Program-made: the position numbers and the translations under genes
Notes under the pieces: model-generated
What the model was told of the DNA's origin: nothing
Databases searched by the model: none
The model's input: the letters and a program-made list of their open reading frames with translations, nothing else
In this document: piece by piece, positions 1 to 64,000 of the stretch
How positions within the stretch are numbered: the stretch's first letter is position 1
Layout of the letters: each line of letters opens with the position of its first letter
DNA from: Helicobacter ganmani
GTDB taxonomy: Bacteria; Campylobacterota; Campylobacteria; Campylobacterales; Helicobacteraceae
DNA length: 64,000 nucleotides
Reading direction: 5' to 3'
NCBI RefSeq assembly: GCF_003364315.1
Contig: NZ_NXLS01000003.1
Location: 155,929 to 219,928, forward strand

Positions 1-456
1 ATTGCTGTTACCGTTTTAAACGAACATGGTGTTTTATCACGCATTAGCGGATTATTTTCAGGCAGAGGATACAATATAGAATCTCTCACCGTTGCACCGA
101 TTTTGGATTCTAATCTTTCTCGCATTACAATCGCCACAAAGGGCGATAACAAAGTGCTTGAACAAATCATCAAGCAGTTGCACAAACTCATTCCCGTGCT
201 GAAAGTCTTAGAAAACGAACAAATGATTGAGCAAGAATCTCTGCTAGTAAAATTTGGATTGGAAAGCAATTTAAGCGAAATCAGTGCGATTTTTGGCGCT
301 TTTAATGGAAGGCTTTTAGAAGTCAATGACAAATGTGCTATTTTTGTAGCGTGTGATACACATACGCGTATTAATACACTTCTTAATGCACTGAAAACTC
401 ATAAGCCAAAAGACATTACGCGTAGTGGGATTTTAGCAATTGAGACTAATAATTAA
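1..456 (+). CDS. ilvH: Acetolactate synthase small (regulatory) subunit, 5' end outside window
   Basis: Regulatory subunit of acetohydroxyacid synthase, which starts branched-chain amino acid synthesis and gives valine feedback control. The frame is open from base 1 and the visible 151 codons lack only the first few residues. The N-terminal ACT domain is clear: VLNEHGVLSRISGLFSGRGY, then NIESL and the SRITI strand. A second alpha/beta domain follows (KFGLESN... ARSGI-like end, TRSGILAIE). The true start lies before the window, so the TTG at 103 is not a start. lpxD follows after 8 bases and is probably cotranscribed. Confidence 0.93.
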   Translation: MAVTVLNEHGVLSRISGLFSGRGYNIESLTVAPILDSNLSRITIATKGDNKVLEQIIKQLHKLIPVLKVLENEQMIEQESLLVKFGLESNLSEISAIFGAFNGRLLEVNDKCAIFVACDTHTRINTLLNALKTHKPKDITRSGILAIETNN

Positions 457-464
457 GGCAGGAT

Positions 465-1469
465 ATGGAATTTAAAAAAATTATTGAAATCCTAAACCAA
501 GAAGATGCTTTAGAATGCGTAATGTATCACAATGGCACAGAATGGTTGAAGCATTCTAGTTTTTTGGATTCTTTCCCTATCCACAATTTAGAATCTCCAC
601 AAGAAGCCATAGAGGATTCTATTACTTTTTTAGAAAAAGAGCAGTATTTTGAACAAATCTCACAAACCAAAGCTAAAGTCGTTTTAGTGCGCAAAACACA
701 CTTACATGCGATTCCACATTCAGCTTTTGCAATTATCTGCGAAAATCCTTACCTTTCAATGGCGTATCTGACAAAATACTTTGCCAAACCTCTCTTTGCC
801 TCCAAAGAATCTCCAAAGATTCAAGATTCTGCTTACATTGCCCCCAACGCAGTGATTGGAAATGGAAGCAAAATCGGTGCGAACTGCACAATTATGTCAA
901 GTGTAACGATTGGGGAAAATGTCAAAATCGGCGCAAACTGCGTTCTATTTCCGGGTGTATGTATTTATAACGATTGTGAAATCGGAGACAATGTCAGAAT
1001 CCACGCAAATAGTGTTGTTGGCAGTGATGGATTTGGTTATGCACATACAAAAGAGGGGAAACATATCAAAATTTATCATAATGGCAAAGTTGTACTAGAA
1101 AATGATGTAGAAGTCGGCGCAAATACAACAATTGACCGCGCAGTTTTTGGACAAACAAGAATCAAACGAGGAACAAAAATAGATAATCTCGTGCAAATTG
1201 GGCATAATTGTAACATCGGGGAATATTCTATCATTGTTTCACAAGCTGGAATCTCTGGCTCCACAACTACAGGGCGCAATGTAGTGCTAGGAGGGCAAAG
1301 TGGAAGTGCAGGACATCTACATATTGGTGATTTTACACAAATAGGCGCAAGAGGCGCGATTAGCAAAAGTTTGCCAGCATTTGGGAAATTTTCAGGACAC
1401 CCACTTTTGCCAATTCAAGATTGGCTTAAACTGCAAGCTTTACTTAAAAAAATGCTAAAAAAGAAATAA
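465..1469 (+). CDS. lpxD: UDP-3-O-acylglucosamine N-acyltransferase
   Basis: Third step of lipid A synthesis: adds the N-linked 3-hydroxyacyl chain from acyl-ACP to UDP-3-O-acylglucosamine in the cytoplasm. The 334 residues have an N-terminal uridine-binding domain (about 1-105), then a left-handed beta-helix of hexapeptide repeats (IGNGSKIGANCTI, IGENVKIGANCVL, IGDNVRIHANSVV). The QIGHNCNIG segment carries the expected catalytic His. A Lys-rich C-terminal helix ends the protein. Length is normal for the family. The ATG start has AGGA a few bases upstream, close behind ilvH. Confidence 0.95.
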   Translation: MEFKKIIEILNQEDALECVMYHNGTEWLKHSSFLDSFPIHNLESPQEAIEDSITFLEKEQYFEQISQTKAKVVLVRKTHLHAIPHSAFAIICENPYLSMAYLTKYFAKPLFASKESPKIQDSAYIAPNAVIGNGSKIGANCTIMSSVTIGENVKIGANCVLFPGVCIYNDCEIGDNVRIHANSVVGSDGFGYAHTKEGKHIKIYHNGKVVLENDVEVGANTTIDRAVFGQTRIKRGTKIDNLVQIGHNCNIGEYSIIVSQAGISGSTTTGRNVVLGGQSGSAGHLHIGDFTQIGARGAISKSLPAFGKFSGHPLLPIQDWLKLQALLKKMLKKK

Positions 1470-1539
1470 AATATATTAAGGATATTCTAAGTTACTGGGT
1501 TATATTATTTAATATTTTAATTTTAAATGGAGGTCATTT

Positions 1540-1866
1540 ATGAAAGAAGCGGTGATTTATAAAACAATTCCTTTGGAAGATAGCGAAGGTGGAACTCTTG
1601 AGTTTGCAGTAATTGAAAAACCATATGGAGAAGGTAGCAAAGCAGTTGTAAGCATCTGTGCTTCATTGGGTGGAGGAAAAGAAAGCTGGAAAGTTCATAT
1701 CCCCTTAACACAGATTAAAGAATCTTGCAAAGCTTTAAAAGGAGCAAAAAAAGCACGTAAAAAATGTAAAGACGCAAAGAAAAAAGAAGCTAAAGCAAAA
1801 GAAGTAAAAAAAGATAAAAAGACAAAAGTAGAGACAACAAAAGAAACAAAAACTCCAAAGAAGTAG
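1540..1866 (+). CDS. Small basic protein of unknown function, paralogue A
   Basis: I do not recognise this 108-residue protein. The strong GGAGG eight bases before the ATG supports real translation. Residues 1-75 look like a compact beta domain (YKTIPLEDSEGG, AVVSICASLGGGKESWKVHIPLTQIKESCKALKGAKK). The last 35 residues are almost all Lys, Ala, Glu and Thr. The domain is repeated in the next gene, only five bases downstream, in the same order: IPL, a strand ending in AVSI-like sequence, W-x-V-x-IP, Q-x-K, KALK. A nucleic-acid-binding role would suit the charge but is inference. Both genes probably share one transcript. Confidence 0.7.
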   Translation: MKEAVIYKTIPLEDSEGGTLEFAVIEKPYGEGSKAVVSICASLGGGKESWKVHIPLTQIKESCKALKGAKKARKKCKDAKKKEAKAKEVKKDKKTKVETTKETKTPKK

Positions 1867-1871
1867 CTTAA

Positions 1872-2111
1872 ATGAAGCAAAGAATCAAAAAAGTAACTTA
1901 TACGATTCCATTGCGAGGAGACTTGGCAAAAAATGGAAATATCATTGTTTCGTCTTTTGATGTCCCTAGCAAAAAGGACAAAAAACATCAAGCAGTCTCT
2001 ATTATGGTTGAATTAGAGGATACTAGTGATTCTCCAGCACAATGGGAAGTTATTATTCCTAGAAAACAGGTAAAAAAACTTCGCAAAGCCCTTAAAAAAG
2101 TCTGCAAATAA
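1872..2111 (+). CDS. Small basic protein of unknown function, paralogue B
   Basis: This 79-residue protein is a diverged tandem copy of the preceding gene without its Lys-rich tail. Shared landmarks are YTIPLRGD near the N-terminus, HQAVSIMVELED, AQWEVIIPRKQVKKL and the KALKK end. No signal peptide, membrane segment or Cys pair that would suggest metal binding is present. It starts five bases after its neighbour stops and ends just before an inverted repeat, so the pair forms a small transcription unit. The shared pattern is my own reading; the function is unknown. Confidence 0.65.
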   Translation: MKQRIKKVTYTIPLRGDLAKNGNIIVSSFDVPSKKDKKHQAVSIMVELEDTSDSPAQWEVIIPRKQVKKLRKALKKVCK

Positions 2112-2142
2112 ACTCTTAATAATTTTTGAAGTTGTTAAGAGT
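2112..2142. terminator. Inverted repeat between convergent genes
   Basis: ACTCTTAA at 2112-2119 pairs with TTAAGAGT at 2135-2142, an 8-bp stem with a 15-base loop. It begins right after the stop of the plus-strand gene and before the msrA remnant, which converges on it. There is no clear T-run after it, so termination activity is uncertain. Confidence 0.4.
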
Positions 2143-2158
2143 CATTGCAAATCTTAAA

Positions 2159-2653
2159 TTACAAAGGGTGCAGTGCAGCACTTAAATCAATATGACAATA
2201 GCCATAAGGATTTTTGGCAAGATATTTTTGATGGTAAGATTCTGCGGGATAGAAATTTTTTAAAACTCCAATCTCTGTAACAATCTTGTTTGGTAATTTT
2301 TGTTGATAAGATTCTACAAATTGTTGAATTCTTTCTAACATTTGAGAATCTTGCGCATAAATGCCACTTCGGTATTGCGTGCCAACATCATTGCCTTGAT
2401 AATTCAATGCAAAAGGGTCAATAATACTAAAAAATCGCGCCAAAACTTCTTCTCAAGTCAATTTTACTTCATCAAATACAAATCTTATAGCCTCCACAGC
2501 ACCTGTCGTGCCACTACAAACTTGCTCATAAGTTGGAAATTCTACTTCAGAATTTGCATAACCCACTTGCGATTCTACTGCGCCATTTAATCTATCAAAA
2601 TAGCCCTGCACACCCCAAAAACAACCACCTGCTAAATAAATAATTTGTTGCAC
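2159..2653 (-). pseudogene. msrA: Peptide methionine sulfoxide reductase A, interrupted by in-frame TGA
   Basis: MsrA reduces methionine-S-sulfoxide. The first 66 codons (2653-2456) hold the catalytic motif GGCFWG with its nucleophilic Cys. A TGA at 2455-2453 then interrupts the frame. The same frame continues through EEVLARFFSIIDP, GNDVGTQYRSGIY and YHQKYLAKNPYGYCH to 2159, all MsrA landmarks. Without the stop the protein would be about 164 residues, a normal single-domain MsrA. The stop falls in the helix before the FFxxHDP-like segment, not at the catalytic Cys, so selenocysteine insertion is unlikely. It is a recent nonsense mutation, a sequencing error or, less likely, readthrough. Confidence 0.85.
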
Positions 2654-2754
2654 TGCATTTCCTTAAACTAAAAAGAATAAAAAATCACTTTTTTGTCGCA
2701 TAAATCACAAGAGATTATATCCAAAACTTCAACTTTTGTTTGAGATTTTGACGC

Positions 2755-2760
2755 TATAAT
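2755..2760 (+). promoter_or_regulatory. Putative -10 box for the AEC transporter gene
   Basis: A perfect TATAAT lies 40 bases before the ATG at 2801 in an AT-rich gap. No convincing -35 hexamer is seen, as is usual for Campylobacterota housekeeping promoters. Confidence 0.5.
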
Positions 2761-2800
2761 TCTATTTTTCACGAATATCACTCTTAAATAAGGATTCTAA

Positions 2801-3709
2801 ATGTTTATTTTCAATCCACTTTTTACTATTTTTGTTTTACTTATGGGTGGCTATATTGCAAAACTTGTTGGAGTCTTAAAACAAAAGCAATCCCGCACTC
2901 TTTTGGATTTTGCAATCACCTTTACAATTCCCTGTCTTATCTTTGATGGAATTTATCATTTAAATCTTGATTGGACTTTAACTCTGCTAATCTTAACAGG
3001 ACTTACTTGCAGCTTACTTGGGGGATTCATTGCAATGGTGATTGGCTATTTTTTTCGATTTTCACGCGCAACAATCATTAGTATGTTCTTACTCTCGTCT
3101 TTTGGAAACACACTTTTTATCGGGATTCCTATTGTTGTAGGGATTTATGACACAAGTTTCATTGGCAAAGTCGTATTTTATGATGCTTTGGCCACAGCTC
3201 TGCCCTTTTCACTTCTTGCACCCTTTATTTTATCTCTTGGAGGAAATCAGCCCATTAGTTTTTTACAAAATATCAAACGCATTTTGATTTTTCCTCCCTT
3301 TATCGCGCTGACATTAGGATTTTTGTGCAAATTTGTTGAGCTACCAGATTTTATCTTTGGTCCCATTCGCGCATTAGGTGGTGCAACTACCGCGGTTGCA
3401 CTCTTTGCTATCGGACTTGGACTTGGATTTGGCGCAATCAAGAGTGCTTACAAAAGCGCAACGATTGTAATTTTATGCAAAACACTCGTTACACCTTTAT
3501 TATTTATTGGAATCTTAAAACTTCTCAATGTAGAATTTGGTCCAAATAGCATTCTTGCAATTTTGGAATCCTCTATGCCGACAATGGCACTTGCTGGAGC
3601 AATGATTATCAAGGCGAAACTAGATTCCAATCTTGCAGTTAGCTCCATTGCTTTTGGAATCCTCTTTTCTTTCGTTTCTGTTCCGTTTTTGTGCTACCTC
3701 TTGCTTTAA
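2801..3709 (+). CDS. AEC-family (auxin efflux carrier-like) membrane transporter
   Basis: Inner-membrane carrier of 302 residues with about ten hydrophobic segments spread over its full length, the usual size and topology of bacterial AEC permeases. Typical features are GGYIAKLVGVL near the N-terminus, the segment after TFTIPCLIF, and SSMPTMALAGAM in the C-terminal half, which matches the conserved AEC motif. Bacterial relatives carry malonate, malate or other small carboxylates; nothing here fixes the substrate. It stands alone with its own promoter and a ribosome site AAGGA before the ATG. Confidence 0.85.
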   Translation: MFIFNPLFTIFVLLMGGYIAKLVGVLKQKQSRTLLDFAITFTIPCLIFDGIYHLNLDWTLTLLILTGLTCSLLGGFIAMVIGYFFRFSRATIISMFLLSSFGNTLFIGIPIVVGIYDTSFIGKVVFYDALATALPFSLLAPFILSLGGNQPISFLQNIKRILIFPPFIALTLGFLCKFVELPDFIFGPIRALGGATTAVALFAIGLGLGFGAIKSAYKSATIVILCKTLVTPLLFIGILKLLNVEFGPNSILAILESSMPTMALAGAMIIKAKLDSNLAVSSIAFGILFSFVSVPFLCYLLL

Positions 3710-3749
3710 ATAAGCAAAAATTTAAACTATTTTTAAATGATAATTTGGG

Positions 3750-3755
3750 TATAAT
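3750..3755 (+). promoter_or_regulatory. Putative -10 box for the universal stress protein gene
   Basis: TATAAT preceded by GGG, 30 bases upstream of the ATG at 3786, in the short gap after the AEC gene. Confidence 0.5.
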
Positions 3756-3785
3756 CTTAAGAATATCTATAAAAAGGCTTGTATT

Positions 3786-4607
3786 ATGAAAAATAGAATT
3801 GTCGTAGCAACCGATTTTTCACAAAGTAGTTTGACAGCACTTACAAAAGCTATGTTTTTAGCTAAAAAGCAAAAATATACGCTAGATGTTGTGCATGTTG
3901 TAGAGTATTCCATTTTCCACGACCCCAAAAAAGACAAGAAGGTAGGCAAGGAAGCACTTGCAAAATTTATTGCAGATAATTTTCCCACACCAGAAGTAGA
4001 AATCTCACAATTTTGCTATGTTGGCACAATCCACCAAGAAATCAACAAACACGCAAAAGAGCGCGAATGTCGCTTACTGCTTGTAGGAGCAACAGGTGAA
4101 ACACAATATTTAACAGAAGTTTTACTAGGTTCAGTAACAAAAAAAATCATCAGAAAATCTGAAATTCCCGTGCTTGTAACCAAAAATGAGGCGCTTCCAG
4201 ATTATGTTAATATTTTCTCACCAACTGATTTTTCGGATAATTCTCTTAAGCTTGCCAAAACAACAAGAAAATTTTTCCCAGAAGCAAATTTAGTCTTTTA
4301 CCATATGATTTCTCGCCCATTTGAATTGCGTTTAGGACGTTATGGCGCAGATGAAGAGCAAATCTCTAAATTCAATAAAAGCGCAGAAGAAGAAGCGAGA
4401 AAATACTCCAAGAAGTTTTTGGAAAATTTCTCTGGCAAAAATGAAATGGTGCTTGATAGTGGTATTCTTTCTTATACCCGTCTTTTGAGCGTAGCAGAAT
4501 CCAAAAATGTCTCACTCATTGCATTGCCAACAAGTGGAAAAATTAGCTTTTTTGCCTTAGATGTGCTACAAAATGCACATGTAGATGTGCTAATTTGGAA
4601 ATTTTAA
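3786..4607 (+). CDS. Universal stress protein with two UspA domains
   Basis: Cytoplasmic stress protein of 273 residues built from two UspA domains, roughly 1-137 and 138-273. The first starts NRIVVATDFSQSS and has the Gly-rich nucleotide segment VGATGETQY...GSVTKKI, followed by IPVLVTK. The second begins INIFSPTD-like (VNIFSPTDFSDNS) but its C-terminal loop reads LPTSGKISFF, without the usual G-S/T pair, so only the first domain is likely to bind ATP. Double-domain Usp proteins of this length are common. It is monocistronic with its own -10 box. Confidence 0.88.
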   Translation: MKNRIVVATDFSQSSLTALTKAMFLAKKQKYTLDVVHVVEYSIFHDPKKDKKVGKEALAKFIADNFPTPEVEISQFCYVGTIHQEINKHAKERECRLLLVGATGETQYLTEVLLGSVTKKIIRKSEIPVLVTKNEALPDYVNIFSPTDFSDNSLKLAKTTRKFFPEANLVFYHMISRPFELRLGRYGADEEQISKFNKSAEEEARKYSKKFLENFSGKNEMVLDSGILSYTRLLSVAESKNVSLIALPTSGKISFFALDVLQNAHVDVLIWKF

Positions 4608-4649
4608 TCCATTCTTAATGCTTTCTCACAACTTTATCTTACCTGACAA

Positions 4650-4679
4650 GCTAGAATCGTAATCCAATGCGATTCTAGC
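4650..4679. repeat. 10-bp inverted repeat between usp and comEC
   Basis: GCTAGAATCG at 4650-4659 is perfectly complementary to CGATTCTAGC at 4670-4679, with a 10-base loop. It ends 21 bases before the comEC ATG. No T-run follows, so it may be a regulatory hairpin in the comEC leader rather than a terminator. Confidence 0.45.
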
Positions 4680-4700
4680 AATCCACAGCAAAGGCAATCT

Positions 4701-5984
4701 ATGCATAATCTCTCACCGCCTTTGTTTTTTACTCTCAAAGAGCGTTTGATTTTCTTTGTTTTTTTGTGCCTTATTCTGTGTCTCACGCTTGGTTTTAAAT
4801 TCTATCAATTCCATATTTTAAAGTCTCAAAACAATCCTCAAATTACTGCACAAGTTCTTTTGCAATACACCAAAAGCAAACAAAACAAAACCTATTTTGT
4901 ACTCAAGCTCAAAAGCAATTTTGGCACTTTTTACACCACATCACGAGAGGATTTGCGGGATTTGAAGTATCGTTTCTTGAGCTTACGCGTTATCTTAGAT
5001 AAAGTTTCTTTTTGGGAATTTTTGCGCGGATTCTATGCGCCGAGCTTTAACCTCATCTTACTTCCTTTTGAGGATTTTAGGAAGCCCTTAAGAGAGACAA
5101 TTCTAAACCAACACGCAACAAAGCTTATGGGCGAATATTACTTGACACTCTTTCTGTCTGATAGCTTACCGCAGGAGTGGAGAACTTTAGCCCAAAGCTA
5201 TGGAATCTCACATATTTTCGCCATTTCTGGATTCCATACAGGAATCTTAAGTGCAATTGGATTTCTAATTTTAGGATTCTTTTATAAGCCCTTACATCAA
5301 CGATTTTTCCCTTATCGCAATATTCTTTTTGATTTGGGATTCCTTGTTGTTTTGGGACTGATTGCCTATTATTTTTTACTCACACAATCTCCCTCTTATT
5401 TGCGCGCTTTGGCGATGAGTTGTGTAGCATTTTTTCTACTTTGGCGTGGCTTTAATGTCTTGCGCATGGAGTCTCTCTTGTGGTGCATTTTTGTTTTGGT
5501 TGCCTTTTTTCCGCAGCTTATTTTTTCTATTGGATTTTATTTTTCTAGTTTGGGTGTTTTATATATTTCCTTATTTTTCAAATACTTTAAGATTCCACAA
5601 AATATCAAAGGCAAGATTCTATATAGCCTCGCCTTAAACGCTTCAACCTTTTTTCTAATGGGAATCGTGGTTTATTATTTCTTTCCTTATTTTTCACCCC
5701 TGTCTCTTTTTTCGCTTTTGCTTACGCCACTTTTTATTTTCTATTATCCTTTAGAGTTATTGCTTCATCTATTTGGCTTTGGTGGGTTTTTGGATTCTCT
5801 TTTGCTTGCTTGGGTAGGCTTCAAGACACATACTATCACATTGCAACCAAACCTCATTGCGTTTATTTTGTGTAATGCACTTAGTCTTTTAGCTATTTTT
5901 TACTACCACGCTTTTTGGATTCTTTTAACCATTAATTTAGTCTATTATAGCTATGGAATCTATTTGTATTTTTATGGAATTTAA
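4701..5984 (+). CDS. comEC: ComEC/Rec2-family DNA uptake channel
   Basis: Inner-membrane channel that passes single-stranded DNA into the cytoplasm during natural transformation. The 427-residue protein starts with a membrane segment (about 12-35), then a soluble region, then the Competence domain marked by HIFAISGFHTGILSA, followed by repeated hydrophobic helices. There is no C-terminal metallo-beta-lactamase domain, as in the short Helicobacter and Campylobacter forms. The gene is followed by a DUF502 gene and ubiA/mqnP, resembling the H. pylori order comEC-ubiA as I recall it. The ATG at 4701 gives a sensible N-terminus, though the ribosome site is weak. Confidence 0.9.
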   Translation: MHNLSPPLFFTLKERLIFFVFLCLILCLTLGFKFYQFHILKSQNNPQITAQVLLQYTKSKQNKTYFVLKLKSNFGTFYTTSREDLRDLKYRFLSLRVILDKVSFWEFLRGFYAPSFNLILLPFEDFRKPLRETILNQHATKLMGEYYLTLFLSDSLPQEWRTLAQSYGISHIFAISGFHTGILSAIGFLILGFFYKPLHQRFFPYRNILFDLGFLVVLGLIAYYFLLTQSPSYLRALAMSCVAFFLLWRGFNVLRMESLLWCIFVLVAFFPQLIFSIGFYFSSLGVLYISLFFKYFKIPQNIKGKILYSLALNASTFFLMGIVVYYFFPYFSPLSLFSLLLTPLFIFYYPLELLLHLFGFGGFLDSLLLAWVGFKTHTITLQPNLIAFILCNALSLLAIFYYHAFWILLTINLVYYSYGIYLYFYGI

Positions 5985-6024
5985 GCTAAAATGCAAAGAT
6001 TATTTAAATTTTAAGGCTTAGATT

Positions 6025-6567
6025 GTGAATCCTATCCTCTCCAAAATCGGCAAGGGTCTCTTTGCGATTCTCCCCTTTTTGTTACTTTTTTGGATTTTTT
6101 CTTTCGTTTATGAATTTTGTGCCAAAATTTTTTACTCTATCTTTGGAATCACAAACGCGAATCTTTTTGTAACCCTCCTCATTTGTTTCTTGAGCCTTGC
6201 TCTGCTCTATTATATTGGACTTTTAGTAGAAAAAAACAAAGAAGTTTTGTTTATCAAAATTACAGAAATGCTAATTACCAAGATTCCACTTGTCAAAGGC
6301 GTTTATTCTGGAATCAAAGAGGTTTTAAAAATCTTTTTGGGTAAAAATGAAGAGGGATATTTGGGCGTTGCTTCTATCCATATTGGAGAAATGGAATTGA
6401 TAGGGTTCATCACCAAAGAGGAAGGGGAAAGTTTTTGGATTTTTGTTCCTACAACTCCCAATCCCACTTCAGGTTTTCTCCTAAAACTTCCCAAAACGCA
6501 AGTCCAAATTTCGGATTTATCTGTTAGTGATGGATTTAAGAAAATTATTTCTTTGGGTGTAAGATAA
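6025..6567 (+). CDS. DUF502 family membrane protein
   Basis: Unknown-function inner-membrane protein of 180 residues. Two N-terminal hydrophobic segments (about 10-32 and 44-68) precede a soluble domain. IPLVKGVYSGIKEVLKIF and the segments GVASIHIGEMELIGFIT and VFVPTTPNPTSGFLL-like (IFVPTTPNPTSGF) are family hallmarks. The start is GTG at 6025, which keeps the first helix whole. It lies 40 bases after comEC and three bases before the prenyltransferase, so it is cotranscribed with the latter. Confidence 0.85.
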   Translation: MNPILSKIGKGLFAILPFLLLFWIFSFVYEFCAKIFYSIFGITNANLFVTLLICFLSLALLYYIGLLVEKNKEVLFIKITEMLITKIPLVKGVYSGIKEVLKIFLGKNEEGYLGVASIHIGEMELIGFITKEEGESFWIFVPTTPNPTSGFLLKLPKTQVQISDLSVSDGFKKIISLGVR

Positions 6568-6570
6568 ATT

Positions 6571-7431
6571 ATGCAAATCCAACAGAAACTAAAAGATTTA
6601 AGCGAATTGGTAATGCTTCAGCATAGTTTTTTTTCTATGCCTTTTATGTTTATTGCCTTACTAACTAGTGCAAAGGGCTGGTTTGGCTGGAAATTATTTA
6701 TTTTTGGTGTGATTGCGACCATTAGTGCGCGCAATTTTGCTATGGCATTCAATCGCTATGCAGACCGCAAGTTTGATAGCACAAATCCGCGCACTCAAAA
6801 CCGCCCAAGCGTAGATGGCAGAATTGCGCCCAATGCAATTTTATTCTTTATCTTTGTTAATGCAGTCATTTTTGTTTGCATTAGCTATTTTATTAATGCT
6901 TTGTGTTTTTATCTTTCTATCCCTATTCTTGCGATTCTTGCAAGTTATTCGCTGTTTAAACGTTTCTCTAGCTTAGCGCATATTGTGCTAGGGCTTTCTT
7001 TGGGGTTAGCTCCTATTGCAGGGGCGATTGCAGCAAGCGGCGAGATTCCATTATGGAGCATTTATCTATGTATTGGGGTGCTTTTTTGGGTCGCCGGATT
7101 TGACTTACTCTATGCCTTGCAAGACATTGAGCACGACAAAAAAGAGGGTCTGCATTCTATTCCTAGTGTCTTTGGTGTTACCAAAACCCTATGGCTTTCA
7201 AGGCTTTTTCACTTGCTCACGCTTGTTTTTTGGGGATTATTCATTTTTGAAGCAAATCTTGGCTTATGGATGTGGATTGGACTTGGAATCTCAATCCTTG
7301 CGCTCTTTTTTGAACAATATTTAGTTTCTAAAAATTTTCATCATATCCCGCGCGCATTTTTCACAGTTAATGCCTATCTCGGAATTGCGCTTTTAGGATT
7401 TTGCATTTTAGACTTAATGGCTGGGCTTTAA
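6571..7431 (+). CDS. mqnP: UbiA-family prenyltransferase, probably menaquinone (MqnP)
   Basis: Integral membrane enzyme of 286 residues with about eight hydrophobic helices. The two Asp-rich prenyl-diphosphate/Mg motifs are AFNRYADRKFDSTNPRT near residue 60 and YALQDIEHDKKEGLHSIP near 185. Annotated as ubiA in many genomes, but Campylobacterota make menaquinone by the futalosine route and not ubiquinone, so the prenyl acceptor is probably the dihydroxynaphthoate precursor used by MqnP. That assignment rests on the lineage, not on residues seen here. Three bases separate it from the preceding gene and from the next. Confidence 0.85.
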   Translation: MQIQQKLKDLSELVMLQHSFFSMPFMFIALLTSAKGWFGWKLFIFGVIATISARNFAMAFNRYADRKFDSTNPRTQNRPSVDGRIAPNAILFFIFVNAVIFVCISYFINALCFYLSIPILAILASYSLFKRFSSLAHIVLGLSLGLAPIAGAIAASGEIPLWSIYLCIGVLFWVAGFDLLYALQDIEHDKKEGLHSIPSVFGVTKTLWLSRLFHLLTLVFWGLFIFEANLGLWMWIGLGISILALFFEQYLVSKNFHHIPRAFFTVNAYLGIALLGFCILDLMAGL

Positions 7432-7434
7432 ATA

Positions 7435-7974
7435 ATGGAAAATTTCGTTAAAAGTCGCCTGATTCACACAGCCTTAAAAATAGAATTTGACCAAGTACAT
7501 ACTAATGCAGAATCCTATGCACTAGAATTTAATAAACTCACACAAAGCGACGAAGATCCTATTGGAGAATGGTTGCGCCTTATGCGTGCAAAGAAAGGAA
7601 ATTTAGAGGGCGAAAATGCCGTGATTTTGGAGCTTTTAGTAGAAATTTACCGCAAGATAGAATCACTAGAATCTCGCATAGAGGGAAATACAAAAGCCTA
7701 TGTTCCGCTAGAAAACAAAGCAACCATTAGCACAATCGGGCATAGTTGCTTTGCGCTTTTGGATACGAATCTTTTAGAAAATACACTTTATTATGGTAGA
7801 ATAGAGCTTCCAACTTTTCCAACGCGTATCGTGCCTGTATATTTTATTTATCATTCAGAGCTTGCTTGGATTGAACAAATCCACGCAAGAGATGAGATTG
7901 AATGGGACGGCTATGTAGCAGGAAAAGAGCGTGCGCTGATTCGCTCACTTAAAACTCAACAAAAAGGCAAATAA
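7435..7974 (+). CDS. Conserved protein with possible PilZ-like domain
   Basis: A 179-residue soluble protein I cannot name. The N-terminal half (1-90) is charged and helical. The C-terminal half reads ISTIGHSCFALLD, then LYYGRIELPTFPTRIVPVYF and DGYVAGKERALIRSL. The order of a short strand, a small-residue turn, a hydrophobic strand with LP, and a final helix with ER resembles PilZ domains, but the Arg-rich c-di-GMP motif is not obvious. It is embedded between mqnP and a membrane coiled-coil protein, overlapping the latter by one base (TAATG), so all are one operon. Confidence 0.6.
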   Translation: MENFVKSRLIHTALKIEFDQVHTNAESYALEFNKLTQSDEDPIGEWLRLMRAKKGNLEGENAVILELLVEIYRKIESLESRIEGNTKAYVPLENKATISTIGHSCFALLDTNLLENTLYYGRIELPTFPTRIVPVYFIYHSELAWIEQIHARDEIEWDGYVAGKERALIRSLKTQQKGK

Positions 7975-8534
7975 TGTTCAATGATGCAAATTTATTACTT
8001 TGGGGTGGAATCGGAATCGCCATCGTTTTTATTTTACTCATTGTGTATTTATATCTCAAAGAGGGTGAAAACGCCAAGCGCGCGCGTCGTTATGAAAAAT
8101 CCATTGAGGAGCTTAACAAAGAAGTTTATCGCTTGCAGAAAAGAATCAAAGAGCAAGAAAATGAATTGGAGCATTTCAAAACCCATATCAAAGCACAAAT
8201 CTATCAAGACATGCGCTTGGAAATGAAAAATCTGTTAGATTCCAATTTACACACACAAATAATGCCCATCAAAGTGGAAATGGAATCCCTCAAAACACAA
8301 TGGAATGACTGCAAAAACAATCTTCGTGATTTAGGGGATTTAGAAAACAAAATCTTTCATTTAGAGGAAAGATTGAAAGAATTTGTTTATACTCCAAGCA
8401 ATCCTACAAATATTGATGAGGGGAGGATTATTTCAATGTTCAAAGATGGCTGGAGCGTGGATTCTATCGCCAAAGAATTACGCATTGGTAAGGGTGAAGT
8501 AGAATTTACACTGAAATTTGCCAACTTAAATTAA
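7974..8534 (+). CDS. Membrane-anchored coiled-coil protein with C-terminal HTH-like segment
   Basis: The 186-residue protein has one N-terminal membrane helix (about 7-26), a long charged coiled coil (30-140), and a short C-terminal segment, GRIISMFKDGWSVDSIAKELRIGKGEVEF. That last part matches the DUF6115-like pattern of a small helix-turn-helix with G-x-S-x-xxIAxxLxxxxGEVE. The architecture recalls small proteins near flagellar genes in other bacteria, but DNA binding by a membrane-tethered protein is not established. It starts on the stop of the previous gene and precedes thrB by nine bases. Confidence 0.65.
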   Translation: MFNDANLLLWGGIGIAIVFILLIVYLYLKEGENAKRARRYEKSIEELNKEVYRLQKRIKEQENELEHFKTHIKAQIYQDMRLEMKNLLDSNLHTQIMPIKVEMESLKTQWNDCKNNLRDLGDLENKIFHLEERLKEFVYTPSNPTNIDEGRIISMFKDGWSVDSIAKELRIGKGEVEFTLKFANLN

Positions 8535-8543
8535 GGGAAAAGA

Positions 8544-9443
8544 ATGGAATTTCGCGTGCCTGCAACGAGTGCAAACTTAGGACCGGGCTTTGATAGTTTA
8601 GGACTCGCCTTAAATCTTTATAATCATTTTAGCCTCAAACCCTCCAAATTCACCTCCATTCAAATCCATGGAGAAGGCGCAAAAAATCCTAAATTACGCA
8701 TAGATAATGTGTTTGTTAGAATCTTTAACGAGCAACTTAAAAAGCTAACAGGCAAAACTCTGCATTTTAAATTTACTTTTGACAATTCAATACCTATTTC
8801 GCGCGGTTTGGGGAGTAGTTCAGCAGTTATTATCGGAGCAATTAGTGCGGCTTTTAAAGTCGCTGGGATTCCGTTCCAAAAGCAAGAAATTCTAAATCTC
8901 GCACTTAATTACGAATCCCACCCCGACAATATTACTCCTGCCTGTATGGGAGGATTTAATGTCTGTATGCTCACGCAACGTAAAAATGAAGTGCGTTTTA
9001 TCCATTCGCCTTTGCCCGATTCCATTCAAGCGGTTGTAGTGATTCCAAATCAATCCATTTCAACCCACCTCTCACGGCAAACTTTACCCAAAAAATATAG
9101 CCAAAAAGATGCTGTGTTTAATCTTTCTCACGCAAGTGTGTTGGCAGGTGCTTTTATCACGCAACATTTTGAATTATTGCGCGAAGCAAGTATGGATAGA
9201 TTCCATCAATATTATCGTATGAAACAGATTCCATTGCTTTTTGAAGTGCAAAAATGCGCCCTCTCCTCTGGTGCATTAATGAGCACACTCTCTGGCAGTG
9301 GTTCAACTTTTTTTAATTTATGTTACAAAGACGATAGTGTGCGATTGCATAAAATCTTAAGCCAAAAATTTCCAAAACTCAAAATCTTAATATTAAATTT
9401 TGATAATTTTGGCGTCGTCTTTGATGATGAATTTAAGCTTTAG
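8544..9443 (+). CDS. thrB: Homoserine kinase
   Basis: Phosphorylates homoserine with ATP on the way to threonine. This is a 299-residue GHMP kinase of normal length. It opens with EFRVPATSANLGPGFDSLGLAL and has the GHMP ATP loop PISRGLGSSSAVI at about residues 87-99 and the C-terminal glycine-rich loop LSGSGSTFF. In H. pylori thrB also stands directly upstream of the ylxR-infB operon. The ATG at 8544 follows GGGAAAAGA. Confidence 0.95.
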   Translation: MEFRVPATSANLGPGFDSLGLALNLYNHFSLKPSKFTSIQIHGEGAKNPKLRIDNVFVRIFNEQLKKLTGKTLHFKFTFDNSIPISRGLGSSSAVIIGAISAAFKVAGIPFQKQEILNLALNYESHPDNITPACMGGFNVCMLTQRKNEVRFIHSPLPDSIQAVVVIPNQSISTHLSRQTLPKKYSQKDAVFNLSHASVLAGAFITQHFELLREASMDRFHQYYRMKQIPLLFEVQKCALSSGALMSTLSGSGSTFFNLCYKDDSVRLHKILSQKFPKLKILILNFDNFGVVFDDEFKL

Positions 9444-9445
9444 CT

Positions 9446-9454
9446 TGTTATAAT
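9446..9454 (+). promoter_or_regulatory. Extended -10 promoter at the thrB/ylxR junction
   Basis: TGTTATAAT (TGn plus a perfect TATAAT) begins three bases after the thrB stop. The hexamer ends nine bases before the ylxR ATG at 9464, so initiation 6-8 bases downstream would give an almost leaderless mRNA for the infB operon. Confidence 0.5.
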
Positions 9455-9463
9455 TAGAGCTTT

Positions 9464-9709
9464 ATGTCTAATCCAATTAGAATGTGTATCGTATGTCGGA
9501 ATCGCTTTCCACAAGCACAATTAATCCGTTTGCAATACAAAGATTCTGTGTTGAAATGCCATCAAGGTGCAGGTAGAAGCTTCTATCTCTGCTCTAGTTG
9601 CAAAGAAACACCCAAAGCAAGTGATTCTATCGCAAAGATTTGTAAATTGGATAAAAAACACAAAGAAAATATTAAGTTTGCATTAAAGGAGATTTTTCTG
9701 TATGGATAA
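9464..9709 (+). CDS. YlxR-family (DUF448) nucleic-acid-binding protein
   Basis: Small basic protein of 81 residues. The family signature is present: [20 protein letters not shown], then [14 protein letters not shown]. The Cys pairs C8/C11-like and C-x2-C in the second half are seen, unlike some Gram-positive relatives. YlxR proteins are small RNA-binding or nucleoid-associated regulators and are almost always encoded beside infB, as here. The gene overlaps infB by eight bases. Confidence 0.88.
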
Positions 9710-12458
9710 AATCCGTATTAGTGAGATTGCTAAAGAACTAAGCAAAACAAGCAAAGAAGTTTTACAAAAAGCCCAAGAGTTAGGTTTTGAATCCAAAACT
9801 GCTTCTAGTAGCGTTACAACCGAGCAAGCGGATATATTATATAATTATATTTTATCTGGTGTAAATCCTGTTGCGCAATCTCAAGCAAAAGATTCTAAAG
9901 AAAGCAAAAAAACTGCAAAAACCAAAAAATCTACCGAAGAGACAAAAAGCAAAACACAGAAGAAAAACCAAGAAAAACCAAAAGCTACGGCAACCAAAAC
10001 AACAGGCAAAACCTCTAAAACGCAAAAAGATTCCAAAACAGACACACCAAAAGCTAAAAAAGATTCCGCTAAAGCACTAGAATCAGACTTACAAATCCAA
10101 GAAGATGTTCAAAAAGTTATTCAGGAATTTCAAGATATTTTAGAAGTGCCAGCCGAGGAATCTTTCCAAGAAATAGAAGAAGCCAAACCCACAGAATCCA
10201 ACGCAAGCGAAAGCAAACTTCCTCCGCAAATCTCTCAAGAAAATCCTGCCATTAAACGCACCGGATTAAGAATCATCAAAAAACGCGATGTGCGCGAAAG
10301 TCAAGAAGAAACACCAAAACTAGAATCCTACAAAGAATCTCCACGCACCTTGCAAGATTTGCTTGGCAACCTAGAGGACAATCAGGGACGCAACAAAGAC
10401 AAAAAAAAGAAAAAAGACAAACCAAGTGTGCATACAAGCAAAAATTTGGGACAACAAAAAATAGATTTACTAGACAATAGAGAATTTTATAGCTCCCACG
10501 ACGATGACGAAGAAGATATTATTTTGTTTGACTTAAGCGTGCAAGATGAACGCAATATGGAAGAAGAAGATAATGAACGCAAAGCCACAACCGAGCGCAT
10601 TAAGATTCAAAGACATAATCCCTTTATGGAGCAAGGTAGCACACGAAGGTCTAGTCGCAAAAAAGCTCCCAAAGCGCAAAAAACACAAGAAACAATTAGC
10701 GGTATTGTAAAGATTCCAGAGGAAATTCGCGCCTATGAATTTGCTGAAAAAGTTGGTAGAAGCACAAGTGAAGTCATCAAAGTGCTTTTTGGTCTTGGAA
10801 TGATGGTAACCAAAAATGACTTTTTAGAAAAAGATGCAATTGAGATTCTAGCTGAAGAGTTTGGAATCCAAATAGAATTAATCAACAATGCAGAAGAGCT
10901 AGATTACACACAACTAGAAGAGAACAATGACAATGAAAAAGACTTGATTACGCGTGCGCCAGTTGTTACAATTATGGGGCATGTTGATCACGGCAAAACT
11001 TCCTTGTTAGATTACATCAGAAATACCAAAATAGCCCACGGAGAAGCGGGCGGAATCACACAGCATATTGGTGCTTATACGATTAACAAAAATGGCAAAC
11101 AAATCACTTTTATTGATACTCCCGGACACGAAGCATTCAGTGAAATGCGTGCAAGAGGGGCGCAGGCAACTGATATTGCAATCATTGTAATTGCCGCAGA
11201 CGACGGTGTGAAACCCCAAACAATTGAAGCCTTAAACCACGCTAAAGCTGCCAATGCTCCTATTATCATTGCAGTAAATAAAATTGATAAACCAGAAGCA
11301 AACCCAGACAAGCTCAAAGCAGAAGCTGCGGAACTCGGTTTTACTCCGCTAGAATGGGGAGGAAATTATGAGTTTGTCCATATTTCCGCTAAAAGTGGAG
11401 AAGGAATTGATGACTTGCTAGAAACGATTTTATTACAAGCAGAAATTTTAGAACTTAAAGCCAATCCTAACAAATCTGCGCGTGCAGTTGTGATTGAAAG
11501 TAGCCTTGAAAAAGGCAAAGGACCTGTTGCCACATTGATTGTCCAAAATGGAACTTTGCATATAGGGGATAGTATTATCGCTGACACTGCTTTTGGGCGC
11601 GTTCGAGCTATTAGTGATGATTTGGGCAAATCCATTCACAGCATTCCTCCTTCAGGCGTGGGAGTAATCACGGGCTTAAATGAAGTGCCACCTGCTGGCT
11701 CTATCCTCCTTGCGGTAGAAAATGACAATATTGCACGAGATTATGCACAAAAACGTGCGGCACACTTGCGTCAAAAAGAACTTTCGCATTCTACAAAAGT
11801 TTCTTTTGATGAGCTTAGCTCTATGGTAGCACAAGGGCAGCTCAAAAACCTGCCCGCCATTATCAAAGCAGACACACAAGGAAGCTTAGAGGCAATTCGC
11901 GGAAGCTTAGAAAAACTACAAAACGAGGAAGTGAAAGTCAATATTATTCATAAGGGTGTGGGCGGAATCACAGAAAGCGACTTGGCTCTTGCGGGGGCAA
12001 GTGCGAATTGTGTGATTTTAGGATTCAATGTGCGTCCAACAGGAAGCGTAAAAAATAAGGCGAAAGAACTTGGAATCCAAATCAAAACCTATTCCATTAT
12101 TTATTCGCTTTTAGACGATATTAAAGCCTTGCTTGGCGGCTTGCTCTCACCTGTTTTAGAAGAAGAAAACACCGGACAAGCGGAAGTGCGCGAGACTTTC
12201 AATATTGCCAAAGTCGGAACGATTGCCGGTTGCTTCGTAACTGATGGCGTAATTCAAAGAGGAATCAAGGTGCGCTTAATCCGCAATGGTGTCGTGATTC
12301 ATAATGGCAACATTACTTCACTCAAACGTTTTAAAGATGATGCACGCGAAGTGGCAAAAGGCTTTGAATGTGGAATTATGCTAGAAGATTACAACGACAT
12401 TCAAGTCGGCGATGTCTTTGAAACCTATAAAGAAGTGGAAAAACAAAGGACGCTTTAA
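9702..12458 (+). CDS. infB: Translation initiation factor IF-2
   Basis: GTPase that places initiator fMet-tRNA on the ribosome. The 918-residue protein has an IF2-N domain ([19 protein letters not shown]) at residues 3-50, a long Lys/Glu/Thr/Ser-rich linker to about 320, a second N-type domain ([20 protein letters not shown]), then the G domain from about 420. GTP motifs are GHVDHGKTS (about 426), DTPGHEAF and NKID. Domains II, III and the C-terminal tRNA-binding domain follow to the end. Overlaps at both ends with ylxR and rbfA place it within one operon. Confidence 0.98.
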
Positions 12459-12841
12459 TGCAAGACATTAAGCTTGCTCGCACACAATCTTTACTGAAAG
12501 AGATTCTACCAAGTGCATTAGCAAACCTCAATGACACGCGCCTAAATTCTCTCAATGTAATAGAGGTTAAATGTTCGCGTGGTAAATATTTTGCCGAAGT
12601 TTTCCTAAACGCTCCTTTTGCAACCCAACAAGAAAAAGCAGAGATTCTAACCCAACTCAAAAAAGCACGCGGAATTATCAAGGAATATTGCTTAGAAGAA
12701 ACGGGCTGGTTTCGTTGTCCAGACTTCAAATTTAGCTTTGACACAACCTTAGAACAAGAAAATCGTTTGGATAAAATCTTTGATACACTCCAAAAAGAGC
12801 GCGAAAGCAAACAAAAGGGGAAAAATGACACTTGCTCCTGA
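12458..12841 (+). CDS. rbfA: 30S ribosome-binding factor A
   Basis: Late 30S maturation factor that binds near the 5' helix of 16S rRNA. The 127 residues match the small KH-type fold in length and order: an N-terminal helix (ARTQSLLKEILPSALANL), strand LNVIEVKCSRGKYFAEVFL, and a C-terminal part (CPDFKFSFDTTLEQENRLDKIFD) with the typical P-x-xxF-x-x-D and final helix. It shares one base with the infB stop and overlaps rimP by 17 bases. Confidence 0.92.
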   Translation: MQDIKLARTQSLLKEILPSALANLNDTRLNSLNVIEVKCSRGKYFAEVFLNAPFATQQEKAEILTQLKKARGIIKEYCLEETGWFRCPDFKFSFDTTLEQENRLDKIFDTLQKERESKQKGKNDTCS

Positions 12842-13283
12842 TTTAGAAATCAAAATCAAAATATTAATAGAAAGTCTAGGTTTTACTCTTTATGATATTT
12901 TTAATATTAAAGAAAATGAGAATCAGATTTTGCGTATTTGTATCACAAAGTCAAATAGAGAGGATTCCGCTAGTGTAACACTTGAAGATTGCCAAGAAGT
13001 AAGCCTTGCTCTTTCGCCTTTGCTAGATGTTGAAATGCCAAATTCTGAAAAGTATTTTTTAGAAGTTAGTTCACCCGGAATTGAACGCACGCTTAGAACC
13101 CTTGCACATTATCAAAACGCCATAGGAGAACTTGTCAAAATCAAAACCATAAACAAAAAAGAATTCAAAGGCAAACTTTTACAAGTGAATCAAAACACTC
13201 TTACCCTAGAAGATACTCAAGCAAATATGCAAATAATCCCACTAGAGTCTATCAAAAAAGCTCAAACCTACTTTGAATGGTAG
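12825..13283 (+). CDS. rimP: Ribosome maturation factor RimP
   Basis: Assists early 30S assembly. I chose ATG 12825 (MTLAPDLEIKI), preceded by AAAAGGGG, rather than an upstream frame opening at 12780 that would lie deeper in rbfA. The resulting 152 residues are typical. Landmarks are the N-terminal helix and strand GFTLYDIFNI, the SVTLEDCQEVSLALSPLLD segment and YFLEVSSPGIERTL, the best conserved RimP motif. The C-terminal SH3-like domain follows. It overlaps rbfA upstream and ribD downstream. Confidence 0.93.
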   Translation: MTLAPDLEIKIKILIESLGFTLYDIFNIKENENQILRICITKSNREDSASVTLEDCQEVSLALSPLLDVEMPNSEKYFLEVSSPGIERTLRTLAHYQNAIGELVKIKTINKKEFKGKLLQVNQNTLTLEDTQANMQIIPLESIKKAQTYFEW

Positions 13284-14368
13284 TCTCTCACGTGCAAAAT
13301 ATAGGCACAGATGAATTTTATTTGAATCTTTGCTTGCAAAGTGCGTGGCAAAACCAACTCATCACACTGCCAAATCCCGCTGTAAGCGCACTCATATTAG
13401 ACCAATATGGCACAATTTTAAGCCTAGAATCGCACCAAGAATGTGGCAAACCACACGCAGAAGTGCTTGCTCTTCAAAAAGCCTATGCAAAACTAAGCGG
13501 CGATTGTGAAATCTTGCGACTAAGCGATTCTGCGCAAATCCATCAGTATTTGCTCAAATGCTCCCAAAATCTTTTTAATAAGACTACGATTTATGTCAGC
13601 CTAGAACCTTGCGGTAGTCATAAATGCGGTAGAACTCCCTCTTGCACAAGTCTTTTAAAAGCACTAAAACCAAAACGCATTATTATTGCCACACAAGATA
13701 GAAGCCAAAACGCTAAAGGCGGGGCGGAGGAACTAGAACAATGCGGAATCCCTGTAACAAAAGCTTGGGAAACAAAAAACTTAACTTCCATTCATCAATG
13801 CGCAAACTCTCTCTTGTATCCCTTCAATGCCCTGCAAACAAAAGGGCGATTCTTACTCTACAAATATGCTTGCAGGCTAGATGGTAGCATTAATGGCGGA
13901 CAAATCAGCTCAAAAGCAGCCCAAAGCAAAATGCACGATTATCGCGCAAAAGCAGATTTTTTGCTCCTTTCTGGCAAAACAATAAGAGAAGATAAGCCGA
14001 CACTTGATGCAAGATTTGCAAGTTTGGAATCCAAACGCCCTCCAAATATCTTAATATTAACGCGTGATAATAATTTCTCTACTGATGCACCACTTTTTGA
14101 TATACCAAACAGAGAGGTAAAAATATTAAATCAAATAAACCCTACATTACAAAATATTAATGGGTTTATAATGTGTGAGGGCGGAGCAGAACTCCTAAGT
14201 GCATTACAGCCACATATAGATATGCTTCTTGTGATTTTACAACCAAGCTTTAATGCAGATTTTACTCTCACAATGCACCTAAGACTCTCCTTTCATCTTG
14301 TCCATAGTATGCAAATAGGAGAAGATTTGTTTTTATGGCTTTTACCCAAAAATCAACCAATGCTTTAA
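13277..14368 (+). CDS. ribD: Bifunctional riboflavin deaminase/reductase
   Basis: Catalyses the deamination and ribosyl reduction steps of riboflavin synthesis. Residues 1-160 form the CMP/dCMP-type deaminase domain with Zn motif CGKPHAEVL (His60, Glu62) and EPCGSHKCGRTPSC (Cys112, Cys123). This second motif has two more residues between the Cys than the common PCSHxGRTPPC form. Residues 185-363 are the reductase domain (YKYACRLDGSINGG, SGKTIREDKPTLDAR). The N-terminus is an ATG overlapping the rimP stop by seven bases; a GTG two codons on is possible. It is the last gene of the thrB-infB run and converges on the LysR gene. Confidence 0.93.
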   Translation: MVVSHVQNIGTDEFYLNLCLQSAWQNQLITLPNPAVSALILDQYGTILSLESHQECGKPHAEVLALQKAYAKLSGDCEILRLSDSAQIHQYLLKCSQNLFNKTTIYVSLEPCGSHKCGRTPSCTSLLKALKPKRIIIATQDRSQNAKGGAEELEQCGIPVTKAWETKNLTSIHQCANSLLYPFNALQTKGRFLLYKYACRLDGSINGGQISSKAAQSKMHDYRAKADFLLLSGKTIREDKPTLDARFASLESKRPPNILILTRDNNFSTDAPLFDIPNREVKILNQINPTLQNINGFIMCEGGAELLSALQPHIDMLLVILQPSFNADFTLTMHLRLSFHLVHSMQIGEDLFLWLLPKNQPML

Positions 14369-14429
14369 TTCTTTGCATTTGTATCCCTAATGAGCAAAAC
14401 AATCCGCTGCGTCCTTTGCAAGATTCCAT

Positions 14430-15329
14430 TTATTGCTTGCTTTGCTCCAAAACATATTCCTCAAATTTTAACAAAATTGGATTATGAAGCTGACTTCGAC
14501 GCTTAAGCGAATAAAAAGATTGCTCTAGGGGTAAATTTTTAATTTTAATGGGGAATAAGACTTTATTTTCTAACTCTTTTCTAATAGCAATTTCAGAAAA
14601 GACAGACAATGCGCCCTCACAAATCACCAAATCCTTAATTGCTGTTGTGCAATTTAGCTCAATAAAAATTGGAATCTCAACCCCGAGTTTTGCCAAAGCA
14701 CCCACAAATTGTTCCCTCTGCCCCGAACCATATTCTCTCAAAATCCACATCTTGTCTAGTAAATCCTTAATGTCCCTTGTGCGCGAGGCGAGAATAAAAT
14801 CATTGCTCGCCACAATCAAAGAATCCGTATGCAACATTTCACTCACCAACCCTTCGGTGCTCGCATATTGCGAAGAAATATCTCCCTCTACAAGTGCCAA
14901 ATCCACCGCACCTTTTTTGATTTGTTCAAAACATTCCTTAAAATGGGCAACCTGTAATTTCAGCCTAACTTTTCTGTGTGTTTTGGCAAACTCAAAAACA
15001 ATTTTAGGCAAAAAATATTCACTAATTGTATGCGTTGCAACAATACTTAATTCTCCTGTAATCTCTTGAGAATCTGTGCGCTCCAAACTCTCAAGACTTG
15101 CATAATATCCTTGCACTACCTCTAGCCACATTCCGCCTAGAAATAATGCTCTTGAAGTTGGCACTAGCTTCTTTCCAATGCGTTCAAAAAGCGGAAAACC
15201 CGCAAGTTTTTCTAATCGCTTCACCACTATGGATACATTAGGTTGTGAGATAGAGAATCGTTCGGCTGTTTGTGTAGGACTTTTACTCTTTAACAAATCT
15301 AAAAATATCTCTAAATCCTTAATTTTCAT
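14430..15329 (-). CDS. LysR-family transcriptional regulator
   Basis: DNA-binding regulator with the usual two-part form: winged helix-turn-helix at residues 1-60 (IKDLEIFLDLLKSKSPTQTA, ISQPNVSIVVKRLEKLAGF, LFERIGKKLVPT) and a periplasmic-binding-like effector domain from about 85. I chose the ATG at 15329 (MKIKDLE), with AGGGG upstream, over one six codons earlier. About 299 residues is normal. Its start lies inside the end of rsmD. The effector is unknown. LysR proteins are rare in Helicobacter, so the target set may be small. Confidence 0.9.
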   Translation of the reverse strand: MKIKDLEIFLDLLKSKSPTQTAERFSISQPNVSIVVKRLEKLAGFPLFERIGKKLVPTSRALFLGGMWLEVVQGYYASLESLERTDSQEITGELSIVATHTISEYFLPKIVFEFAKTHRKVRLKLQVAHFKECFEQIKKGAVDLALVEGDISSQYASTEGLVSEMLHTDSLIVASNDFILASRTRDIKDLLDKMWILREYGSGQREQFVGALAKLGVEIPIFIELNCTTAIKDLVICEGALSVFSEIAIRKELENKVLFPIKIKNLPLEQSFYSLKRRSQLHNPILLKFEEYVLEQSKQ

Positions 15330-15927
15330 TTTGCACCCCTGATTCAAAATAGCTCAAAGAACTCCTACCAAATTTCTTCGTTTTTATGAGCGTAAAACTA
15401 CCAATATGCGTTGGAATCTCCAAAGAGGAAATATGCTCCAACACAAGCAAATCAAAAAGATTTTTATCCAAATCCTCTATCATTTGATAACATCTTTCGT
15501 AAATATCTTGCATTGTGTTGCGCACATTAAAAGGTGGGTCAATATATCCAATACTAGGGGATTTCAATATTTTCAAAGCAAGCTTATAATGATTAAAAGT
15601 ATCGCCCAAGAAGACACGATAGTTTTCATTGTTTTGACAAGTACTTTGCAAATTTGCTTTTAAAATCTCGCAAGCCTTTTTATCACTCTCAAAAAACAAT
15701 GCAAATCTTGCTCCACGACTAAGTGCTTCTATCCCGATACTTCCGCTCCCGGCAAAAAATTCTACAAAACTTGCTCCCACAATGCCACTATTTAAAGTAT
15801 TAAAAAACGATTCCTTTAGAATTGCTTTAGAAGAGCGCGTCGTATCCAAAGAAGCCATTTGCAACTTGCGTCCCTTATAGATTCCACCTAAAATTCTCAA
15901 GGTAGATTTGGGAGGATTTTTAAGCAT
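15319..15927 (-). CDS. rsmD: 16S rRNA m2G966 methyltransferase
   Basis: Methylates G966 of 16S rRNA using S-adenosylmethionine. I chose the ATG at 15927 (MLKNPPKSTLRILGG), with AAGGGCAAAA just upstream; a longer reading frame exists but would run into the neighbour. About 202 residues is normal. Family motifs are RILGGIYKGRKL, TRSSKAILKESFFNTL, the SAM loop FVEFFAGSGSIGIEALSRGA, and the catalytic IDPPF. It overlaps the LysR gene downstream by 11 bases and the receiver-like gene upstream by eight. Confidence 0.92.
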   Translation of the reverse strand: MLKNPPKSTLRILGGIYKGRKLQMASLDTTRSSKAILKESFFNTLNSGIVGASFVEFFAGSGSIGIEALSRGARFALFFESDKKACEILKANLQSTCQNNENYRVFLGDTFNHYKLALKILKSPSIGYIDPPFNVRNTMQDIYERCYQMIEDLDKNLFDLLVLEHISSLEIPTHIGSFTLIKTKKFGRSSLSYFESGVQNEN

Positions 15928-16396
15928 TTTTGCCCTTATAATGCTCCAAAACAATCGTTTGAATTTCTTTTGCAAAACTGCGTAAAACTTCCTCAATTTT
16001 CGTATTCAAATCAGAATCCTCAAAAAGAGGCGGAATCTCTTGCTTTAAATTATCCAAACGATTAAAATCACCAAAACCACTAGAGCTTGACTTAATAAAA
16101 TCCTCTCCTTGCAAATCCTGATAACTCCTAGATTCCTCATTTTGCGATTCTTGCATTGCTCTGCCTCTGATTTTTCTATCAAAAGCCTCTAGTTCTTGTA
16201 GTAGAATTTCTCGCGTAAAAGGAATCTTAAGGTTTGCCTCCTCAAAATCTCCGATTAAGAATACAGGTTTTTGGGATTCTACAAGTTGTGTCGCGACGAC
16301 AAAATCACAAAGCTTATAACTTGTAAGATATTCCTTTAAATACATCTCCAAACTGCGGTCTAACAACAAAGAATCGCAAATCAGCGCAATTTTCAT
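15920..16396 (-). CDS. Receiver-like protein of unknown function
   Basis: I do not recognise this 158-residue protein. Residues 1-75 resemble a degenerate response-regulator receiver: strand MKIALICDS, a helix, a central strand FVVATQLVES, PVFLIGDFEE and a conserved-looking K-x-PFT followed by a helix. The phosphorylatable Asp is not clear. A polar, Ser/Glu/Gln-rich linker (85-130) leads to an amphipathic C-terminal helix (KIEEVLRSFAKEIQTIVLEHY). It is divergent from aroQ and overlaps rsmD, suggesting one transcript with rsmD and the LysR gene. Confidence 0.6.
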   Translation of the reverse strand: MKIALICDSLLLDRSLEMYLKEYLTSYKLCDFVVATQLVESQKPVFLIGDFEEANLKIPFTREILLQELEAFDRKIRGRAMQESQNEESRSYQDLQGEDFIKSSSSGFGDFNRLDNLKQEIPPLFEDSDLNTKIEEVLRSFAKEIQTIVLEHYKGKNA

Positions 16397-16502
16397 AATA
16401 GAATCCTTACAAAATATTTTATCAATTATAGCGGAATCTTTACAAAAATTTTAGAATTTTTATCAAGCTTAAGCGCAAAATTCTTGCATTTAGAATCTTT
16501 TT

Positions 16503-16511
16503 TGCTATAAT
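16503..16511 (+). promoter_or_regulatory. Extended -10 promoter for the aroQ-flagellar run
   Basis: TGCTATAAT lies 24 bases before the aroQ ATG at 16536, which has AAGGAG as ribosome site. It is the only clear promoter before a series of closely packed genes reaching ruvX at 25.7 kb. Confidence 0.6.
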
Positions 16512-16535
16512 TTAAAAATTTTAAAAGGAGCAAAA

Positions 16536-17030
16536 ATGAAAGCAATGGTAATCCAAGGTCCCAATCTCAATATGCTAGGGATTCGCGACCCGCGTATCTA
16601 TGGACCAGCAAAGCTTGAAACAATCCACCAAAACATCAAACAACACGCTGAACAAATCGGCTTAGAGGTGGATTTTTTTCAAAGCAATTTTGAAGGCGAA
16701 ATCGTAGATAAAATCCAAGAATGCTTAGGACAATACGATGGAATTATTATCAATCCCGCCGCTTACTCACACACTTCTGTTGCGATTCGGGACGCAATTT
16801 CTGCTGTCAATTTACCAACGATTGAAGTGCATATTAGCAATATTCACTCAAGAGAAGATTTCCGACACAAAAGCTTAACTGCTGCGGTATGCGCTGGCGT
16901 TATTGCGGGCTTTGGTCCAATGGGTTATCATCTTGCTTTACAAGGACTTGTTCAGATTCTCACTGAATTAAACGCAATCAAAGAAGCGCGCAAGCAAGCG
17001 GCTGCACAAAACGCACAACCCCAACAATAA
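16536..17030 (+). CDS. aroQ: 3-dehydroquinate dehydratase, type II
   Basis: Third step of the shikimate pathway. The 164 residues contain all type II hallmarks: [18 protein letters not shown] with the active-site loop Tyr, [16 protein letters not shown], and [17 protein letters not shown] with the catalytic His. The tail after residue 150 is a short Ala/Gln-rich extension. aroQ followed by pepQ, folK, flhF and flhG matches my recollection of the H. pylori order. A strong AAGGAG precedes the ATG. Confidence 0.96.
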
Positions 17031-17047
17031 CACCCTAGGAGGGCAAA

Positions 17048-18091
17048 TTGGAAAACTTTATCATCAAAGACGAAAATGCCCTTTATTTTGAAGTGGGTTA
17101 TAGTTGCGATAACGCTCTTTTTATCGCTTATGGCAAGCAGGGCTATTTCATTACCGATGGACGTTATCAAACCGAGGCGCAAGAGTCTATCAAGCAAGAC
17201 AAATATGCTGTGGAGATTCTTATTTCTCGTAATCTTATTCGCACTGCACGTGCAATTTTCAAAAAATACGAAAAATCCACCTTTTACTTCAATCCACAAG
17301 AATTTTCAGTATTTGCATTTGAAAAGCTAAAAAATAATCTTAAAATTAACTTTATTCCTAAACTAAACTTTCACCAAGAAAAACGAATCCTCAAAACTGC
17401 ACAAGAAATAGAGCTTTTACACCATTCTCAAAAGCTCAACTTCAAAGCTTTTGCCAAGTTTGCGCAATTCCTTAGCGAAAAGGGTGTAGATTGCGAAGAA
17501 TCTTACCTTCATTTCAAAACGCAAGAATTTTTGAGTAAGCAAGGTAAATTTGATTTAAGCTTCAATCCCATTGTAGGAATCAACAAAAATGCTGCAAAAC
17601 CGCACGCCCTGCCCTCAAACGACAAATTGCAAAAAGGTGATTTATTGCTTTTTGATGCGGGATTGAAATACAAACGTTATTGCTCTGATATGACACGTAC
17701 AGGGTATTTTGGCAAAAATGGAATCTGTTTTTCTAAAGAACAAAAATTCAAAAACAAAGAGTTGCAAAAAATCTATGACATTGTGCTAAAAGCCCAAGAA
17801 TGTGCAATCAAAGGCGCAAAAGTAGGAATGCTTGCCTGCGAAGTAGATGCTCTTGCGCGTAATGTGATTGAAAAAGCGGGATATGGCAAATATTTCGTGC
17901 ATTCCACAGGACACGGAATCGGACTAGATATCCACGAGTTGCCTGTCATTTCGGCACGCTCTCAAACGATTCTGCAAGAAAGTATGGTATTTTCTATTGA
18001 GCCGGGCATTTATATTCCCCATCATTATGGCGTGCGCATTGAAGATTTAGTCGTATTACAAAGAGATGGTGCGCGTGTGCTTGGAATCTAA
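17048..18091 (+). CDS. pepQ: M24-family Xaa-Pro aminopeptidase/dipeptidase
   Basis: Metallopeptidase that removes N-terminal residues before proline or splits Xaa-Pro dipeptides. The N-terminal creatinase-like domain covers about 1-115. The pita-bread domain holds the five metal ligands: Asp in LLFDAGLKY, Asp in CSDMTRTGYF, His in HSTGHGIGLDIHELP, Glu in SIEPGIYIP and Glu in VRIEDLVV. The start is TTG at 17048, chosen because AGGAGGG stands just before it and because an ATG would trim the first domain. The length, 347 residues, is typical. Peptidase subtype is not decided. Confidence 0.88.
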   Translation: MENFIIKDENALYFEVGYSCDNALFIAYGKQGYFITDGRYQTEAQESIKQDKYAVEILISRNLIRTARAIFKKYEKSTFYFNPQEFSVFAFEKLKNNLKINFIPKLNFHQEKRILKTAQEIELLHHSQKLNFKAFAKFAQFLSEKGVDCEESYLHFKTQEFLSKQGKFDLSFNPIVGINKNAAKPHALPSNDKLQKGDLLLFDAGLKYKRYCSDMTRTGYFGKNGICFSKEQKFKNKELQKIYDIVLKAQECAIKGAKVGMLACEVDALARNVIEKAGYGKYFVHSTGHGIGLDIHELPVISARSQTILQESMVFSIEPGIYIPHHYGVRIEDLVVLQRDGARVLGI

Positions 18092-18092
18092 A

Positions 18093-18752
18093 ATGCAATC
18101 ATTTTCGCCCCATAAAACCAATTGTTTAACTTCCAAAAAGCAGAAATTCTACTGCACCAAATCACAAAATTTGCATTACTTTGGAATCAAAACCTACCGA
18201 CAAATCAAAATAAACCCTAAAATGACGCGTCTAATTTATGCACTTCCTCCCCTACAAGGTAAATTTTTTGCATTGCAATCCAAGACTCCGCGATTCACTC
18301 TTGTGCGCCCACCCAATCCCTATCGTTCTTTTAAGGCATACCAACAACTTAAACAATACGCAATTTTAGGAATCGGGGCAAATTGTGGCGAATGTTTAAT
18401 TACATTTTGGAAGCTTTTTAAGAGGTTCAAAAAGAAAAATGTTATAATTTCTTTTTCATCTATTTTAAAAAATCCAGCTTTTGGCTGGGAAGCACAAGCA
18501 GATTTTTATAATGCAGTTTTATGGGTAAAAACTAAGCTTGGCTATGTAGAATTTTGGAGTTTTTGTGCGTATTTAGAACGTATGTTTGGGCGGAATCGCA
18601 AACGACCTTTTAAAAATGCTCCGCGCACTTTGGATATTGATATTATTGGTTTTAAAAATCAATTCTTACGTTTTAAACATTTACAGATTCCACATATTGC
18701 GTGGTCTCTTAGAGAAAGCGTGAGGATTCCATTACTAGAGAGGAAGGTATGA
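18093..18752 (+). CDS. folK: HPPK, folate synthesis pyrophosphokinase, with N-terminal extension
   Basis: Transfers pyrophosphate from ATP to 6-hydroxymethyl-7,8-dihydropterin. The catalytic domain begins late, near residue 90 (YAILGIGANCGECLITFWKLF), with FYNAVLWVKT, ERMFGRNR and PRTLDIDIIGF as HPPK signatures. The first 85 residues are a basic extension rich in Lys, Phe and Pro, not found in E. coli HPPK. I placed the start at the ATG one base after the pepQ stop. The end overlaps the flhF start (ATGA). Confidence 0.9.
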   Translation: MQSFSPHKTNCLTSKKQKFYCTKSQNLHYFGIKTYRQIKINPKMTRLIYALPPLQGKFFALQSKTPRFTLVRPPNPYRSFKAYQQLKQYAILGIGANCGECLITFWKLFKRFKKKNVIISFSSILKNPAFGWEAQADFYNAVLWVKTKLGYVEFWSFCAYLERMFGRNRKRPFKNAPRTLDIDIIGFKNQFLRFKHLQIPHIAWSLRESVRIPLLERKV

Positions 18753-20191
18753 AACTATTTACTTATACGGGAGAAAGTTCAGCTGCAGCCTTAGCGCAAG
18801 CCAAAGCCGAGCTTGGCGATGAATTTTCAATCATCTCACAAAAAAAATTAAGTGAGGGAGGATATGAAATTTCTGTCGCCATTAGCGAAGAAGACTTAAA
18901 AGAAGCTAAGGTTAAAGCTGAACGAGAAAAGCAAAAAAATGAAACCTTGGCAGCAAAAAGCAATAGTATTGCTGATAGATTGGAATTGATTGCACAAAAG
19001 GAGTTAGAAAAAAAACGTATGGCACAAACTCTATCTAGCACGCTCCCCGAAGATGTTTCTTTACAACTTTCCGATGCAGTGCGCCAAATCTCGCAGATTG
19101 CTGGCGTTGCCTCTAAAATTCCTCCAAAATCTCCTTATCCAACACCTCTAGCGCAGATTCCAAAAGAATCTTCCTCTCAACCCCAAAACAAAGAGAAAGA
19201 AGAAAGACCAAAGCAGGCGCAAAACAACAAAGAATCGCAAATAGAAAACAAAAAGAAAGAATCCTCACTTGAAAATAATGATTTGCGCTTGATTCGGGGT
19301 GAAATTGATAGACTAAACGACAAACTCAAACTTATCCAAAATATGTTTTGGGAGGAGCGAGGACCCAAACGTGATGGGCTAATTATCCCGCACGAATTTG
19401 CAGAAATTTACAGAATCACCAAAGCAAGTGGTATGGCAAAAGAGCATTTAGAAAAGATTATGCAGCTGACTTTGGAATTAATGCCCATTAAAATGCGCGA
19501 AAACTCTGTGCTTATCAAGCGATATTTTAGAGAAGTTTTGCGCAAAATGGTATATGCAAGAGCAGAGAATCTAAGCAGCAATGCCAAAAACATTATGATG
19601 TTAGTTGGACCCACAGGAGTGGGCAAAACAACGACTTTAGCAAAACTTGCCGCACGTTATTCAAGACTTTTAAACAAAAACTACAAAGTAGGAATCATTA
19701 CTTTGGATACTTACCGAATCGGTGCAGTGGATCAATTAATGTTTTATGCTAAAAAGATGAAATTAAGTATAGATACCGTAGTAGATACAGAGGAGTTTGT
19801 TAATGCGCTAGATTCCTTGAAATATTGCGATTATATTTTGATTGATACGGTGGGCAGCTCACAGCACGATAGGGCGAAGCTAGAATCCCTCAAAAGCTTT
19901 GTCAATGCCGACCCAAATACCAAAATTGATGTGAGCTTAGTGATGAGTGCAACCACAAAATACGAAGACTTAAAGGATATTTATCATACTTTTTCTACTT
20001 TAGGAATTGACACCTTGCTTTTTACGAAACTAGACGAAACGCATAGCTATGGCAATATTTTTTCTTTGATTTACGAGACTAAAAAACCGGTAAGCTATTT
20101 TTCTATTGGTCAAGAAGTGCCAAACGATTTGAATGTTGCGACAAGCGATTTCTTGATTGATTGCTTGCTAGATGGGCTTATTAAAGGCTAA
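18749..20191 (+). CDS. flhF: Flagellar SRP-like GTPase FlhF
   Basis: SRP-family GTPase that places the flagellum at the pole and, in Campylobacter and Helicobacter, is needed for sigma-54 flagellar gene expression. The 480 residues have a basic N-terminal B domain (1-210, with a Gln/Lys/Ser-rich linker), the N domain, and the G domain from about 280: GPTGVGKTTTLAKLAARY, LDTYRIGAVDQL, IDTVGSSQHD and TKLDET. The partner ATPase gene flhG follows after two bases, so stoichiometry is set by cotranslation. Confidence 0.96.
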   Translation: MKLFTYTGESSAAALAQAKAELGDEFSIISQKKLSEGGYEISVAISEEDLKEAKVKAEREKQKNETLAAKSNSIADRLELIAQKELEKKRMAQTLSSTLPEDVSLQLSDAVRQISQIAGVASKIPPKSPYPTPLAQIPKESSSQPQNKEKEERPKQAQNNKESQIENKKKESSLENNDLRLIRGEIDRLNDKLKLIQNMFWEERGPKRDGLIIPHEFAEIYRITKASGMAKEHLEKIMQLTLELMPIKMRENSVLIKRYFREVLRKMVYARAENLSSNAKNIMMLVGPTGVGKTTTLAKLAARYSRLLNKNYKVGIITLDTYRIGAVDQLMFYAKKMKLSIDTVVDTEEFVNALDSLKYCDYILIDTVGSSQHDRAKLESLKSFVNADPNTKIDVSLVMSATTKYEDLKDIYHTFSTLGIDTLLFTKLDETHSYGNIFSLIYETKKPVSYFSIGQEVPNDLNVATSDFLIDCLLDGLIKG

Positions 20192-20193
20192 AA

Positions 20194-21051
20194 ATGAAAA
20201 ACCAAGCGGCAAATTTAGAATTGCTTTTAGAATCTCCAAAAATCTCTAATACAAAATTTATTACCATCACAAGTGGTAAAGGTGGCGTGGGCAAATCTAC
20301 TTTTAGCGCGAATCTTGCTTATAAACTTTGGCAGCTAGGCTTCAAAGTCGGAATCTTTGACGCAGACATTGGACTAGCAAATTTGGATATTATGTTTGGT
20401 GTGCGCTGTGAAAAAAATCTTTTGCATGTGCTAAAAAATCAAGCAAAACTCAAAGATATTATCATACCTATTGAGCGGAATCTCTATCTTATCCCGGGCG
20501 ATTCTGGCACAGATATTTTTCGCTATAAGAGCGAATTTATGTTTGAAGCCTTGATTGAGGATTCTGCATTTTTAGACAACTTAGATTTTGTTATCATTGA
20601 TACAGGTGCAGGGATTGGCGAATACACGCAGACTTTTTTAAAAAATAGTGATGAGGTAATCGTTATTACGATTCCAGACCCTGCGGCAATCACAGATGCT
20701 TATGCAACGATTAAACTAGCAGCAAATTTCAAAGAACGTATTTTTATGCTAATTAATATGACAAAAAATAATGCAGAAGCACAAATGATTTTTCAAAAAG
20801 TGCAAAAAATCGCACAAGCAAACATTAACAATATCAAATTGGAATTTATTGGTGAATTGACCAAAACATCATTGATTAATCATTACAGCAAAAATCGCGG
20901 AATCTTTGTTAAGTTGGAGCCAAATTCCTCCTCTTCAATGGAAATTGAAGAGATTGCACGCAATCTTGCCAAAAAAATGGAACGAAATGTGCTAGTACAA
21001 GAAGATAAAAGATTTGGTAAATTCTTAAAAAAGATTTTGGGTCATTTTTAG
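20194..21051 (+). CDS. flhG: MinD-like ATPase FlhG (YlxH), flagellar number control
   Basis: ParA/MinD-type ATPase that stimulates FlhF and limits flagellar number. The 285 residues begin with a short extension, then the deviant Walker A SGKGGVGKSTFSANLA at about residues 27-42, IFDADIGLANLDIMFG and FVIIDTGAGIGEY. A C-terminal basic helix (KMERNVLVQEDKRFGKFLKKIL) suits membrane binding as in MinD. Placed directly between flhF and the small membrane protein gene. Confidence 0.95.
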   Translation: MKNQAANLELLLESPKISNTKFITITSGKGGVGKSTFSANLAYKLWQLGFKVGIFDADIGLANLDIMFGVRCEKNLLHVLKNQAKLKDIIIPIERNLYLIPGDSGTDIFRYKSEFMFEALIEDSAFLDNLDFVIIDTGAGIGEYTQTFLKNSDEVIVITIPDPAAITDAYATIKLAANFKERIFMLINMTKNNAEAQMIFQKVQKIAQANINNIKLEFIGELTKTSLINHYSKNRGIFVKLEPNSSSSMEIEEIARNLAKKMERNVLVQEDKRFGKFLKKILGHF

Positions 21052-21069
21052 GAAATGTAAGGAAACAAA

Positions 21070-21465
21070 ATGTCTTTAAAAATGGATAATTTTCTAAGTT
21101 TTGCGATTGTGAATGGATTTTTTATCGGACTCTTATTATCCTTTTTGAAATTTGATGAACCAGAAATGATTGTAGCAGGAACGCTTATCTCAACGATTGG
21201 ATTCTATTTGATTACTTTAGTAAGCGTTTCATTGTTTGTGCGATTTTTGGGCAATCAAGAGCATATTATCAGGAGACCTGCATATAATGATTTGCTAGAA
21301 GAATACATTGAAGAGTTTGATAAACGCGAAAAAGTAACCAACAAGATTCGTGGATTCTTGCGCACAATGGAAAAAACAATGCGCGAAGATGAGGAGGAAG
21401 AAGCACGGACAAACAAAAATAAAAAACACGAAGTAGAAAAGAATAACTATGCTGACGACTTCTAA
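21070..21465 (+). CDS. Small membrane protein of the flagellar operon (HP1033-like position)
   Basis: I cannot assign a function. The 131 residues have two hydrophobic segments (about 5-24 and 32-60) followed by a charged tail very rich in Glu, Lys and Arg (DEEEEARTNKNKKHEVEK). The same position between flhG and fliA is occupied by an uncharacterised gene in H. pylori, which I recall as HP1033. The last 17 bases overlap the start of fliA, which suggests translational coupling and a regulatory link. Confidence 0.7.
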   Translation: MSLKMDNFLSFAIVNGFFIGLLLSFLKFDEPEMIVAGTLISTIGFYLITLVSVSLFVRFLGNQEHIIRRPAYNDLLEEYIEEFDKREKVTNKIRGFLRTMEKTMREDEEEEARTNKNKKHEVEKNNYADDF

Positions 21466-22153
21466 TGGGTACCAAACAGCATTAAAACAATCGCAAGATT
21501 CTCTAGCATTAGACTATCTTCCTGCGCTCAAAGCAATGGCTTTTCGCCTAAAGGAACGATTGCCTGCAAGTGTAGATTTTGCGGATTTGGTATCTATTGG
21601 CACAGAAGAGCTTATCAAGCTAGCACGCAAATATGATAGTAAGGTGAGCGAATCTTTTTGGGGTTATGCAAAGCCCCGTGTGCATGGAGCTATGCTTGAT
21701 TATTTACGCAGTCTAGACAATGTTTCGCGTCAAACGCGCACATTGATTAAACGCGTAGATAAAGCGATTGCAACTTACTATAATACACATCAAGAAGAGC
21801 CAGACAATGCTTATCTAAGCGAGATTCTAGGCGAAGAAGAAGAAAAAATCAAAGAGGCAAGAATTGCGAGCGAAATTTATGGTGTAATGCCTTTAGAAGA
21901 CCAATTAGGTGGGGAGAGCGAAGAGACATTAGAACGTATAGAAAAAGAGGAATTGGTTGAAATCATAGAGCAGATTTTAGAACAAGCAACACAAAACGAA
22001 CAGCTTGTGATTCAACTTTATTATTTTGAAGAATTAAACTTCAAAGAAATTAGTGAAGTAATGGAAATTACAGAATCAAGAGTTTCTCAACTGCATAAGG
22101 CAGTGATTCGTAAAATTCGTCAATACCTTGAACAAAGGGGGCTAAATGGCTGA
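21449..22153 (+). CDS. fliA: Flagellar sigma factor sigma-28
   Basis: Directs transcription of late flagellar genes such as flagellin. The 234 residues show sigma region 2 (SVDFADLVSIGTEELIKLARKYD, FWGYAKPRVHGAMLDYLRSLD), region 3 and region 4 (QLYYFEELNFKEISEVMEIT, ESRVSQLHKAVIRKIR). Region 1.1 is absent, as in other FliA proteins. It overlaps the small membrane protein gene by 17 bases and fliM by eight. Activity is presumably checked by FlgM encoded elsewhere. Confidence 0.96.
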   Translation: MLTTSNGYQTALKQSQDSLALDYLPALKAMAFRLKERLPASVDFADLVSIGTEELIKLARKYDSKVSESFWGYAKPRVHGAMLDYLRSLDNVSRQTRTLIKRVDKAIATYYNTHQEEPDNAYLSEILGEEEEKIKEARIASEIYGVMPLEDQLGGESEETLERIEKEELVEIIEQILEQATQNEQLVIQLYYFEELNFKEISEVMEITESRVSQLHKAVIRKIRQYLEQRGLNG

Positions 22154-23207
22154 TATATTAAGTCAAGAAGAAATTGATGCGCTATTAGAAGTCGTAGATG
22201 ATGATGGTGCGGAAGCCGAAATCGCAGAAAAACCAACGACTGTTGTCCAACAACACCAAATTACTCTTTATGATTTCAAGCGTCCAAACCGCGTTAGCAA
22301 GGAACAACTAAGAGCTTTTCGTGGAATCCACGACAAAATGGCAAGGGCACTTTCTAGTCAAATTTCGGCAATTATGCGCTCTATTGTAGAAATTCAGCTC
22401 CACAGCGTGGATCAAATGACCTATGGTGAATTTTTGATGAGCTTGCCAAGTCCTACAAGCTTCAATGTTTTTTCTATGAAGCCTCTTGATGGCACAGGGG
22501 TTTTGGAGATTAACCCCAGCATTGCCTTTCCAATGATTGATAGATTGCTTGGAGGCAAAGGCGACCCTTACGAATCCACGCGTGAATTTAGCGATATTGA
22601 ACTAAATTTGCTAGATACAATCCTGCGTCAAATGATGCAGAATCTCAAGGACGCTTGGGCACCTGTTACAGAGATTTTTCCCACCGTAGATGTGAAAGAA
22701 TCTAGCCCCAATGTCGTGCAAATTGTTGCACAAAACGAAATTGTTATTATGGTTGTTATGGAAATCATCATTGGACATAGTAGCGGAATGATGAACCTTT
22801 GCTATCCTGTTATTTCTCTAGAATCCGTGCTTTCGCGTCTCGCGAGTCGCGATATCATGTTAAGCGAAACAAGCTCCAAAAAATCGCGCAACAAAGAATT
22901 GCAAGCCCTTTTAGGTGGAGCAAAAGTCAATGTCGCAGCAATGCTTGGAGAAACCAAACTCAATATGCACGAAATCTTGGATTTGGAAGTGGGCGATATC
23001 GTGCGACTTGACCGCCCAGCAGATGACACGGTAATTATCAATGTAGATGGACGTGAAAAATTCCTTGCTAGCATTGGTTTGCACCGCTATCGTAAGACGA
23101 TTGAAGTCAAAGAAATGATAAAAACAGAAAAAGACCAAGTCAAAGAAATCCTTGAAATGCTTGAAACTCAACGCAAATCTAGAGCAAACGAAATTGAAGA
23201 AGATTAG
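22146..23207 (+). CDS. fliM: Flagellar motor switch protein FliM
   Basis: C-ring protein that receives CheY-P and transmits the direction signal. The 353 residues start with the conserved CheY-binding peptide DILSQEEIDALLEVV, then the CheC-like middle domain (about 45-230, with LMSLPSPTSFNVFSM) and the C-terminal SpoA domain (VNVAAMLGETKLNMHEILDLEVGD-type, here split as VNVAAMLGETKLN and EILDLEVGDIVRL). Length and order are standard. fliY follows after nine bases. Confidence 0.96.
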   Translation: MADILSQEEIDALLEVVDDDGAEAEIAEKPTTVVQQHQITLYDFKRPNRVSKEQLRAFRGIHDKMARALSSQISAIMRSIVEIQLHSVDQMTYGEFLMSLPSPTSFNVFSMKPLDGTGVLEINPSIAFPMIDRLLGGKGDPYESTREFSDIELNLLDTILRQMMQNLKDAWAPVTEIFPTVDVKESSPNVVQIVAQNEIVIMVVMEIIIGHSSGMMNLCYPVISLESVLSRLASRDIMLSETSSKKSRNKELQALLGGAKVNVAAMLGETKLNMHEILDLEVGDIVRLDRPADDTVIINVDGREKFLASIGLHRYRKTIEVKEMIKTEKDQVKEILEMLETQRKSRANEIEED

Positions 23208-23216
23208 GAGTAAAGT

Positions 23217-24062
23217 ATGCTAAATGATTTTTTAAAACTCATTATTCAAGAAACGGGTGCGACAATAGAGGGTTTGCTTGGAAGCGCACCGGAAGTTAGC
23301 CACATTGAAGCACAAAATGGTAAAAGCGATTCCATCAAACCCCCAATGGCAAAAATTGACATTAGCACAGACGATGGAGCAACGCTTGCGCTTTTTATTT
23401 CTCCCAAAGTCGCCACCGCACTTGCAGATATGATGTTAGGTGGAGAAGGGGAGAGTCAAGAAGCAATGAGTGCAGATGATTTGGACGCCACAAAGGAAAT
23501 TGCTTCTAACATCTTTGGAGCAATCTCTACTTCACTTGGAGGGCAAAAAGAGCTACCCAAACTTAGTTTCACCCTGAACAATATCAATTTCCTGCCCGAC
23601 GGAGATTTGGGACTTTCTAATTATAGTGGATTCTATACTTTTTCTTTCCATATTGGCTCTATCCAAGATTATTTATATTTTGCTTTCTCTAGTGCATTTG
23701 AACAACATTTCAACCCAAGCCCACCAGCTGAAGCTGCTCCAAGCGAGGAATCTAGCGGAGGTGGAGGCACACAAGCCAAAGTAGAACTCAATAATTCTGA
23801 AATGAAAAATATGGCGATGCTTTTAGATGTACGCTTGCAAGTCAAGGTTAGAATCGGGCAGAAAAAAATGCTTCTTAAAGATGTAATTGCTATGGACATT
23901 GGAAGCGTTGTGGAACTCAATCAACTTGCAAATGACCCCTTGGAAGTCTTGGTAGATGACAAAGTCATCGCAAAGGGTGAAGTCGTTATTGTAGATGGAA
24001 ACTTTGGGATTCAAATCACTGAAATTGCTCCCAAAAAAGATAGAATAGAGCAGCTTTTATAA
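23217..24062 (+). CDS. fliY: Flagellar motor switch protein FliY (CheC-like plus FliN domains)
   Basis: Switch component of Campylobacterota that joins a CheC/FliM-like domain (about 1-170) to a FliN-type SpoA domain (200-281: LDVRLQVKVRIGQKKMLLKD, GSVVELNQLANDPLEVLV). A Ser/Gly/Ala/Pro-rich linker lies at about 172-190. In active CheC-type phosphatases the helix reads D/S-x3-E-x2-N. Here it is D90-x3-E94-x2-S97, with Asn one place later, so this site may not hydrolyse CheY-P. A second site was not resolved. It follows fliM within the switch operon. Confidence 0.93.
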   Translation: MLNDFLKLIIQETGATIEGLLGSAPEVSHIEAQNGKSDSIKPPMAKIDISTDDGATLALFISPKVATALADMMLGGEGESQEAMSADDLDATKEIASNIFGAISTSLGGQKELPKLSFTLNNINFLPDGDLGLSNYSGFYTFSFHIGSIQDYLYFAFSSAFEQHFNPSPPAEAAPSEESSGGGGTQAKVELNNSEMKNMAMLLDVRLQVKVRIGQKKMLLKDVIAMDIGSVVELNQLANDPLEVLVDDKVIAKGEVVIVDGNFGIQITEIAPKKDRIEQLL

Positions 24063-24068
24063 CAAAAA

Positions 24069-25178
24069 GTGGAATCGCAAATCAAACTTTTTGAAATCTC
24101 TCTTTATTTGCACATTCCTTTTTGTGATAGCAAATGCGGATATTGTGCTTTTAATTCCCAAATCAACAAAAATCACTTAAAAACAATTTATATGGAAACT
24201 CTCGCCCGATATGTTTCCTATAAGATTCACAACCTTTTAGAAGAAAACCAAAATTTACAAATTACTTCAGTTTATATTGGCGGGGGCACTCCAAATAGTG
24301 TAAAATCCCGTGCTTATTCATCTCTTTTTGCGGAGTTTTCTCCCTATCTTGCACCACAAGCAGAAATTAGTATTGAAGCAAATCCTAACTCCCTAAGCTT
24401 AGAATGGTTGCAGACGCTTCAAAGTTTGGGTGTCAATCGCTTAAGCTTAGGAGCGCAAAGCTTTGAGGATTCTAAACTTATCTTTTTGGAGAGACACCAC
24501 AGGAAAGATTCTATCTTTTACGCCATTGAAATGGCACTAAAGGCTGGTTTGAAGAATCTTAGCATTGACTTAATCTATGGCACACCCTTGTGTAATGCTT
24601 CATTACTCACACAAGAATTAGAAACCGCCTGTGCTTTACCCTTAAGTCATCTTTCCGCCTATCAGTTAAGCATTGATGAGGGAAGTAGATTCTATGCAAA
24701 CAAGGAATCATTAGGAAATTTGAGGGATTTTGAGGGGGAATTTGAGGGATTTTTGAGTATGGGACATTTTATTAAATCCTATTTACAAACCAAAGGATTT
24801 AAGCAATATGAAGTCAGCAATTATGCCAAAACTAGTCCCTCTTATCATAATCTCCGCTATTGGGAGGGCAAGGAATACTTAGGCATTGGTGCGGGAGCTG
24901 TTGGATTTCAAGGAGGCGTGCGCACAAGTATGCCAAAAAGTATTGAAAAATTTTTGTCGGGATTCTATGAAGAAAAAGAAATTTTAAGTACGCACAATCA
25001 ACTCTTGGAACATTTGTTTTTGGGATTCCGCTCTTGTGTTGGCGTAGAGAGGAAAAGAATCCCCAACACGCGCAATCTTAAAATTTTGTTAGAAGAAAAT
25101 AAAGTGAAGCAAGACGGGGAAAGAATTTATGCAAAAGATTATTTTTTGGGTGATGAAATCGCCTTGTTTGTAGGATAA
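24069..25178 (+). CDS. hemW: Radical SAM protein HemW (HemN-like)
   Basis: Heme-chaperone radical SAM protein, often misnamed coproporphyrinogen oxidase. The 369 residues open with LYLHIPFCDSKCGYCAFNS, whose C-x3-C-x2-C binds the 4Fe-4S cluster and where the HemW-type Phe follows the last Cys. YIGGGTPN, EANPNSL and RLSLGAQSF are further signatures. A C-terminal domain follows (LGIGAGAVGF). The start is GTG at 24069, seven bases after fliY. True HemN would have a fourth Cys after the motif and be longer, so HemW is preferred. Confidence 0.88.
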   Translation: MESQIKLFEISLYLHIPFCDSKCGYCAFNSQINKNHLKTIYMETLARYVSYKIHNLLEENQNLQITSVYIGGGTPNSVKSRAYSSLFAEFSPYLAPQAEISIEANPNSLSLEWLQTLQSLGVNRLSLGAQSFEDSKLIFLERHHRKDSIFYAIEMALKAGLKNLSIDLIYGTPLCNASLLTQELETACALPLSHLSAYQLSIDEGSRFYANKESLGNLRDFEGEFEGFLSMGHFIKSYLQTKGFKQYEVSNYAKTSPSYHNLRYWEGKEYLGIGAGAVGFQGGVRTSMPKSIEKFLSGFYEEKEILSTHNQLLEHLFLGFRSCVGVERKRIPNTRNLKILLEENKVKQDGERIYAKDYFLGDEIALFVG

Positions 25179-25182
25179 GCCA

Positions 25183-25689
25183 ATGGAAGTGCAAACACCA
25201 AAAATCGTGCTAGCCCTTGACATAGGACTTAAAAGAATCGGGGTAGCAAAGGCGATTCAAAATATTGCCCTACCCCTCCCACCAATTCTGCGCAAAAACC
25301 GCAATCAAGCAGCCAAAGAAATCAGTCAGCTCCTCTTAGACTCCAAAGCGAATGTATTAGTGGTTGGAATCCCTATGCAAAAGAGGGATTCTGCTTTGAC
25401 AGACGAGGATTCTCTTGCAACAATGCAAAAAAGAATCCGACATTTTGTCAGCTTACTTACGATTCCACCTCATCTTGAAATCATCTTCTTGGACGAAAGC
25501 TTCAGCTCCTTTGAGGCATTGCAAAAACTAGAGGACAAAAAATCACGTAAAAAGGCACACAGCAAAGATGGCAGCCTAGATTCTCTTGCAGCTCTTGTGA
25601 TTTTAGAAAGATATTTGATAAACTTTGATAGAATTCCGCAATCCAATTCAAAAGACGAAAATAATGACAAGCAATCCACTCGCAATTAA
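25183..25689 (+). CDS. ruvX: YqgF/RuvX-type nuclease
   Basis: RNase H-fold protein known to act in 16S rRNA 5'-end processing and called a Holliday junction resolvase homologue. The 168 residues have the first acidic motif in LALDIGLKRIGVAKA, VVGIPMQKRDSA in the middle, FLDESFSSFEALQ and a final D in KDGSLDSLAALVIL. The last 20 residues are a charged tail. It is the last gene of the plus-strand run and is followed by a decayed gene. Confidence 0.88.
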   Translation: MEVQTPKIVLALDIGLKRIGVAKAIQNIALPLPPILRKNRNQAAKEISQLLLDSKANVLVVGIPMQKRDSALTDEDSLATMQKRIRHFVSLLTIPPHLEIIFLDESFSSFEALQKLEDKKSRKKAHSKDGSLDSLAALVILERYLINFDRIPQSNSKDENNDKQSTRN

Positions 25690-25708
25690 AGAATACTAAC
25701 AAAAACAA

Positions 25709-26637
25709 ATGCATACTCTTTTGCAAGAAATCAAGCAATTTGGTGAATTTAGTAGTCAATTTTATGCTTTGGAATCTTTTAGGCAAGAATTAAAACCCTT
25801 TTATCAGTGGAAATTATTGGATAGATTTGTAGGATTTAGAGGCAAAAAATCAACGGAGATTTCATAGACCACCATATCACTACTTATTTTGCTCCTTTGG
25901 CTTTTAAGCGCAAAAGTTGGGAGCAAATAGCCCCCTCTTAAGCAAAGCACTTCAAGCCTCCCAAACGCACTTTATTTATGTCTCTCTCCCTTTGAAGCTT
26001 AGGATTTATCCTAAATTGGTTGCGAAGGATTCTACATTTTTACAAGGTGCTTCCACTTTGCTACAATTTAGACAAATGACTTTAAAACTCGTGCAAAACG
26101 GGGTAGAAGTCTTGGATATTTCTCCTCTTTTTATGCAACACAAAAAAGGACAATACACATCTTTTTACCAAAGGGCATCATATTTCTTATAAGGGCGCAA
26201 GCTTGGTCGCGCAAATAATTGCACGGATTATATCCAACAAACGACAGATTTCGTGCCTGATAATGTGCATTTCAAAGCATAAAACCTCTTTGGATTCCTA
26301 TCAAAAACGATAATTTACAGAGAGGGGAAAACTTATATTGCAGATAAAAAAGATTCTCCCTTTTGTATTTTTGGTAATTGCAACTTACAAGCTTATCACA
26401 AAGAAGGTGCAGGGATTGCCTCCAATCTTGCTTTTACTTTAAAAAAGAAATAGATTATTTGGGGAGGAAATTAATCTTTTAGGATAGGGAATTGGTTTCC
26501 TTAGTGGCTCTTTCGTGCGCACCTCTGCTGTAAGTGGTATAACCAAAAAGAGTAATAAAGAAAAAATATGGAAAGCACTAAGAGGAAAAAAATTTATAGA
26601 GAATCAATGGAACACTCTTGCACTCAAATCACGATAA
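25709..26637 (+). pseudogene. Remnant of an AlgJ/AlgX/PatB-like SGNH O-acetyltransferase gene
   Basis: About 930 bases with no intact gene but with coding traces in shifting frames. A 52-codon piece at 25709-25867 starts MHTLLQEIKQFGEF. The next pieces read IDHHITTYFAPLAFKRKSW, then LQASQTHFIYVSLPLKLRIYP and VEVLDISPLF, then HHISYKGASLVAQIIARII, then FGNCNLQAYHKEGAGIASNL. The final piece contains GSFVRTSAV and ends LRGKKFIENQWNTLALKSR at 26637. The order, with a catalytic H-x-S/T-like motif and a late GN-C-x-Q segment, resembles AlgJ/AlgX and peptidoglycan acetyltransferase PatB. At least five frame breaks or stops separate the pieces. Family assignment is moderate; decay is clear. Confidence 0.5.
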
Positions 26638-26691
26638 GATAACTACTCTTATCATAAATTTAAGATTCTTAAAAGCAATGGAAGAAAATTC

Positions 26692-28086
26692 TTAATGAGC
26701 TAAAAATAAAATCAGAGATTTATCATTCAAAAGCAGGTTAATTTGCACACCTTGTTTGTCTGTTAAAACTTGATAAATCTCATCTTCATTTTTGAAGGCT
26801 TTTGGTAACGAGATTCCAATTGAAATGCTATTTTCAGCCAATACCGCTTTGGAGCGACCTGCGATGATGTTAGTAAATTCCGAAATAACATCTAACAACT
26901 CTTCATCGCTTTGGGATTCCTCTCCCAAAAGCATCATAGAAGCTTCCTTGACTAGCACCTTGCTAAAGCACAATGCCACGATTCCGCTTACATCGCCTTC
27001 AAAAGTAATCATCGCCCCCATTATATCTACTTCGTTAGTTTTGTTGTATTTGGTTACTTTGTAATCTGTACGTTTTGCCTCGCCACCCGTCAAAGAAGAA
27101 AGCGTTTCAATTGCCGCATTGACAAATACAGGCAACTGCGCTACCAAATTCTTAGTTAATCCCTTGCTTTTTTGTTGTGAAGTTTGATGCACTTTAGCAA
27201 GTTCTCTAATTTTCGCGTCATTTCTGCATTTATCTATATTATCAAAAAACAAAATATTACTACGCATACAAAGCTCTTGTCTGCTGTGATCTAAAGGAGT
27301 CTTTAGCCCACAAATTGCAATACAAGCCCCAAATTTTGTATTATTGAGTGCCAAAGACATAATAAAATCCAATGCAGCTAAATTAAAATCTTTGGTATCA
27401 CTCGCATCAAAAATAAAAACTCTATAACCCTCTCTTAAGCGCGAATTGTGTGCTTGGATATTAAAAGAAAGCGAGATATTTTTATCTACTTTTTTATAAA
27501 GCGTATAAATCACGATTCCATTATTAATCGTAATGGGAATGAAATTGCTTGTAATATCAAAATAAATATCATACAGATAAATAGCTTTATCAAGATATTG
27601 ACGCCGCTTATCCATAAACTCTTCACCGCTATTGACACAGATTACCTCATATCCCTTAGCAGTCAGCTCTTGAGAAATCAACGTCTGCATCATACCATCT
27701 GCATCATAATAAATCACACTTTGATTTAGCGGAGGAATTTTAAGTCCAAGCAAGAGATTTGCCATATGTTCTGTGCGAAAAAGTGGTAAGCTTTTGTTGG
27801 GAAAAAGAGATTTCAACTTAGGGAATTGCGCATCATTATAGCCTACGAATGCTACTGCAATGCTCACTTTATTTTGCATAGCAAGCAAAGCTTTAGCGAT
27901 AAGAATCGTCGCACCCTCATCAAATTGCGCAATATGCTCAAACGAAAAATACACTGCTTTGAGTGCGAGAGAACGAATTGTCGCGCTATTGGAGATAAGC
28001 ACACCACAAATTTCTTTTGCTTCTTTCATCTCCAAGCGCACATCTGGCGCATAAATCGCAATATCGTGTTTAATGATAGGTCTCAA
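26692..28086 (-). CDS. Composite STAS/receiver-like protein with C-terminal CheX phosphatase domain
   Basis: A 464-residue cytoplasmic protein. Residues 1-110 resemble a STAS domain, 115-175 a degenerate receiver (QSVIYYDADGMMQTLI, KGYEVICVNSGEEF), and 180-290 a second alpha/beta unit (YRVFIFDASDTKDFNLAAL). The C-terminal 150 residues are CheX/CheC-like with D399-x3-E403-x2-N406 and P428, the signature of CheY-P phosphatases. The preceding GAMITFEGDVSGIVALCF and EASMMLLGEE fit CheX. The gene is monocistronic or cotranscribed with the OmpA-like gene upstream (21 bases apart). Its partner response regulator is inferred, not shown. Confidence 0.8.
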   Translation of the reverse strand: MRPIIKHDIAIYAPDVRLEMKEAKEICGVLISNSATIRSLALKAVYFSFEHIAQFDEGATILIAKALLAMQNKVSIAVAFVGYNDAQFPKLKSLFPNKSLPLFRTEHMANLLLGLKIPPLNQSVIYYDADGMMQTLISQELTAKGYEVICVNSGEEFMDKRRQYLDKAIYLYDIYFDITSNFIPITINNGIVIYTLYKKVDKNISLSFNIQAHNSRLREGYRVFIFDASDTKDFNLAALDFIMSLALNNTKFGACIAICGLKTPLDHSRQELCMRSNILFFDNIDKCRNDAKIRELAKVHQTSQQKSKGLTKNLVAQLPVFVNAAIETLSSLTGGEAKRTDYKVTKYNKTNEVDIMGAMITFEGDVSGIVALCFSKVLVKEASMMLLGEESQSDEELLDVISEFTNIIAGRSKAVLAENSISIGISLPKAFKNEDEIYQVLTDKQGVQINLLLNDKSLILFLAH

Positions 28087-28107
28087 TTCCTCAAACCTTT
28101 AAAAGTC

Positions 28108-28992
28108 TTATTTGGTATAAACTTCTGCCTCTACTCTTCTATTTTGTTTTCTGCCCTCTTTTGTGGCATTATCTGCAATCGGTCTTGTTTCGCCATAACC
28201 TTTTGCTTCCAATCTCTCTGGAGAGATTCCTTCTTCTATAATTTTATCTTTTACCGCTGTTGCGCGACGTTCAGATAGTTGTTGATTGTAAGCTGAATTT
28301 CCTGTGGAATCTGTATGCCCATTAATGATTGCAGTTTGATTTGGATTTTGTTTCATATATTCTGCAAAATCAGTGATTTCTACATTATATTCTGGTGCAA
28401 TGGTTGTAGAATCAAATGGGAATTGCACAGAGAATGTATGAATATGAGACAATGTCTCTGTTGGTTGTGGCTCTGGTTGTGCGTAAGTTCCAAATGGAAT
28501 ACTAAAACCAACCATTGCAATCACATCACTACGTCCATCAAAACTTGCCAAATGTCGGAGTTCTGTTTTTAGGTGGAGGTATTCTGCAATTTCATGACGC
28601 AATCCCACACCATATTGTCCAAAGAAATCACTATCCATATTTTGGAAATTATGGCTTAAATCCTCATAACCAAGACCTCCTAAAATATAAACAGAAGTTT
28701 TATCCCATACTTCAAATTCTTTTACAAGGTTCATATAATAGCGATTGATATCCGTAGATTGTCCTTGCTCACTACCTTTTGCGCTATCTGCGCGGTCATA
28801 ACCAAGTTCTACAAGCACACTTGGTGCAACACGACTAGCAAACTTCAAACCATAACTTAAATCCGCGCTATTTTTGTAACGATCATTGTCGATATGGAAA
28901 GTTCCACCAACTTGCGGAGTAACCTCAAATAGGTTGTTAGCCGCAAAAAGCGAGCCACTTAATGCGAGTGAAAGCGCAAGAATTTTTTTCAT
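28108..28992 (-). CDS. OmpA-family outer-membrane protein, CadF-like
   Basis: Outer-membrane protein of 294 residues with a Sec signal peptide (MKKILALSLALSGSLFAA). Residues 20-170 are an eight-strand beta-barrel pattern ending VGFSIPFG. A Pro/Glu-rich hinge (AQPEPQPTE) leads to the peptidoglycan-binding OmpA domain (FPFDSTTIAPEY, INGHTDSTGNSAYNQQLSERRA, KGYGETRPIADN, NRRVEAEVY). The architecture and length recall Campylobacter CadF, a fibronectin adhesin; its FRLS binding motif is not seen here, so adhesion is inference. AGGAG lies just upstream of the ATG. Confidence 0.9.
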   Translation of the reverse strand: MKKILALSLALSGSLFAANNLFEVTPQVGGTFHIDNDRYKNSADLSYGLKFASRVAPSVLVELGYDRADSAKGSEQGQSTDINRYYMNLVKEFEVWDKTSVYILGGLGYEDLSHNFQNMDSDFFGQYGVGLRHEIAEYLHLKTELRHLASFDGRSDVIAMVGFSIPFGTYAQPEPQPTETLSHIHTFSVQFPFDSTTIAPEYNVEITDFAEYMKQNPNQTAIINGHTDSTGNSAYNQQLSERRATAVKDKIIEEGISPERLEAKGYGETRPIADNATKEGRKQNRRVEAEVYTK

Positions 28993-29023
28993 AATTTTCT
29001 CCTTTAAACAATATAAAATTTAT

Positions 29024-29029
29024 ATTATA
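29024..29029 (-). promoter_or_regulatory. -10 box for the CadF-like gene
   Basis: TATAAT on the minus strand, 32 bases before the start at 28992. It is only 14 bases from the divergent -10 box at 29044, so the two promoters share their upstream region. Confidence 0.5.
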
Positions 29030-29043
29030 ACTAATTTTTTGGC

Positions 29044-29049
29044 TATAAT
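29044..29049 (+). promoter_or_regulatory. -10 box for nadE
   Basis: TATAAT preceded by GGC in the plus direction, 78 bases before the nadE ATG, back to back with the promoter of the divergent OmpA-family gene. Confidence 0.5.
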
Positions 29050-29126
29050 ACTAGGTTTTATTGAAATTTTGTGTTTAATTTTAATTTCAAGGTAACATTT
29101 ATTCAAATATTAAAAGGTAATTCCCA

Positions 29127-29885
29127 ATGAAAGATTTTGAACAAATCCGACAAAATCTTGTCCAATTTATTGCAACCGAAGTTCAAGCAAGAGGATTTCA
29201 ATTCGTTGTTTTTGGGTTAAGCGGTGGCGTTGATTCTGCAGTCGTTGCACGTCTTTGTCAGCTTGCTTTTCCAAACAATCATCAAGCCCTTTTAATGCCC
29301 TCCAAACAATCCTCCCAAACAAGCCTAACCCACGCATTAGAACTCTGTAAAAAATTTAATATTTCCTATCAGATTCTACAACTCCACCAACCACAAAGTG
29401 CTTTTGAAGCAACTTTGCAAGGATTAGATTCTACGCCCTTGCGATTAGGGAATCTTTGTGCGAGATTGCGTATGATTTGTCTCTACGACTACGCTTTTAC
29501 ACATAATGCTTTAGTGATTGGCACAAGCAATAAAAGTGAGATTTTGCTTGGCTATGGCACAATCTTTGGTGACTTAGCCTGCGCAATAAATCCTATCGGC
29601 AATCTCTATAAAACAGAAATTTATGAACTTGCGCGTGTTTTAGGGGTTCCGCAAACTATCCTAGAAAAAGCACCAAGTGCGGATTTGTATGAGGGACAGA
29701 GTGATGAGAAGGAATTGGGTTTTCCTTATGCAATCTTAGACAGAATTATGCTACTATTAGACAAAGGCGCAAAAGACGATGAAATCTTGCAACAAAATCT
29801 ACCACGAGAGGCGTTAAGATTGGTCAAAGAGAGAATTTCTCACTTTGATTTTAAGCGCAAAATGCCAGAAATTGCAAATATTTAA
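29127..29885 (+). CDS. nadE: NAD synthetase, ammonia-dependent
   Basis: Final step of NAD synthesis: ATP-dependent amidation of nicotinate adenine dinucleotide. The 252-residue single-domain form lacks a glutaminase domain and so uses ammonia. The N-type ATP pyrophosphatase loop is VFGLSGGVDSAVVARL at about 29-44. GTSNKSEILLGYGTIFGD and the C-terminal APSADLYEGQSDEKELGF are also characteristic. nadE near lpxK occurs in H. pylori too. The DegT-family gene starts ten bases after the stop. Confidence 0.95.
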   Translation: MKDFEQIRQNLVQFIATEVQARGFQFVVFGLSGGVDSAVVARLCQLAFPNNHQALLMPSKQSSQTSLTHALELCKKFNISYQILQLHQPQSAFEATLQGLDSTPLRLGNLCARLRMICLYDYAFTHNALVIGTSNKSEILLGYGTIFGDLACAINPIGNLYKTEIYELARVLGVPQTILEKAPSADLYEGQSDEKELGFPYAILDRIMLLLDKGAKDDEILQQNLPREALRLVKERISHFDFKRKMPEIANI

Positions 29886-29895
29886 AGGAAAATTT

Positions 29896-31026
29896 ATGCG
29901 AAGTATTCCCTATTTTATCCCTGATATTACAGAGGCAGAAAGAGATGCAATTCTCAATGTATTAGAAAATCCAAGTCATAATATTGTGTTAGAGCTTGAA
30001 GAAGAATTTAAAAAATACATTGGTATCAAACACGCAATTTCAGCTGTTAGCGGAACAGCTGCTTTTCATTTGTGTCTTTTTGCTATGGATTTAAAACGAG
30101 GGGATAAAATCTTATGTTCCGTGAATTGTCACCCTAGTTTTCCAGAAATGATTCGGCATTTTGATGCAGAACCGATTTTTGTGGATATTGAAGAGGATAC
30201 CTTTCTCATTTCTTTACAAAAATGTAAAGAAACATTAGAAAGAATCGGAAACAAAAAATTACGTGCAATTATCATTAGCCATGTTGCAGGGCAAGCTTGC
30301 GATATAGAGCCTTTTTACGATTTAGCCGAACATTACAATATTAAAGTCATTGAAGACGCAACGATGGCATTAGGATTGACGCACAATGGTTTAAAAATCG
30401 GCTCTCATCATAGCTTTGCAAGCATTTTTAGCGTTGTGCTAGATTCTGCAAATCCTGTTGCACAAGCCGGTATGCTCACAACACAAGACGATGAACTTGC
30501 TGCACAGGCAATGCTTTTGCGCTACCACGGAGTTGTGAGTGAAAAAACTACTAGCACGCGTCCGCAATATCTCTATGATGTCGTAGGGATTGGCAACAAA
30601 TACAATATTAGTTACCTTGATACCGCACTTTGTCTAAGTCAGCTTAAGCGCATTGATTATATTATCAAAAAGCGTCAAGAAATTGCAAAATATTATATTC
30701 ACGCATTACAAAACGCCCCCCATCTTGTAATGCCAAGCGCCAAAAGCGAACACATTTTTTTTCATTTTATCATCAAGGTAGATAAGAATCGCGACCATTT
30801 TGCACGTGAGCTAAAGGAATGCGGTATAGAAAGTGCGCTTCATTTTGTGCCATTGCATTTATTGAGTTATTACAAAAACAAATACAAATACAAAATCAGT
30901 GATTTTCCCGTCTCTCTTAAAAACTACCAGCAGATTTTAAGTTTGCCTATTTATAGCGCAATGCAAAAAGAAGACATAGACTATGTTTGCAAGCAAGTTT
31001 TGCGCCTTGCAAGCGAGCGTGTTTAA
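29896..31026 (+). CDS. DegT/DnrJ/EryC1-family protein lacking the PLP lysine
   Basis: Fold-type I PLP-dependent sugar aminotransferase family, 376 residues from the ATG at 29896 (AGGAAAA upstream). Landmarks are the VSGTAAFHLCLFA loop, VDIEEDTF, ISHVAGQACDIEPF and VIEDATMALG. Aligning F-S at 178-179 and the late glycine at 192 puts the usual internal-aldimine Lys at position 184, which is Ser (SVVLDSANPVAQAG). The enzyme therefore cannot work as a standard transaminase; a dehydratase-like (compare ColD, with His there) or non-catalytic role is possible. It lies between nadE and lpxK and overlaps lpxK by one base, hinting at surface-sugar work. Confidence 0.85.
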   Translation: MRSIPYFIPDITEAERDAILNVLENPSHNIVLELEEEFKKYIGIKHAISAVSGTAAFHLCLFAMDLKRGDKILCSVNCHPSFPEMIRHFDAEPIFVDIEEDTFLISLQKCKETLERIGNKKLRAIIISHVAGQACDIEPFYDLAEHYNIKVIEDATMALGLTHNGLKIGSHHSFASIFSVVLDSANPVAQAGMLTTQDDELAAQAMLLRYHGVVSEKTTSTRPQYLYDVVGIGNKYNISYLDTALCLSQLKRIDYIIKKRQEIAKYYIHALQNAPHLVMPSAKSEHIFFHFIIKVDKNRDHFARELKECGIESALHFVPLHLLSYYKNKYKYKISDFPVSLKNYQQILSLPIYSAMQKEDIDYVCKQVLRLASERV

Positions 31027-31928
31027 TGCGTAAAATTGAAAAATATTTTTTTGCACCTAGCCCATTGCAAAAACTCCTTGCCTTTTGCCTTTTGCCTTTT
31101 AGCCTCATTTACTGCATTATTGCCACTCTCAAGCGAAAATTCGCACGCTTTTATGATTTTGGGATTCCAATTATTAGTGTGGGGAATCTTGTTTTAGGCG
31201 GTAGTGGTAAATCGCCTTTTATTATAGAAATTGCGAAAAATTATCCAAATTCTTGCGTGATTTTGCGTGGATTTGGGCGCAAAAGCAAAGGCTTAAAAGT
31301 TGTCAGTATTCAAGGCAATCTACAAACAAATGTGCAAATTGCCGGTGATGAGGCGATTATGCTCGCCAAAAACCTGCCTTATTGTAGTGTAATTGTCAGC
31401 GAAAATCGCAAAAATGCGATTCTAAAAGCCAAAGAATTAGGAGCCAAGATTGTCTTTTTAGACGATGGATTCCGCTTTAATTTCAAAAAATTAAACATCA
31501 TCTTAAAACCTAAGCTAGAACCTTACTTTGACTTTTGTATCCCAAGCGGCGGGTATCGCGAACACAAAAGATCCTATCAAAAAGCTGATATTCTAGCACA
31601 AGAGGGCAGAGATTATGAGCGCAAAGTCCAACTCCTCTACCCCACCAAAAGAATGCTACTTCTTACGGCGATTGCAAATCCCTCACGATTGGATTCTTAC
31701 TTGCCTGATGTAGTAGGAAAAATCATCTTGAAAGACCATTCTTTTTTTGATAAAACCAAAATACTAGAAGAATATGCGCGTCTTAGTGCCACTTCTCTCC
31801 TTGTTACGCAAAAAGATGCAACAAAACTTGAGGAATTTGGCTTGCCACTTTCTCTTTTGCATTTAGAAATGCACATTAATCCCGTAATCCAACAAAGCAT
31901 TCAAGAATATATTGCAAAAGAATCGTAA
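31026..31928 (+). CDS. lpxK: Tetraacyldisaccharide 4'-kinase
   Basis: Membrane-associated kinase that phosphorylates the 4' position of the lipid A precursor. I start it at ATG 31026, which shares a base with the preceding stop (TAATG). About 300 residues is normal for this lineage. An N-terminal hydrophobic anchor (LLAFCLLPFSLIYCIIAT) is followed by the P-loop VGNLVLGGSGKSPF, RGFGRKSKGL, the VFLDDGFR motif and a C-terminal LLVTQKDATKLEEF. It ends the nadE-DegT-lpxK unit. Confidence 0.93.
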   Translation: MRKIEKYFFAPSPLQKLLAFCLLPFSLIYCIIATLKRKFARFYDFGIPIISVGNLVLGGSGKSPFIIEIAKNYPNSCVILRGFGRKSKGLKVVSIQGNLQTNVQIAGDEAIMLAKNLPYCSVIVSENRKNAILKAKELGAKIVFLDDGFRFNFKKLNIILKPKLEPYFDFCIPSGGYREHKRSYQKADILAQEGRDYERKVQLLYPTKRMLLLTAIANPSRLDSYLPDVVGKIILKDHSFFDKTKILEEYARLSATSLLVTQKDATKLEEFGLPLSLLHLEMHINPVIQQSIQEYIAKES

Positions 31929-32015
31929 TTACCATTGCGAAAATGCGTAACTTCAAATCTTTTTTTCAAGTTTGAATCCTCATAGAAATTGCTTCGCTAT
32001 GCTTAAATGAGACTC

Positions 32016-33257
32016 TTAAGATGAATGCTTGAATAAGCTTAGAAATTCGCGCTTGTAGCGTCTAATCTCTCTTACATTAAGAGAAAAATAGATTCCACAA
32101 GCCAAAAGCAAACAACAAGCAATAATCAACGCTAAAGGAAAGGGTGTATTCGCTTCTACCGCTCCTACGACAAAAGAAATCACCCCCGCAAAGATAAATT
32201 GCACCATTCCCAAAATGGCTGAAGCACTTCCAGACATTTGTTTGAAACGCGCCATTGCAAGCGTTGTGGTGTTTGGCACAATAAAACCATTCATTCCAAG
32301 CATTAAGAACAAAAGAATCTCAAAAGGCAAGAATCCCAAATCCAACCACCCGACTACAAGCAATACTAATGCAACCCCAAACATCATCACAAACGCATAA
32401 GGCAACACTGCATAAGGAGAATATTTACGCACGATTCTTGCATTAATATTGGCAAAAATCATAAAACTAAGTGCATTCACTCCAAAAAGGATTCCATAGG
32501 TTTTTTCGCTTAAACCAAAGTATTCGCGAAAAATAAACGATGAGCCGGTAATATAGGCAAAAATTGTTGCCATTACAAGACTAGAGGATAGAATATAAAT
32601 GCGGAATCTGCGGTCTTGCAAAATATGAAAATAATTCACTAAAACAACTTTAAACTCTGGCTTGACTCTCTGCACAGATTCTTTCTCTTGGATTCCAAAG
32701 ATAATCAAAACAAAAAGTAGAATCCCAAGCGCAAAAAGTGTCGCAAAAATACTTTTCCACGAAAAGAAATCCAACAAAAATCCCCCAAACACAGGGGCAA
32801 GCATAGGAGCTAAACTAGAAACAACCATCATTAAAGCAAACGCACTTGCCGCTTCTTTTAACGCAAAATTATCATTGATAATTGCACGCGCAATCACCAC
32901 TCCAGCACAGCCACCAAGTGCTTGCAAAAAACGCCAAAAAATAAAACTATCCACAGAATCAAAGCTAATGCACGCAAAGCTTGCGACAATAAAAAGTGCG
33001 ATTCCAATATACAGGGGCTTTTTCCTGCCATAAACATCACTCAAAGGTCCATAGATTAACTGCCCAAACGCAAAAGCGATGAAAAAAATAGCCAAAGAAA
33101 GTTGCGCATAAAAAGGTGTAGTCGCGAAACTTCTCTGAACCTCTCCAAGTGCGGGCAAATACATATCCGTAGAAAGAGGAGCAAGGCTAGACATAAAAGC
33201 CAAAATAACAATCAACCTTGCTTTTGCAAAACCTTGATAAGCAGTAGCTTTTTGCAT
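32016..33257 (-). CDS. Bcr/CflA-family drug efflux transporter (MFS)
   Basis: Twelve-helix major facilitator exporter of 413 residues. The drug:H+ antiporter-1 family is shown by STDMYLPALGEVQRSF near residue 30 and by the motif A loop GPLSDVYGRKKPLYIG after helix 2. GGCAGVVIARAI matches the helix 4 motif and LAPVFGGFL helix 5 motif C. E. coli relatives export bicyclomycin, chloramphenicol and dipeptides; the substrate here is unknown. It stands alone on the minus strand, convergent with lpxK. Confidence 0.9.
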   Translation of the reverse strand: MQKATAYQGFAKARLIVILAFMSSLAPLSTDMYLPALGEVQRSFATTPFYAQLSLAIFFIAFAFGQLIYGPLSDVYGRKKPLYIGIALFIVASFACISFDSVDSFIFWRFLQALGGCAGVVIARAIINDNFALKEAASAFALMMVVSSLAPMLAPVFGGFLLDFFSWKSIFATLFALGILLFVLIIFGIQEKESVQRVKPEFKVVLVNYFHILQDRRFRIYILSSSLVMATIFAYITGSSFIFREYFGLSEKTYGILFGVNALSFMIFANINARIVRKYSPYAVLPYAFVMMFGVALVLLVVGWLDLGFLPFEILLFLMLGMNGFIVPNTTTLAMARFKQMSGSASAILGMVQFIFAGVISFVVGAVEANTPFPLALIIACCLLLACGIYFSLNVREIRRYKREFLSLFKHSS

Positions 33258-33401
33258 AGAAAATCCTCAAGTTTTTGATTTTGAAAAACGATTATAACAC
33301 ATTAGAATTTTAGAAAAAAATTAATTAACTTTTTGTGCGTTTGGATTCTGTAAGATTCCACAAAAAATCAAAACCCGCAAAGAGTCTTGCAAAATATCAG
33401 G

Positions 33402-34181
33402 CTAAAAACCCGCTTGGAATAAAAGAGTGAGTGCGTCAAATGCACTTAAAAATTCGCGCTTAAAATGCAACATAATCGCCGGAACAATCACAACCAACAC
33501 CGCAAAAGCGACTGCAATTTTGACAGGAAATCCGATTGCTAGCAAATTGAATTGCGGATGGGCTTTCATAATCATACCAAAAATAATATCTGATAGCAAA
33601 ATCAAAGCAATAATCGGAAAGGACATTGTAAGCCCTACAACAAAAAGACTTGCAAAAGACTTCACAATATATTCAATATAATTTTGAGTAAAAAGAAAAC
33701 CACCCAATGGAATCTCTTGAATGCTCTGCGCAACAAAATAAAAGAACAAATGATGATAATCAAGCCCTAGTGCAATCAGCAAAGCAAGAAGTGTAAGCAG
33801 TTGCCCTACAATTGGTTTTTGCGCTCCCGTAATAGGGTCATAAGCATTTGCAATCGTCAATCCCATTGCAAACGAAATCAATTCTCCACCAAAAGAAATC
33901 ATACCGAAAACAATTTGCAATGCCATAGATGCGAGAAATCCCAACATAATTTCAGAAAGTCCCGCAACGATGAAGCGCAAAATCGTCCAATTTGCTGGTG
34001 GCACAACATCTAAAAGAGGGACAAAAAGAATCGTAAGCCAAAAAATCAATGCGCCTTTAATGGAATTATTAATCATTTGATTTTCAAAAAAAGGAAAAAA
34101 GGCGATAATCCCGGCAAATCGTAACAGCAAGAGTAGAAAGTTTGCGACATTCCCTTCAGTAAGATAGGCTAGGAGTTCCAT
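33402..34181 (-). CDS. fliR: Flagellar export apparatus protein FliR
   Basis: Membrane component of the flagellar type III export gate, together with FliP and FliQ. The 259 residues have at least six hydrophobic segments. Typical FliR segments include LLRFAGIIAFFPFF near the N-terminus, SEIMLGFLASMALQIVFG and PQFNLLAIGFPVKIAVAF, the last being the most conserved. In Campylobacter jejuni fliR lies beside an ABC ATPase, tsf and rpsB, the same order as here. Confidence 0.95.
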   Translation of the reverse strand: MELLAYLTEGNVANFLLLLLRFAGIIAFFPFFENQMINNSIKGALIFWLTILFVPLLDVVPPANWTILRFIVAGLSEIMLGFLASMALQIVFGMISFGGELISFAMGLTIANAYDPITGAQKPIVGQLLTLLALLIALGLDYHHLFFYFVAQSIQEIPLGGFLFTQNYIEYIVKSFASLFVVGLTMSFPIIALILLSDIIFGMIMKAHPQFNLLAIGFPVKIAVAFAVLVVIVPAIMLHFKREFLSAFDALTLLFQAGF

Positions 34182-34222
34182 AACTTAAAACTTTTTCAAC
34201 TCTTAAATAGGAAAAGGAGATT

Positions 34223-34867
34223 TTATTCAAGAGATTTAAGAGAAGCGTGTTCCAAACGATAAGAATGTAAAGCTTTCCTTGCAAGAATTGGGTCGTGCGT
34301 AACAAATACAAGCAACGATTGTGTCAATCTCACATAATCAAACAAAAGCTCCATTACGCCAAAAGCCGTTTCCCTATCCAAATTTCCGGTTGGTTCATCA
34401 GCAAAGATGATTTTAGGTCTTTTAGTCAAAATCCTAGCAATGGATAGCCTCTGCTGCTGCCCTCCGCTCAATGCGCTGACATTTAATGGCAAAGTTTCTA
34501 AAATTCCAAACAAACTTAAAAGCTCGTGGTCAATCTTTTGATTACTCAACAAAGAAGCAACTTCCAAGTTTTCTTCTGCGCTGAATCCCAAAAATAAATA
34601 ATGCGATTGAAAAATGATTCCAATTTCATTACGTCTTAGGGCAAGTAATTTACTTTGGGGAAGTTGATAAATATCCTTGCCCAAAAGCTTCACAACACCA
34701 CTTTGAGGCTTTAAAAAACTAGAAAGAATGTGCAAGAGCGTGCTTTTGCCACTCCCACTTACACCCATAATAGAGAGTGTTTCACCTGCATTTAAGCTGA
34801 AAGTTACATTTTCTAAAATAGGAGAATCATAGCCAAAAGAAAGGTTTTCAGCTACAAGAGAAGCCAA
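34223..34867 (-). CDS. LolD/FtsE-like ABC transporter ATPase
   Basis: ATP-binding subunit of 214 residues. Walker A is MGVSGSGKSTLLHILSSF, the Q-loop lies at IIFQSHYL, the signature at LSGGQQQRLSIARIL, Walker B at IIFADEPTGNLD and the switch His at FVTHD. This subclass works with MacB/LolE/FtsX-type permeases. No permease gene is adjacent; the neighbours are fliR and tsf. Lipoprotein release or cell-division roles are both plausible and cannot be separated from the sequence. Confidence 0.88.
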   Translation of the reverse strand: MASLVAENLSFGYDSPILENVTFSLNAGETLSIMGVSGSGKSTLLHILSSFLKPQSGVVKLLGKDIYQLPQSKLLALRRNEIGIIFQSHYLFLGFSAEENLEVASLLSNQKIDHELLSLFGILETLPLNVSALSGGQQQRLSIARILTKRPKIIFADEPTGNLDRETAFGVMELLFDYVRLTQSLLVFVTHDPILARKALHSYRLEHASLKSLE

Positions 34868-34882
34868 ACAGAGCTCCCCAAA

Positions 34883-35950
34883 TTAGCCTAATTGTGCTGC
34901 AACTTCATCTGCGAAGCTACAAGCTTGTTTTGTGATTCCCTCGCCAAGCTCAAAACGCACATATTCCACGACTTCAATAGAATCCCCGAGTTCTTTAGAT
35001 TTATCCCCCAATACTTGTGCAATTGTTTTCTTATCGTCCATTACAAAGAACTGCCCCAATAGTGTAAGCCTTTGGTCTAAAATCGTAGAATCTGCCTTGA
35101 ATCTTTCTAATTGTCCGGGCAAAATTTTATCCCAAATTTGCTCTGGTTTGCCTTGTGCTTTTAATTCTGCCTTTAATTTTTCCTCTTGTTGTTTTAAGAT
35201 TTCATCAGTTAATTCTAGCTGACTAATATATTCTGGAATCTTATGCAAAGGCTTGCCAAGTCTTTTTAGCTCTTCATTTTCTTTTTCTAGCTCCGCAATA
35301 ATCGCTGTTTTCTCGCTTTTAATAAAGTCCAAATCAAAAGAATGGTAAGAAATCACTTGTGGTTTCATTGCCGCAGCGTGCATACAAAGACTCTTCGTAA
35401 AATCCGACAATTTAGCCGCATTTGCTTCATTTTGGCATTTTAATGCAATAATAACGCCCACGCGCCCATTAGAATGCACATATGCATTGACGATTCCACC
35501 TCCTTTTGCTTCAACTTTCGCGATTCTGCGCACAACGATATTTTCACCGATTTTTGCAATTTGAGACTTTAGGTATTCTTCAAATTTCGCTCCCTCAAAG
35601 TTAAGCGTGTGAAGTTCCTCTACATTGGAGACATCAGAATCTTGCACCATTGCGATTGTTTTTGCGCTCAATTCTTTGAAGCCGTCATTCTTAGCCACAA
35701 AGTCTGTTTCAGAGTTAATCTCTGCCATACTTACCTTTTTGAAATCAGGAGATACTTTAATAGCAATACTTCCCTCTGCCGCTACTCTGTCAGCTTTTTT
35801 TGCTGCTTTACTAAGCCCTTTTTCCCTCAAATATTCTACGGCTTTTTCTAAATCACCGCCCACTTCTACAAGAGCTTTTTTACAATCCATCATTCCCGCG
35901 TCTGTCCTATCGCGAAGTTGTTTTACAAGCTGCGCACTAATCTCTGCCAT
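34883..35950 (-). CDS. tsf: Elongation factor Ts
   Basis: Nucleotide exchange factor for EF-Tu. The 355-residue, long Campylobacterota form begins with the UBA-like domain (VKQLRDRTDAGMMDCKKAL) and contains EINSETDFVAKN in the core, the EF-Tu contact region. A coiled-coil section with many Glu and Lys (about 220-275) and VRFELGEGITKQA at the end follow. It starts nine bases after the rpsB stop and is cotranscribed with it. Confidence 0.97.
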   Translation of the reverse strand: MAEISAQLVKQLRDRTDAGMMDCKKALVEVGGDLEKAVEYLREKGLSKAAKKADRVAAEGSIAIKVSPDFKKVSMAEINSETDFVAKNDGFKELSAKTIAMVQDSDVSNVEELHTLNFEGAKFEEYLKSQIAKIGENIVVRRIAKVEAKGGGIVNAYVHSNGRVGVIIALKCQNEANAAKLSDFTKSLCMHAAAMKPQVISYHSFDLDFIKSEKTAIIAELEKENEELKRLGKPLHKIPEYISQLELTDEILKQQEEKLKAELKAQGKPEQIWDKILPGQLERFKADSTILDQRLTLLGQFFVMDDKKTIAQVLGDKSKELGDSIEVVEYVRFELGEGITKQACSFADEVAAQLG

Positions 35951-35959
35951 TGCCTCTCC

Positions 35960-36754
35960 TTATTCTGCTTCTACACTCTTGGCGAAATCTTCTTCGCTCA
36001 TTGCTTCCTCAATCACCTCTTGTTTTTCCTCCTCACTTGCTGGCTCTGCTACTTCTTGTGTCGGTGCTTCACCACCAGCAATTGCACGCCCTTCTGTAAT
36101 AGCCTCTGCCATTTCTTTACAGAATAGCTGAATAGAACGAATTGCATCATCATTACCCGGGATTGGATAATCCACCATATCGGGGTCGCAGTTTGTATCT
36201 AGTGGCGCAACGACAGGAATCCCTAATCTTCTTGCTTCTGCGACTGCAATTTTTTCTTTTGCCGCGTCAATCACAAAAATCATATCAGGAGCTTTTTTAA
36301 GATGTCTCACACCGCCCAAATAACGCGCTAATTTCTCTTTTTTGCGCTGAATCATCAGTTTTTCTTTTTTCGTTAGCAAGTCAATTTGCCCGCTAGCTTC
36401 CATTTCCTCAATAATTTCAAGCTTACGGATAGACTTTTTAATGGTAGAGAAGTTTGTAAGCATTCCACCTAGCCAACGATAATTCACATAAGGAGCATTG
36501 ATGCTATCCGCATATTGTTTGAGTGTTTCGCTTGCTTGTTTTTTCGTTCCAACAAACATTACCACTTTGCCCTCCGCTGCCGCGTCGCGCACAATATTGT
36601 AAGTGTAGCGAAAATAACGCAAAGTTTTTTGCAAATCAATAATATGAATATTTTTGCGCACACCAAAAATGTATTTTTTCATCTTCGGATTCCAACGTCT
36701 TGTTTGGTGTCCAAAATGCACACCACATTCTAAAAGGTCTTTCATTGTTACCAT
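35960..36754 (-). CDS. rpsB: 30S ribosomal protein S2
   Basis: Ribosomal protein of 264 residues with standard landmarks: [59 protein letters not shown] and [13 protein letters not shown]. The C-terminal 35 residues form an acidic Glu/Ala-rich tail beyond the globular core, seen in related bacteria. It is the first gene of the rpsB-tsf unit, with GGAGAA before the ATG and a structured leader upstream. Confidence 0.97.
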
Positions 36755-36788
36755 AGTGTTCTCCTATTTGTTGTTTTGGTTTTCCCTC

Positions 36789-36837
36789 CACGCTCCTTCA
36801 ACGCTATCAAGCGCAACCTAAACTTAGGATTAGCGTG
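36789..36837 (-). promoter_or_regulatory. Candidate structured leader RNA of rpsB
   Basis: The minus-strand transcript, 35 bases before the rpsB ATG, can fold into a three-way junction. The closing stem CACGCT (36837-36832) pairs with AGCGTG (36794-36789). Inside it are CCTA-AGTT-TAGG and CGCT-TGAT-AGCG. All three stems are perfect Watson-Crick pairings. Autoregulation by S2 is known in other bacteria, so an S2-binding leader is a reasonable inference. Confidence 0.45.
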
Positions 36838-36926
36838 TGTGAAATTTGATAAATAAAAGGTTAGCATTTTATTAAAATTTTCTTTAATTTTAGCTTTTAT
36901 TAAAGTTATTGCTTTCCTAAACTATC

Positions 36927-37802
36927 TTAAAATTCTTTGCTTTCTATTAATGTTTGCTCTTTCATTGCTTGAGCAATCTCTTCATAACCCTTCAGTGCAT
37001 CTTGATTGCATAAAACCCATTCATTAAGTCCCTCTAAACTCATCATATGTGCAATTTTTGGGTCATTTTTAAGGGCATTTTGTGATTTCATCATTTCTAC
37101 AAAGCTTCTTTTTAAGTAAGAATCAAAACTTTTTAGGGTTGTAAAATTACAATGACAATAAGCAGGGCTTGTGTAAAAATTCACCATTTGAGGATAATTT
37201 CCCTCTTGCATAACCCTCACCCAAGTAGTAGAGCCAATCGCTCCTGCATCTAGTTCTCCACTTTTTATTTTATCCAGCACATCAAATTCACTTCGCCCTG
37301 TATCGCCGTGTTTGCCCACATCGCTATTAAAGCGAAATATCCCCACACTCCCACTTTCTATCTGTGCGCTACCAAGCAAAGCAGGAGAAATTTCTTGCAG
37401 TTTAAATCCATTTTTTTGCAAATAAAATAAAGGCATAATCGCCGCTTGAGCAGAATCTAAACTCCCTAAACCAAATTTTTTACCCTTCAAATCCTCTAAA
37501 CCCTTCATTGTATCTCTTTTGGCTACAAATACACTTTTAAAGCCAATATCAGTATCGCGCATTAAAATTGCCTCTGCACCATTATTTGTGCAATGCCTAG
37601 AACGGATAAAAGCCACATTTGTATTCCAAGCAATATCTATTTTTCCCTCTTTAAGCCACTGCACTTGCCGCTCATAGTTGCTAAATAACACATAATCTAG
37701 CCTTATATCTTTAAAATAATCATTAGCATATTCCCTAATCGTATCCCAGATAGGGACAATTTGTGGCGCATACGCCACTGCACCTACTAAAATTGACTTC
37801 AT
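36927..37802 (-). CDS. PhnD-like substrate-binding fold protein without signal peptide
   Basis: A 291-residue protein with the periplasmic-binding fold of phosphonate/phosphite binders (PhnD). It shows GAVAYAPQIVPIWDTIREY, DYVLFSNYERQVQWL and KEGKIDIAWNTNVAFI, then MKGLEDLKGKKFGLGSLDSAQA. The N-terminus has neither a signal peptide nor a lipobox, so it should be cytoplasmic, and no ABC permease or ATPase is near. This fold also serves as an enzyme scaffold (for example the desulfinase DszB). Cys residues at RHCTNN and AYCHCNF could be relevant. It starts two bases after the acyl-CoA dehydrogenase homologue stops, in a three-gene operon. Confidence 0.8.
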   Translation of the reverse strand: MKSILVGAVAYAPQIVPIWDTIREYANDYFKDIRLDYVLFSNYERQVQWLKEGKIDIAWNTNVAFIRSRHCTNNGAEAILMRDTDIGFKSVFVAKRDTMKGLEDLKGKKFGLGSLDSAQAAIMPLFYLQKNGFKLQEISPALLGSAQIESGSVGIFRFNSDVGKHGDTGRSEFDVLDKIKSGELDAGAIGSTTWVRVMQEGNYPQMVNFYTSPAYCHCNFTTLKSFDSYLKRSFVEMMKSQNALKNDPKIAHMMSLEGLNEWVLCNQDALKGYEEIAQAMKEQTLIESKEF

Positions 37803-37804
37803 AT

Positions 37805-38938
37805 TTACTCCTTTGGTAAAAGTGCATCAGAGAGCCATACTTGTAAAATATCAAGACTTGGCGCCATTACTTGTGAAGCGAACGCGTCTCGCAAATATCG
37901 CTCTAGTGGCAAGAGCTTACTATAAGCTTTTCCTCCACCAAGTCGCATTGCAAGAGCACAAATGTCCATAACAAGCTGTGTGGCGTTAATCCTACACGCA
38001 AAGATTTTGCACATTGCATTAGATTCTTGATTATCAAATGCCCTTGCAGCCTCATAAACAAGTGCAATTTGGCTTTGCGTTTTGGTATAGAGTTCTGCGA
38101 TATGGATTCTCACTAACTCTTTATCTGCCAAAGAGGAGCCATCAGTATATTTTCTACTCTTACAATGAGCAAGCGCGCATTCATAAGCAGCCTTTCCCAC
38201 ACCGCTATACACCGCTCCAAGCCCCACGACAAAATACATTGCTACAACTCCAGCTTGCGCTTCACCCTCTCCGTCAATGCCAAGCAAATATTGTTTTGTA
38301 TGAAGCTTCACATCATTATATTGCACAGGTTTTGAGACATTTCCGCGCATACCTAACCCATTCCACACGCCCTCTTCGTGATAAATACCCTCCGCATTAT
38401 TGGGTGTAATCCAATTATTTTTACCACCATTTACTTTGCAAGAATTTGTATAGGTAAGATAATAGTTTGCTTGTTGTGCGGAAGTTACAAAGCTTTTGCG
38501 CCCTTTTAAGATTCTATATTCTCCCGCTTCTGTCTCTGTTATATCAGGCAACCCAAAATGTGTCCCAGAGCCACTTTCACTATAAGCAAGAGCAAAAGAA
38601 ATCTCCCCTTTTGCTATTTTTGGCAAAAATTCCTCTTTTTGCTCTTTTGTCCCAAAAGTCGCAATACAAGCCGTTGCAACATTATGCATCATATAGCAAA
38701 GTGCAGTAGAAGCGTCAAATTGCGCTAAAGTATAACACACCTGTGCGTGATTAAGACAATTTCCACCGCTTCCGCCATACTCTTTAGGCACTAATAATCC
38801 CATAAACCCTTGCTTTTTGAGCTCATCGTAGGCTTCTTTTGGGAATCTTGCTTCTTTATCAATAGATTCTGTATGAGGGGCAACAAATGCCTTGCCAAAC
38901 TCCGCTGCTTTTTGTTCTAAGTTTTCCAAACTTAACAT
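37805..38938 (-). CDS. Acyl-CoA dehydrogenase-family flavoprotein lacking the usual catalytic Glu
   Basis: FAD-dependent fold of 377 residues with all three ACAD domains: the N-terminal helical part (GFMGLLVPKEYGGSGG), the beta domain (SFALAYSESGSGTHF, GRKSFVTSAQQANYYLT, GLGMRGNVSKP) and the C-terminal four-helix part (GLGAVYSGVGKAAYECAL). Short-chain dehydrogenases have Y-E-G-T after the RDA motif. Here RDAFASQVMAPSLDIL has no Glu in that place. Loss of the base is seen in ACAD-fold monooxygenases and desulfurisation enzymes such as DszC. It is the middle gene of the operon, nine bases after its upstream neighbour. Confidence 0.85.
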   Translation of the reverse strand: MLSLENLEQKAAEFGKAFVAPHTESIDKEARFPKEAYDELKKQGFMGLLVPKEYGGSGGNCLNHAQVCYTLAQFDASTALCYMMHNVATACIATFGTKEQKEEFLPKIAKGEISFALAYSESGSGTHFGLPDITETEAGEYRILKGRKSFVTSAQQANYYLTYTNSCKVNGGKNNWITPNNAEGIYHEEGVWNGLGMRGNVSKPVQYNDVKLHTKQYLLGIDGEGEAQAGVVAMYFVVGLGAVYSGVGKAAYECALAHCKSRKYTDGSSLADKELVRIHIAELYTKTQSQIALVYEAARAFDNQESNAMCKIFACRINATQLVMDICALAMRLGGGKAYSKLLPLERYLRDAFASQVMAPSLDILQVWLSDALLPKE

Positions 38939-38947
38939 ATTTTCTCC

Positions 38948-40159
38948 TTACATAAAATTAGGTGTATGAGCCCTGCTTAAATCAAGGGCAAGTTCCTCAT
39001 CAATGCCACATTCCACAAGCCGCTTTGTGCGATTTTTCTCCATTTTTTTCTTTAATTCCTGCACCTCCTCAAATCCATTTGAAATTAACACTCTATCCTC
39101 ACCTCCTCCACGCAATAGAGCCATAGATTCTAAAAGCAGGGAGGATTCGCCACTTTGCGCATCTAAATAATTTTTACGCGCAAAAACGACTTCCTTTAAG
39201 GCAGCAATTTTGGCAGGATTTTGTGCTATTGCTTGTTTCACATTATTGATTCCATAGGCAACGTGGCGACTTTCATCTTTTCTTGCTAAAGCAAGTAAAT
39301 ATGCACTCGCCTCATCTCCTAATGCCCTAAAGCTCTCCTCTAAGAATTTCAACAAATCAATAAAAGTCCCTTCCCCCATAATATGCAGCAAAAAGCTAGA
39401 TTTGAAATAATCTTTCTCATTCCACAGGCTAAAAAGGCTTTGTTGCGTTGTAAGTGTGGAGTATTGCACACCAAGCCCTGTAATATTTGCCCTTTTGATA
39501 AAAGATTCTATATGTCGGCTCTCATCACCGATAATAGAGGAGAGTAAAAGCGGAATAGGCGTGAAAAAGGGTGAAATCTGCCCTAAAAATCGTGCGGGGA
39601 TATACAGAGCTGAAAACTCATTTTCAGTTAAATAAGTCATAATCTGTGCGATTGCAAATTGCAGGGCTGGGCTAAACTCTGGTATTTCTTGCCATTTTAT
39701 ATCTGTAGTGGCATTCCATTGCGACTTTTTAGAATCCTCATAAATTTGCAAAGCATTACTGCTCCAAATATTATTATTAGATTCTATACCAAAATGATAA
39801 TTTGGACTTGCCAATTCCACTTGCACACCATTTGGAGCTAAACCCTGTGTAGGTGGTGCAATATGGGAAGTGCAATCAAATTTTTGGAATCTTGTGGGGG
39901 ATTTTTTGCGCAAGATATATATAAAATTCCCTTTAGAATCTGTATTTTGGCTTATTGCGCGCTTTTGTATGAATTCCTCACCCTTAAAAGCACACCACAT
40001 ACTAAGGTCATTTTCTAAATTATCCCAATCACTCACAACTTCTATAATGTCGCCTTTGGAGACAAGTAAAAAAGCATTTTCAAGTCGCATAAAAAAGAGT
40101 GTGCTTGCAGGCAATGCGCCCATAAAAATGCAAGATTTCTGGGAATAGTTAGGATTCAT
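38948..40159 (-). CDS. TusA-like domain fused to a ferritin-like diiron domain
   Basis: A 403-residue protein, first gene of the operon. Residues 8-86 resemble the sulfur carrier TusA: LPASTLFFMRLENAF, GDIIEVVSDW, MWCAFKGEEFIQK and GNFIYILRK align in order, but the active Cys of the CPxP motif is replaced (ALPAS). Residues 160-310 are a ferritin-like four-helix bundle. Its ligands are Glu179 or 181, Glu213-x2-His216, Glu263 and Glu296-x2-His299, the full set for a diiron carboxylate site of the R2/AurF oxygenase type. The start codon is uncertain because no clear ribosome site precedes it. I know of no named enzyme with this fusion. Confidence 0.75.
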   Translation of the reverse strand: MNPNYSQKSCIFMGALPASTLFFMRLENAFLLVSKGDIIEVVSDWDNLENDLSMWCAFKGEEFIQKRAISQNTDSKGNFIYILRKKSPTRFQKFDCTSHIAPPTQGLAPNGVQVELASPNYHFGIESNNNIWSSNALQIYEDSKKSQWNATTDIKWQEIPEFSPALQFAIAQIMTYLTENEFSALYIPARFLGQISPFFTPIPLLLSSIIGDESRHIESFIKRANITGLGVQYSTLTTQQSLFSLWNEKDYFKSSFLLHIMGEGTFIDLLKFLEESFRALGDEASAYLLALARKDESRHVAYGINNVKQAIAQNPAKIAALKEVVFARKNYLDAQSGESSLLLESMALLRGGGEDRVLISNGFEEVQELKKKMEKNRTKRLVECGIDEELALDLSRAHTPNFM

Positions 40160-40236
40160 AAATAAAACTTTAGTATTGAATTACAACAAGATTTAAGAAG
40201 ATTTGTTGCCTCTCACACGGAAAGATTGACAATTAA

Positions 40237-40254
40237 GAAATATAATCATATTTC
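40237..40254. promoter_or_regulatory. Palindrome upstream of the diiron operon
   Basis: GAAATAT at 40237-40243 and ATATTTC at 40248-40254 form a perfect 7-bp dyad with a 4-base centre, about 80 bases before the diiron gene. Its size and AT content suit an operator; it loosely resembles Fur boxes. The region 40160-40398 holds nothing else that I can call apart from a short repeat. Confidence 0.3.
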
Positions 40255-40327
40255 ACTTAAATTTAAATGAAACAAACCATAAAATTGTTCAATAATCAAG
40301 ATTAAAATCAAATCTTTTACTAGAAAT

Positions 40328-40362
40328 GGATTACTTCGTCGTTTCACTCCTCGCAAGGACGC
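40328..40362. repeat. Short dispersed intergenic repeat, copy 1
   Basis: GGATTACTTCGTCG followed by a short variable part and CTCGCAAGGACGC. It resembles the sequence at 48578-48612 and, in part, 50373-50395. These lie only between genes. Confidence 0.4.
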
Positions 40363-40398
40363 AAAATCAAAGTGCCGATAGTGTCTAGCAGGCAAATT

Positions 40399-41739
40399 CT
40401 AAAGCCTTTGACGCAAAAAGCTAAAAGGCGGGAGCGCAAAAGGCAAGATAAAGGCATTTTCATTGCCACTATGGATAGATTCTAATTCCTTGCCATTAAC
40501 TAATAGAATCTTAAAAAGACGCAGGTATTTTTTGCCATTCTTTTCAAAAATCTCTCCGATGTCATTTTTACCCAAACAAACAGAATCCAAATGCGCACTT
40601 ACAATTTCCTTAGGTTCATTGGGGCGAATCGTATGCCGACAAAGCGCGCTCTTGCCCTCTTCGCTCACCTCTGCATTGACTTGATAGCTCCCCTCGCTAA
40701 TTGCACTCCAATGATTCTGCGTATTAAGTCGCTCAAAAGGACGATGAATTAAATAACCCTCACTAAAACCGCGATTTTTTAAGGTTCCTAGCTCCTCTTT
40801 ATAGCGCGATTCCACAAAGTCGCCTTGCGCATAATCCTCCAAAGCACGCCGATAAGCTAGTGTTGTAATGCCCGCATAATAACTTGACTTCGTGCGTCCC
40901 TCAATTTTAAGCGAATCTATCACACCGCTTTCTAAAATCATCGGGATATGTGCAATTAAATTCAAATCTTTTGCGTTAAAAATATGCGTCCCCACGCCCT
41001 CTTCTTCCTCCAAGCGCATTGTGATTCCATTGTCAGGATTCCGCGCATAAATCTCTTTGCCACTAAATCGCACCAACTCATCGGTTTTTTCATTGCGCAC
41101 ATAATATTCATAATCAAACCGACAATCATTCGCGCAACTCCCACGATTTGGCACGCGACCATTTTGCAAAGCCGAGATTAGACAACGTCCCGAAAACGCA
41201 AAACACATAGAACCATGCACAAAAATTTCTAATTCTAAATCAGGCAGGGCTTTTTTAATCCCTATTGCGTCTTTTAGGCTTAATTCTCTTGCTGCAATAA
41301 TACGCTTCACACCCAATTCATAAAACACTTCCGCGTCTAACACATTTAAAACATTCGCTTGCGTAGAAAGATGAATCGGAATCTCTGGCGCAATTTGATG
41401 AGACAATTTAACTACTCCGGGTGTTGCAACGATGAAGCCATCAGGCTTTAAAGAAGCCATTTTTTGAATATGTGATTCCAATAATTTTAATTGAGAATTA
41501 AAGGGAAATCCATTAATTGTTACATAAATCTTTTTGCCTCGTGCGTGCGTGTATTCTACTCCCTCGCGGAAAGATTCAAAGTCAAATTCCTTTCCTGAAC
41601 GATTCCGCAAGGAAAAATGGCTCACGCCACCATAAACAGCATCTGCCCCATATTCCAAAGCAATTTTCAGTTTTTTAAGATTCCCAGCAGGAGAGAGAAG
41701 TTCTGGAATCTTTGGAGGTTTAAAAGTAGAATCTTGCAT
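40399..41739 (-). CDS. U32-family peptidase, TrhP/YegQ type
   Basis: Protein of 446 residues in the U32 family, whose characterised members TrhP and RlhA hydroxylate tRNA or rRNA rather than cleave protein. It starts PELLSPAGNLKKLKIALEYGADAVYGG and carries the Cys motif NRGSCANDCRFDY, typically with an adjacent SALQNGR segment, plus SLKIEGRTKSSYYAG. The related H. pylori gene was named prtC (collagenase), next to cheZ as here. The catalytic role in tRNA U34 modification is the better guess from the family. cheZ lies three bases upstream. Confidence 0.9.
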   Translation of the reverse strand: MQDSTFKPPKIPELLSPAGNLKKLKIALEYGADAVYGGVSHFSLRNRSGKEFDFESFREGVEYTHARGKKIYVTINGFPFNSQLKLLESHIQKMASLKPDGFIVATPGVVKLSHQIAPEIPIHLSTQANVLNVLDAEVFYELGVKRIIAARELSLKDAIGIKKALPDLELEIFVHGSMCFAFSGRCLISALQNGRVPNRGSCANDCRFDYEYYVRNEKTDELVRFSGKEIYARNPDNGITMRLEEEEGVGTHIFNAKDLNLIAHIPMILESGVIDSLKIEGRTKSSYYAGITTLAYRRALEDYAQGDFVESRYKEELGTLKNRGFSEGYLIHRPFERLNTQNHWSAISEGSYQVNAEVSEEGKSALCRHTIRPNEPKEIVSAHLDSVCLGKNDIGEIFEKNGKKYLRLFKILLVNGKELESIHSGNENAFILPFALPPFSFLRQRL

Positions 41740-41742
41740 TCA

Positions 41743-42447
41743 TTACTTGCCAAAATTTGCAATCAGAGCTTCAATATCATTTTCATTGACAACATTTTCT
41801 GTTTTATCCCCTTGAATATGCACTGCGGAGCTTACGCGTTTGCTATCGTCAATTTTACCCTCAAAGAGTGAGCTCATATATCTTGCAAGCGCACGCATAA
41901 TGTTAATAACGCGTTCAATTTTTTGACGATGAATATCTTGATACTGCATAGCTTCCATTGCTTCTAGTGAAATATTTGAGATTTCCTGCAAACAATCAGA
42001 TACCTTTTGCACATCTGTTTTGACTTTGGTTACTGCTTCTAACTGCTCATTAAAGGTATGAAAATCCGGAAATTTGACATGAAGCTTTTGTAAAAGTTCC
42101 TCTTGAGAAGTGATAAATTGTTGAATCTCACCAAATGCGTCCTCAATGTCTGCGTCTAAGTTATTAATTTTCTCTAGCTTATCAAACATCTCTGTAGCTT
42201 TGATTTCCGAATCTCGCGTTACATCATCTAATTGATGCACTACCTTATGCTCTGCTGTTGGTGGAGGTGGAGGCCAACTTACATCTTGCTCAATAGAAAA
42301 ATCATCTGCTTTTGCTTCGCTTTTAATTGTTGGGTCTTCCAAAGTAGAATTTTCTAAAGATTCCTCTTGATTCTCTTGCTCTTGACTTCCTTGCGCAATA
42401 TCGTCCATATCACTACCCAATAGTGAATCCAATTCCTCTTGTGTCAT
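41743..42447 (-). CDS. cheZ: CheZ, CheY-P phosphatase
   Basis: Dephosphorylates CheY-P. The 234 residues have a polar N-terminus with a Pro run (about 59-63), then a long helical hairpin (80-200). The catalytic pair is Asp171 and Gln175 in QYQDIHRQKIERV, the same D-x3-Q spacing as in E. coli. The C-terminal peptide NDIEALIANFGK matches the CheY-docking tail. The N-terminal MTQEELDSLLGSD resembles the FliM peptide SQEEIDALL. A remote CheZ in this lineage is established for H. pylori. The gene has its own -10 box and precedes the U32 gene. Confidence 0.92.
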   Translation of the reverse strand: MTQEELDSLLGSDMDDIAQGSQEQENQEESLENSTLEDPTIKSEAKADDFSIEQDVSWPPPPPTAEHKVVHQLDDVTRDSEIKATEMFDKLEKINNLDADIEDAFGEIQQFITSQEELLQKLHVKFPDFHTFNEQLEAVTKVKTDVQKVSDCLQEISNISLEAMEAMQYQDIHRQKIERVINIMRALARYMSSLFEGKIDDSKRVSSAVHIQGDKTENVVNENDIEALIANFGK

Positions 42448-42483
42448 TCTAAAACCTTGAAGTAAGTTAAAATATTGCTTGTA

Positions 42484-42489
42484 ATTATA
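42484..42489 (-). promoter_or_regulatory. -10 box for cheZ
   Basis: TATAAT on the minus strand, 37 bases before the cheZ ATG, in the gap after the gpmI stop. Confidence 0.45.
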
Positions 42490-42530
42490 CGATTAATTTT
42501 TATAATTTTGTTTAAACGCAAGCAATTCCT

Positions 42531-44018
42531 TTAAAAAAGTGGCTTATCCATTTCCTTTGGAATCGCAATTTCCATAAGTTTTAAAATACTTGGCGCAATA
42601 TTGTTTAATCCACCATTTTGCACAGATTCTACTCCTTTTGCCATTACAAAGCACCACACATCACCAATCGTGTGGTTTGTCAAAGGTTCGCCCTTTTCAT
42701 CTTTCATTTCTTCACAATTTCCATGGTCGCTCGTAATAATTAATCCATAATCCTTTTCCTTTGCTTTTGAGCAGATTCTACCCAATTCATTATCTACCGC
42801 TTCTACTGCGGCAATCGCCGCTTCATAATTCCCTGTATGTCCTACCATATCGCCATTGGCAAAATTCACTACAACAAAATCATATCCCTCTTCCATTGCC
42901 ATTAAAACGGCATCACCTACTTCCTTGGCACTCATTTGAGGCTGTAAATCATAAGTCGCAACCTTTGGAGAGGGCACAAGCAGACGCGTTTCATTGGGAT
43001 AAGGCTCTTCAATCCCCCCATTAAAAAAGAAAGTTACGTGGGCGTATTTTTCTGTTTCTGCAGTATGAAATTGTCGCAAATGATGATTGGAAATCACTTC
43101 GGCTAGAGTATTTTGAACATTTTCTTTGGGAAAAAGAATCGGAAAGGAAAAAGATTTATCATAAGGAGTCATCGTAACAAGTGGAATCTCTACAAAACTT
43201 TTGCGCACAAATGCGTTAAAGCTTGCATTTCCTAGTGCATTGACAATTTCTCGCGCCCTATCACTACGAAAATTTACAAAAATCAAGCCATCGCTTGCTT
43301 GGATTTTATTTGGAGAATCTTCTGTGAAATCCTTACAAAAACTTGCAGGCAAGATAAATTCGTCAAAAATACCCTCCTTAAATTGTGATTGCAAATATTC
43401 TTGCGGGGTAAGCGTCTGCGTATTTTCGCCTAGTGCGATAACATTATAAGCCTTTTCTACGCGCTCCCAACGATTGTCCCTATCCATTGCATAATAGCGT
43501 CCGCTAAGGCTTGCAATTCGAATCCTTTTACCTTCAATTTGCGATTCTACCTCACGCACAAACTTTGGTGCGCTTTTGGGTGGCACATCACGTCCATCAG
43601 TAATCAAATGCAACAACACTTCATATTGCGATTCTAAGCCTAACGCAAGAGCTAAAATATGCTGAATATGTGAATGCACACCACCATCACTTAACAATCC
43701 CACCAAATGCACACGTTTGCAATTTTTAAGACAATTTAGAGCAGGATTTTGCATTAAAGTATTTTCGTGGATTGCCTTGTTGATTTTGACTAAATCTTGA
43801 TAGAGAATCCTCCCACTACCCAAGCTCATATGCCCTACTTCAGAATTTCCCATTTGCCCCTCTGGCAAGCCAACAGACAATCCATAAGTGTGAATCATTC
43901 CAAAGGGAACTTCTTGAAACAATTTGTCATAAGTTGGCTTTTTTGCCGCAAAAAATGCGTTATATTCTTGCTTTTTACTATACCCGATTCCATCTGTGAT
44001 AACCAAAACAGCTTTCAT
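42531..44018 (-). CDS. gpmI: 2,3-bisphosphoglycerate-independent phosphoglycerate mutase
   Basis: Glycolytic/gluconeogenic mutase with an alkaline phosphatase-like core. I chose the ATG at 44018 ([13 protein letters not shown]) because the metal-binding D of VITDGIGY belongs near the N-terminus; an ATG five codons upstream is less likely. About 495 residues is normal. The catalytic Ser sits in [15 protein letters not shown], and further metal motifs are [23 protein letters not shown] and [11 protein letters not shown]. It is single, divergent from mraY. Confidence 0.95.
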
Positions 44019-44103
44019 TATAGATTTTCCCAAATTTTAAAGTTATTTTAGGTAGAATCCTATCTAATTTTTCTTAAAATTTCATCTAGTTAAGTTTGGG
44101 CTT

Positions 44104-45159
44104 ATGTTATATTATCTTTATTCTTTGTTTGACATCAATCTTTTTCAATATATTACCGTGCGTTCTGCAATTGCGTTTTTTATAGCTCTTTTGCTCACAA
44201 TCTTTGCAATGCCCTATTATATTTTATGGGCAAATCAACACGCATTCCAACCGATTTCGCAATTTGCCCCCAAAAACCACCAACAAAAAATCCATACTCC
44301 CACAATGGGTGGAATCGTATTTGTCTGCACAACTTTGCTTTCAACTCTGCTTTGTGCCAAACTCAATCATATCTATATCTTGCTTGGAATCGCAACTTTG
44401 CTTTGCTTTGCAATGCTTGGAATCAGCGACGATTATTCTAAAATAACACAACGCAAAAACGCCGGAATGAGTGCAAAAACTAAGTTTTTGTTGCAGATTG
44501 TCATTAGTCTTATCCTCTCGTGCGGATTGTATCTAGTTGGCTTAAATTCGGAATTTTATTTACCCTTTTTCAAGAATCCTTTGTTTGATTGGAATCTTCT
44601 TGGAATCTTGTTTTGGACACTTGTTTTTATTGCTACAAGCAATGCAGTCAATCTTACGGACGGACTAGATGGACTTGTTGCGATTCCATCTATTTATGCG
44701 CTGACTTCTCTTAGCGTGTTTGTCTATGTCGCAGGACATTCGGGCTTAAGTGCTTATTTGCTTTATCCCAAAGTCTTAGATAGCAGTGAGCTTGTGATTC
44801 TCTCCTCTGCACTAATTGGCGCACTGATTGGATTCCTTTGGTATAACTGCCACCCTGCGCAAGTCTTTATGGGAGATAGTGGCTCTCTAAGCTTGGGTGG
44901 TTTTATCGCTTATATGGCGATTGTGTCCAAGAATGAGATTCTACTTTTCCTTATTGGATTTATTTTCGTTGTGGAAGCACTATCGGTAATTTTACAGATT
45001 GGAAGCTATAAAACGCGTGGTAAAAAGATTTTTTTAATGGCACCCTTACATCATCACTTTGAGGAAAAAGGCTTGAATGAGAGCAAAATCATCGTGCGAT
45101 TCTGGATTGTCGCTCTGATGAGTAATCTCATTGCTCTTTTAACTTTGAAAATAAGGTAA
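44104..45159 (+). CDS. mraY: Phospho-MurNAc-pentapeptide translocase
   Basis: Makes lipid I at the inner membrane. The 351 residues have about ten hydrophobic helices. Signatures are [10 protein letters not shown], the first Asp-rich loop [34 protein letters not shown] and the HHHFE motif near the end ([11 protein letters not shown]). Length is usual. The gene precedes murD by four bases, a common cell-wall pairing in this lineage. Confidence 0.97.
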
Positions 45160-45163
45160 ATTT

Positions 45164-46423
45164 ATGTTAATACTTTTAGGATTTGGGGGAACGAATCGCG
45201 CAATTGCAGAATCTTTTTCGCCTTGTATTGCACTAGATGATAGTTTCACGCAAAAAAGTCAAGATGCTTTGGGCAATCTCTTGCTTCCAAGCGAAAGTCT
45301 AAGCGAAGTCTTGGTGCAGAATCCTGAAGCTTCCATTATCACAAGCCCCGGGATTCCACCTAGTAATGCGATGATTGTAACCGCATTGGATTTTGTTGCG
45401 ACACACCCTAAAGCACGACTTTTAAGCGAATATGACTTTTTTGCGCCCACAATGCCTCCCTCTGTGTGGATTAGCGGCACAAATGGCAAAACCACTACCA
45501 CGCAAATGCTTACACATTTGCTACAATCTTTTGGTGCGCAAAGCGGAGGTAATATCGGCACACCTTTAGCAAAACTTGATACAAATGCACCCTTTTGGAT
45601 ACTTGAGACTAGCTCTTTTACCCTCCATTATACGCAGATTGCCAAACCTATTTTATATTTGCTTTTGCCGATTACGCAAGACCATATTAGCTGGCACGGA
45701 AGCTATGAAAACTATATTACAGACAAACTCAAACCCATTTTATTTTTGAGAGAAAAAGAAGTTGCGATTCTACCCAAAAGTTTGGAATCGCATTCTTTTT
45801 GCAAGCAATCCCTTGCAAATCTTATCTTTTATCAAGATTCACAGGATTTAGCAAATATTTTTCGCCTAAATTTAAGTGCGATTGCCTTTAAAGAACCCTT
45901 CTTGTTGGACGCTACGCTTGCGATGAGCGCAAGTGAGATTTTGTTTTCTACTCAAGACTATACACTTTTAAACTCCTTTAAAATTGGTGCGCATAAAATA
46001 GAGGAATTTTACGACAAGGCAGGGAATCTTTGGGTAGATGATAGCAAAGGAACGAATCTGGACGCGACAATGGAAGCCATTAAATACTATCAGGGGTTAA
46101 AAATATTATTGATTCTCGGGGGAGATGACAAAGGGGTGGATTTAACCCCACTTTTTGGACTTATTTCGCAATGCCAAATTGAAATTTTTGCGATTGGTAG
46201 CAATACGGATAAACTCTGCGCACTCGCAAAATCCGCAAATACCCCCTGCTACGCCTGTCATACTTTAGAAGTTGCTGTGCGCCAAATCAAAGAAATTTTT
46301 GCGACACAAAGCCTTAAAGCACGAAATTATGTCGCATTACTCTCTCCTGCTGCGGCAAGTTTAGACCAATTTAGCTCCTATAAAGAACGAGGAGAAAAAT
46401 TCAAAGCTTACGCATTAGAATAA
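45164..46423 (+). CDS. murD: UDP-MurNAc-L-alanine:D-glutamate ligase
   Basis: Adds D-glutamate to the peptidoglycan precursor. The 419 residues start LILLGFGGTNRAIAESF, a Rossmann-like uridine domain, and have the ATP loop WISGTNGKTTTTQML near residue 105. HISWHGSYENY and WVDDSKGTNLDATMEAI are the usual ligase motifs, and LLSPAAASLDQFSSYKERG is at the C-terminus. The N-terminal domain is slightly short, as in other Helicobacter. A decayed gene follows. Confidence 0.95.
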   Translation: MLILLGFGGTNRAIAESFSPCIALDDSFTQKSQDALGNLLLPSESLSEVLVQNPEASIITSPGIPPSNAMIVTALDFVATHPKARLLSEYDFFAPTMPPSVWISGTNGKTTTTQMLTHLLQSFGAQSGGNIGTPLAKLDTNAPFWILETSSFTLHYTQIAKPILYLLLPITQDHISWHGSYENYITDKLKPILFLREKEVAILPKSLESHSFCKQSLANLIFYQDSQDLANIFRLNLSAIAFKEPFLLDATLAMSASEILFSTQDYTLLNSFKIGAHKIEEFYDKAGNLWVDDSKGTNLDATMEAIKYYQGLKILLILGGDDKGVDLTPLFGLISQCQIEIFAIGSNTDKLCALAKSANTPCYACHTLEVAVRQIKEIFATQSLKARNYVALLSPAAASLDQFSSYKERGEKFKAYALE

Positions 46424-46510
46424 TAATTGCGTGTTGCGTTATCTATAGCTTTGCAAAATAAAATCTTGCGATGGAATCTTTTTTGATTGCCTACATAAGG
46501 TAGAATCTGC

Positions 46511-47306
46511 GAGCAATTTTGACACGCTTTTGCTTGCCAACCCCACAGAATCACAAACTTCCCCTCAAGAAGAATCTTTTATCCCGCTAAATGAAATTGC
46601 TTTGAATCCCAAACTCCAACACAAGATTTAAAGTTTTTTGCCTTCTCGCACTCTAGCGAGTTTTTAAAATCCCCAGACAAAGCAAAGCTCGCTTCAGAGG
46701 AACTCAATCCCCTCTCCTATCCGCGCAGTATCTCTGTCATCAGCGAACTAATGAACGAGAAGTTAGAGGAATTGTATGCGACAACAAAAGACCCAAATGA
46801 CCCAAAATTGCATTTGCTCTTAGACCGCGCTCAAGCAGTATGGGAAAGTGCAAGTAACTTTAGAACAGCAGCACGAAAGGAGTGGCTTGGATTAATGCGT
46901 TTTTCTCTACATTTGAAGCGGATTTAAGCACGAGAGAGAAAAATCCGATTTTTGAACACGCAAATATTATCGAAACCTATTGGCACATTCAAAGCGGCGG
47001 AGAGGACGGCAAAATCATTCTAGAAAATGAAATGGTTTATCAAGAATATTTTGATGAGGAGACGCCTAATATTTTGGCTTTACTCTGATAACGCAAAATT
47101 TTGTTTATGCTTATAGAGAGGAAGTGCTAAAATATGGCACGACACAAGCTGTTTTGCAGGTTTATGAAAAATCTGCAAATGCAGATTCTGGCATACAAAG
47201 CAACATAATTGCACATTGTAGCTATCAAATGCAAAAATCATTGGATTTCCACGAACAAAATCTCAAGCTCATTGGTGAAGCAAGTCGTATAGAAAAAAGG
47301 GCTTAA
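46511..47306 (+). pseudogene. Decayed gene of unknown family after murD
   Basis: About 800 bases of coding-like sequence broken in at least three places. The first part reads NFDTLLLANPTESQTSPQEE and stops at 46630. The second, in another frame, has AFSHSSEFLKSP, SYPRSISVISELMNEKL and DPKLHLLLDRAQAVWESASN and stops at 46926. The third (to 47088) contains AWINAFFSTFEADLSTREKN and WHIQSGGEDGKIIL, and the fourth (to 47306) contains VYAYREEVLKYGTTQAV and CSYQMQKSLDFHEQN. Helical and polar throughout, with no recognisable motif. Codon use looks like genuine Helicobacter protein, which supports decay rather than chance. The intact family is unknown to me. Confidence 0.6.
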
Positions 47307-47311
47307 GGACT

Positions 47312-48325
47312 TTAGGATTTAAATTTATTTTGGAATCTCGTAGGAAACACGATTAACACTTGAAATTCAATCTTTATTTCCGCATTTTCTGTGCTTTTAA
47401 GCAATGAGGGAAGCAAATCATAATCCAAAATATTTGGTTGTGGAGGTTGCCAAGAGATTTTGTAACCGCCCTTTTCCATAGAATTTGGTTGCAAATAAAA
47501 CGACAATACCTTTGCGATAGAATCCACTATTGTTTCTTGCTCTTTTTGTGAAAATTTTTCCACAAGAGGAACAAAAAAGCCAAATCCTATAAGCTCTACT
47601 TGATGAATCCTAAAAGCATTAATGTTTTGTTCTATTTCTTTTAAGCATTTCGTTTCTATTTCACCATTTTTAGTGGAATCCTTGATGATTTTTGGCAAAG
47701 TAGATAAATAATTTATAAAGAGATTTTCCAAATCCTTAGATTCTGCTTGAATGCCGTATTCTGATAGAATCTCTATAATCCTTGATTCGTTAGAATCCAA
47801 AAACAAGGGATTATTGAAGCTCTCTTTTTTTGTGTAGAATTGATAGACTTTGTCCATCGTTTCTTTTAAAAGTTTTGGATTCTCTTTGTGGAGTTGCAAC
47901 ATTTGTTTATTCATTTGCAAATAAATAAAATCTTGCGCCTCTTGTGCTTCTTGCTGTGTGATAGACAAATACGCATAATGCTTTATTTTTCTCTCTATTT
48001 GTCTTAGAAATTCGCTTTGCTCCATTAGGAATTTTGAATGATTTATGCGTTGAATGCGCCGATAAAATTGGCTAAATTTAAAAATTTCTAGCAAAATATT
48101 TTCTTCGCTTAAACTAGATTCTTGACTTTTAGAATGCGAAAAAGTGCTTGAAATTGTAAGATTTGCATTGTGGATAGAGGGCGAGTGAAAAAGCAAAGTT
48201 TGCAAAATCCAATCCATTGTGTTTTTATTCACAAGGACATTGGGAGATTTTTCTATTTTAAGTTTTGGAGAGAGATTCTGATAATGTTGGGGATTGCAAC
48301 TTGCAAAAGAATCAAAAGTCAGCAT
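47312..48325 (-). CDS. Hypothetical protein, orphan
   Basis: I do not recognise this 337-residue protein. It is polar and largely helical, with repeated Glu, Lys, Ser and Ile and no signal peptide or membrane segment. Blocks such as ILLEIFKFSQFYRRIQRINH and SQKEQETIVDSIAKVLSF suggest coiled or helical bundles. It ends GGYKISWQPPQPNILDYD followed by a beta-like tail (EIKIEFQVLIVFPT). It runs against the decayed gene and is not obviously in an operon. The protein at 62338 has a similar polar-helical make-up and a similar beta segment with ISW, but I see no firm homology. Confidence 0.6.
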   Translation of the reverse strand: MLTFDSFASCNPQHYQNLSPKLKIEKSPNVLVNKNTMDWILQTLLFHSPSIHNANLTISSTFSHSKSQESSLSEENILLEIFKFSQFYRRIQRINHSKFLMEQSEFLRQIERKIKHYAYLSITQQEAQEAQDFIYLQMNKQMLQLHKENPKLLKETMDKVYQFYTKKESFNNPLFLDSNESRIIEILSEYGIQAESKDLENLFINYLSTLPKIIKDSTKNGEIETKCLKEIEQNINAFRIHQVELIGFGFFVPLVEKFSQKEQETIVDSIAKVLSFYLQPNSMEKGGYKISWQPPQPNILDYDLLPSLLKSTENAEIKIEFQVLIVFPTRFQNKFKS

Positions 48326-48577
48326 AATTATCCTTCTATTTGTTTCCTACAAATTTTCCACTCCATTACTTTTGACATAAGCAAATATCATACCAAAATC
48401 TTCATTCTATTGGCACAATTATTCTTGTGGATTTGATTTTTTACCCACAGATTTACTTTATTCCTGCTAATAAGGATTCTAAAATTAGGCAGCATAAACC
48501 TTATAGAGCAAGTAAATCAACTAAATATAAGCGCACAAATTTTACAATGGAATCTTAAGGGACGAGTTCTTTTATTT

Positions 48578-48612
48578 GGATTGCTCCACTGCGTTCGTGA
48601 GGACGCAATGGC
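48578..48612. repeat. Short dispersed intergenic repeat, copy 2
   Basis: GGATTGCTCCACTGCGTTCG followed by GAGGACGCAATGGC, with partly inverted ends (GGATTGC near one end, GCAATGG near the other). The gap 48326-48616 otherwise shows nothing I can call. Confidence 0.45.
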
Positions 48613-48616
48613 TAGA

Positions 48617-48877
48617 TTAATCAACAAACACTCCATTATAACCCGTCGTTGCAACAGCTTCTAGGAGTTTTTCTTTTGGAATATTGTCCCTGCATTCTAC
48701 TTTGGCAATTTTATCTTTCAAGGAGGCTTTTGCACTTGTAACTCCCTCCACTTTTAAGAGTGCTTTTCTCACCATTGCCGTGCAAAGCGGGCAGTGCATA
48801 CCCTCCACATAAATTTTATATTCTCCTCCAAACATCAATCCGCCACATAATAACAATAAAAACAAAGCTTTATTCAT
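48617..48877 (-). CDS. MerP-like periplasmic heavy-metal-binding protein
   Basis: An 86-residue secreted protein: signal peptide (MNKALFLLLLCGGLMFG) followed by one heavy-metal-associated domain with the motif GMHCPLCTAMVRKAL, whose CxxC pair binds a soft metal. The ferredoxin-like fold continues through VEGVTSAKASLKD and TTGYNGVF. The layout equals MerP of mercury operons, although copper-binding relatives are similar. Its start overlaps the merT-like stop by eight bases, so it is translated with the transporter. Confidence 0.85.
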   Translation of the reverse strand: MNKALFLLLLCGGLMFGGEYKIYVEGMHCPLCTAMVRKALLKVEGVTSAKASLKDKIAKVECRDNIPKEKLLEAVATTGYNGVFVD

Positions 48878-49184
48878 AAAACCAACCTAAAATTTCTGGA
48901 TAAAACAAAATGCAGAACAAAACCAACAGCCAAAAAAAGCCACTCACGCTCTTTTTTCTTTTGCAAGTTTTTGCACAATCGCATTTCAAAATTCCAAAAT
49001 AAAAATACAAGACAAAACACAAGCAAGATAACACACTCAAAATCAAACGATAAGGAGCAAGAAACTCCACGCCTGCGATTCCAAACGAGAATCCAAACAA
49101 CAGAAAAAGGAGTGCGGGTAAGCAACAAATGCTCGCCAACACCCCTAGGCTAAACGAAACAATTAAGCCAATCTTTGCTTTCAT
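48870..49184 (-). CDS. MerT-like small metal transporter
   Basis: A 104-residue inner-membrane protein with three hydrophobic helices. The first contains the vicinal Cys pair and Pro typical of MerT (SICCLPALLF), and a loop between helices 2 and 3 has the second pair CDCAKTC. MerT imports Hg(II) handed over by MerP. No mercuric reductase is seen in the window, so either another metal is carried or the reductase lies elsewhere. It sits between a transglutaminase-like gene (three bases upstream) and the MerP-like gene. Confidence 0.85.
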   Translation of the reverse strand: MKAKIGLIVSFSLGVLASICCLPALLFLLFGFSFGIAGVEFLAPYRLILSVLSCLCFVLYFYFGILKCDCAKTCKRKKSVSGFFWLLVLFCILFYPEILGWFYE

Positions 49185-49187
49185 TGG

Positions 49188-50288
49188 TTATTTTTCAACA
49201 GAAATGTAAGAATAAGAAAAACCTTTTGCGTCATAATAATCCAACACATTTTCCTCTACTTCGCCATAAGGATAACCAAAGTTATTTAGCGGTGTTTCCG
49301 CAGGTATAGGTGTCAGGATAAAATCTCTTGCGGTATTGTAACCCAACCAACACATTTCCCAACTTCCAAAGAGATATTCGCGCAATTTTTTGATTTTTTG
49401 GTCTTCATTGCTCAAGTTTTCACTCAACCTTACTTTTGCAACATCACCTGGGTCGCAAGGAATCCAACCATAACCTCTGACATAAAATTCTGCGCGGCAG
49501 TGTTGCCCACTAGTGATATTTGCAACTTTATCTTTCGCGCTTCCCATTGCGTTAGAAAAACTTGATTGCCCAAGCCGAATCCCAAAAATTTCCCTTGCAG
49601 GAATCCCAATGCTTCTACAAAGCGCAACAAAAACCGAGCTAATATCCGTGCATTTGCCATATAGCTTTTTAGATTCTAAAATTGCCTTTGCATCGCCCAC
49701 ACCGCAACCCAAAATACTTTCGTCGCGTTGCATATTTGTCGCAACCCATTCAAAAATTGCTTTTGCTTTTTGGCAATCATTTGCATTTTGTGCTTTGGCA
49801 TTTTTTAAGATTTCTTTTGCGGTTGTTTTTACGATTCCATCAGTTTGGATATGTTCAGTTGCCACCAAATAAGGCTTAACCTCTTGTGGAATCTTAGCGT
49901 TTTTGTTGAATTTTGCCTGCACTTCTTCAAAGTCTGTCGTGCGCTCATAAGTCGTAATATCAAACTTGATTTCCAAATTTGGACTTTTGACTTTGTCAAA
50001 TTCTGCAAAAAGCGTTGGAATCTGCGTATTGCTAATATACGCATTGGTGTAATTCCCGCTCAACGCAAGATTACTAGTCAAAAATTGATAGGGCGTTGAT
50101 GAAGGAAGCGGAATCCAAAGCTTACATTTTCCAGATTCCAAAATATTATGCTTGAAAGTTACAGAAAATTCTCTTTTTCTCTGATGTTTTTGACTTTGCT
50201 TGGTGTTTTGGGATTTATTTTCTGCTAGAAGCGGGAAGCAACCCAAAGCACCTATTCCTGCCAACTTAAAAAGAGTTCGTCTTTCCAT
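49188..50288 (-). CDS. Tat-exported transglutaminase-like cysteine protease family protein
   Basis: A 366-residue protein. The N-terminus MERRTLFKLAGIGALGCFP has a twin-arginine motif followed by a hydrophobic run; the Cys after GALG could be a lipid site but fits the lipobox poorly. The transglutaminase-like domain (about 150-275) keeps the catalytic Cys in YGKCTDISSVFVALCRSIGIPARE and His in QHCRAEFYVRGYGWIPCDP, with the Asp there as third residue. The first 150 residues look like an Ig-type beta domain. It leads an operon with MerT- and MerP-like genes, a pairing I do not know from the literature. Confidence 0.85.
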   Translation of the reverse strand: MERRTLFKLAGIGALGCFPLLAENKSQNTKQSQKHQRKREFSVTFKHNILESGKCKLWIPLPSSTPYQFLTSNLALSGNYTNAYISNTQIPTLFAEFDKVKSPNLEIKFDITTYERTTDFEEVQAKFNKNAKIPQEVKPYLVATEHIQTDGIVKTTAKEILKNAKAQNANDCQKAKAIFEWVATNMQRDESILGCGVGDAKAILESKKLYGKCTDISSVFVALCRSIGIPAREIFGIRLGQSSFSNAMGSAKDKVANITSGQHCRAEFYVRGYGWIPCDPGDVAKVRLSENLSNEDQKIKKLREYLFGSWEMCWLGYNTARDFILTPIPAETPLNNFGYPYGEVEENVLDYYDAKGFSYSYISVEK

Positions 50289-50611
50289 TTTTATCCTTTG
50301 AATTAAAAGTGTAAGCTTATATTTTATCCAATCCCATTACAATAGAATCTTAAAGGCGAGATTTTAGACTATGGATTGCTTCCGCTCTCACTATATTTGT
50401 TTCTAGCAAAAATGATATGGGGAGTTTCCTTGCGGAACTCTAAACTTTGAAGCAAATCTTTGATAAAACTTTCATCGCAATGAATAAGGCAAGAAATTGA
50501 TTCAAGATTTGAAGCGCAAAGTAAGAATTATCAAAGAAAAACCACCCCAAAACTGCCCTAGCACTCCAACAAAAACCCATAAAAAATGAAAGAAATCTTT
50601 TCATTTTGCTT
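50289..50611. other. Intergenic region with a short coding-like fragment
   Basis: This 323-base gap contains, on the minus strand from about 50524 to 50369, a 52-codon open stretch without a start codon. It reads like protein (SISCLIHCDESFIKDLLQSL, then RKETPHIIFARNKY) and ends with TAG. It is most likely the tail of a lost gene. A partial copy of the short intergenic repeat lies at 50373-50395. No RNA gene or promoter is convincing. Confidence 0.35.
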
Positions 50612-51940
50612 TCAAACCGAATGAAGGATTTGCTTCAACGCCTCTAAAAGCCGATTGATTTCCTCTTGCGTATGCGTATAATGCACATTTAGGCGCACCC
50701 AACCGGGCTTTTGGATAAAAAAGGCATTATCCTCCAATCCCAACAAATCGTGTCCATAAGGTCCAGCACAAGCACAACCTGCGCGAGTGAGAATCCCATA
50801 TTCTTTGGACAATTGAAGTGAGACTTCAAAGGGTGAGATTCCGCGAATATTAAACGAAAAAATTCCCAAAGCATTATGTTCTAAATTACCATAAGTTATT
50901 ATCTTGGGTTCATTTTCTAAAAATTCCCGCAATGTGCGGATATAAGGAATCTTTGCTTGTTGTATCCATTCTTGCCCAATCTCCTCCCGCAAAGCATAGC
51001 CAAAATAGCTTCGTAAAAACTCTAAAATACCGGGCGTTCCTGCCTCCTCTCTTCTTTGCTCTTGTGCATAATATTGTGCGCTTGTGCGAGAAACATAACC
51101 AACAATACCCCCACCACAAAAAGTTGGTGGCAAAGTTTTATCAATCAAGGCACGAGAAATGATTAAGATTCCACTTCCACCAATACCCCCCAAAAGTTTA
51201 TGAGGAGAAAGAAAAGCTACATCATAAAAACTTGGTGGAATATCCAAATAAGGTGAGGTAGTCGCACAATCAAAACATACGATTCCGCCAAAGGAACGAA
51301 TCAAATGAGAAATTTCCGCAAAGGGTGCTAAGATTCCACTTACATTGGAACCCAAAGCAAAAGAACCGATGATTTTACGCCCGACATTTGCACTTAAAAT
51401 ATTCTTTAAAGCCTCCAAATCCACCAATCCTTGCGTATTCAATCCTATACGCACAACTTCGCACAATCCCTCTCTGAAACTTAACTCATTGCTGTGGTGT
51501 TCATAAGGTCCAACAATCACGAGCGGAAAAGAAGATTTATCACGCAAGGAATCCACTCCCAAAATTTGCTTTGTTCTGGGTGGAATATAAATCCCTAAGA
51601 GTTCTTGAAACTTTTTGATTGCAGCAGTTGAACCAAAGCCACAAGAGATTAAAGCAAAATTAGAATCAAGTTTAAAGATTTGCTTTAATCTTTCCCTCGC
51701 CTCCTCATATAAGGAGCTGATTAATTCTGCGTGGGAATTACTCTCGGAATGCGTATTGGCATAAAAGGGCAAAATCTTGTTCATTCGCGATTCTACGCAT
51801 TTCGCTGCTAGCCCGCTCGCAGTCCAATCAAAATGATGGAATCCACTTTGCAAAATACACTCTTGTGATAAAATCTCACATTTGCGCCCTCTATCACTAG
51901 GCAAAGATTCCAAAAGCGGGGCGAAAAAATCTTGAATCAT
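50612..51940 (-). CDS. Class V aminotransferase, cysteine desulfurase-like
   Basis: PLP enzyme of 442 residues. The PLP-binding Lys is in AFLSPHKLLGGIGGSGIL, preceded by VCFDCATTSPYLDI with the PLP-contact Asp. The pyridine stacking His lies in GPYEHHSNEL. Near the end RAGCACAGPYGHDLLG contains a Cys in the position of the persulfide Cys of SufS/CsdA-type desulfurases. A sulfur-donor role is thus likely but not certain; isopenicillin-epimerase-like proteins share these traits. It stands alone between two small gaps. Confidence 0.82.
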   Translation of the reverse strand: MIQDFFAPLLESLPSDRGRKCEILSQECILQSGFHHFDWTASGLAAKCVESRMNKILPFYANTHSESNSHAELISSLYEEARERLKQIFKLDSNFALISCGFGSTAAIKKFQELLGIYIPPRTKQILGVDSLRDKSSFPLVIVGPYEHHSNELSFREGLCEVVRIGLNTQGLVDLEALKNILSANVGRKIIGSFALGSNVSGILAPFAEISHLIRSFGGIVCFDCATTSPYLDIPPSFYDVAFLSPHKLLGGIGGSGILIISRALIDKTLPPTFCGGGIVGYVSRTSAQYYAQEQRREEAGTPGILEFLRSYFGYALREEIGQEWIQQAKIPYIRTLREFLENEPKIITYGNLEHNALGIFSFNIRGISPFEVSLQLSKEYGILTRAGCACAGPYGHDLLGLEDNAFFIQKPGWVRLNVHYTHTQEEINRLLEALKQILHSV

Positions 51941-52016
51941 TGTTTAAGATTCCTAAATAAAATTGTTTTGGAGCGCATTTTACCACAGATTTATGGCAAT
52001 TTACCCTAAAGTAAGT

Positions 52017-52022
52017 TATACT
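52017..52022 (+). promoter_or_regulatory. -10 box for the CPA2 antiporter gene
   Basis: TATACT, one mismatch from consensus, 27 bases before the ATG at 52049, in the gap divergent from the aminotransferase gene. Confidence 0.35.
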
Positions 52023-52048
52023 TTTAATTTTGGAGTTTAAGCCCTATT

Positions 52049-53212
52049 ATGGAAAACATTATTACTTTTGGTATTATTGCAGTTTTGATTGTCATCGCAC
52101 CTTTTCTTAGCTCGCTTTTACGCTTGCCTCTTGTGGTTACAGAGATTCTACTTGGTGCGCTTGCTTTTCATTTTGGACTTTTTTCACATTCCGAATCCCT
52201 AAGCTTTATTGCACACATTGGCTTTTTATTTTTGATGTTTCTATGTGGCTTAGAAGTGGATTTGAAAACCTTTACAAAACTCGGAATAGACTTCCTAAAA
52301 TCTGCTTTTTTATATTTCTTAATTCTCTATGGTGTCGCTTGCTTGTATGTGCTTAATGCTGGGCTATCTAAGTTTTATATTGCTGCCTTGCCTGTAATGA
52401 GTTTGGGTATGATTATGGCATTACTCAAAGAATACCCCAAAAATACATCTTGGCTACAACTTGCTTTAAATGTTGGAATCTTGGGTGAGCTGATTAGCAT
52501 TGTTGTGCTTGTAGTGCTCAATGGTGCATATTCCTATGGATTAAATTGGGAATTATATCGGACATTGCTCGTTTTGTTTATTTTTTTAAGCGTCATTGTG
52601 GGTATGTTCAAGGTTGCAGACATTATGTTTTGGTGGTTTCCTACTTTGAAATTTTTTCTGATTCCAAAAAATGCAAGCAAAAATCAAGACATTCGCTTTA
52701 GCGCAATGCTGTTTTTAATTCTAATTGGAATCTCACAGATTCTAGGGCTAGAACGCGTGCTTGGGGCATTTTTAGCAGGTATGATTTTAGCGACTTATTT
52801 TCATCATCACAAAGGCTTGATAGACAAATTAAACGATTTTGGTTTTGGATTCTTTATTCCTTTATTTTTTATTTTCGTTGGCTCTACATTGGATTTGAAT
52901 CTGATTACACAAAACCGACAACTCTTGTCGCTGACATTGAGCATTATTCTTGTTATGGTTATTTTACGCTTATTGGGGGCTTTCGTTGCATATAGAAAAT
53001 ACTTTGGGGATATAAAACAAACAATCTTATTTGCCTTTAGCCACTCTATGCCTTTAACCTTCCTCGTCGCAACAGCGCAACTTGGTTTGCAATTCAATGC
53101 AATTGATACACACGAATATTATGCTTTTATTCTTGCGGCTCTTTTGGAGGGAATCTTTTTGACGATTTGTATCAAGCTTTTGGATAACTATCAAGCTAAA
53201 CCACATTTGTAA
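52049..53212 (+). CDS. CPA2-family cation:proton antiporter (KefB/NapA-like)
   Basis: Membrane antiporter of 387 residues with about twelve hydrophobic helices. Features of the CPA2 fold include LRLPLVVTEILLGALAFHFG, LMFLCGLEVDLKTF (acidic residues typical for the family), LGAFLAGMILATYF and FFIPLFFIFVGSTLDL. There is no C-terminal TrkA-N domain, so it is not a full Kef channel. Likely exchanges Na+ or K+ for H+ and helps pH homeostasis. It has its own promoter and converges on def. Confidence 0.88.
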   Translation: MENIITFGIIAVLIVIAPFLSSLLRLPLVVTEILLGALAFHFGLFSHSESLSFIAHIGFLFLMFLCGLEVDLKTFTKLGIDFLKSAFLYFLILYGVACLYVLNAGLSKFYIAALPVMSLGMIMALLKEYPKNTSWLQLALNVGILGELISIVVLVVLNGAYSYGLNWELYRTLLVLFIFLSVIVGMFKVADIMFWWFPTLKFFLIPKNASKNQDIRFSAMLFLILIGISQILGLERVLGAFLAGMILATYFHHHKGLIDKLNDFGFGFFIPLFFIFVGSTLDLNLITQNRQLLSLTLSIILVMVILRLLGAFVAYRKYFGDIKQTILFAFSHSMPLTFLVATAQLGLQFNAIDTHEYYAFILAALLEGIFLTICIKLLDNYQAKPHL

Positions 53213-53216
53213 AATT

Positions 53217-53723
53217 CTAAAATTTATGCTTTTGCTTCAAGCCTTTTTCAAATTTTTTGCGCTTGACGATAGAGAGTTTATCAATAAATAAAACACCATT
53301 TAAGTGGTCAATCTCGTGCTGAAAAGCAACGGCTAAATAATCTTGTGCAACAATTTCTTGCGGTTTGCCAAATCTATCTTGATAAACAACTTTAATTGTA
53401 TTGGCGCGTTTAATGTCTTCATAAAACTCTGGTACACTCAAACAACCTTCACTAAATACAATTTCTCCATCTTTTTCTACAATTTCGGGATTGATGACTT
53501 CTAGCAAATCTTCTTTATGTTGATTTCCTTCTTCATCAGGAATACAAATCAACAAAGCGCGAATAGGTTTAGCAACCTGAATCGCAGAGATTCCAACGCC
53601 GTTTTTAGCGAGCATAATTTCATACATTTCATCTAAAAGCAAATGGAGTTTTGAATCGAAAGATTCCACAGGTTTTGAAATCTGTCGTAAAATTGAATTA
53701 GGGTAAGTGATAACCTCAAGCAT
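53217..53723 (-). CDS. def: Peptide deformylase
   Basis: Removes the N-formyl group from new proteins. All three motifs of this Fe/Zn enzyme are present in 168 residues: GVGISAIQV at about 45 (consensus GxGxAAxQ, here Ser for Ala), EGCLSVPEF (metal Cys) and QHEIDHLNG (HExxH). It shares one base with the stop of the upstream GGDEF-like gene. clpP and tig lie further upstream, as in other Campylobacterota. Confidence 0.96.
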   Translation of the reverse strand: MLEVITYPNSILRQISKPVESFDSKLHLLLDEMYEIMLAKNGVGISAIQVAKPIRALLICIPDEEGNQHKEDLLEVINPEIVEKDGEIVFSEGCLSVPEFYEDIKRANTIKVVYQDRFGKPQEIVAQDYLAVAFQHEIDHLNGVLFIDKLSIVKRKKFEKGLKQKHKF

Positions 53724-54838
53724 TAATGCTTTTTCTCCTTCCCTTCTCCCGCCACGACAAAGGAAACATTACTACTAGAAGCCTTTTTTAGAGCCTCTAA
53801 GGCATTTTTGAAAACATCTTTTCCCCTAGAACTTCCATTAATTTCAGCGATTCCAGTGCAAACACTAAGAGAGATTTCCTCTTCTCCTAAAAAAATATTC
53901 GTAGTAGAGACTTTTTCAATCAAACGATTTGCAAATCGCTTCGCAGCTTCTCTATCACTATGGCTAAGTAGGATTCCAAAAATATCTGAACCGCAATAAG
54001 CAAGTACATCACTTTTGTTTGCGATTTTTTGCAAAATTTTAGAAATCGCACGACTGATAAGTGTGGAATTTTTATCTGAAGTAATGCGTCGGGCAAGACT
54101 TTTGGTAATCTGAATCAAAATTAATGAGGATTTATGATTTTCTGTGTGGATAGATTCCAATTCAGCAAGCAGTCTAATATCCAAAAAATTACGATTATAA
54201 AGCCCATATTTCTCATCGCAAATAATATTGTTTGCAATACTTTCAATCGCCTGCATACTTCTATCATAAGAGACTTTAATATTCTGAAGCTGCACTTTTG
54301 TTGTCTCACCTAACGATTTCAATTCTTTTTCAAAAACGGTGATAATATTTTGCAAAGCAATCGCATTATTGGTTGCGCCTATTTCGCTTTCATGTTTTTT
54401 AAGGATATTTTGTAAAAATTGAAGATTTTTATAAGCTGTGCCAACCTGTTGTAGAGTATTAACCATATGGTTTTTAGCTCTTAAAACCTTATCTTCTAAC
54501 AAAGCTTGTCTCTCCGTAGGCGTCAAATCAAGACTAATAAATTGTGTTGCATTATCTTTAAATTGCTGTGTTTTATCTTCAAGTAGTTTTTCAAAATAGA
54601 TTCTATAATTATAGGGTGTTGGGGCAATACCATTTGCGCTCAATGTGCGGATAATCTGCGCCCCATAATCCTCTAATGTATTGGATTCCGTTGAACCCGT
54701 ATTTACAGATTCTCCGGGCGTGGAATCAGAATCTAATCCAAATGATGAAAAAGATGATGCGTTATTAGCTGGAGCCTCCTCTATACCCTCTGTTTCAAAA
54801 CTTTGCAAACCTTCAAACGAATCAAAATCGTCTTTCAT
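53723..54838 (-). CDS. GGDEF-family protein with a degenerate signature (GSDIF)
   Basis: A 371-residue soluble protein. Residues 1-60 are disordered and acidic; 60-200 are helical with a likely dimerising coil. The C-terminal 160 residues form a GGDEF domain: YGLYNRNFLDIRLLAELESI replaces the usual DxLTGLxNRR opening, and the active loop reads YCGSDIFGILL where RYGGDEFAVLL is expected. The key Glu/Asp pair is thus changed to D-I, arguing against diguanylate cyclase activity. It may still bind GTP or c-di-GMP. It lies between clpP (12 bases) and def (one-base overlap), an unexpected place for a signalling gene. Confidence 0.85.
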   Translation of the reverse strand: MKDDFDSFEGLQSFETEGIEEAPANNASSFSSFGLDSDSTPGESVNTGSTESNTLEDYGAQIIRTLSANGIAPTPYNYRIYFEKLLEDKTQQFKDNATQFISLDLTPTERQALLEDKVLRAKNHMVNTLQQVGTAYKNLQFLQNILKKHESEIGATNNAIALQNIITVFEKELKSLGETTKVQLQNIKVSYDRSMQAIESIANNIICDEKYGLYNRNFLDIRLLAELESIHTENHKSSLILIQITKSLARRITSDKNSTLISRAISKILQKIANKSDVLAYCGSDIFGILLSHSDREAAKRFANRLIEKVSTTNIFLGEEEISLSVCTGIAEINGSSRGKDVFKNALEALKKASSSNVSFVVAGEGKEKKH

Positions 54839-54850
54839 GGACTACCCCCT

Positions 54851-55441
54851 TTACTTTAAACTTTTGGTTAAAACATTATCAATCAATCCATATTCTTGCG
54901 CTTCGTGAGCACTTAAATAAAAGTCTCTATCCGTATCTTTGGCAATTTTTTCTAATGGTTGATTAGTATTAGCTGCCAAGATTTCGTTTAAACTAGCCTT
55001 TAAACGCAAAATCTCTTTCGCTTGAATTTCAATTTCTGTGGCTTGTCCTTGCGCTCCTCCCAAAGGCTGATGAATCATAATGCGAGAATTAGGGAGAGAA
55101 TAACGTTTGCCTTTTGTCCCACAACTTAGCAAAAATGCTCCCATACTTGCTGCTTGACCGATACAAATCGTGCTAATGTCGGGTTTAACATAATTCATTG
55201 TATCATAAATACTCAAACCACTCGTTACCACTCCACCTGGTGAATTAATATACAGATAAATATCTTTTTCTGGATCTTCAGCCTCCAAAAATAAGAGTTG
55301 CGCAACAATAGAAGAGGCTACACCATCATCAATTTGCCCGCTTAACAAAATGATTCTATCTTTTAAAAGCCTAGAATAAATATCATACGCACGCTCCCCG
55401 CGCCCTGATTTTTCTATAACTGTCGGCACATAATAACTCAT
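54851..55441 (-). CDS. clpP: ATP-dependent Clp protease proteolytic subunit
   Basis: Serine protease barrel of ClpXP/ClpAP. The 196-residue protein has the catalytic Ser in [13 protein letters not shown], His in [14 protein letters not shown] and a following Asp in [33 protein letters not shown] and [17 protein letters not shown] are further signatures. Its start shares a base with the tig stop. The tig-clpP pairing is conserved in this lineage. Confidence 0.97.
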
Positions 55442-56742
55442 TACGCCCTCTTGTCTAATAAAGCAGTAAGCACTCTATCCTCTAGCATTGCCATTTTCAC
55501 TGCTGGGATTAAATTATTATTTTTGTAATATTCAAAAATTGCTTTTGGGTCTTGGCGCATTGCCATTGCTTCATAATAAATAGTATTAATCACTTCATTG
55601 TCTGGAATCTCTATTTTATCTCGTTTTGCAATTGCATCAATGATAAAGGTTACACGAACGCTTTTTTCCGCATTCTCTCTTTGCTCTTCGCGTTTAGCTT
55701 TGAGTGTTTCAGGCTCTTTTGCAAGCTTTTGCTGTTCCTCTTGAGATAAAGACATCAAGCTATTTCTAAAAAGCAAATCTATTTCTTGATGCACAATAGA
55801 TTTTGGTAAATCAAACACAATGTTTTTATTAAGATTCTCAATCAGAATTTCCTTTAATTTATTGTTATAAAGCTCCTGTTTTTTTTCATTTTGGAGCTGC
55901 GTTTTGATTTTTTCTTTCAATGTTTCAACATTTGCGTCTTTGTCGTCTGGCAAAAGTGTCTTAGCAAAATTGTCATCAATTTCAATCTTTCCTTTTGTTT
56001 GAATCTCTAGCAATTTTACTTTAAAAACCGCTGGTTTTCCCGCTAAGTGTTTAGCTTGATAATTTTCTGGAAAAGCTACATTAATCTCTTTTTCTTCGCC
56101 TTTTTTCATACCAATTAATTGCTCCTCAAAGCCCTCAATAAAAGACTTGCTACCAATTTGCAATAAGTAATTCTCTGCTTTACCACCCTCAAAAGCCTTA
56201 CCCTCTATAAAGCCCTCAAAGTTGATTTTTGCATATTCTCCATCTTTTAACTTGCGTCTTCCATCTTCAATTCCCACAAGAGGTGCCCTAGCATTCGCAA
56301 TTTCTTCAAGCCGTTTCGCAATGTCTTCTGATGTAACTTCTGGAATCTTGACTTCCGGAATACATTCCTCTAATTTATCAAGCGAAATGCTTGGTGTTAG
56401 GCTAACTTCTATCTCAAGCTCAATGCCTTCCTCTTTTTGATCAAATTTCGTAATACGCGGGTCGCCAATTAGCGCATTTGCCTCTACTTGTAATTCCTTT
56501 AAAATATCTTGCAAAAGGTCTTGTACACATTCTCTTTGTGCATCTTCTTCTAGTTGTTTGCCATAACGTTGCTTCACTGCACTTGCTGGCACATGCCCCT
56601 TACGAAATCCATCAATTTTGAGATTTTTACTAGCAGCTTTTGTTATTTTGTCTAATTTTTGATTTAATCTATCCACAGGAATCGTGGCTTGTGCAACTGC
56701 ATTTGCACTATCAATACTTTGGACTTTTAGAGTTGAATTCAT
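55441..56742 (-). CDS. tig: Trigger factor
   Basis: Ribosome-bound chaperone with peptidyl-prolyl isomerase activity. The 433 residues show the N-terminal ribosome-binding domain with [17 protein letters not shown] (about 45-60), the FKBP-like domain ([20 protein letters not shown], then [15 protein letters not shown]) and the C-terminal helical arms. Length and order are standard. It heads the tig-clpP-GGDEF-def unit; ftsK lies upstream on the same strand with a 90-base gap. Confidence 0.96.
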
Positions 56743-56833
56743 TTCTTTGTATGCTCCGAATTTAATGTGTAGTTTTTAATTTTATCAAAACTTGTCTTAA
56801 ACTACAACTTTAAATTATAAAATCTACACGAAA

Positions 56834-59800
56834 TTAATTACCCAAGATTTCACGCACCCCTTTTGAATTAGGTTCGCTCAAAAATCCTCGTGCCTGCATT
56901 TGCTCAATAATATTTGCTGCCTTATTATACCCAATCCCAAGTCTTCGTTGAATATAACTAATAGAAGTTTTGCCATCACTTAAAATAATGCGTTTGGCTT
57001 CCTCATAAAGCTCATCTGTCTCGCCCTCTACGCGTAAGCCCAAGATTTCATCTTCATTGGGCATAAAGTTTTCATCGTATTGCGGAGGACATTGGGATTT
57101 GATAAATTCTACGATTTTTTCAATCTCTGTTTCTGTGCTCCAAGGAGCGTGCAAACGCACGATTCCACCGCCCGGTGGCGTGAAAAGCATATCTCCTCGT
57201 CCAAGCAAAGATTCTGCGCCAAAACTATCCAAAATCACTTTAGAATCAATTTTTTGTCCCACTTTGTAACTAATGCGTGAGGGCAAATTGGCTTTAATTA
57301 ATCCTGTTACAACATCAACACTCGGACGTTGTGTTGCAACAATCAAATGGATTCCGCTTGCTCTTGCCATTTGAGCCAAACGCGAAATAGAAACCTCTGC
57401 TTCCTTGCCTCCGCTCATCATCAAATCCGCTAATTCATCAATAATTACCACAATATAAGGAAAAGGCTCAAAGCCTTCAATTTCAGCTTTTTGGTTGTAA
57501 CCCTCAATGTTTTTAATCCTTGCTTCACTCATCAGCGTATATCTTCGTTCCATTTCTTTTACGGTGTTATCCAAAGCAATAATTGCCTTTTTGGGTTGCG
57601 TGATGACGGGAGTTAGCAAATGTGGAATGTCATTATAAATGCTAAACTCTAACATTTTTGGGTCTATCATAATAAGCTTCAGTTGCGCAGGAGAGTTTTT
57701 ATAAAGCAAGGATAAAATCATCGCATTAATCCCCACACTTTTACCGCTTCCTGTCGTCCCTGCAATCAACAAATGAGGAAGTTTTTTAAGGTCTGTTACA
57801 AAAGGGTTTCCTACAATGTCTTTACCCAAAGCAAGAGTTAAAGGCGAGGTAGAGTTTGCAAACAAATCATTTTCTAAAATCTCTCGCAAATAAATTGTTT
57901 CAATCTGATTGTTTGGAATCTCAATTCCCACAACATCTTTTCCCGGCACAGGTGCTTGAATCCGAATCGTTTTCGCACGCAATGCCATTGCTAAATCATC
58001 TTGCAAAGTCAAAATGCGCGAAACTTTGACATTTGGACTTGGACGAAACTCAAAAGTTGTAACAATGGGTCCAGAATAAGTCCTAACAATATCCCCTTCA
58101 ATCTTAAACATTCGCAATTTGCTTAACAAATCATTGATTTTTCGGTCAATCTCTCCCTCATCAATCTCAATGCGCTCCTCTTTTGGAGCTTGCAAAAATT
58201 CTAATTTAGGCAAGACAAAATCTTGCGATTCTACAATCTGTGGTATATCTGCAACTCCTAATATGCTTAAAGTCTCCTTGTTTTCTAAAACCAACTTCCT
58301 TGATAATTCAGAATCCTTTGTTTGCTGTGGAGATTCTTGTGTTGTAGCCTGCACAAAGGGCGCACAAGATTCTGCTTGAGAGGATTGTGTTTCAAAAGAT
58401 TCCTTTTGTTCTTCTTTGTTTTGCATTTCTTTGTTGGTTTTAGGGGCATTAAACAAGCTAATCACTTCGGAAGTGGAAGATTCTACTTTGGGTGGCACTG
58501 CTTGCAAAGTCGGATTCGCCCTTGCTTGCGATTCTACCTCTAAATCTTTTCCTGCTTCATTATCAAAACGATAGCCATAAGTCGGGAGGGGATTTGCCGT
58601 AAAGGTTGGCGTATAATTCAACACTTCCTTGGCGTCTTGCATTTTTTCAACTACCTCATAGATTCCTTGCGATTTCTCCAAATCTCCTAGAGATTCTGTC
58701 GGTTGTTTCTGTCTTGCTGAATCCAAGATGCCATTATGTTCTTGGTTTTCTTGAAATTGTGGCTTGGGAGATTCCGCATTTTCTTTTGTTGTTTCCCGTG
58801 CGGATTCCTCCAAACCCCGATTAGAAACAAGCGCATTGGGGGAATTTTGAGATTCCATAAATTCCTGAATCACTTGCTTAATAATATGATTGAGTGCAGC
58901 GGGTTCTGTTTGTGGAGGTATTGCATTTTCATGCGTGCTTGGTGAATTTTTGCCTGATTGCAACTCTTGAGAAATCTGTTGGATTTCTTCGGGCTTGATT
59001 GGGTGTGTGCTTTTGATTTTGTCATAATAAAAAATTGTGCTAGGCTCATCGTCGGATTGCGATTCTTTACTATGTGACAAATCCCGAAAAGAATCTCCAT
59101 TGTGGAAGCTCTTTTGCACAAGATAATCCTGTGTACCAACTGGGTCTTTATCATAATATGCACTAAAGGGCGTCGCGGCATAAAGATTTTTGGGATAAGC
59201 CTTAATTGGCTTTGGCTTAGTTGCTTCCGCAGGTATAGAATCCTGCGAAATTGGATTGCCTTGCGGTGTAGAAAAATCTCGTGATTCCTCCATAAAATCT
59301 AGTGTTGTTTCTCTTTGGGCAAAAGTCGGCGTGGGTGTTTGTAAAACCTGATTTTGCGTGTTTGTGCATTCCTCTTTTTTGATAAGCCTTATCACTTCTT
59401 CTTTGGGTTCTTCCTCTGGATATAAATGGCTTTTCTCAAAACGTTTGAAGTTTTCTAAACTTGCCATAGATTCCAACTGAAACTGCATTGCATTAAAGCC
59501 TTGCTGTTCAGCTTCTTTTGAACTCACAATGCGAATTTGTGGAATCTCATTTTGTTCTTTAGAGTAATTTTCTAAAGGATTGTCTTCTCTTGTTGGCAAC
59601 TCTACATTCTGTCTTAACTCATCAATTTCAGCCTCAAAAGATTGCTCTTTGCTGAAATTCTCGTGCGATTCACTTTCTGATGTCTCTTGCATTTCTTGAG
59701 ATTCTTCTTCAGTATCATCTTGAAAGTTGAAAGCTGCACTTGTAGGAGGAGGCGGATTGTTTTTACTCTGCTCAATCAATTCTTCTAAAGTTAATGCGCG

Positions 59801-60508
59801 AGGGGTAGAAGGGGCTTTTGTAAAAAACAAAGAAGAATGCTTAGAGGTTTCTTGTGCTGGATTATTTTGCGTATTTTGAGTGTCCTTCTCCTGCGGAGAA
59901 AGGGAAAAAATAGAATGTTTAGAATCCTTTTTGTCCATTTGGCTTGGCGGCGTAAAAAATGCTTTGATTTTTGAAGCAAGATTTTTGAGATTCTTTTTGC
60001 TTTTAATGATTTTTTCTGTTGGCACTTGACTTTGCCTTAAATCCTCTTTCAAATCTTGCACAAATATTTTTCCCAATTCTTTAGGAGACTTGCCGCTATA
60101 CAAAACAACGCTAAAGGCAAAGCAAAGTAAAACCAACACAAAAACACCCAAATGTGTAATAAGTGGCGAAAGCACACTATTAAACGCAACGCCCAAAATC
60201 CCAGCGTGCGCAAAAAACAAGCCTTGCAACACAAGAAGTGCAAAAACTCCGATGATAACACCAAGCGTTTTTTCTAAAAATCGGTTGTTTTTAAAATCAA
60301 AAGAATCTTTTACTTGATAGACAAAAAATGCAGCAACAAAAAGCCAAATATAGCCCAAATACCCAAAAAGCCAAAATTGAATTTGAGCAAGTGGCTTTAA
60401 AAATCCAAAAGGCTCTAAAATACCTAGAACTGTCAAGATTCCAAATATTAGCAAGAGGGAAGCAATGCGTATTTGGTAGGAAGTTTTATTCTTTAAAAAT
60501 TGTGCCAA
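56834..60508 (-). CDS. ftsK: DNA translocase FtsK
   Basis: Hexameric ATPase that clears chromosomal DNA from the division septum. Of 1224 residues, the first 160 hold four hydrophobic segments. About 170-740 is a very long Gln/Ser/Glu/Pro-rich low-complexity linker. The RecA-like motor occupies about 760-1150 with Walker A HLLIAGTTGSGKSVGINAM (near 913) and Walker B IVVIIDELADLMM. IHLIVATQRPSVDVVTGLIKAN is the usual sensor segment. The last 65 residues are the winged-helix gamma domain (KTSISYIQRRLGIGYNKAANI) that reads KOPS. The linker is longer than in H. pylori as I recall it. Confidence 0.96.
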   Translation of the reverse strand: MAQFLKNKTSYQIRIASLLLIFGILTVLGILEPFGFLKPLAQIQFWLFGYLGYIWLFVAAFFVYQVKDSFDFKNNRFLEKTLGVIIGVFALLVLQGLFFAHAGILGVAFNSVLSPLITHLGVFVLVLLCFAFSVVLYSGKSPKELGKIFVQDLKEDLRQSQVPTEKIIKSKKNLKNLASKIKAFFTPPSQMDKKDSKHSIFSLSPQEKDTQNTQNNPAQETSKHSSLFFTKAPSTPRALTLEELIEQSKNNPPPPTSAAFNFQDDTEEESQEMQETSESESHENFSKEQSFEAEIDELRQNVELPTREDNPLENYSKEQNEIPQIRIVSSKEAEQQGFNAMQFQLESMASLENFKRFEKSHLYPEEEPKEEVIRLIKKEECTNTQNQVLQTPTPTFAQRETTLDFMEESRDFSTPQGNPISQDSIPAEATKPKPIKAYPKNLYAATPFSAYYDKDPVGTQDYLVQKSFHNGDSFRDLSHSKESQSDDEPSTIFYYDKIKSTHPIKPEEIQQISQELQSGKNSPSTHENAIPPQTEPAALNHIIKQVIQEFMESQNSPNALVSNRGLEESARETTKENAESPKPQFQENQEHNGILDSARQKQPTESLGDLEKSQGIYEVVEKMQDAKEVLNYTPTFTANPLPTYGYRFDNEAGKDLEVESQARANPTLQAVPPKVESSTSEVISLFNAPKTNKEMQNKEEQKESFETQSSQAESCAPFVQATTQESPQQTKDSELSRKLVLENKETLSILGVADIPQIVESQDFVLPKLEFLQAPKEERIEIDEGEIDRKINDLLSKLRMFKIEGDIVRTYSGPIVTTFEFRPSPNVKVSRILTLQDDLAMALRAKTIRIQAPVPGKDVVGIEIPNNQIETIYLREILENDLFANSTSPLTLALGKDIVGNPFVTDLKKLPHLLIAGTTGSGKSVGINAMILSLLYKNSPAQLKLIMIDPKMLEFSIYNDIPHLLTPVITQPKKAIIALDNTVKEMERRYTLMSEARIKNIEGYNQKAEIEGFEPFPYIVVIIDELADLMMSGGKEAEVSISRLAQMARASGIHLIVATQRPSVDVVTGLIKANLPSRISYKVGQKIDSKVILDSFGAESLLGRGDMLFTPPGGGIVRLHAPWSTETEIEKIVEFIKSQCPPQYDENFMPNEDEILGLRVEGETDELYEEAKRIILSDGKTSISYIQRRLGIGYNKAANIIEQMQARGFLSEPNSKGVREILGN

Positions 60509-60562
60509 TGGGGTTTTAAAAAAATTCGTTTTGATAGTAATTCCTTAAAATATCTTAAAAAG

Positions 60563-60661
60563 TGGCGAGAGGGTGAGAGAATCGAACTCCCCAGCAAATA
60601 GACACCTATCCACTCAAATGGGTTTGAAGCCCACGATGCCCACCAGCGACATATACCCTCC
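60563..60661 (-). tRNA. selC: tRNA-Sec (anticodon TCA)
   Basis: About 99 bases on the minus strand ending in CCA at 60563. The anticodon arm is GTGGG-CTTCAAA-CCCAT; the seven-base loop is identical to that of E. coli tRNA-Sec, with anticodon TCA reading UGA. A long variable arm follows, then the T arm with loop TTCGATT closed by GGGAG and CTCTC. GGAGGGT at the 5' end pairs with ACCCTC near the 3' end; the exact acceptor boundary is uncertain. The gene shows that selenoproteins are made by this organism. Confidence 0.9.
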
Positions 60662-60756
60662 AAAGTCTCCAAACTTAAAGCTATTATTAAAGTAAAAAGA
60701 GATGAGAATTTAGCGCAATTTTACTTAATTTTTATTGAGTTTCTTAAATTTTCAAA

Positions 60757-61536
60757 CTAAAATTCTACCAACTCTCGCTCTCTGTTGCGATAGAGGGCGC
60801 ACTTTGTGTAACCTACTTGCTTGGCAAGTGATACCAACTCTGAATGTTTGAAGCCAATTTGCTCTACCGCGTGGGCGTCGCTCCCAAAACAAATTGGAAT
60901 CTCTAAGGAATAAGCAATTTGCAAAATCTCTTCGCTTGGGTATTGCTCTTGAACTTGTTTGCGGAATCCTGCTGCGTTAATCTCTATACACATATTGGCT
61001 TCTTTCACAGCCTTGAGCGCAGATTCTATTTGTGGGCGCAAATCCTTTGTTGGGCGATAATTAAAGACTTTTAACAAATCCATATGCGCCAAAATGTCAA
61101 ACTTTCCGCTTTTTGCTAGCATTTCTGTGGCTTTATAATATTCACTCCAACAATCATTAATATCGCGTCTTGCATATTCGCGGATAAACTCGGGGTTATC
61201 AAACCCCCAATCGCCCAGAAAATGCACCGCTCCGATTCTATAATCTAGTGGAAAATCAAACAATCTTTCCTCTGCAAAAGAGGGCAAAAAATCAATCTCT
61301 AGCGCAGTTAAGATTTCAATTTGCCCTTTGTATTTTTCTTTTAATCGCGCAATTTCATCAAAATAAAAGGGTAAATCCTTAAAATCCATTCTATATTGTT
61401 CATCAAAAGCCATCGGATTGTGGCAAGAAAATCCAAAAACATCAATTTTTTCTTCTATTGCTCGGAGGACATATTCCTCCATTGTGCCTGTCGCGTGGTT
61501 ACAAAGGCTTGTGTGATTGTGCAAATCTACCCGCAT
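60757..61536 (-). CDS. PHP-domain phosphatase, histidinol-phosphatase-like
   Basis: Metal-dependent phosphoesterase of 259 residues. PHP motifs occur in order: DLHNHTSLCNHATG near the N-terminus (first metal His pair), GFSCHNPM, EIDFLP, GAVHFLGDWGF, ILAHMDLLKVF and FGSDAHAVEQIG near the C-terminus. These match HisK-type L-histidinol phosphatases, but the subfamily also contains other phosphatases. The hot-dog gene lies 42 bases upstream on the same strand. Confidence 0.87.
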   Translation of the reverse strand: MRVDLHNHTSLCNHATGTMEEYVLRAIEEKIDVFGFSCHNPMAFDEQYRMDFKDLPFYFDEIARLKEKYKGQIEILTALEIDFLPSFAEERLFDFPLDYRIGAVHFLGDWGFDNPEFIREYARRDINDCWSEYYKATEMLAKSGKFDILAHMDLLKVFNYRPTKDLRPQIESALKAVKEANMCIEINAAGFRKQVQEQYPSEEILQIAYSLEIPICFGSDAHAVEQIGFKHSELVSLAKQVGYTKCALYRNRERELVEF

Positions 61537-61578
61537 AAACTCCCTTTATTTACGATTCTTTGTCGTGATTCTTTGGAC

Positions 61579-62058
61579 TTAGCCCATTTTCTTTTCCATT
61601 TCTTTAGTAATATGCAAACTTAAAACATGCTTATCAAACACCGCAATATAAAACATCGCGTCAAAAATCTTAATATCTAACACAAATCCTTCTACCTTGA
61701 CTTCGCGCTTTTTCGTATCTTCTTGCAAGGTTTCTCCGCGAAACAAGACTTCGTTGCCCAACTCAATAGGTGCTAGAAACTTCACTTCTGCACCAATCAC
61801 GATTCCATTGGGATTATTCACCGCCAATAACGCACAATAAGCAGCACTAGAAAACAAATTTCCCGAATGGATTAATCCTTGCTTATCCACCACCATTTTG
61901 CTACTTGTCTCCAAAAGAACAGAGGATTTACCATATTTTTGCTCCTTGATTGTGCCATTATTCAAATCAATATTCAAGCAAGATTTTTGCAAGACCGCAT
62001 CGGCGTCTGGTTTGTTTAAAAAATCTTCTTCTTCAGACTTTATAAAATCCTCGTCCAT
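61579..62058 (-). CDS. Hot-dog-fold thioesterase-like protein
   Basis: The 159-residue protein has a polar N-terminal extension (1-45) and a single hot-dog domain. Features are SKMVVDKQGLIHSGNLFSSAAYCALLAVN, where the G-L-I-H-x-G turn and following helix are typical of PaaI/FapR-type hot-dog proteins, then GAEVKFLAPIELGNEVLF and the strand VEGFVLDIKIFD. No DNA-binding domain as in full FapR is present. An acyl-CoA or acyl-ACP thioesterase role is inferred from the fold. Confidence 0.78.
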   Translation of the reverse strand: MDEDFIKSEEEDFLNKPDADAVLQKSCLNIDLNNGTIKEQKYGKSSVLLETSSKMVVDKQGLIHSGNLFSSAAYCALLAVNNPNGIVIGAEVKFLAPIELGNEVLFRGETLQEDTKKREVKVEGFVLDIKIFDAMFYIAVFDKHVLSLHITKEMEKKMG

Positions 62059-62337
62059 TGCACTCTCCTTAGAAAAATTCTCAAATTATAACATATCTAA
62101 GCATAATCAAGATACTTCAGACAATAAAGGCTTTTTGCTTCATTATTTGCCAAAAAACCTCTCATTAGGAAACTTTAAATCTTACAAAAATTGTTGTCGG
62201 ATTACATTTTGATTGTGGAGTTCTTGGAGGGATTAAACGCGAAAGCCAAAAGTTAAATGAATGCAACAAAGCACAAGGATAAGAATACGCAAGAGAGTCC
62301 TTGAATAAGGGATTAAATATTTTTGTAGATTGTATCC

Positions 62338-63459
62338 TTATTCTCCTTGATTCTTCTTATTTTCTTTAGATTCTTTTAGCAGTGTTTGTATTATGGAATC
62401 GCTTGAAGAATCTGTTTGGATTGAAGTATTCTTGGAGATTCCATAAGCATTATAAGCTTGTTTGGTTTTTAATTCTTGATTTTCTTTTTCTAGTTTATCT
62501 CTTTGATTAAGTATATCAAAAATGCTTTGGGTGGCATCAAAGCTAGAGGCAAGGAAATCATTAGAGGAAAATTGCGAAGCAATAGAGATTTTAGAGCCGT
62601 TTAGATAAGCATTGAATAAGGTGCTATTGCCATCCCAAGAAATAGTGTAATTATCAACTTTAAAAGAGCTTCCAATATTGCCACTCTGTGAGCCTAGATA
62701 AATAACGCTAGTTTGCAAATCTTGATAAATCTTACTTTCTTTGTCTTTGGATATAAATTCAAAATCACTAGCCATAGTAAAAAAATCTCGCAAGTAATAA
62801 GATATTAAACTGGCTTCTACAGTATAATCTCTCAAAAAACCTTGCTCTTCATTAATTTTTGAAAGCTTATCAATTTCTTCTAAAGTTTGTGTTTGGGGAC
62901 CATTATTTTTTGTAAAAAGTTTATGATAAAATTCCTCACTTGTAGCATATTCTTGGCTGTTTTGCCCTTGTTTTAAGAGGTTTAATAGTTTTTGTTTATT
63001 GTTGTTAAAATTATTAATAGAATCTTGTGCAAATGAAAAAATTCCAAGTAAATTTCTAAATTCCTCGCTATCTGGCTGTTTATTATAAGCAACACTTAAA
63101 ACTTCCTCTGCTTCTTGCATAAGGGATTGTATTGATTGTTGAGCCTTTGCTTCTGAGGGAATTAGTCCATTATATGTTTCAAGAAATTCAAGATGATTTT
63201 GTGATAGATTCTGTAATTTTTCTATATTGTCAATATTTTGATGATAAGAATGGCTTATATAAGCTGGTAATTCCTCTTTGTTAGCAAGAATCTCATATAT
63301 TGTTTGCTTGGTGTCTTTTTCTACATTATTTTGTTTGCTATGCGATAAATCTTCTATGGTATTGAAATCTTGATTTATGGATTGTGTAGAATCTTTGCAA
63401 CTAGTATTATAATGGGAATTGGAATAAAGGCTTAGATAATTTGAGTTGTTAATTTGCAT
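62338..63459 (-). CDS. Hypothetical polar protein, orphan
   Basis: I do not recognise this 373-residue protein. It is polar, rich in Asn, Gln, Ser and Lys, and has neither a signal peptide nor a membrane helix. The middle is mostly helical (EEVLSVAYNKQPDSEEFRN). A beta-like section YTISWDGNSTLFNAYLNGS precedes a coiled-coil segment (DKLEKENQELKTKQ) and a Ser/Lys-rich end. No family motif is visible. The gap upstream, 62059-62337, shows nothing I can call. It lies 90 bases from the gene with a double-glycine motif on the same strand. Confidence 0.6.
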   Translation of the reverse strand: MQINNSNYLSLYSNSHYNTSCKDSTQSINQDFNTIEDLSHSKQNNVEKDTKQTIYEILANKEELPAYISHSYHQNIDNIEKLQNLSQNHLEFLETYNGLIPSEAKAQQSIQSLMQEAEEVLSVAYNKQPDSEEFRNLLGIFSFAQDSINNFNNNKQKLLNLLKQGQNSQEYATSEEFYHKLFTKNNGPQTQTLEEIDKLSKINEEQGFLRDYTVEASLISYYLRDFFTMASDFEFISKDKESKIYQDLQTSVIYLGSQSGNIGSSFKVDNYTISWDGNSTLFNAYLNGSKISIASQFSSNDFLASSFDATQSIFDILNQRDKLEKENQELKTKQAYNAYGISKNTSIQTDSSSDSIIQTLLKESKENKKNQGE

Positions 63460-63549
63460 AGCTTACCTTTGTGATGATTGCTTTGCAGTTTGTTTGCAAT
63501 TCTATATTCAATCATTTTTATAAAAAGGTAAGCAAAAACCATACCAAAA

Positions 63550-64000
63550 TTATTTGAAATATTTGATATTAATTTTATCCTGTCTTATCCAGCTTCCAAC
63601 TGCATTATAATTTTTAATCCTGTCTATTACATTATTTTGAAAATCTAAAGTTTTAACATTGCTAGAATTATATTTATTAATTTTTACTACCTCTGATGTA
63701 ACCTTATTAGTTTTGAAATTATAGGTTGCGGCGATAGCTGCGTAATAATCTGAACCAAGATTAAAATAAGCAGAATCTCCAGCTTCCAATTCTACTTGGT
63801 AATACGCAGTATAATAAATATTGTTTCCAAAATTATCTACAACTCCATATTGTTTTTTAATTACTTGTTGCGCATACGCTCCCCCCACAACCTGCCTCAT
63901 TTCCTCCTCATTTAAGACTTTCACACCTGCACTTTGTTCGTTAAATTCTCCATTAGTTGCAAGGGCAATGAAATCTACTTCAGCAAAGAGTGTGCTTGAG
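63550..64000 (-). CDS. Protein with bacteriocin-type double-glycine leader motif, 5' end outside window
   Basis: At least 124 residues are visible. VKVLNEEEMRQVVGGAYAQQ resembles the double-glycine leaders cut by C39-peptidase ABC exporters: a hydrophobic residue, acidic residues, Met and Val at regular positions, then GG. If translation starts at GTG 63924, the leader is 15 residues and the mature part about 109. However, the frame remains open for 25 more codons to the window edge (LFAEVDFIALATNGEFNEQS), with no good ribosome site at the GTG. The mature part is rich in Tyr, Asn and Ile with YYTAYYQVELEAGDSAYF, and has no Cys. Its function is unknown. Confidence 0.6.
   Translation of the reverse strand, partial: SSTLFAEVDFIALATNGEFNEQSAGVKVLNEEEMRQVVGGAYAQQVIKKQYGVVDNFGNNIYYTAYYQVELEAGDSAYFNLGSDYYAAIAATYNFKTNKVTSEVVKINKYNSSNVKTLDFQNNVIDRIKNYNAVGSWIRQDKINIKYFK

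What the first reader, a model, noticed from the sequence alone, without database searches (positions are those of the whole stretch)
36927..40159. Unassigned three-gene operon: TusA-like/diiron fusion, Glu-less ACAD, cytoplasmic PhnD-like protein
The genes are packed within 2-9 bases and run in one direction. The first carries E...ExxH...E...ExxH (about E179, E213/H216, E263, E296/H299), expected of an oxygen-activating diiron enzyme, behind a TusA-like domain without its Cys. The second is an acyl-CoA dehydrogenase fold where the catalytic Y-E-G-T is replaced by V-M-A-P, as expected if it is an oxygenase rather than a dehydrogenase. The third has a binding-protein fold but no signal peptide and no transporter genes. 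DszC is ACAD-fold and DszB has a binding-protein fold, and TusA carries sulfur, so an organosulfur or C-S/N oxidation pathway is a testable guess. I know no named pathway with this set.
Basis: partly seen in the sequence, partly recalled or inferred. Interest (0 to 1): 0.8.

Follow-up and report, generated by a model that had tools for sequence, protein, structure and literature searches.

The report
New selenium-supply operon in Helicobacter
This three-gene Helicobacter operon belongs to a gene module that, among 397 related genomes examined, was found only in genomes that also carry selD, the gene that activates selenium, and in two of them it lies next to selD; it likely frees or delivers selenium for the cell's selenoproteins.

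Summary
In detail: three tightly packed genes (diiron-TusA-like, Glu-less acyl-CoA-dehydrogenase fold, cytosolic PhnD-fold) lie at 36927-40159, minus strand. The organosulfur guess is not what the wider evidence favours; it points to selenium. Of 397 Campylobacterota genomes, 50 hold the PhnD-fold gene: 45 with the diiron gene (44 side by side, one decayed), the other 5 with a core MetE-like and an OsmC-like gene; none has both. All 50 carry selD, against 233 of the 347 others. In two genomes (one genus) selD lies just upstream on the same strand, in a locus with selA and selB; in an actinobacterial plasmid another version lies beside selA-selD. The PhnD-fold protein belongs to a cytosolic clade with a conserved His/Asp/Glu/His/Cys set that the transport proteins compared lack. 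Best reading: a selenium-supply module with interchangeable partner enzymes (diiron, MetE-like, radical SAM), likely cleaving carbon-selenium bonds upstream of SelD. The selenium link is fairly strong; direction and chemistry are inferred. Against: shared ancestry inflates the co-occurrence (MetE hits are enriched too), only 3 of 107 fetched loci hold sel genes, and relatives in other phyla were barely tested.

The parts
38948..40159 (-). Gene 1: TusA-like domain fused to a DUF455/ferritin-like diiron domain (403 aa)
   Evidence: (PF04305 36.2 bits, cut-off 34.3)
39908..40138 (-). TusA-like domain without its Cys (residues 8-84, beta-alpha-beta-alpha-beta-beta)
   Evidence: AF2 secondary structure; Pfam TusA only 13.3 bits
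39221..39670 (-). Diiron helical bundle (residues 164-313) with E179, E213, H216, E263, E296, H299
37805..38938 (-). Gene 2: acyl-CoA-dehydrogenase-fold protein without catalytic Glu (377 aa), relative of NCBIfam Rv1679 family
37859..37870 (-). V-M-A-P (residues 357-360) in place of the catalytic Glu loop
   Evidence: M358 and P360 identical in 28 of 28
36927..37802 (-). Gene 3: cytosolic PhnD-fold protein (291 aa), relative of NCBIfam Rv1680 SBP-like family
   Evidence: (270.1 bits, cut-off 400)
37287..37310 (-). H165-G-D-T-G-R-S-E172: conserved loop, aligned with the ligand-binding His loop of PhnD
   Evidence: D167 and E172 27 of 27, H165 26 of 27; all three 120 of 120
37149..37154 (-). H217-C218: conserved pair aligned with the ligand-contacting Asp of HtxB/PhnD
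   Evidence: 27 of 27; 120 of 120; mapping from the alignment

Best explanation
The operon likely encodes a cytosolic selenium-supply module: its predicted diiron oxygenase, its acyl-CoA-dehydrogenase-fold protein without the catalytic glutamate and its binding-protein-fold protein would together release selenium from a small, probably methylated or otherwise organic, selenium compound and hand it as selenide or selenite to SelD for selenocysteine synthesis. Shown: the three genes form one packed unit; the ACAD+PhnD-fold pair recurs with alternative partner genes; all 50 Campylobacterota genomes with the PhnD-fold gene, of 397 examined, carry selD, and 19 of 19 tested carry selA; selD and the operon are same-strand neighbours in two genomes. 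Predicted: the folds and the diiron site. Inferred: that the module acts upstream of SelD, and the work of each part. The PhnD-fold protein would be the enzyme or carrier that holds the selenium substrate, using its H165/D167/E172/H217/C218 set. The ACAD-fold protein would do flavin redox chemistry other than an ordinary acyl-CoA dehydrogenation. The partner (O2-dependent diiron enzyme; MetE-like Zn enzyme passing an alkyl group to homocysteine; radical SAM enzyme) would be an interchangeable way to break the carbon-selenium bond. I put about 0.75 on 'selenium metabolism', 0.5 on the supply role, and 0.2 or less on the dealkylation detail.
For: SelD profile TIGR00476: 283 of 397 phylum genomes positive, including 50 of 50 with the PhnD-fold gene (one search list against one search list), against 233 of 347 without (Fisher p 1.5e-8). 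At genus level 15 of 15 module genera lie within 45 of 68 SelD genera (p 8e-4); within the home family 21 of 22 v 24 of 37 (p 0.01). In the 98 nearest genomes 24 of 25 with an adjacent ACAD+PhnD-fold pair have SelD; the miss, G005, is 76% complete. selD lies 128 bases (G357, L098) and 88 bases (G180, L099) upstream of the diiron ORF as called, same strand; selA and selB lie in both loci and tRNA-Sec in L098. Miltoncostaea plasmid: selA and selD next to a cluster with ACAD, PhnD-fold and an Rv1681-like radical SAM gene. SelA in 19 of 19 module genomes that I chose, 14 genera. Among named transporter families the nearest to the PhnD-fold protein is TIGR04553 'putative selenate ABC transporter substrate-binding protein' (1.2e-19; 8.2e-24 for the L045 copy; both far below that model's cut-off). 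The MetE-like proteins of the other version keep the Zn set (HxC, E, C) in 4 of 4, and by eye the homocysteine-site Ser, Glu and Asp (roles from PMC7857596 passages).
Against: Shared ancestry inflates the co-occurrence: hits of a MetE-like protein query, mostly ordinary MetE and meant as an unrelated yardstick, are also enriched (45 of 50 v 219 of 347, p 9e-5; in G186 the only hit is the module's own core gene). Only 3 of 107 fetched loci, many overlapping, hold selA/selB/selD, and the two Campylobacterota cases are one genus; in the window's own genome selD and selA lie on other contigs. 233 selD genomes lack the module, and E. coli, one of the 14 control genomes, has SelD but no hit for it at that threshold, so it is accessory at most. 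M. tuberculosis has Rv1678-Rv1681 (family names) and, as I recall, no selenocysteine machinery. Relatives in other phyla were not tested for selD. G043 keeps a lone ACAD relative with neither module nor selD. No substrate was shown, and supply cannot be told from a use of selenophosphate.
Confidence: 0.5

Rival explanations
1. The module acts downstream of SelD: the PhnD-fold protein binds monoselenophosphate (a phosphonate-like anion) and the other enzymes use it to build a selenium-containing small molecule or cofactor.
For: The closest solved folds include phosphite-, methylphosphonate- and phosphate-binding proteins; selD adjoins the operon in G357 and G180, and G357 has a second SelD.
Against: The PhnD phosphonate His is aligned with Glu172, which does not favour a phosphoryl anion; 19 of 19 tested genomes also have SelA, so no tested case shows a use independent of selenocysteine; no recurring tailoring genes were seen around the operon (neighbours read by eye).
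Confidence: 0.2
2. Organosulfur oxidation and C-S cleavage: a Dsz-like set (ACAD-fold oxygenase, binding-protein-fold desulfinase) with a diiron oxygenase, unrelated to selenium.
For: ACAD fold without the base and a binding-protein fold with a conserved Cys; TusA-like, OsmC-like, MetE-like and thiol-disulfide proteins among partners; 3-sulfinopropanoyl-CoA desulfinase (3.2e-36) and SfnB (9.6e-26) among the ACAD's profile hits, far below their cut-offs.
Against: No flavin reductase, sulfonate transporter or sulfur gene was recognised beside the operon (by eye; not every neighbour was run against profiles); the DszC match is 61.7 bits against a cut-off of 850; the sel-gene linkage is unexplained.
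Confidence: 0.13
3. A methyl-donor system for methionine synthesis (a MesD/MesX-like, folate-independent route): ACAD+PhnD-fold make a methyl donor for the core MetE-like enzyme, and the diiron enzyme is an O2-dependent variant.
For: The five genomes without the diiron gene carry a core MetE lacking the folate domain, with the Zn residues kept in the 4 intact copies; PMC7857596 (passages seen) describes O2-dependent MesD/MesX.
Against: A second MetE hit in a frame of 761-768 aa is listed for G128 and G309, and 40 of the 45 diiron-gene genomes have a hit of the MetE query (frame length not listed for all); the diiron version has no MetE partner in the operon; selD linkage is unexplained.
Confidence: 0.08
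4. An N-oxygenation or azoxy-type natural-product pathway: the diiron protein is VlmB-like and the ACAD-fold protein an N-hydroxylase.
Against: VlmB is tied with R2lox (21.6) and ADO (21.4); 20% identity; no biosynthetic neighbours recognised by eye; the pair exists without the diiron gene.
Confidence: 0.05

Closest known systems
NCBIfam Rv1678-Rv1681 families (NF049986, NF049984, NF049985, NF049973), curated families without an assigned function
   Same: Genes 2 and 3 are relatives of Rv1679 and Rv1680 (219.5 and 270.1 bits); the M. vanbaalenii copies share the residues and the order ACAD then PhnD-fold
   Different: Below the curated cut-offs (600 and 400 bits); a diiron-TusA-like gene stands in place of the radical SAM and membrane genes
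PhnD/PtxB/HtxB phosphonate-phosphite binding proteins
   Different: Cytosolic, no ABC genes adjoining; PhnD ligand His aligned with Glu172, HtxB Asp206 position with His217; conserved Cys218
R2-like ligand-binding oxidase, VlmB azoxy synthase, aldehyde-deformylating oxygenase
   Same: Ferritin-like diiron fold and carboxylate-His ligand set
   Different: 12-20% identity; extra TusA-like N-domain; reaction unknown
DszC/DszB of the 4S desulfurisation pathway
   Same: Overall folds of two components (recalled)
   Different: Weak DszC match; no DszA-like or reductase gene recognised; closest binding-protein relatives are PhnD-type
Known selenium candidates YedE, YedF (SirA/TusA-like + DsrE), DUF3343, LysR_Se (PMC5322559, passages seen)
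   Same: Genes next to selD; YedF also has a SirA/TusA-like domain
   Different: No sequence relation was tested beyond the TusA-like fold; 'acyl-CoA', 'phosphonate' and 'ferritin' do not occur in that paper's main text
MesD/MesX methionine synthase system (PMC7857596, passages seen)
   Same: One version of the module carries a core MetE without folate domain
   Different: ACAD, PhnD-fold and OsmC-like genes beside it; no MesX-like gene recognised

Membership tests
Ferritin-like diiron carboxylate proteins | E...ExxH...E...ExxH ligand set in a helical bundle | tested here: met
   20 of 20 sequences; AF2 helices 164-313, mean pLDDT 90.5
Ferritin-like diiron carboxylate proteins | binds two irons and activates O2 | not testable with these tools
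   needs purified protein
DUF455 (PF04305) | score over Pfam gathering cut-off | tested here: met
   36.2 v 34.3 bits; many relatives carry no precomputed hit
TusA sulfurtransferase | persulfide Cys and profile score over cut-off | tested here: not met
   13.3 v 28.6 bits; no Cys at residues 15-18. Only the topology fits
Acyl-CoA dehydrogenase | ACAD N, middle and C domains | tested here: met
   all over Pfam cut-offs
Acyl-CoA dehydrogenase | catalytic Glu (YEGT loop or isovaleryl-type loop) | tested here: not met
   28 of 28 sequences lack it
Rv1679 equivalog NF049984 | curated cut-off 600 bits | tested here: not met
   219.5 bits
Rv1680 SBP-like NF049985 | curated cut-off 400 bits | tested here: not met
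   270.1 bits; 0 of 397 phylum genomes exceed it
Phosphonate ABC substrate-binding protein (PhnD) | periplasmic export signal and linked ABC genes | tested here: not met
   fold starts at residue 2; no ABC gene adjoins, by eye
Phosphonate ABC substrate-binding protein (PhnD) | phosphonate-contacting His and Asp | tested here: not met
   aligned with Glu172 and His217; residue roles recalled, HtxB D206 variants named
Putative selenate ABC SBP TIGR04553 | curated cut-off 250 bits | tested here: not met
   70.7 bits
Dsz 4S pathway | DszC equivalog score | tested here: not met
   61.7 v 850 bits
Dsz 4S pathway | DszB relation | tested here: inconclusive
   no DszB row in the sequence or fold lists shown
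Selenium-utilisation gene set | confined to selD genomes | tested here: met
   50 of 50 in 397 Campylobacterota genomes; 24 of 25 in 98 relatives, the miss being 76% complete. Other phyla not tested
Selenium-utilisation gene set | physical linkage to sel genes | tested here: met
   3 of 107 fetched loci: L098, L099 and L057; not in the window's own genome
Selenium-utilisation gene set | selenium-dependent activity | not testable with these tools
   bench assay needed

The most novel reading that the evidence does not exclude
A dedicated selenium-scavenging pathway upstream of SelD. A cytosolic PhnD-fold enzyme, now annotated in many genomes as a phosphonate-transport protein, and a base-less ACAD-fold flavoenzyme strip selenium from methylated selenium (such as trimethylselenonium or methylselenol), using three interchangeable dealkylases: a diiron oxygenase where O2 is at hand, a Zn/homocysteine MetE-like transferase, or a radical SAM enzyme.
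Probability: 0.17. Interest if true: 0.92.

Novelty: categorically new. Interest (0 to 1): 0.72.

Why it matters
[quoted passage not shown] A conserved module that in this phylum is confined to selD carriers, sits in the selenocysteine locus of two genomes and uses exchangeable partner enzymes would give a concrete, testable route. It would also question the annotation of a protein clade now called phosphonate transport proteins, and give a first functional hypothesis for the mycobacterial relatives Rv1679-Rv1681. Several carriers named are gut bacteria (recalled), and mammals excrete methylated selenium (trimethylselenonium: start of the abstract of PMC10844679 in the listing).

Tried and rejected
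Organosulfur/Dsz reading: downgraded because no sulfur genes were recognised next to the operon (neighbours read by eye from their first residues; only some were run against profiles) and the DszC match is weak. Azoxy/N-oxygenation reading: VlmB is only tied with R2lox and ADO. Contexts outside the phylum came from plasmids only: at E <= 1e-20 three records hold a relative of the M. vanbaalenii PhnD-fold protein, and all three also hold the ACAD beside it. Plasmid ACAD hits H41, H42, H45 and H52 were fetched: the two Methylocystis ones lie beside sfnG and ssuD with no PhnD/SsuA-named gene next to them (one has an ABC substrate-binding gene about 1 kb on) and were taken as other ACADs; the other two records carried no annotation there and were not analysed. 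Two loci with frameshifted genes (L096, L101) were left out whole from the residue counts. Papers: searches for Rv1679/Rv1680, FadE16, Rv1676/Rv1678/Rv1681/moeX and DUF455 were seen as listings; only PMC8562490 was opened, one passage calling Rv1680 a putative phosphonate transporter component. 0 papers held SelD + selenium + acyl-CoA dehydrogenase + PhnD together. PMC1794560 (term search, no hits) and PMC5029168 (passages) were also looked into. DszB and THI5 did not appear in the fold rows shown, which is no evidence of absence. Recalled and not tested: catalytic residues of ordinary ACADs, PhnD residue roles, the DszB Cys, the Rv1676-Rv1681 gene order, the lack of selenocysteine machinery in M. 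tuberculosis, and that G024 is Wolinella succinogenes (from genome length alone).
Full report

The core and its partners. In 98 near genomes, 25 hold gene 1: 24 with genes 2 and 3 adjacent by coordinates, and G052 as a decayed remnant. G024 has genes 2 and 3 without gene 1, G043 has gene 2 alone, and G017 has only fragments of gene 3. Over 397 genomes of the phylum, 50 hold gene 3 at E <= 1e-25 and 45 hold gene 1 at E <= 1e-10. All 45 are among the 50 (lists compared). Apart from G052, in 44 genomes genes 1 and 3 lie on one contig and strand, about 1.1-1.8 kb apart; gene 2 between them was seen directly in 31 of the 44 and is inferred from the spacing in 13. In one of the 44, G403, gene 3 is frameshifted. 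The other five genomes (G024, G128, G186, G279, G309) carry ACAD, PhnD-fold, a MetE-like core and an OsmC-like gene in that order (G279 is frameshifted). These are exactly the five with the core MetE relative at E < 1e-40. In plasmids the pair lies between an Rv1678-like membrane gene and an Rv1681-type radical SAM gene (M. vanbaalenii), after an Rv1678-like gene at the end of the record (R. opacus), or in the Miltoncostaea cluster. So the pair is the constant part and the partner is exchanged. Named relatives of gene 1 also occur in Brachyspira, one Campylobacter and the Arcobacter group.

Selenium. SelD is present in 283 of 397 phylum genomes: in 50 of 50 with gene 3 (decayed copies included) and in 233 of 347 without (p 1.5e-8). 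Shared ancestry matters: hits of the MetE-like query, used as an unrelated yardstick, give 45 of 50 v 219 of 347 (p 9e-5; in G186 the only hit is the core gene itself). At genus level p is 8e-4, and within the home family 0.01. SelA was found in 19 of 19 module genomes that I chose from 14 genera (19 of the 50). The stronger evidence is position: in G357 and G180 selD lies 128 and 88 bases upstream of the gene 1 ORF as called, same strand, in a locus that also holds selA and selB, with tRNA-Sec in the G357 stretch. In Miltoncostaea selA and selD adjoin another version of the module. These are two independent lineages. Against this, selA, selB or selD are near the operon in only these 3 of 107 fetched loci (many overlap, flanks differ; the window gave only a 25% SelB match, likely another GTPase), and not in the window's own genome, where selD and selA lie on other contigs. 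E. coli, a control genome, has SelD and no module hit at that threshold. A tRNA-Sec lies 20 kb away in the window.

The PhnD-fold protein. Against PhnD1 and other transport proteins it keeps Tyr43, Trp59, Arg82-Asp83 and Ser117, but the phosphonate-contacting His is aligned with Glu172 and the HtxB Asp206 position with His217; residue roles in PhnD are recalled. H165, D167, E172, H217 and C218 are present in 120 of 120 listed relatives of the Miltoncostaea protein and in 27 of 27 operon copies except H165 in one (two loci with broken copies left out). That search scored 7999 candidates, a capped number, of which I saw the best 120; those that bear a name are called phosphonate or phosphate-type transport proteins. 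How large the clade is was not measured. It looks like an enzyme or ligand carrier of the cytosol rather than a transporter part (inference).

How it may work. The partners differ in chemistry but could share one task. The diiron enzyme would use O2. The MetE-like enzyme keeps the Zn residues in 4 of 4 and, by eye, the homocysteine-site residues, and lacks the folate domain, so its alkyl donor is likely something else. The radical SAM enzyme would act without O2. A shared task that fits a selenium context is removal of an alkyl group from selenium, with the ACAD-fold and PhnD-fold proteins handling the selenium-bearing intermediate and SelD receiving selenide. Every step of that sentence is inferred. 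The main rival within selenium metabolism is a use of selenophosphate downstream of SelD.

What is known. NCBIfam has families without an assigned function for Rv1678-Rv1681. Selenium papers (PMC5322559, PMC4607533, PMC9312934, PMC5029168: passages found by term search) name YedE, YedF, LysR_Se, DUF3343, isochorismatase-like and other candidates; the terms acyl-CoA and phosphonate had no occurrence in the first three main texts, and acyl-CoA none in the fourth (phosphonate not asked there). A joint search for SelD, selenium, acyl-CoA dehydrogenase and PhnD found 0 papers in the held library. I therefore call the module new, with the function unproven.

Noticed in passing
window 60567-60661 (-): tRNA-Sec gene 20 kb from the operon; the genome's selD (G000:C4, one in-frame TGA) and selA (G000:C6) lie on other contigs.
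   Followed up: yes
L098 9345-12770 and L099 4953-8379: Between selB and the operon in both genomes: a response regulator, a histidine kinase and an unassigned protein of about 385 aa with an N-terminal membrane segment (binding-protein-like by eye), possibly a sensor set for the locus.
   Followed up: partly
L046 7935-9080 (-) (G043): A lone ACAD relative (51-53% identity) without the PhnD-fold gene, in a genome without a SelD hit: decay or a new use.
   Followed up: partly
G357 C15 and C17: Two SelD copies, one next to the operon and one elsewhere.
   Followed up: no
L096, L101, G052 C26, G017: Broken or decayed copies of the module in related genomes, suggesting it is lost readily.
   Followed up: no
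L094, L095, L097, L045: The OsmC-like protein of the MetE-like version has no Cys conserved across the four copies, paralleling the Cys-less TusA-like domain of the diiron version.
   Followed up: no
window 63550-63924 (-): Small ORF starting MKVLNEEEMRQVVGGAYAQQ, resembling a double-glycine (bacteriocin-type) leader by eye.
   Followed up: no
window 50612-51940 (-): Class V aminotransferase resembling cysteine desulfurase/selenocysteine lyase by eye; relation to selenium not tested.
   Followed up: no
L058 3324-4711: Peroxidase-related (carboxymuconolactone decarboxylase) and deiodinase-like genes near the M. vanbaalenii version.
   Followed up: no
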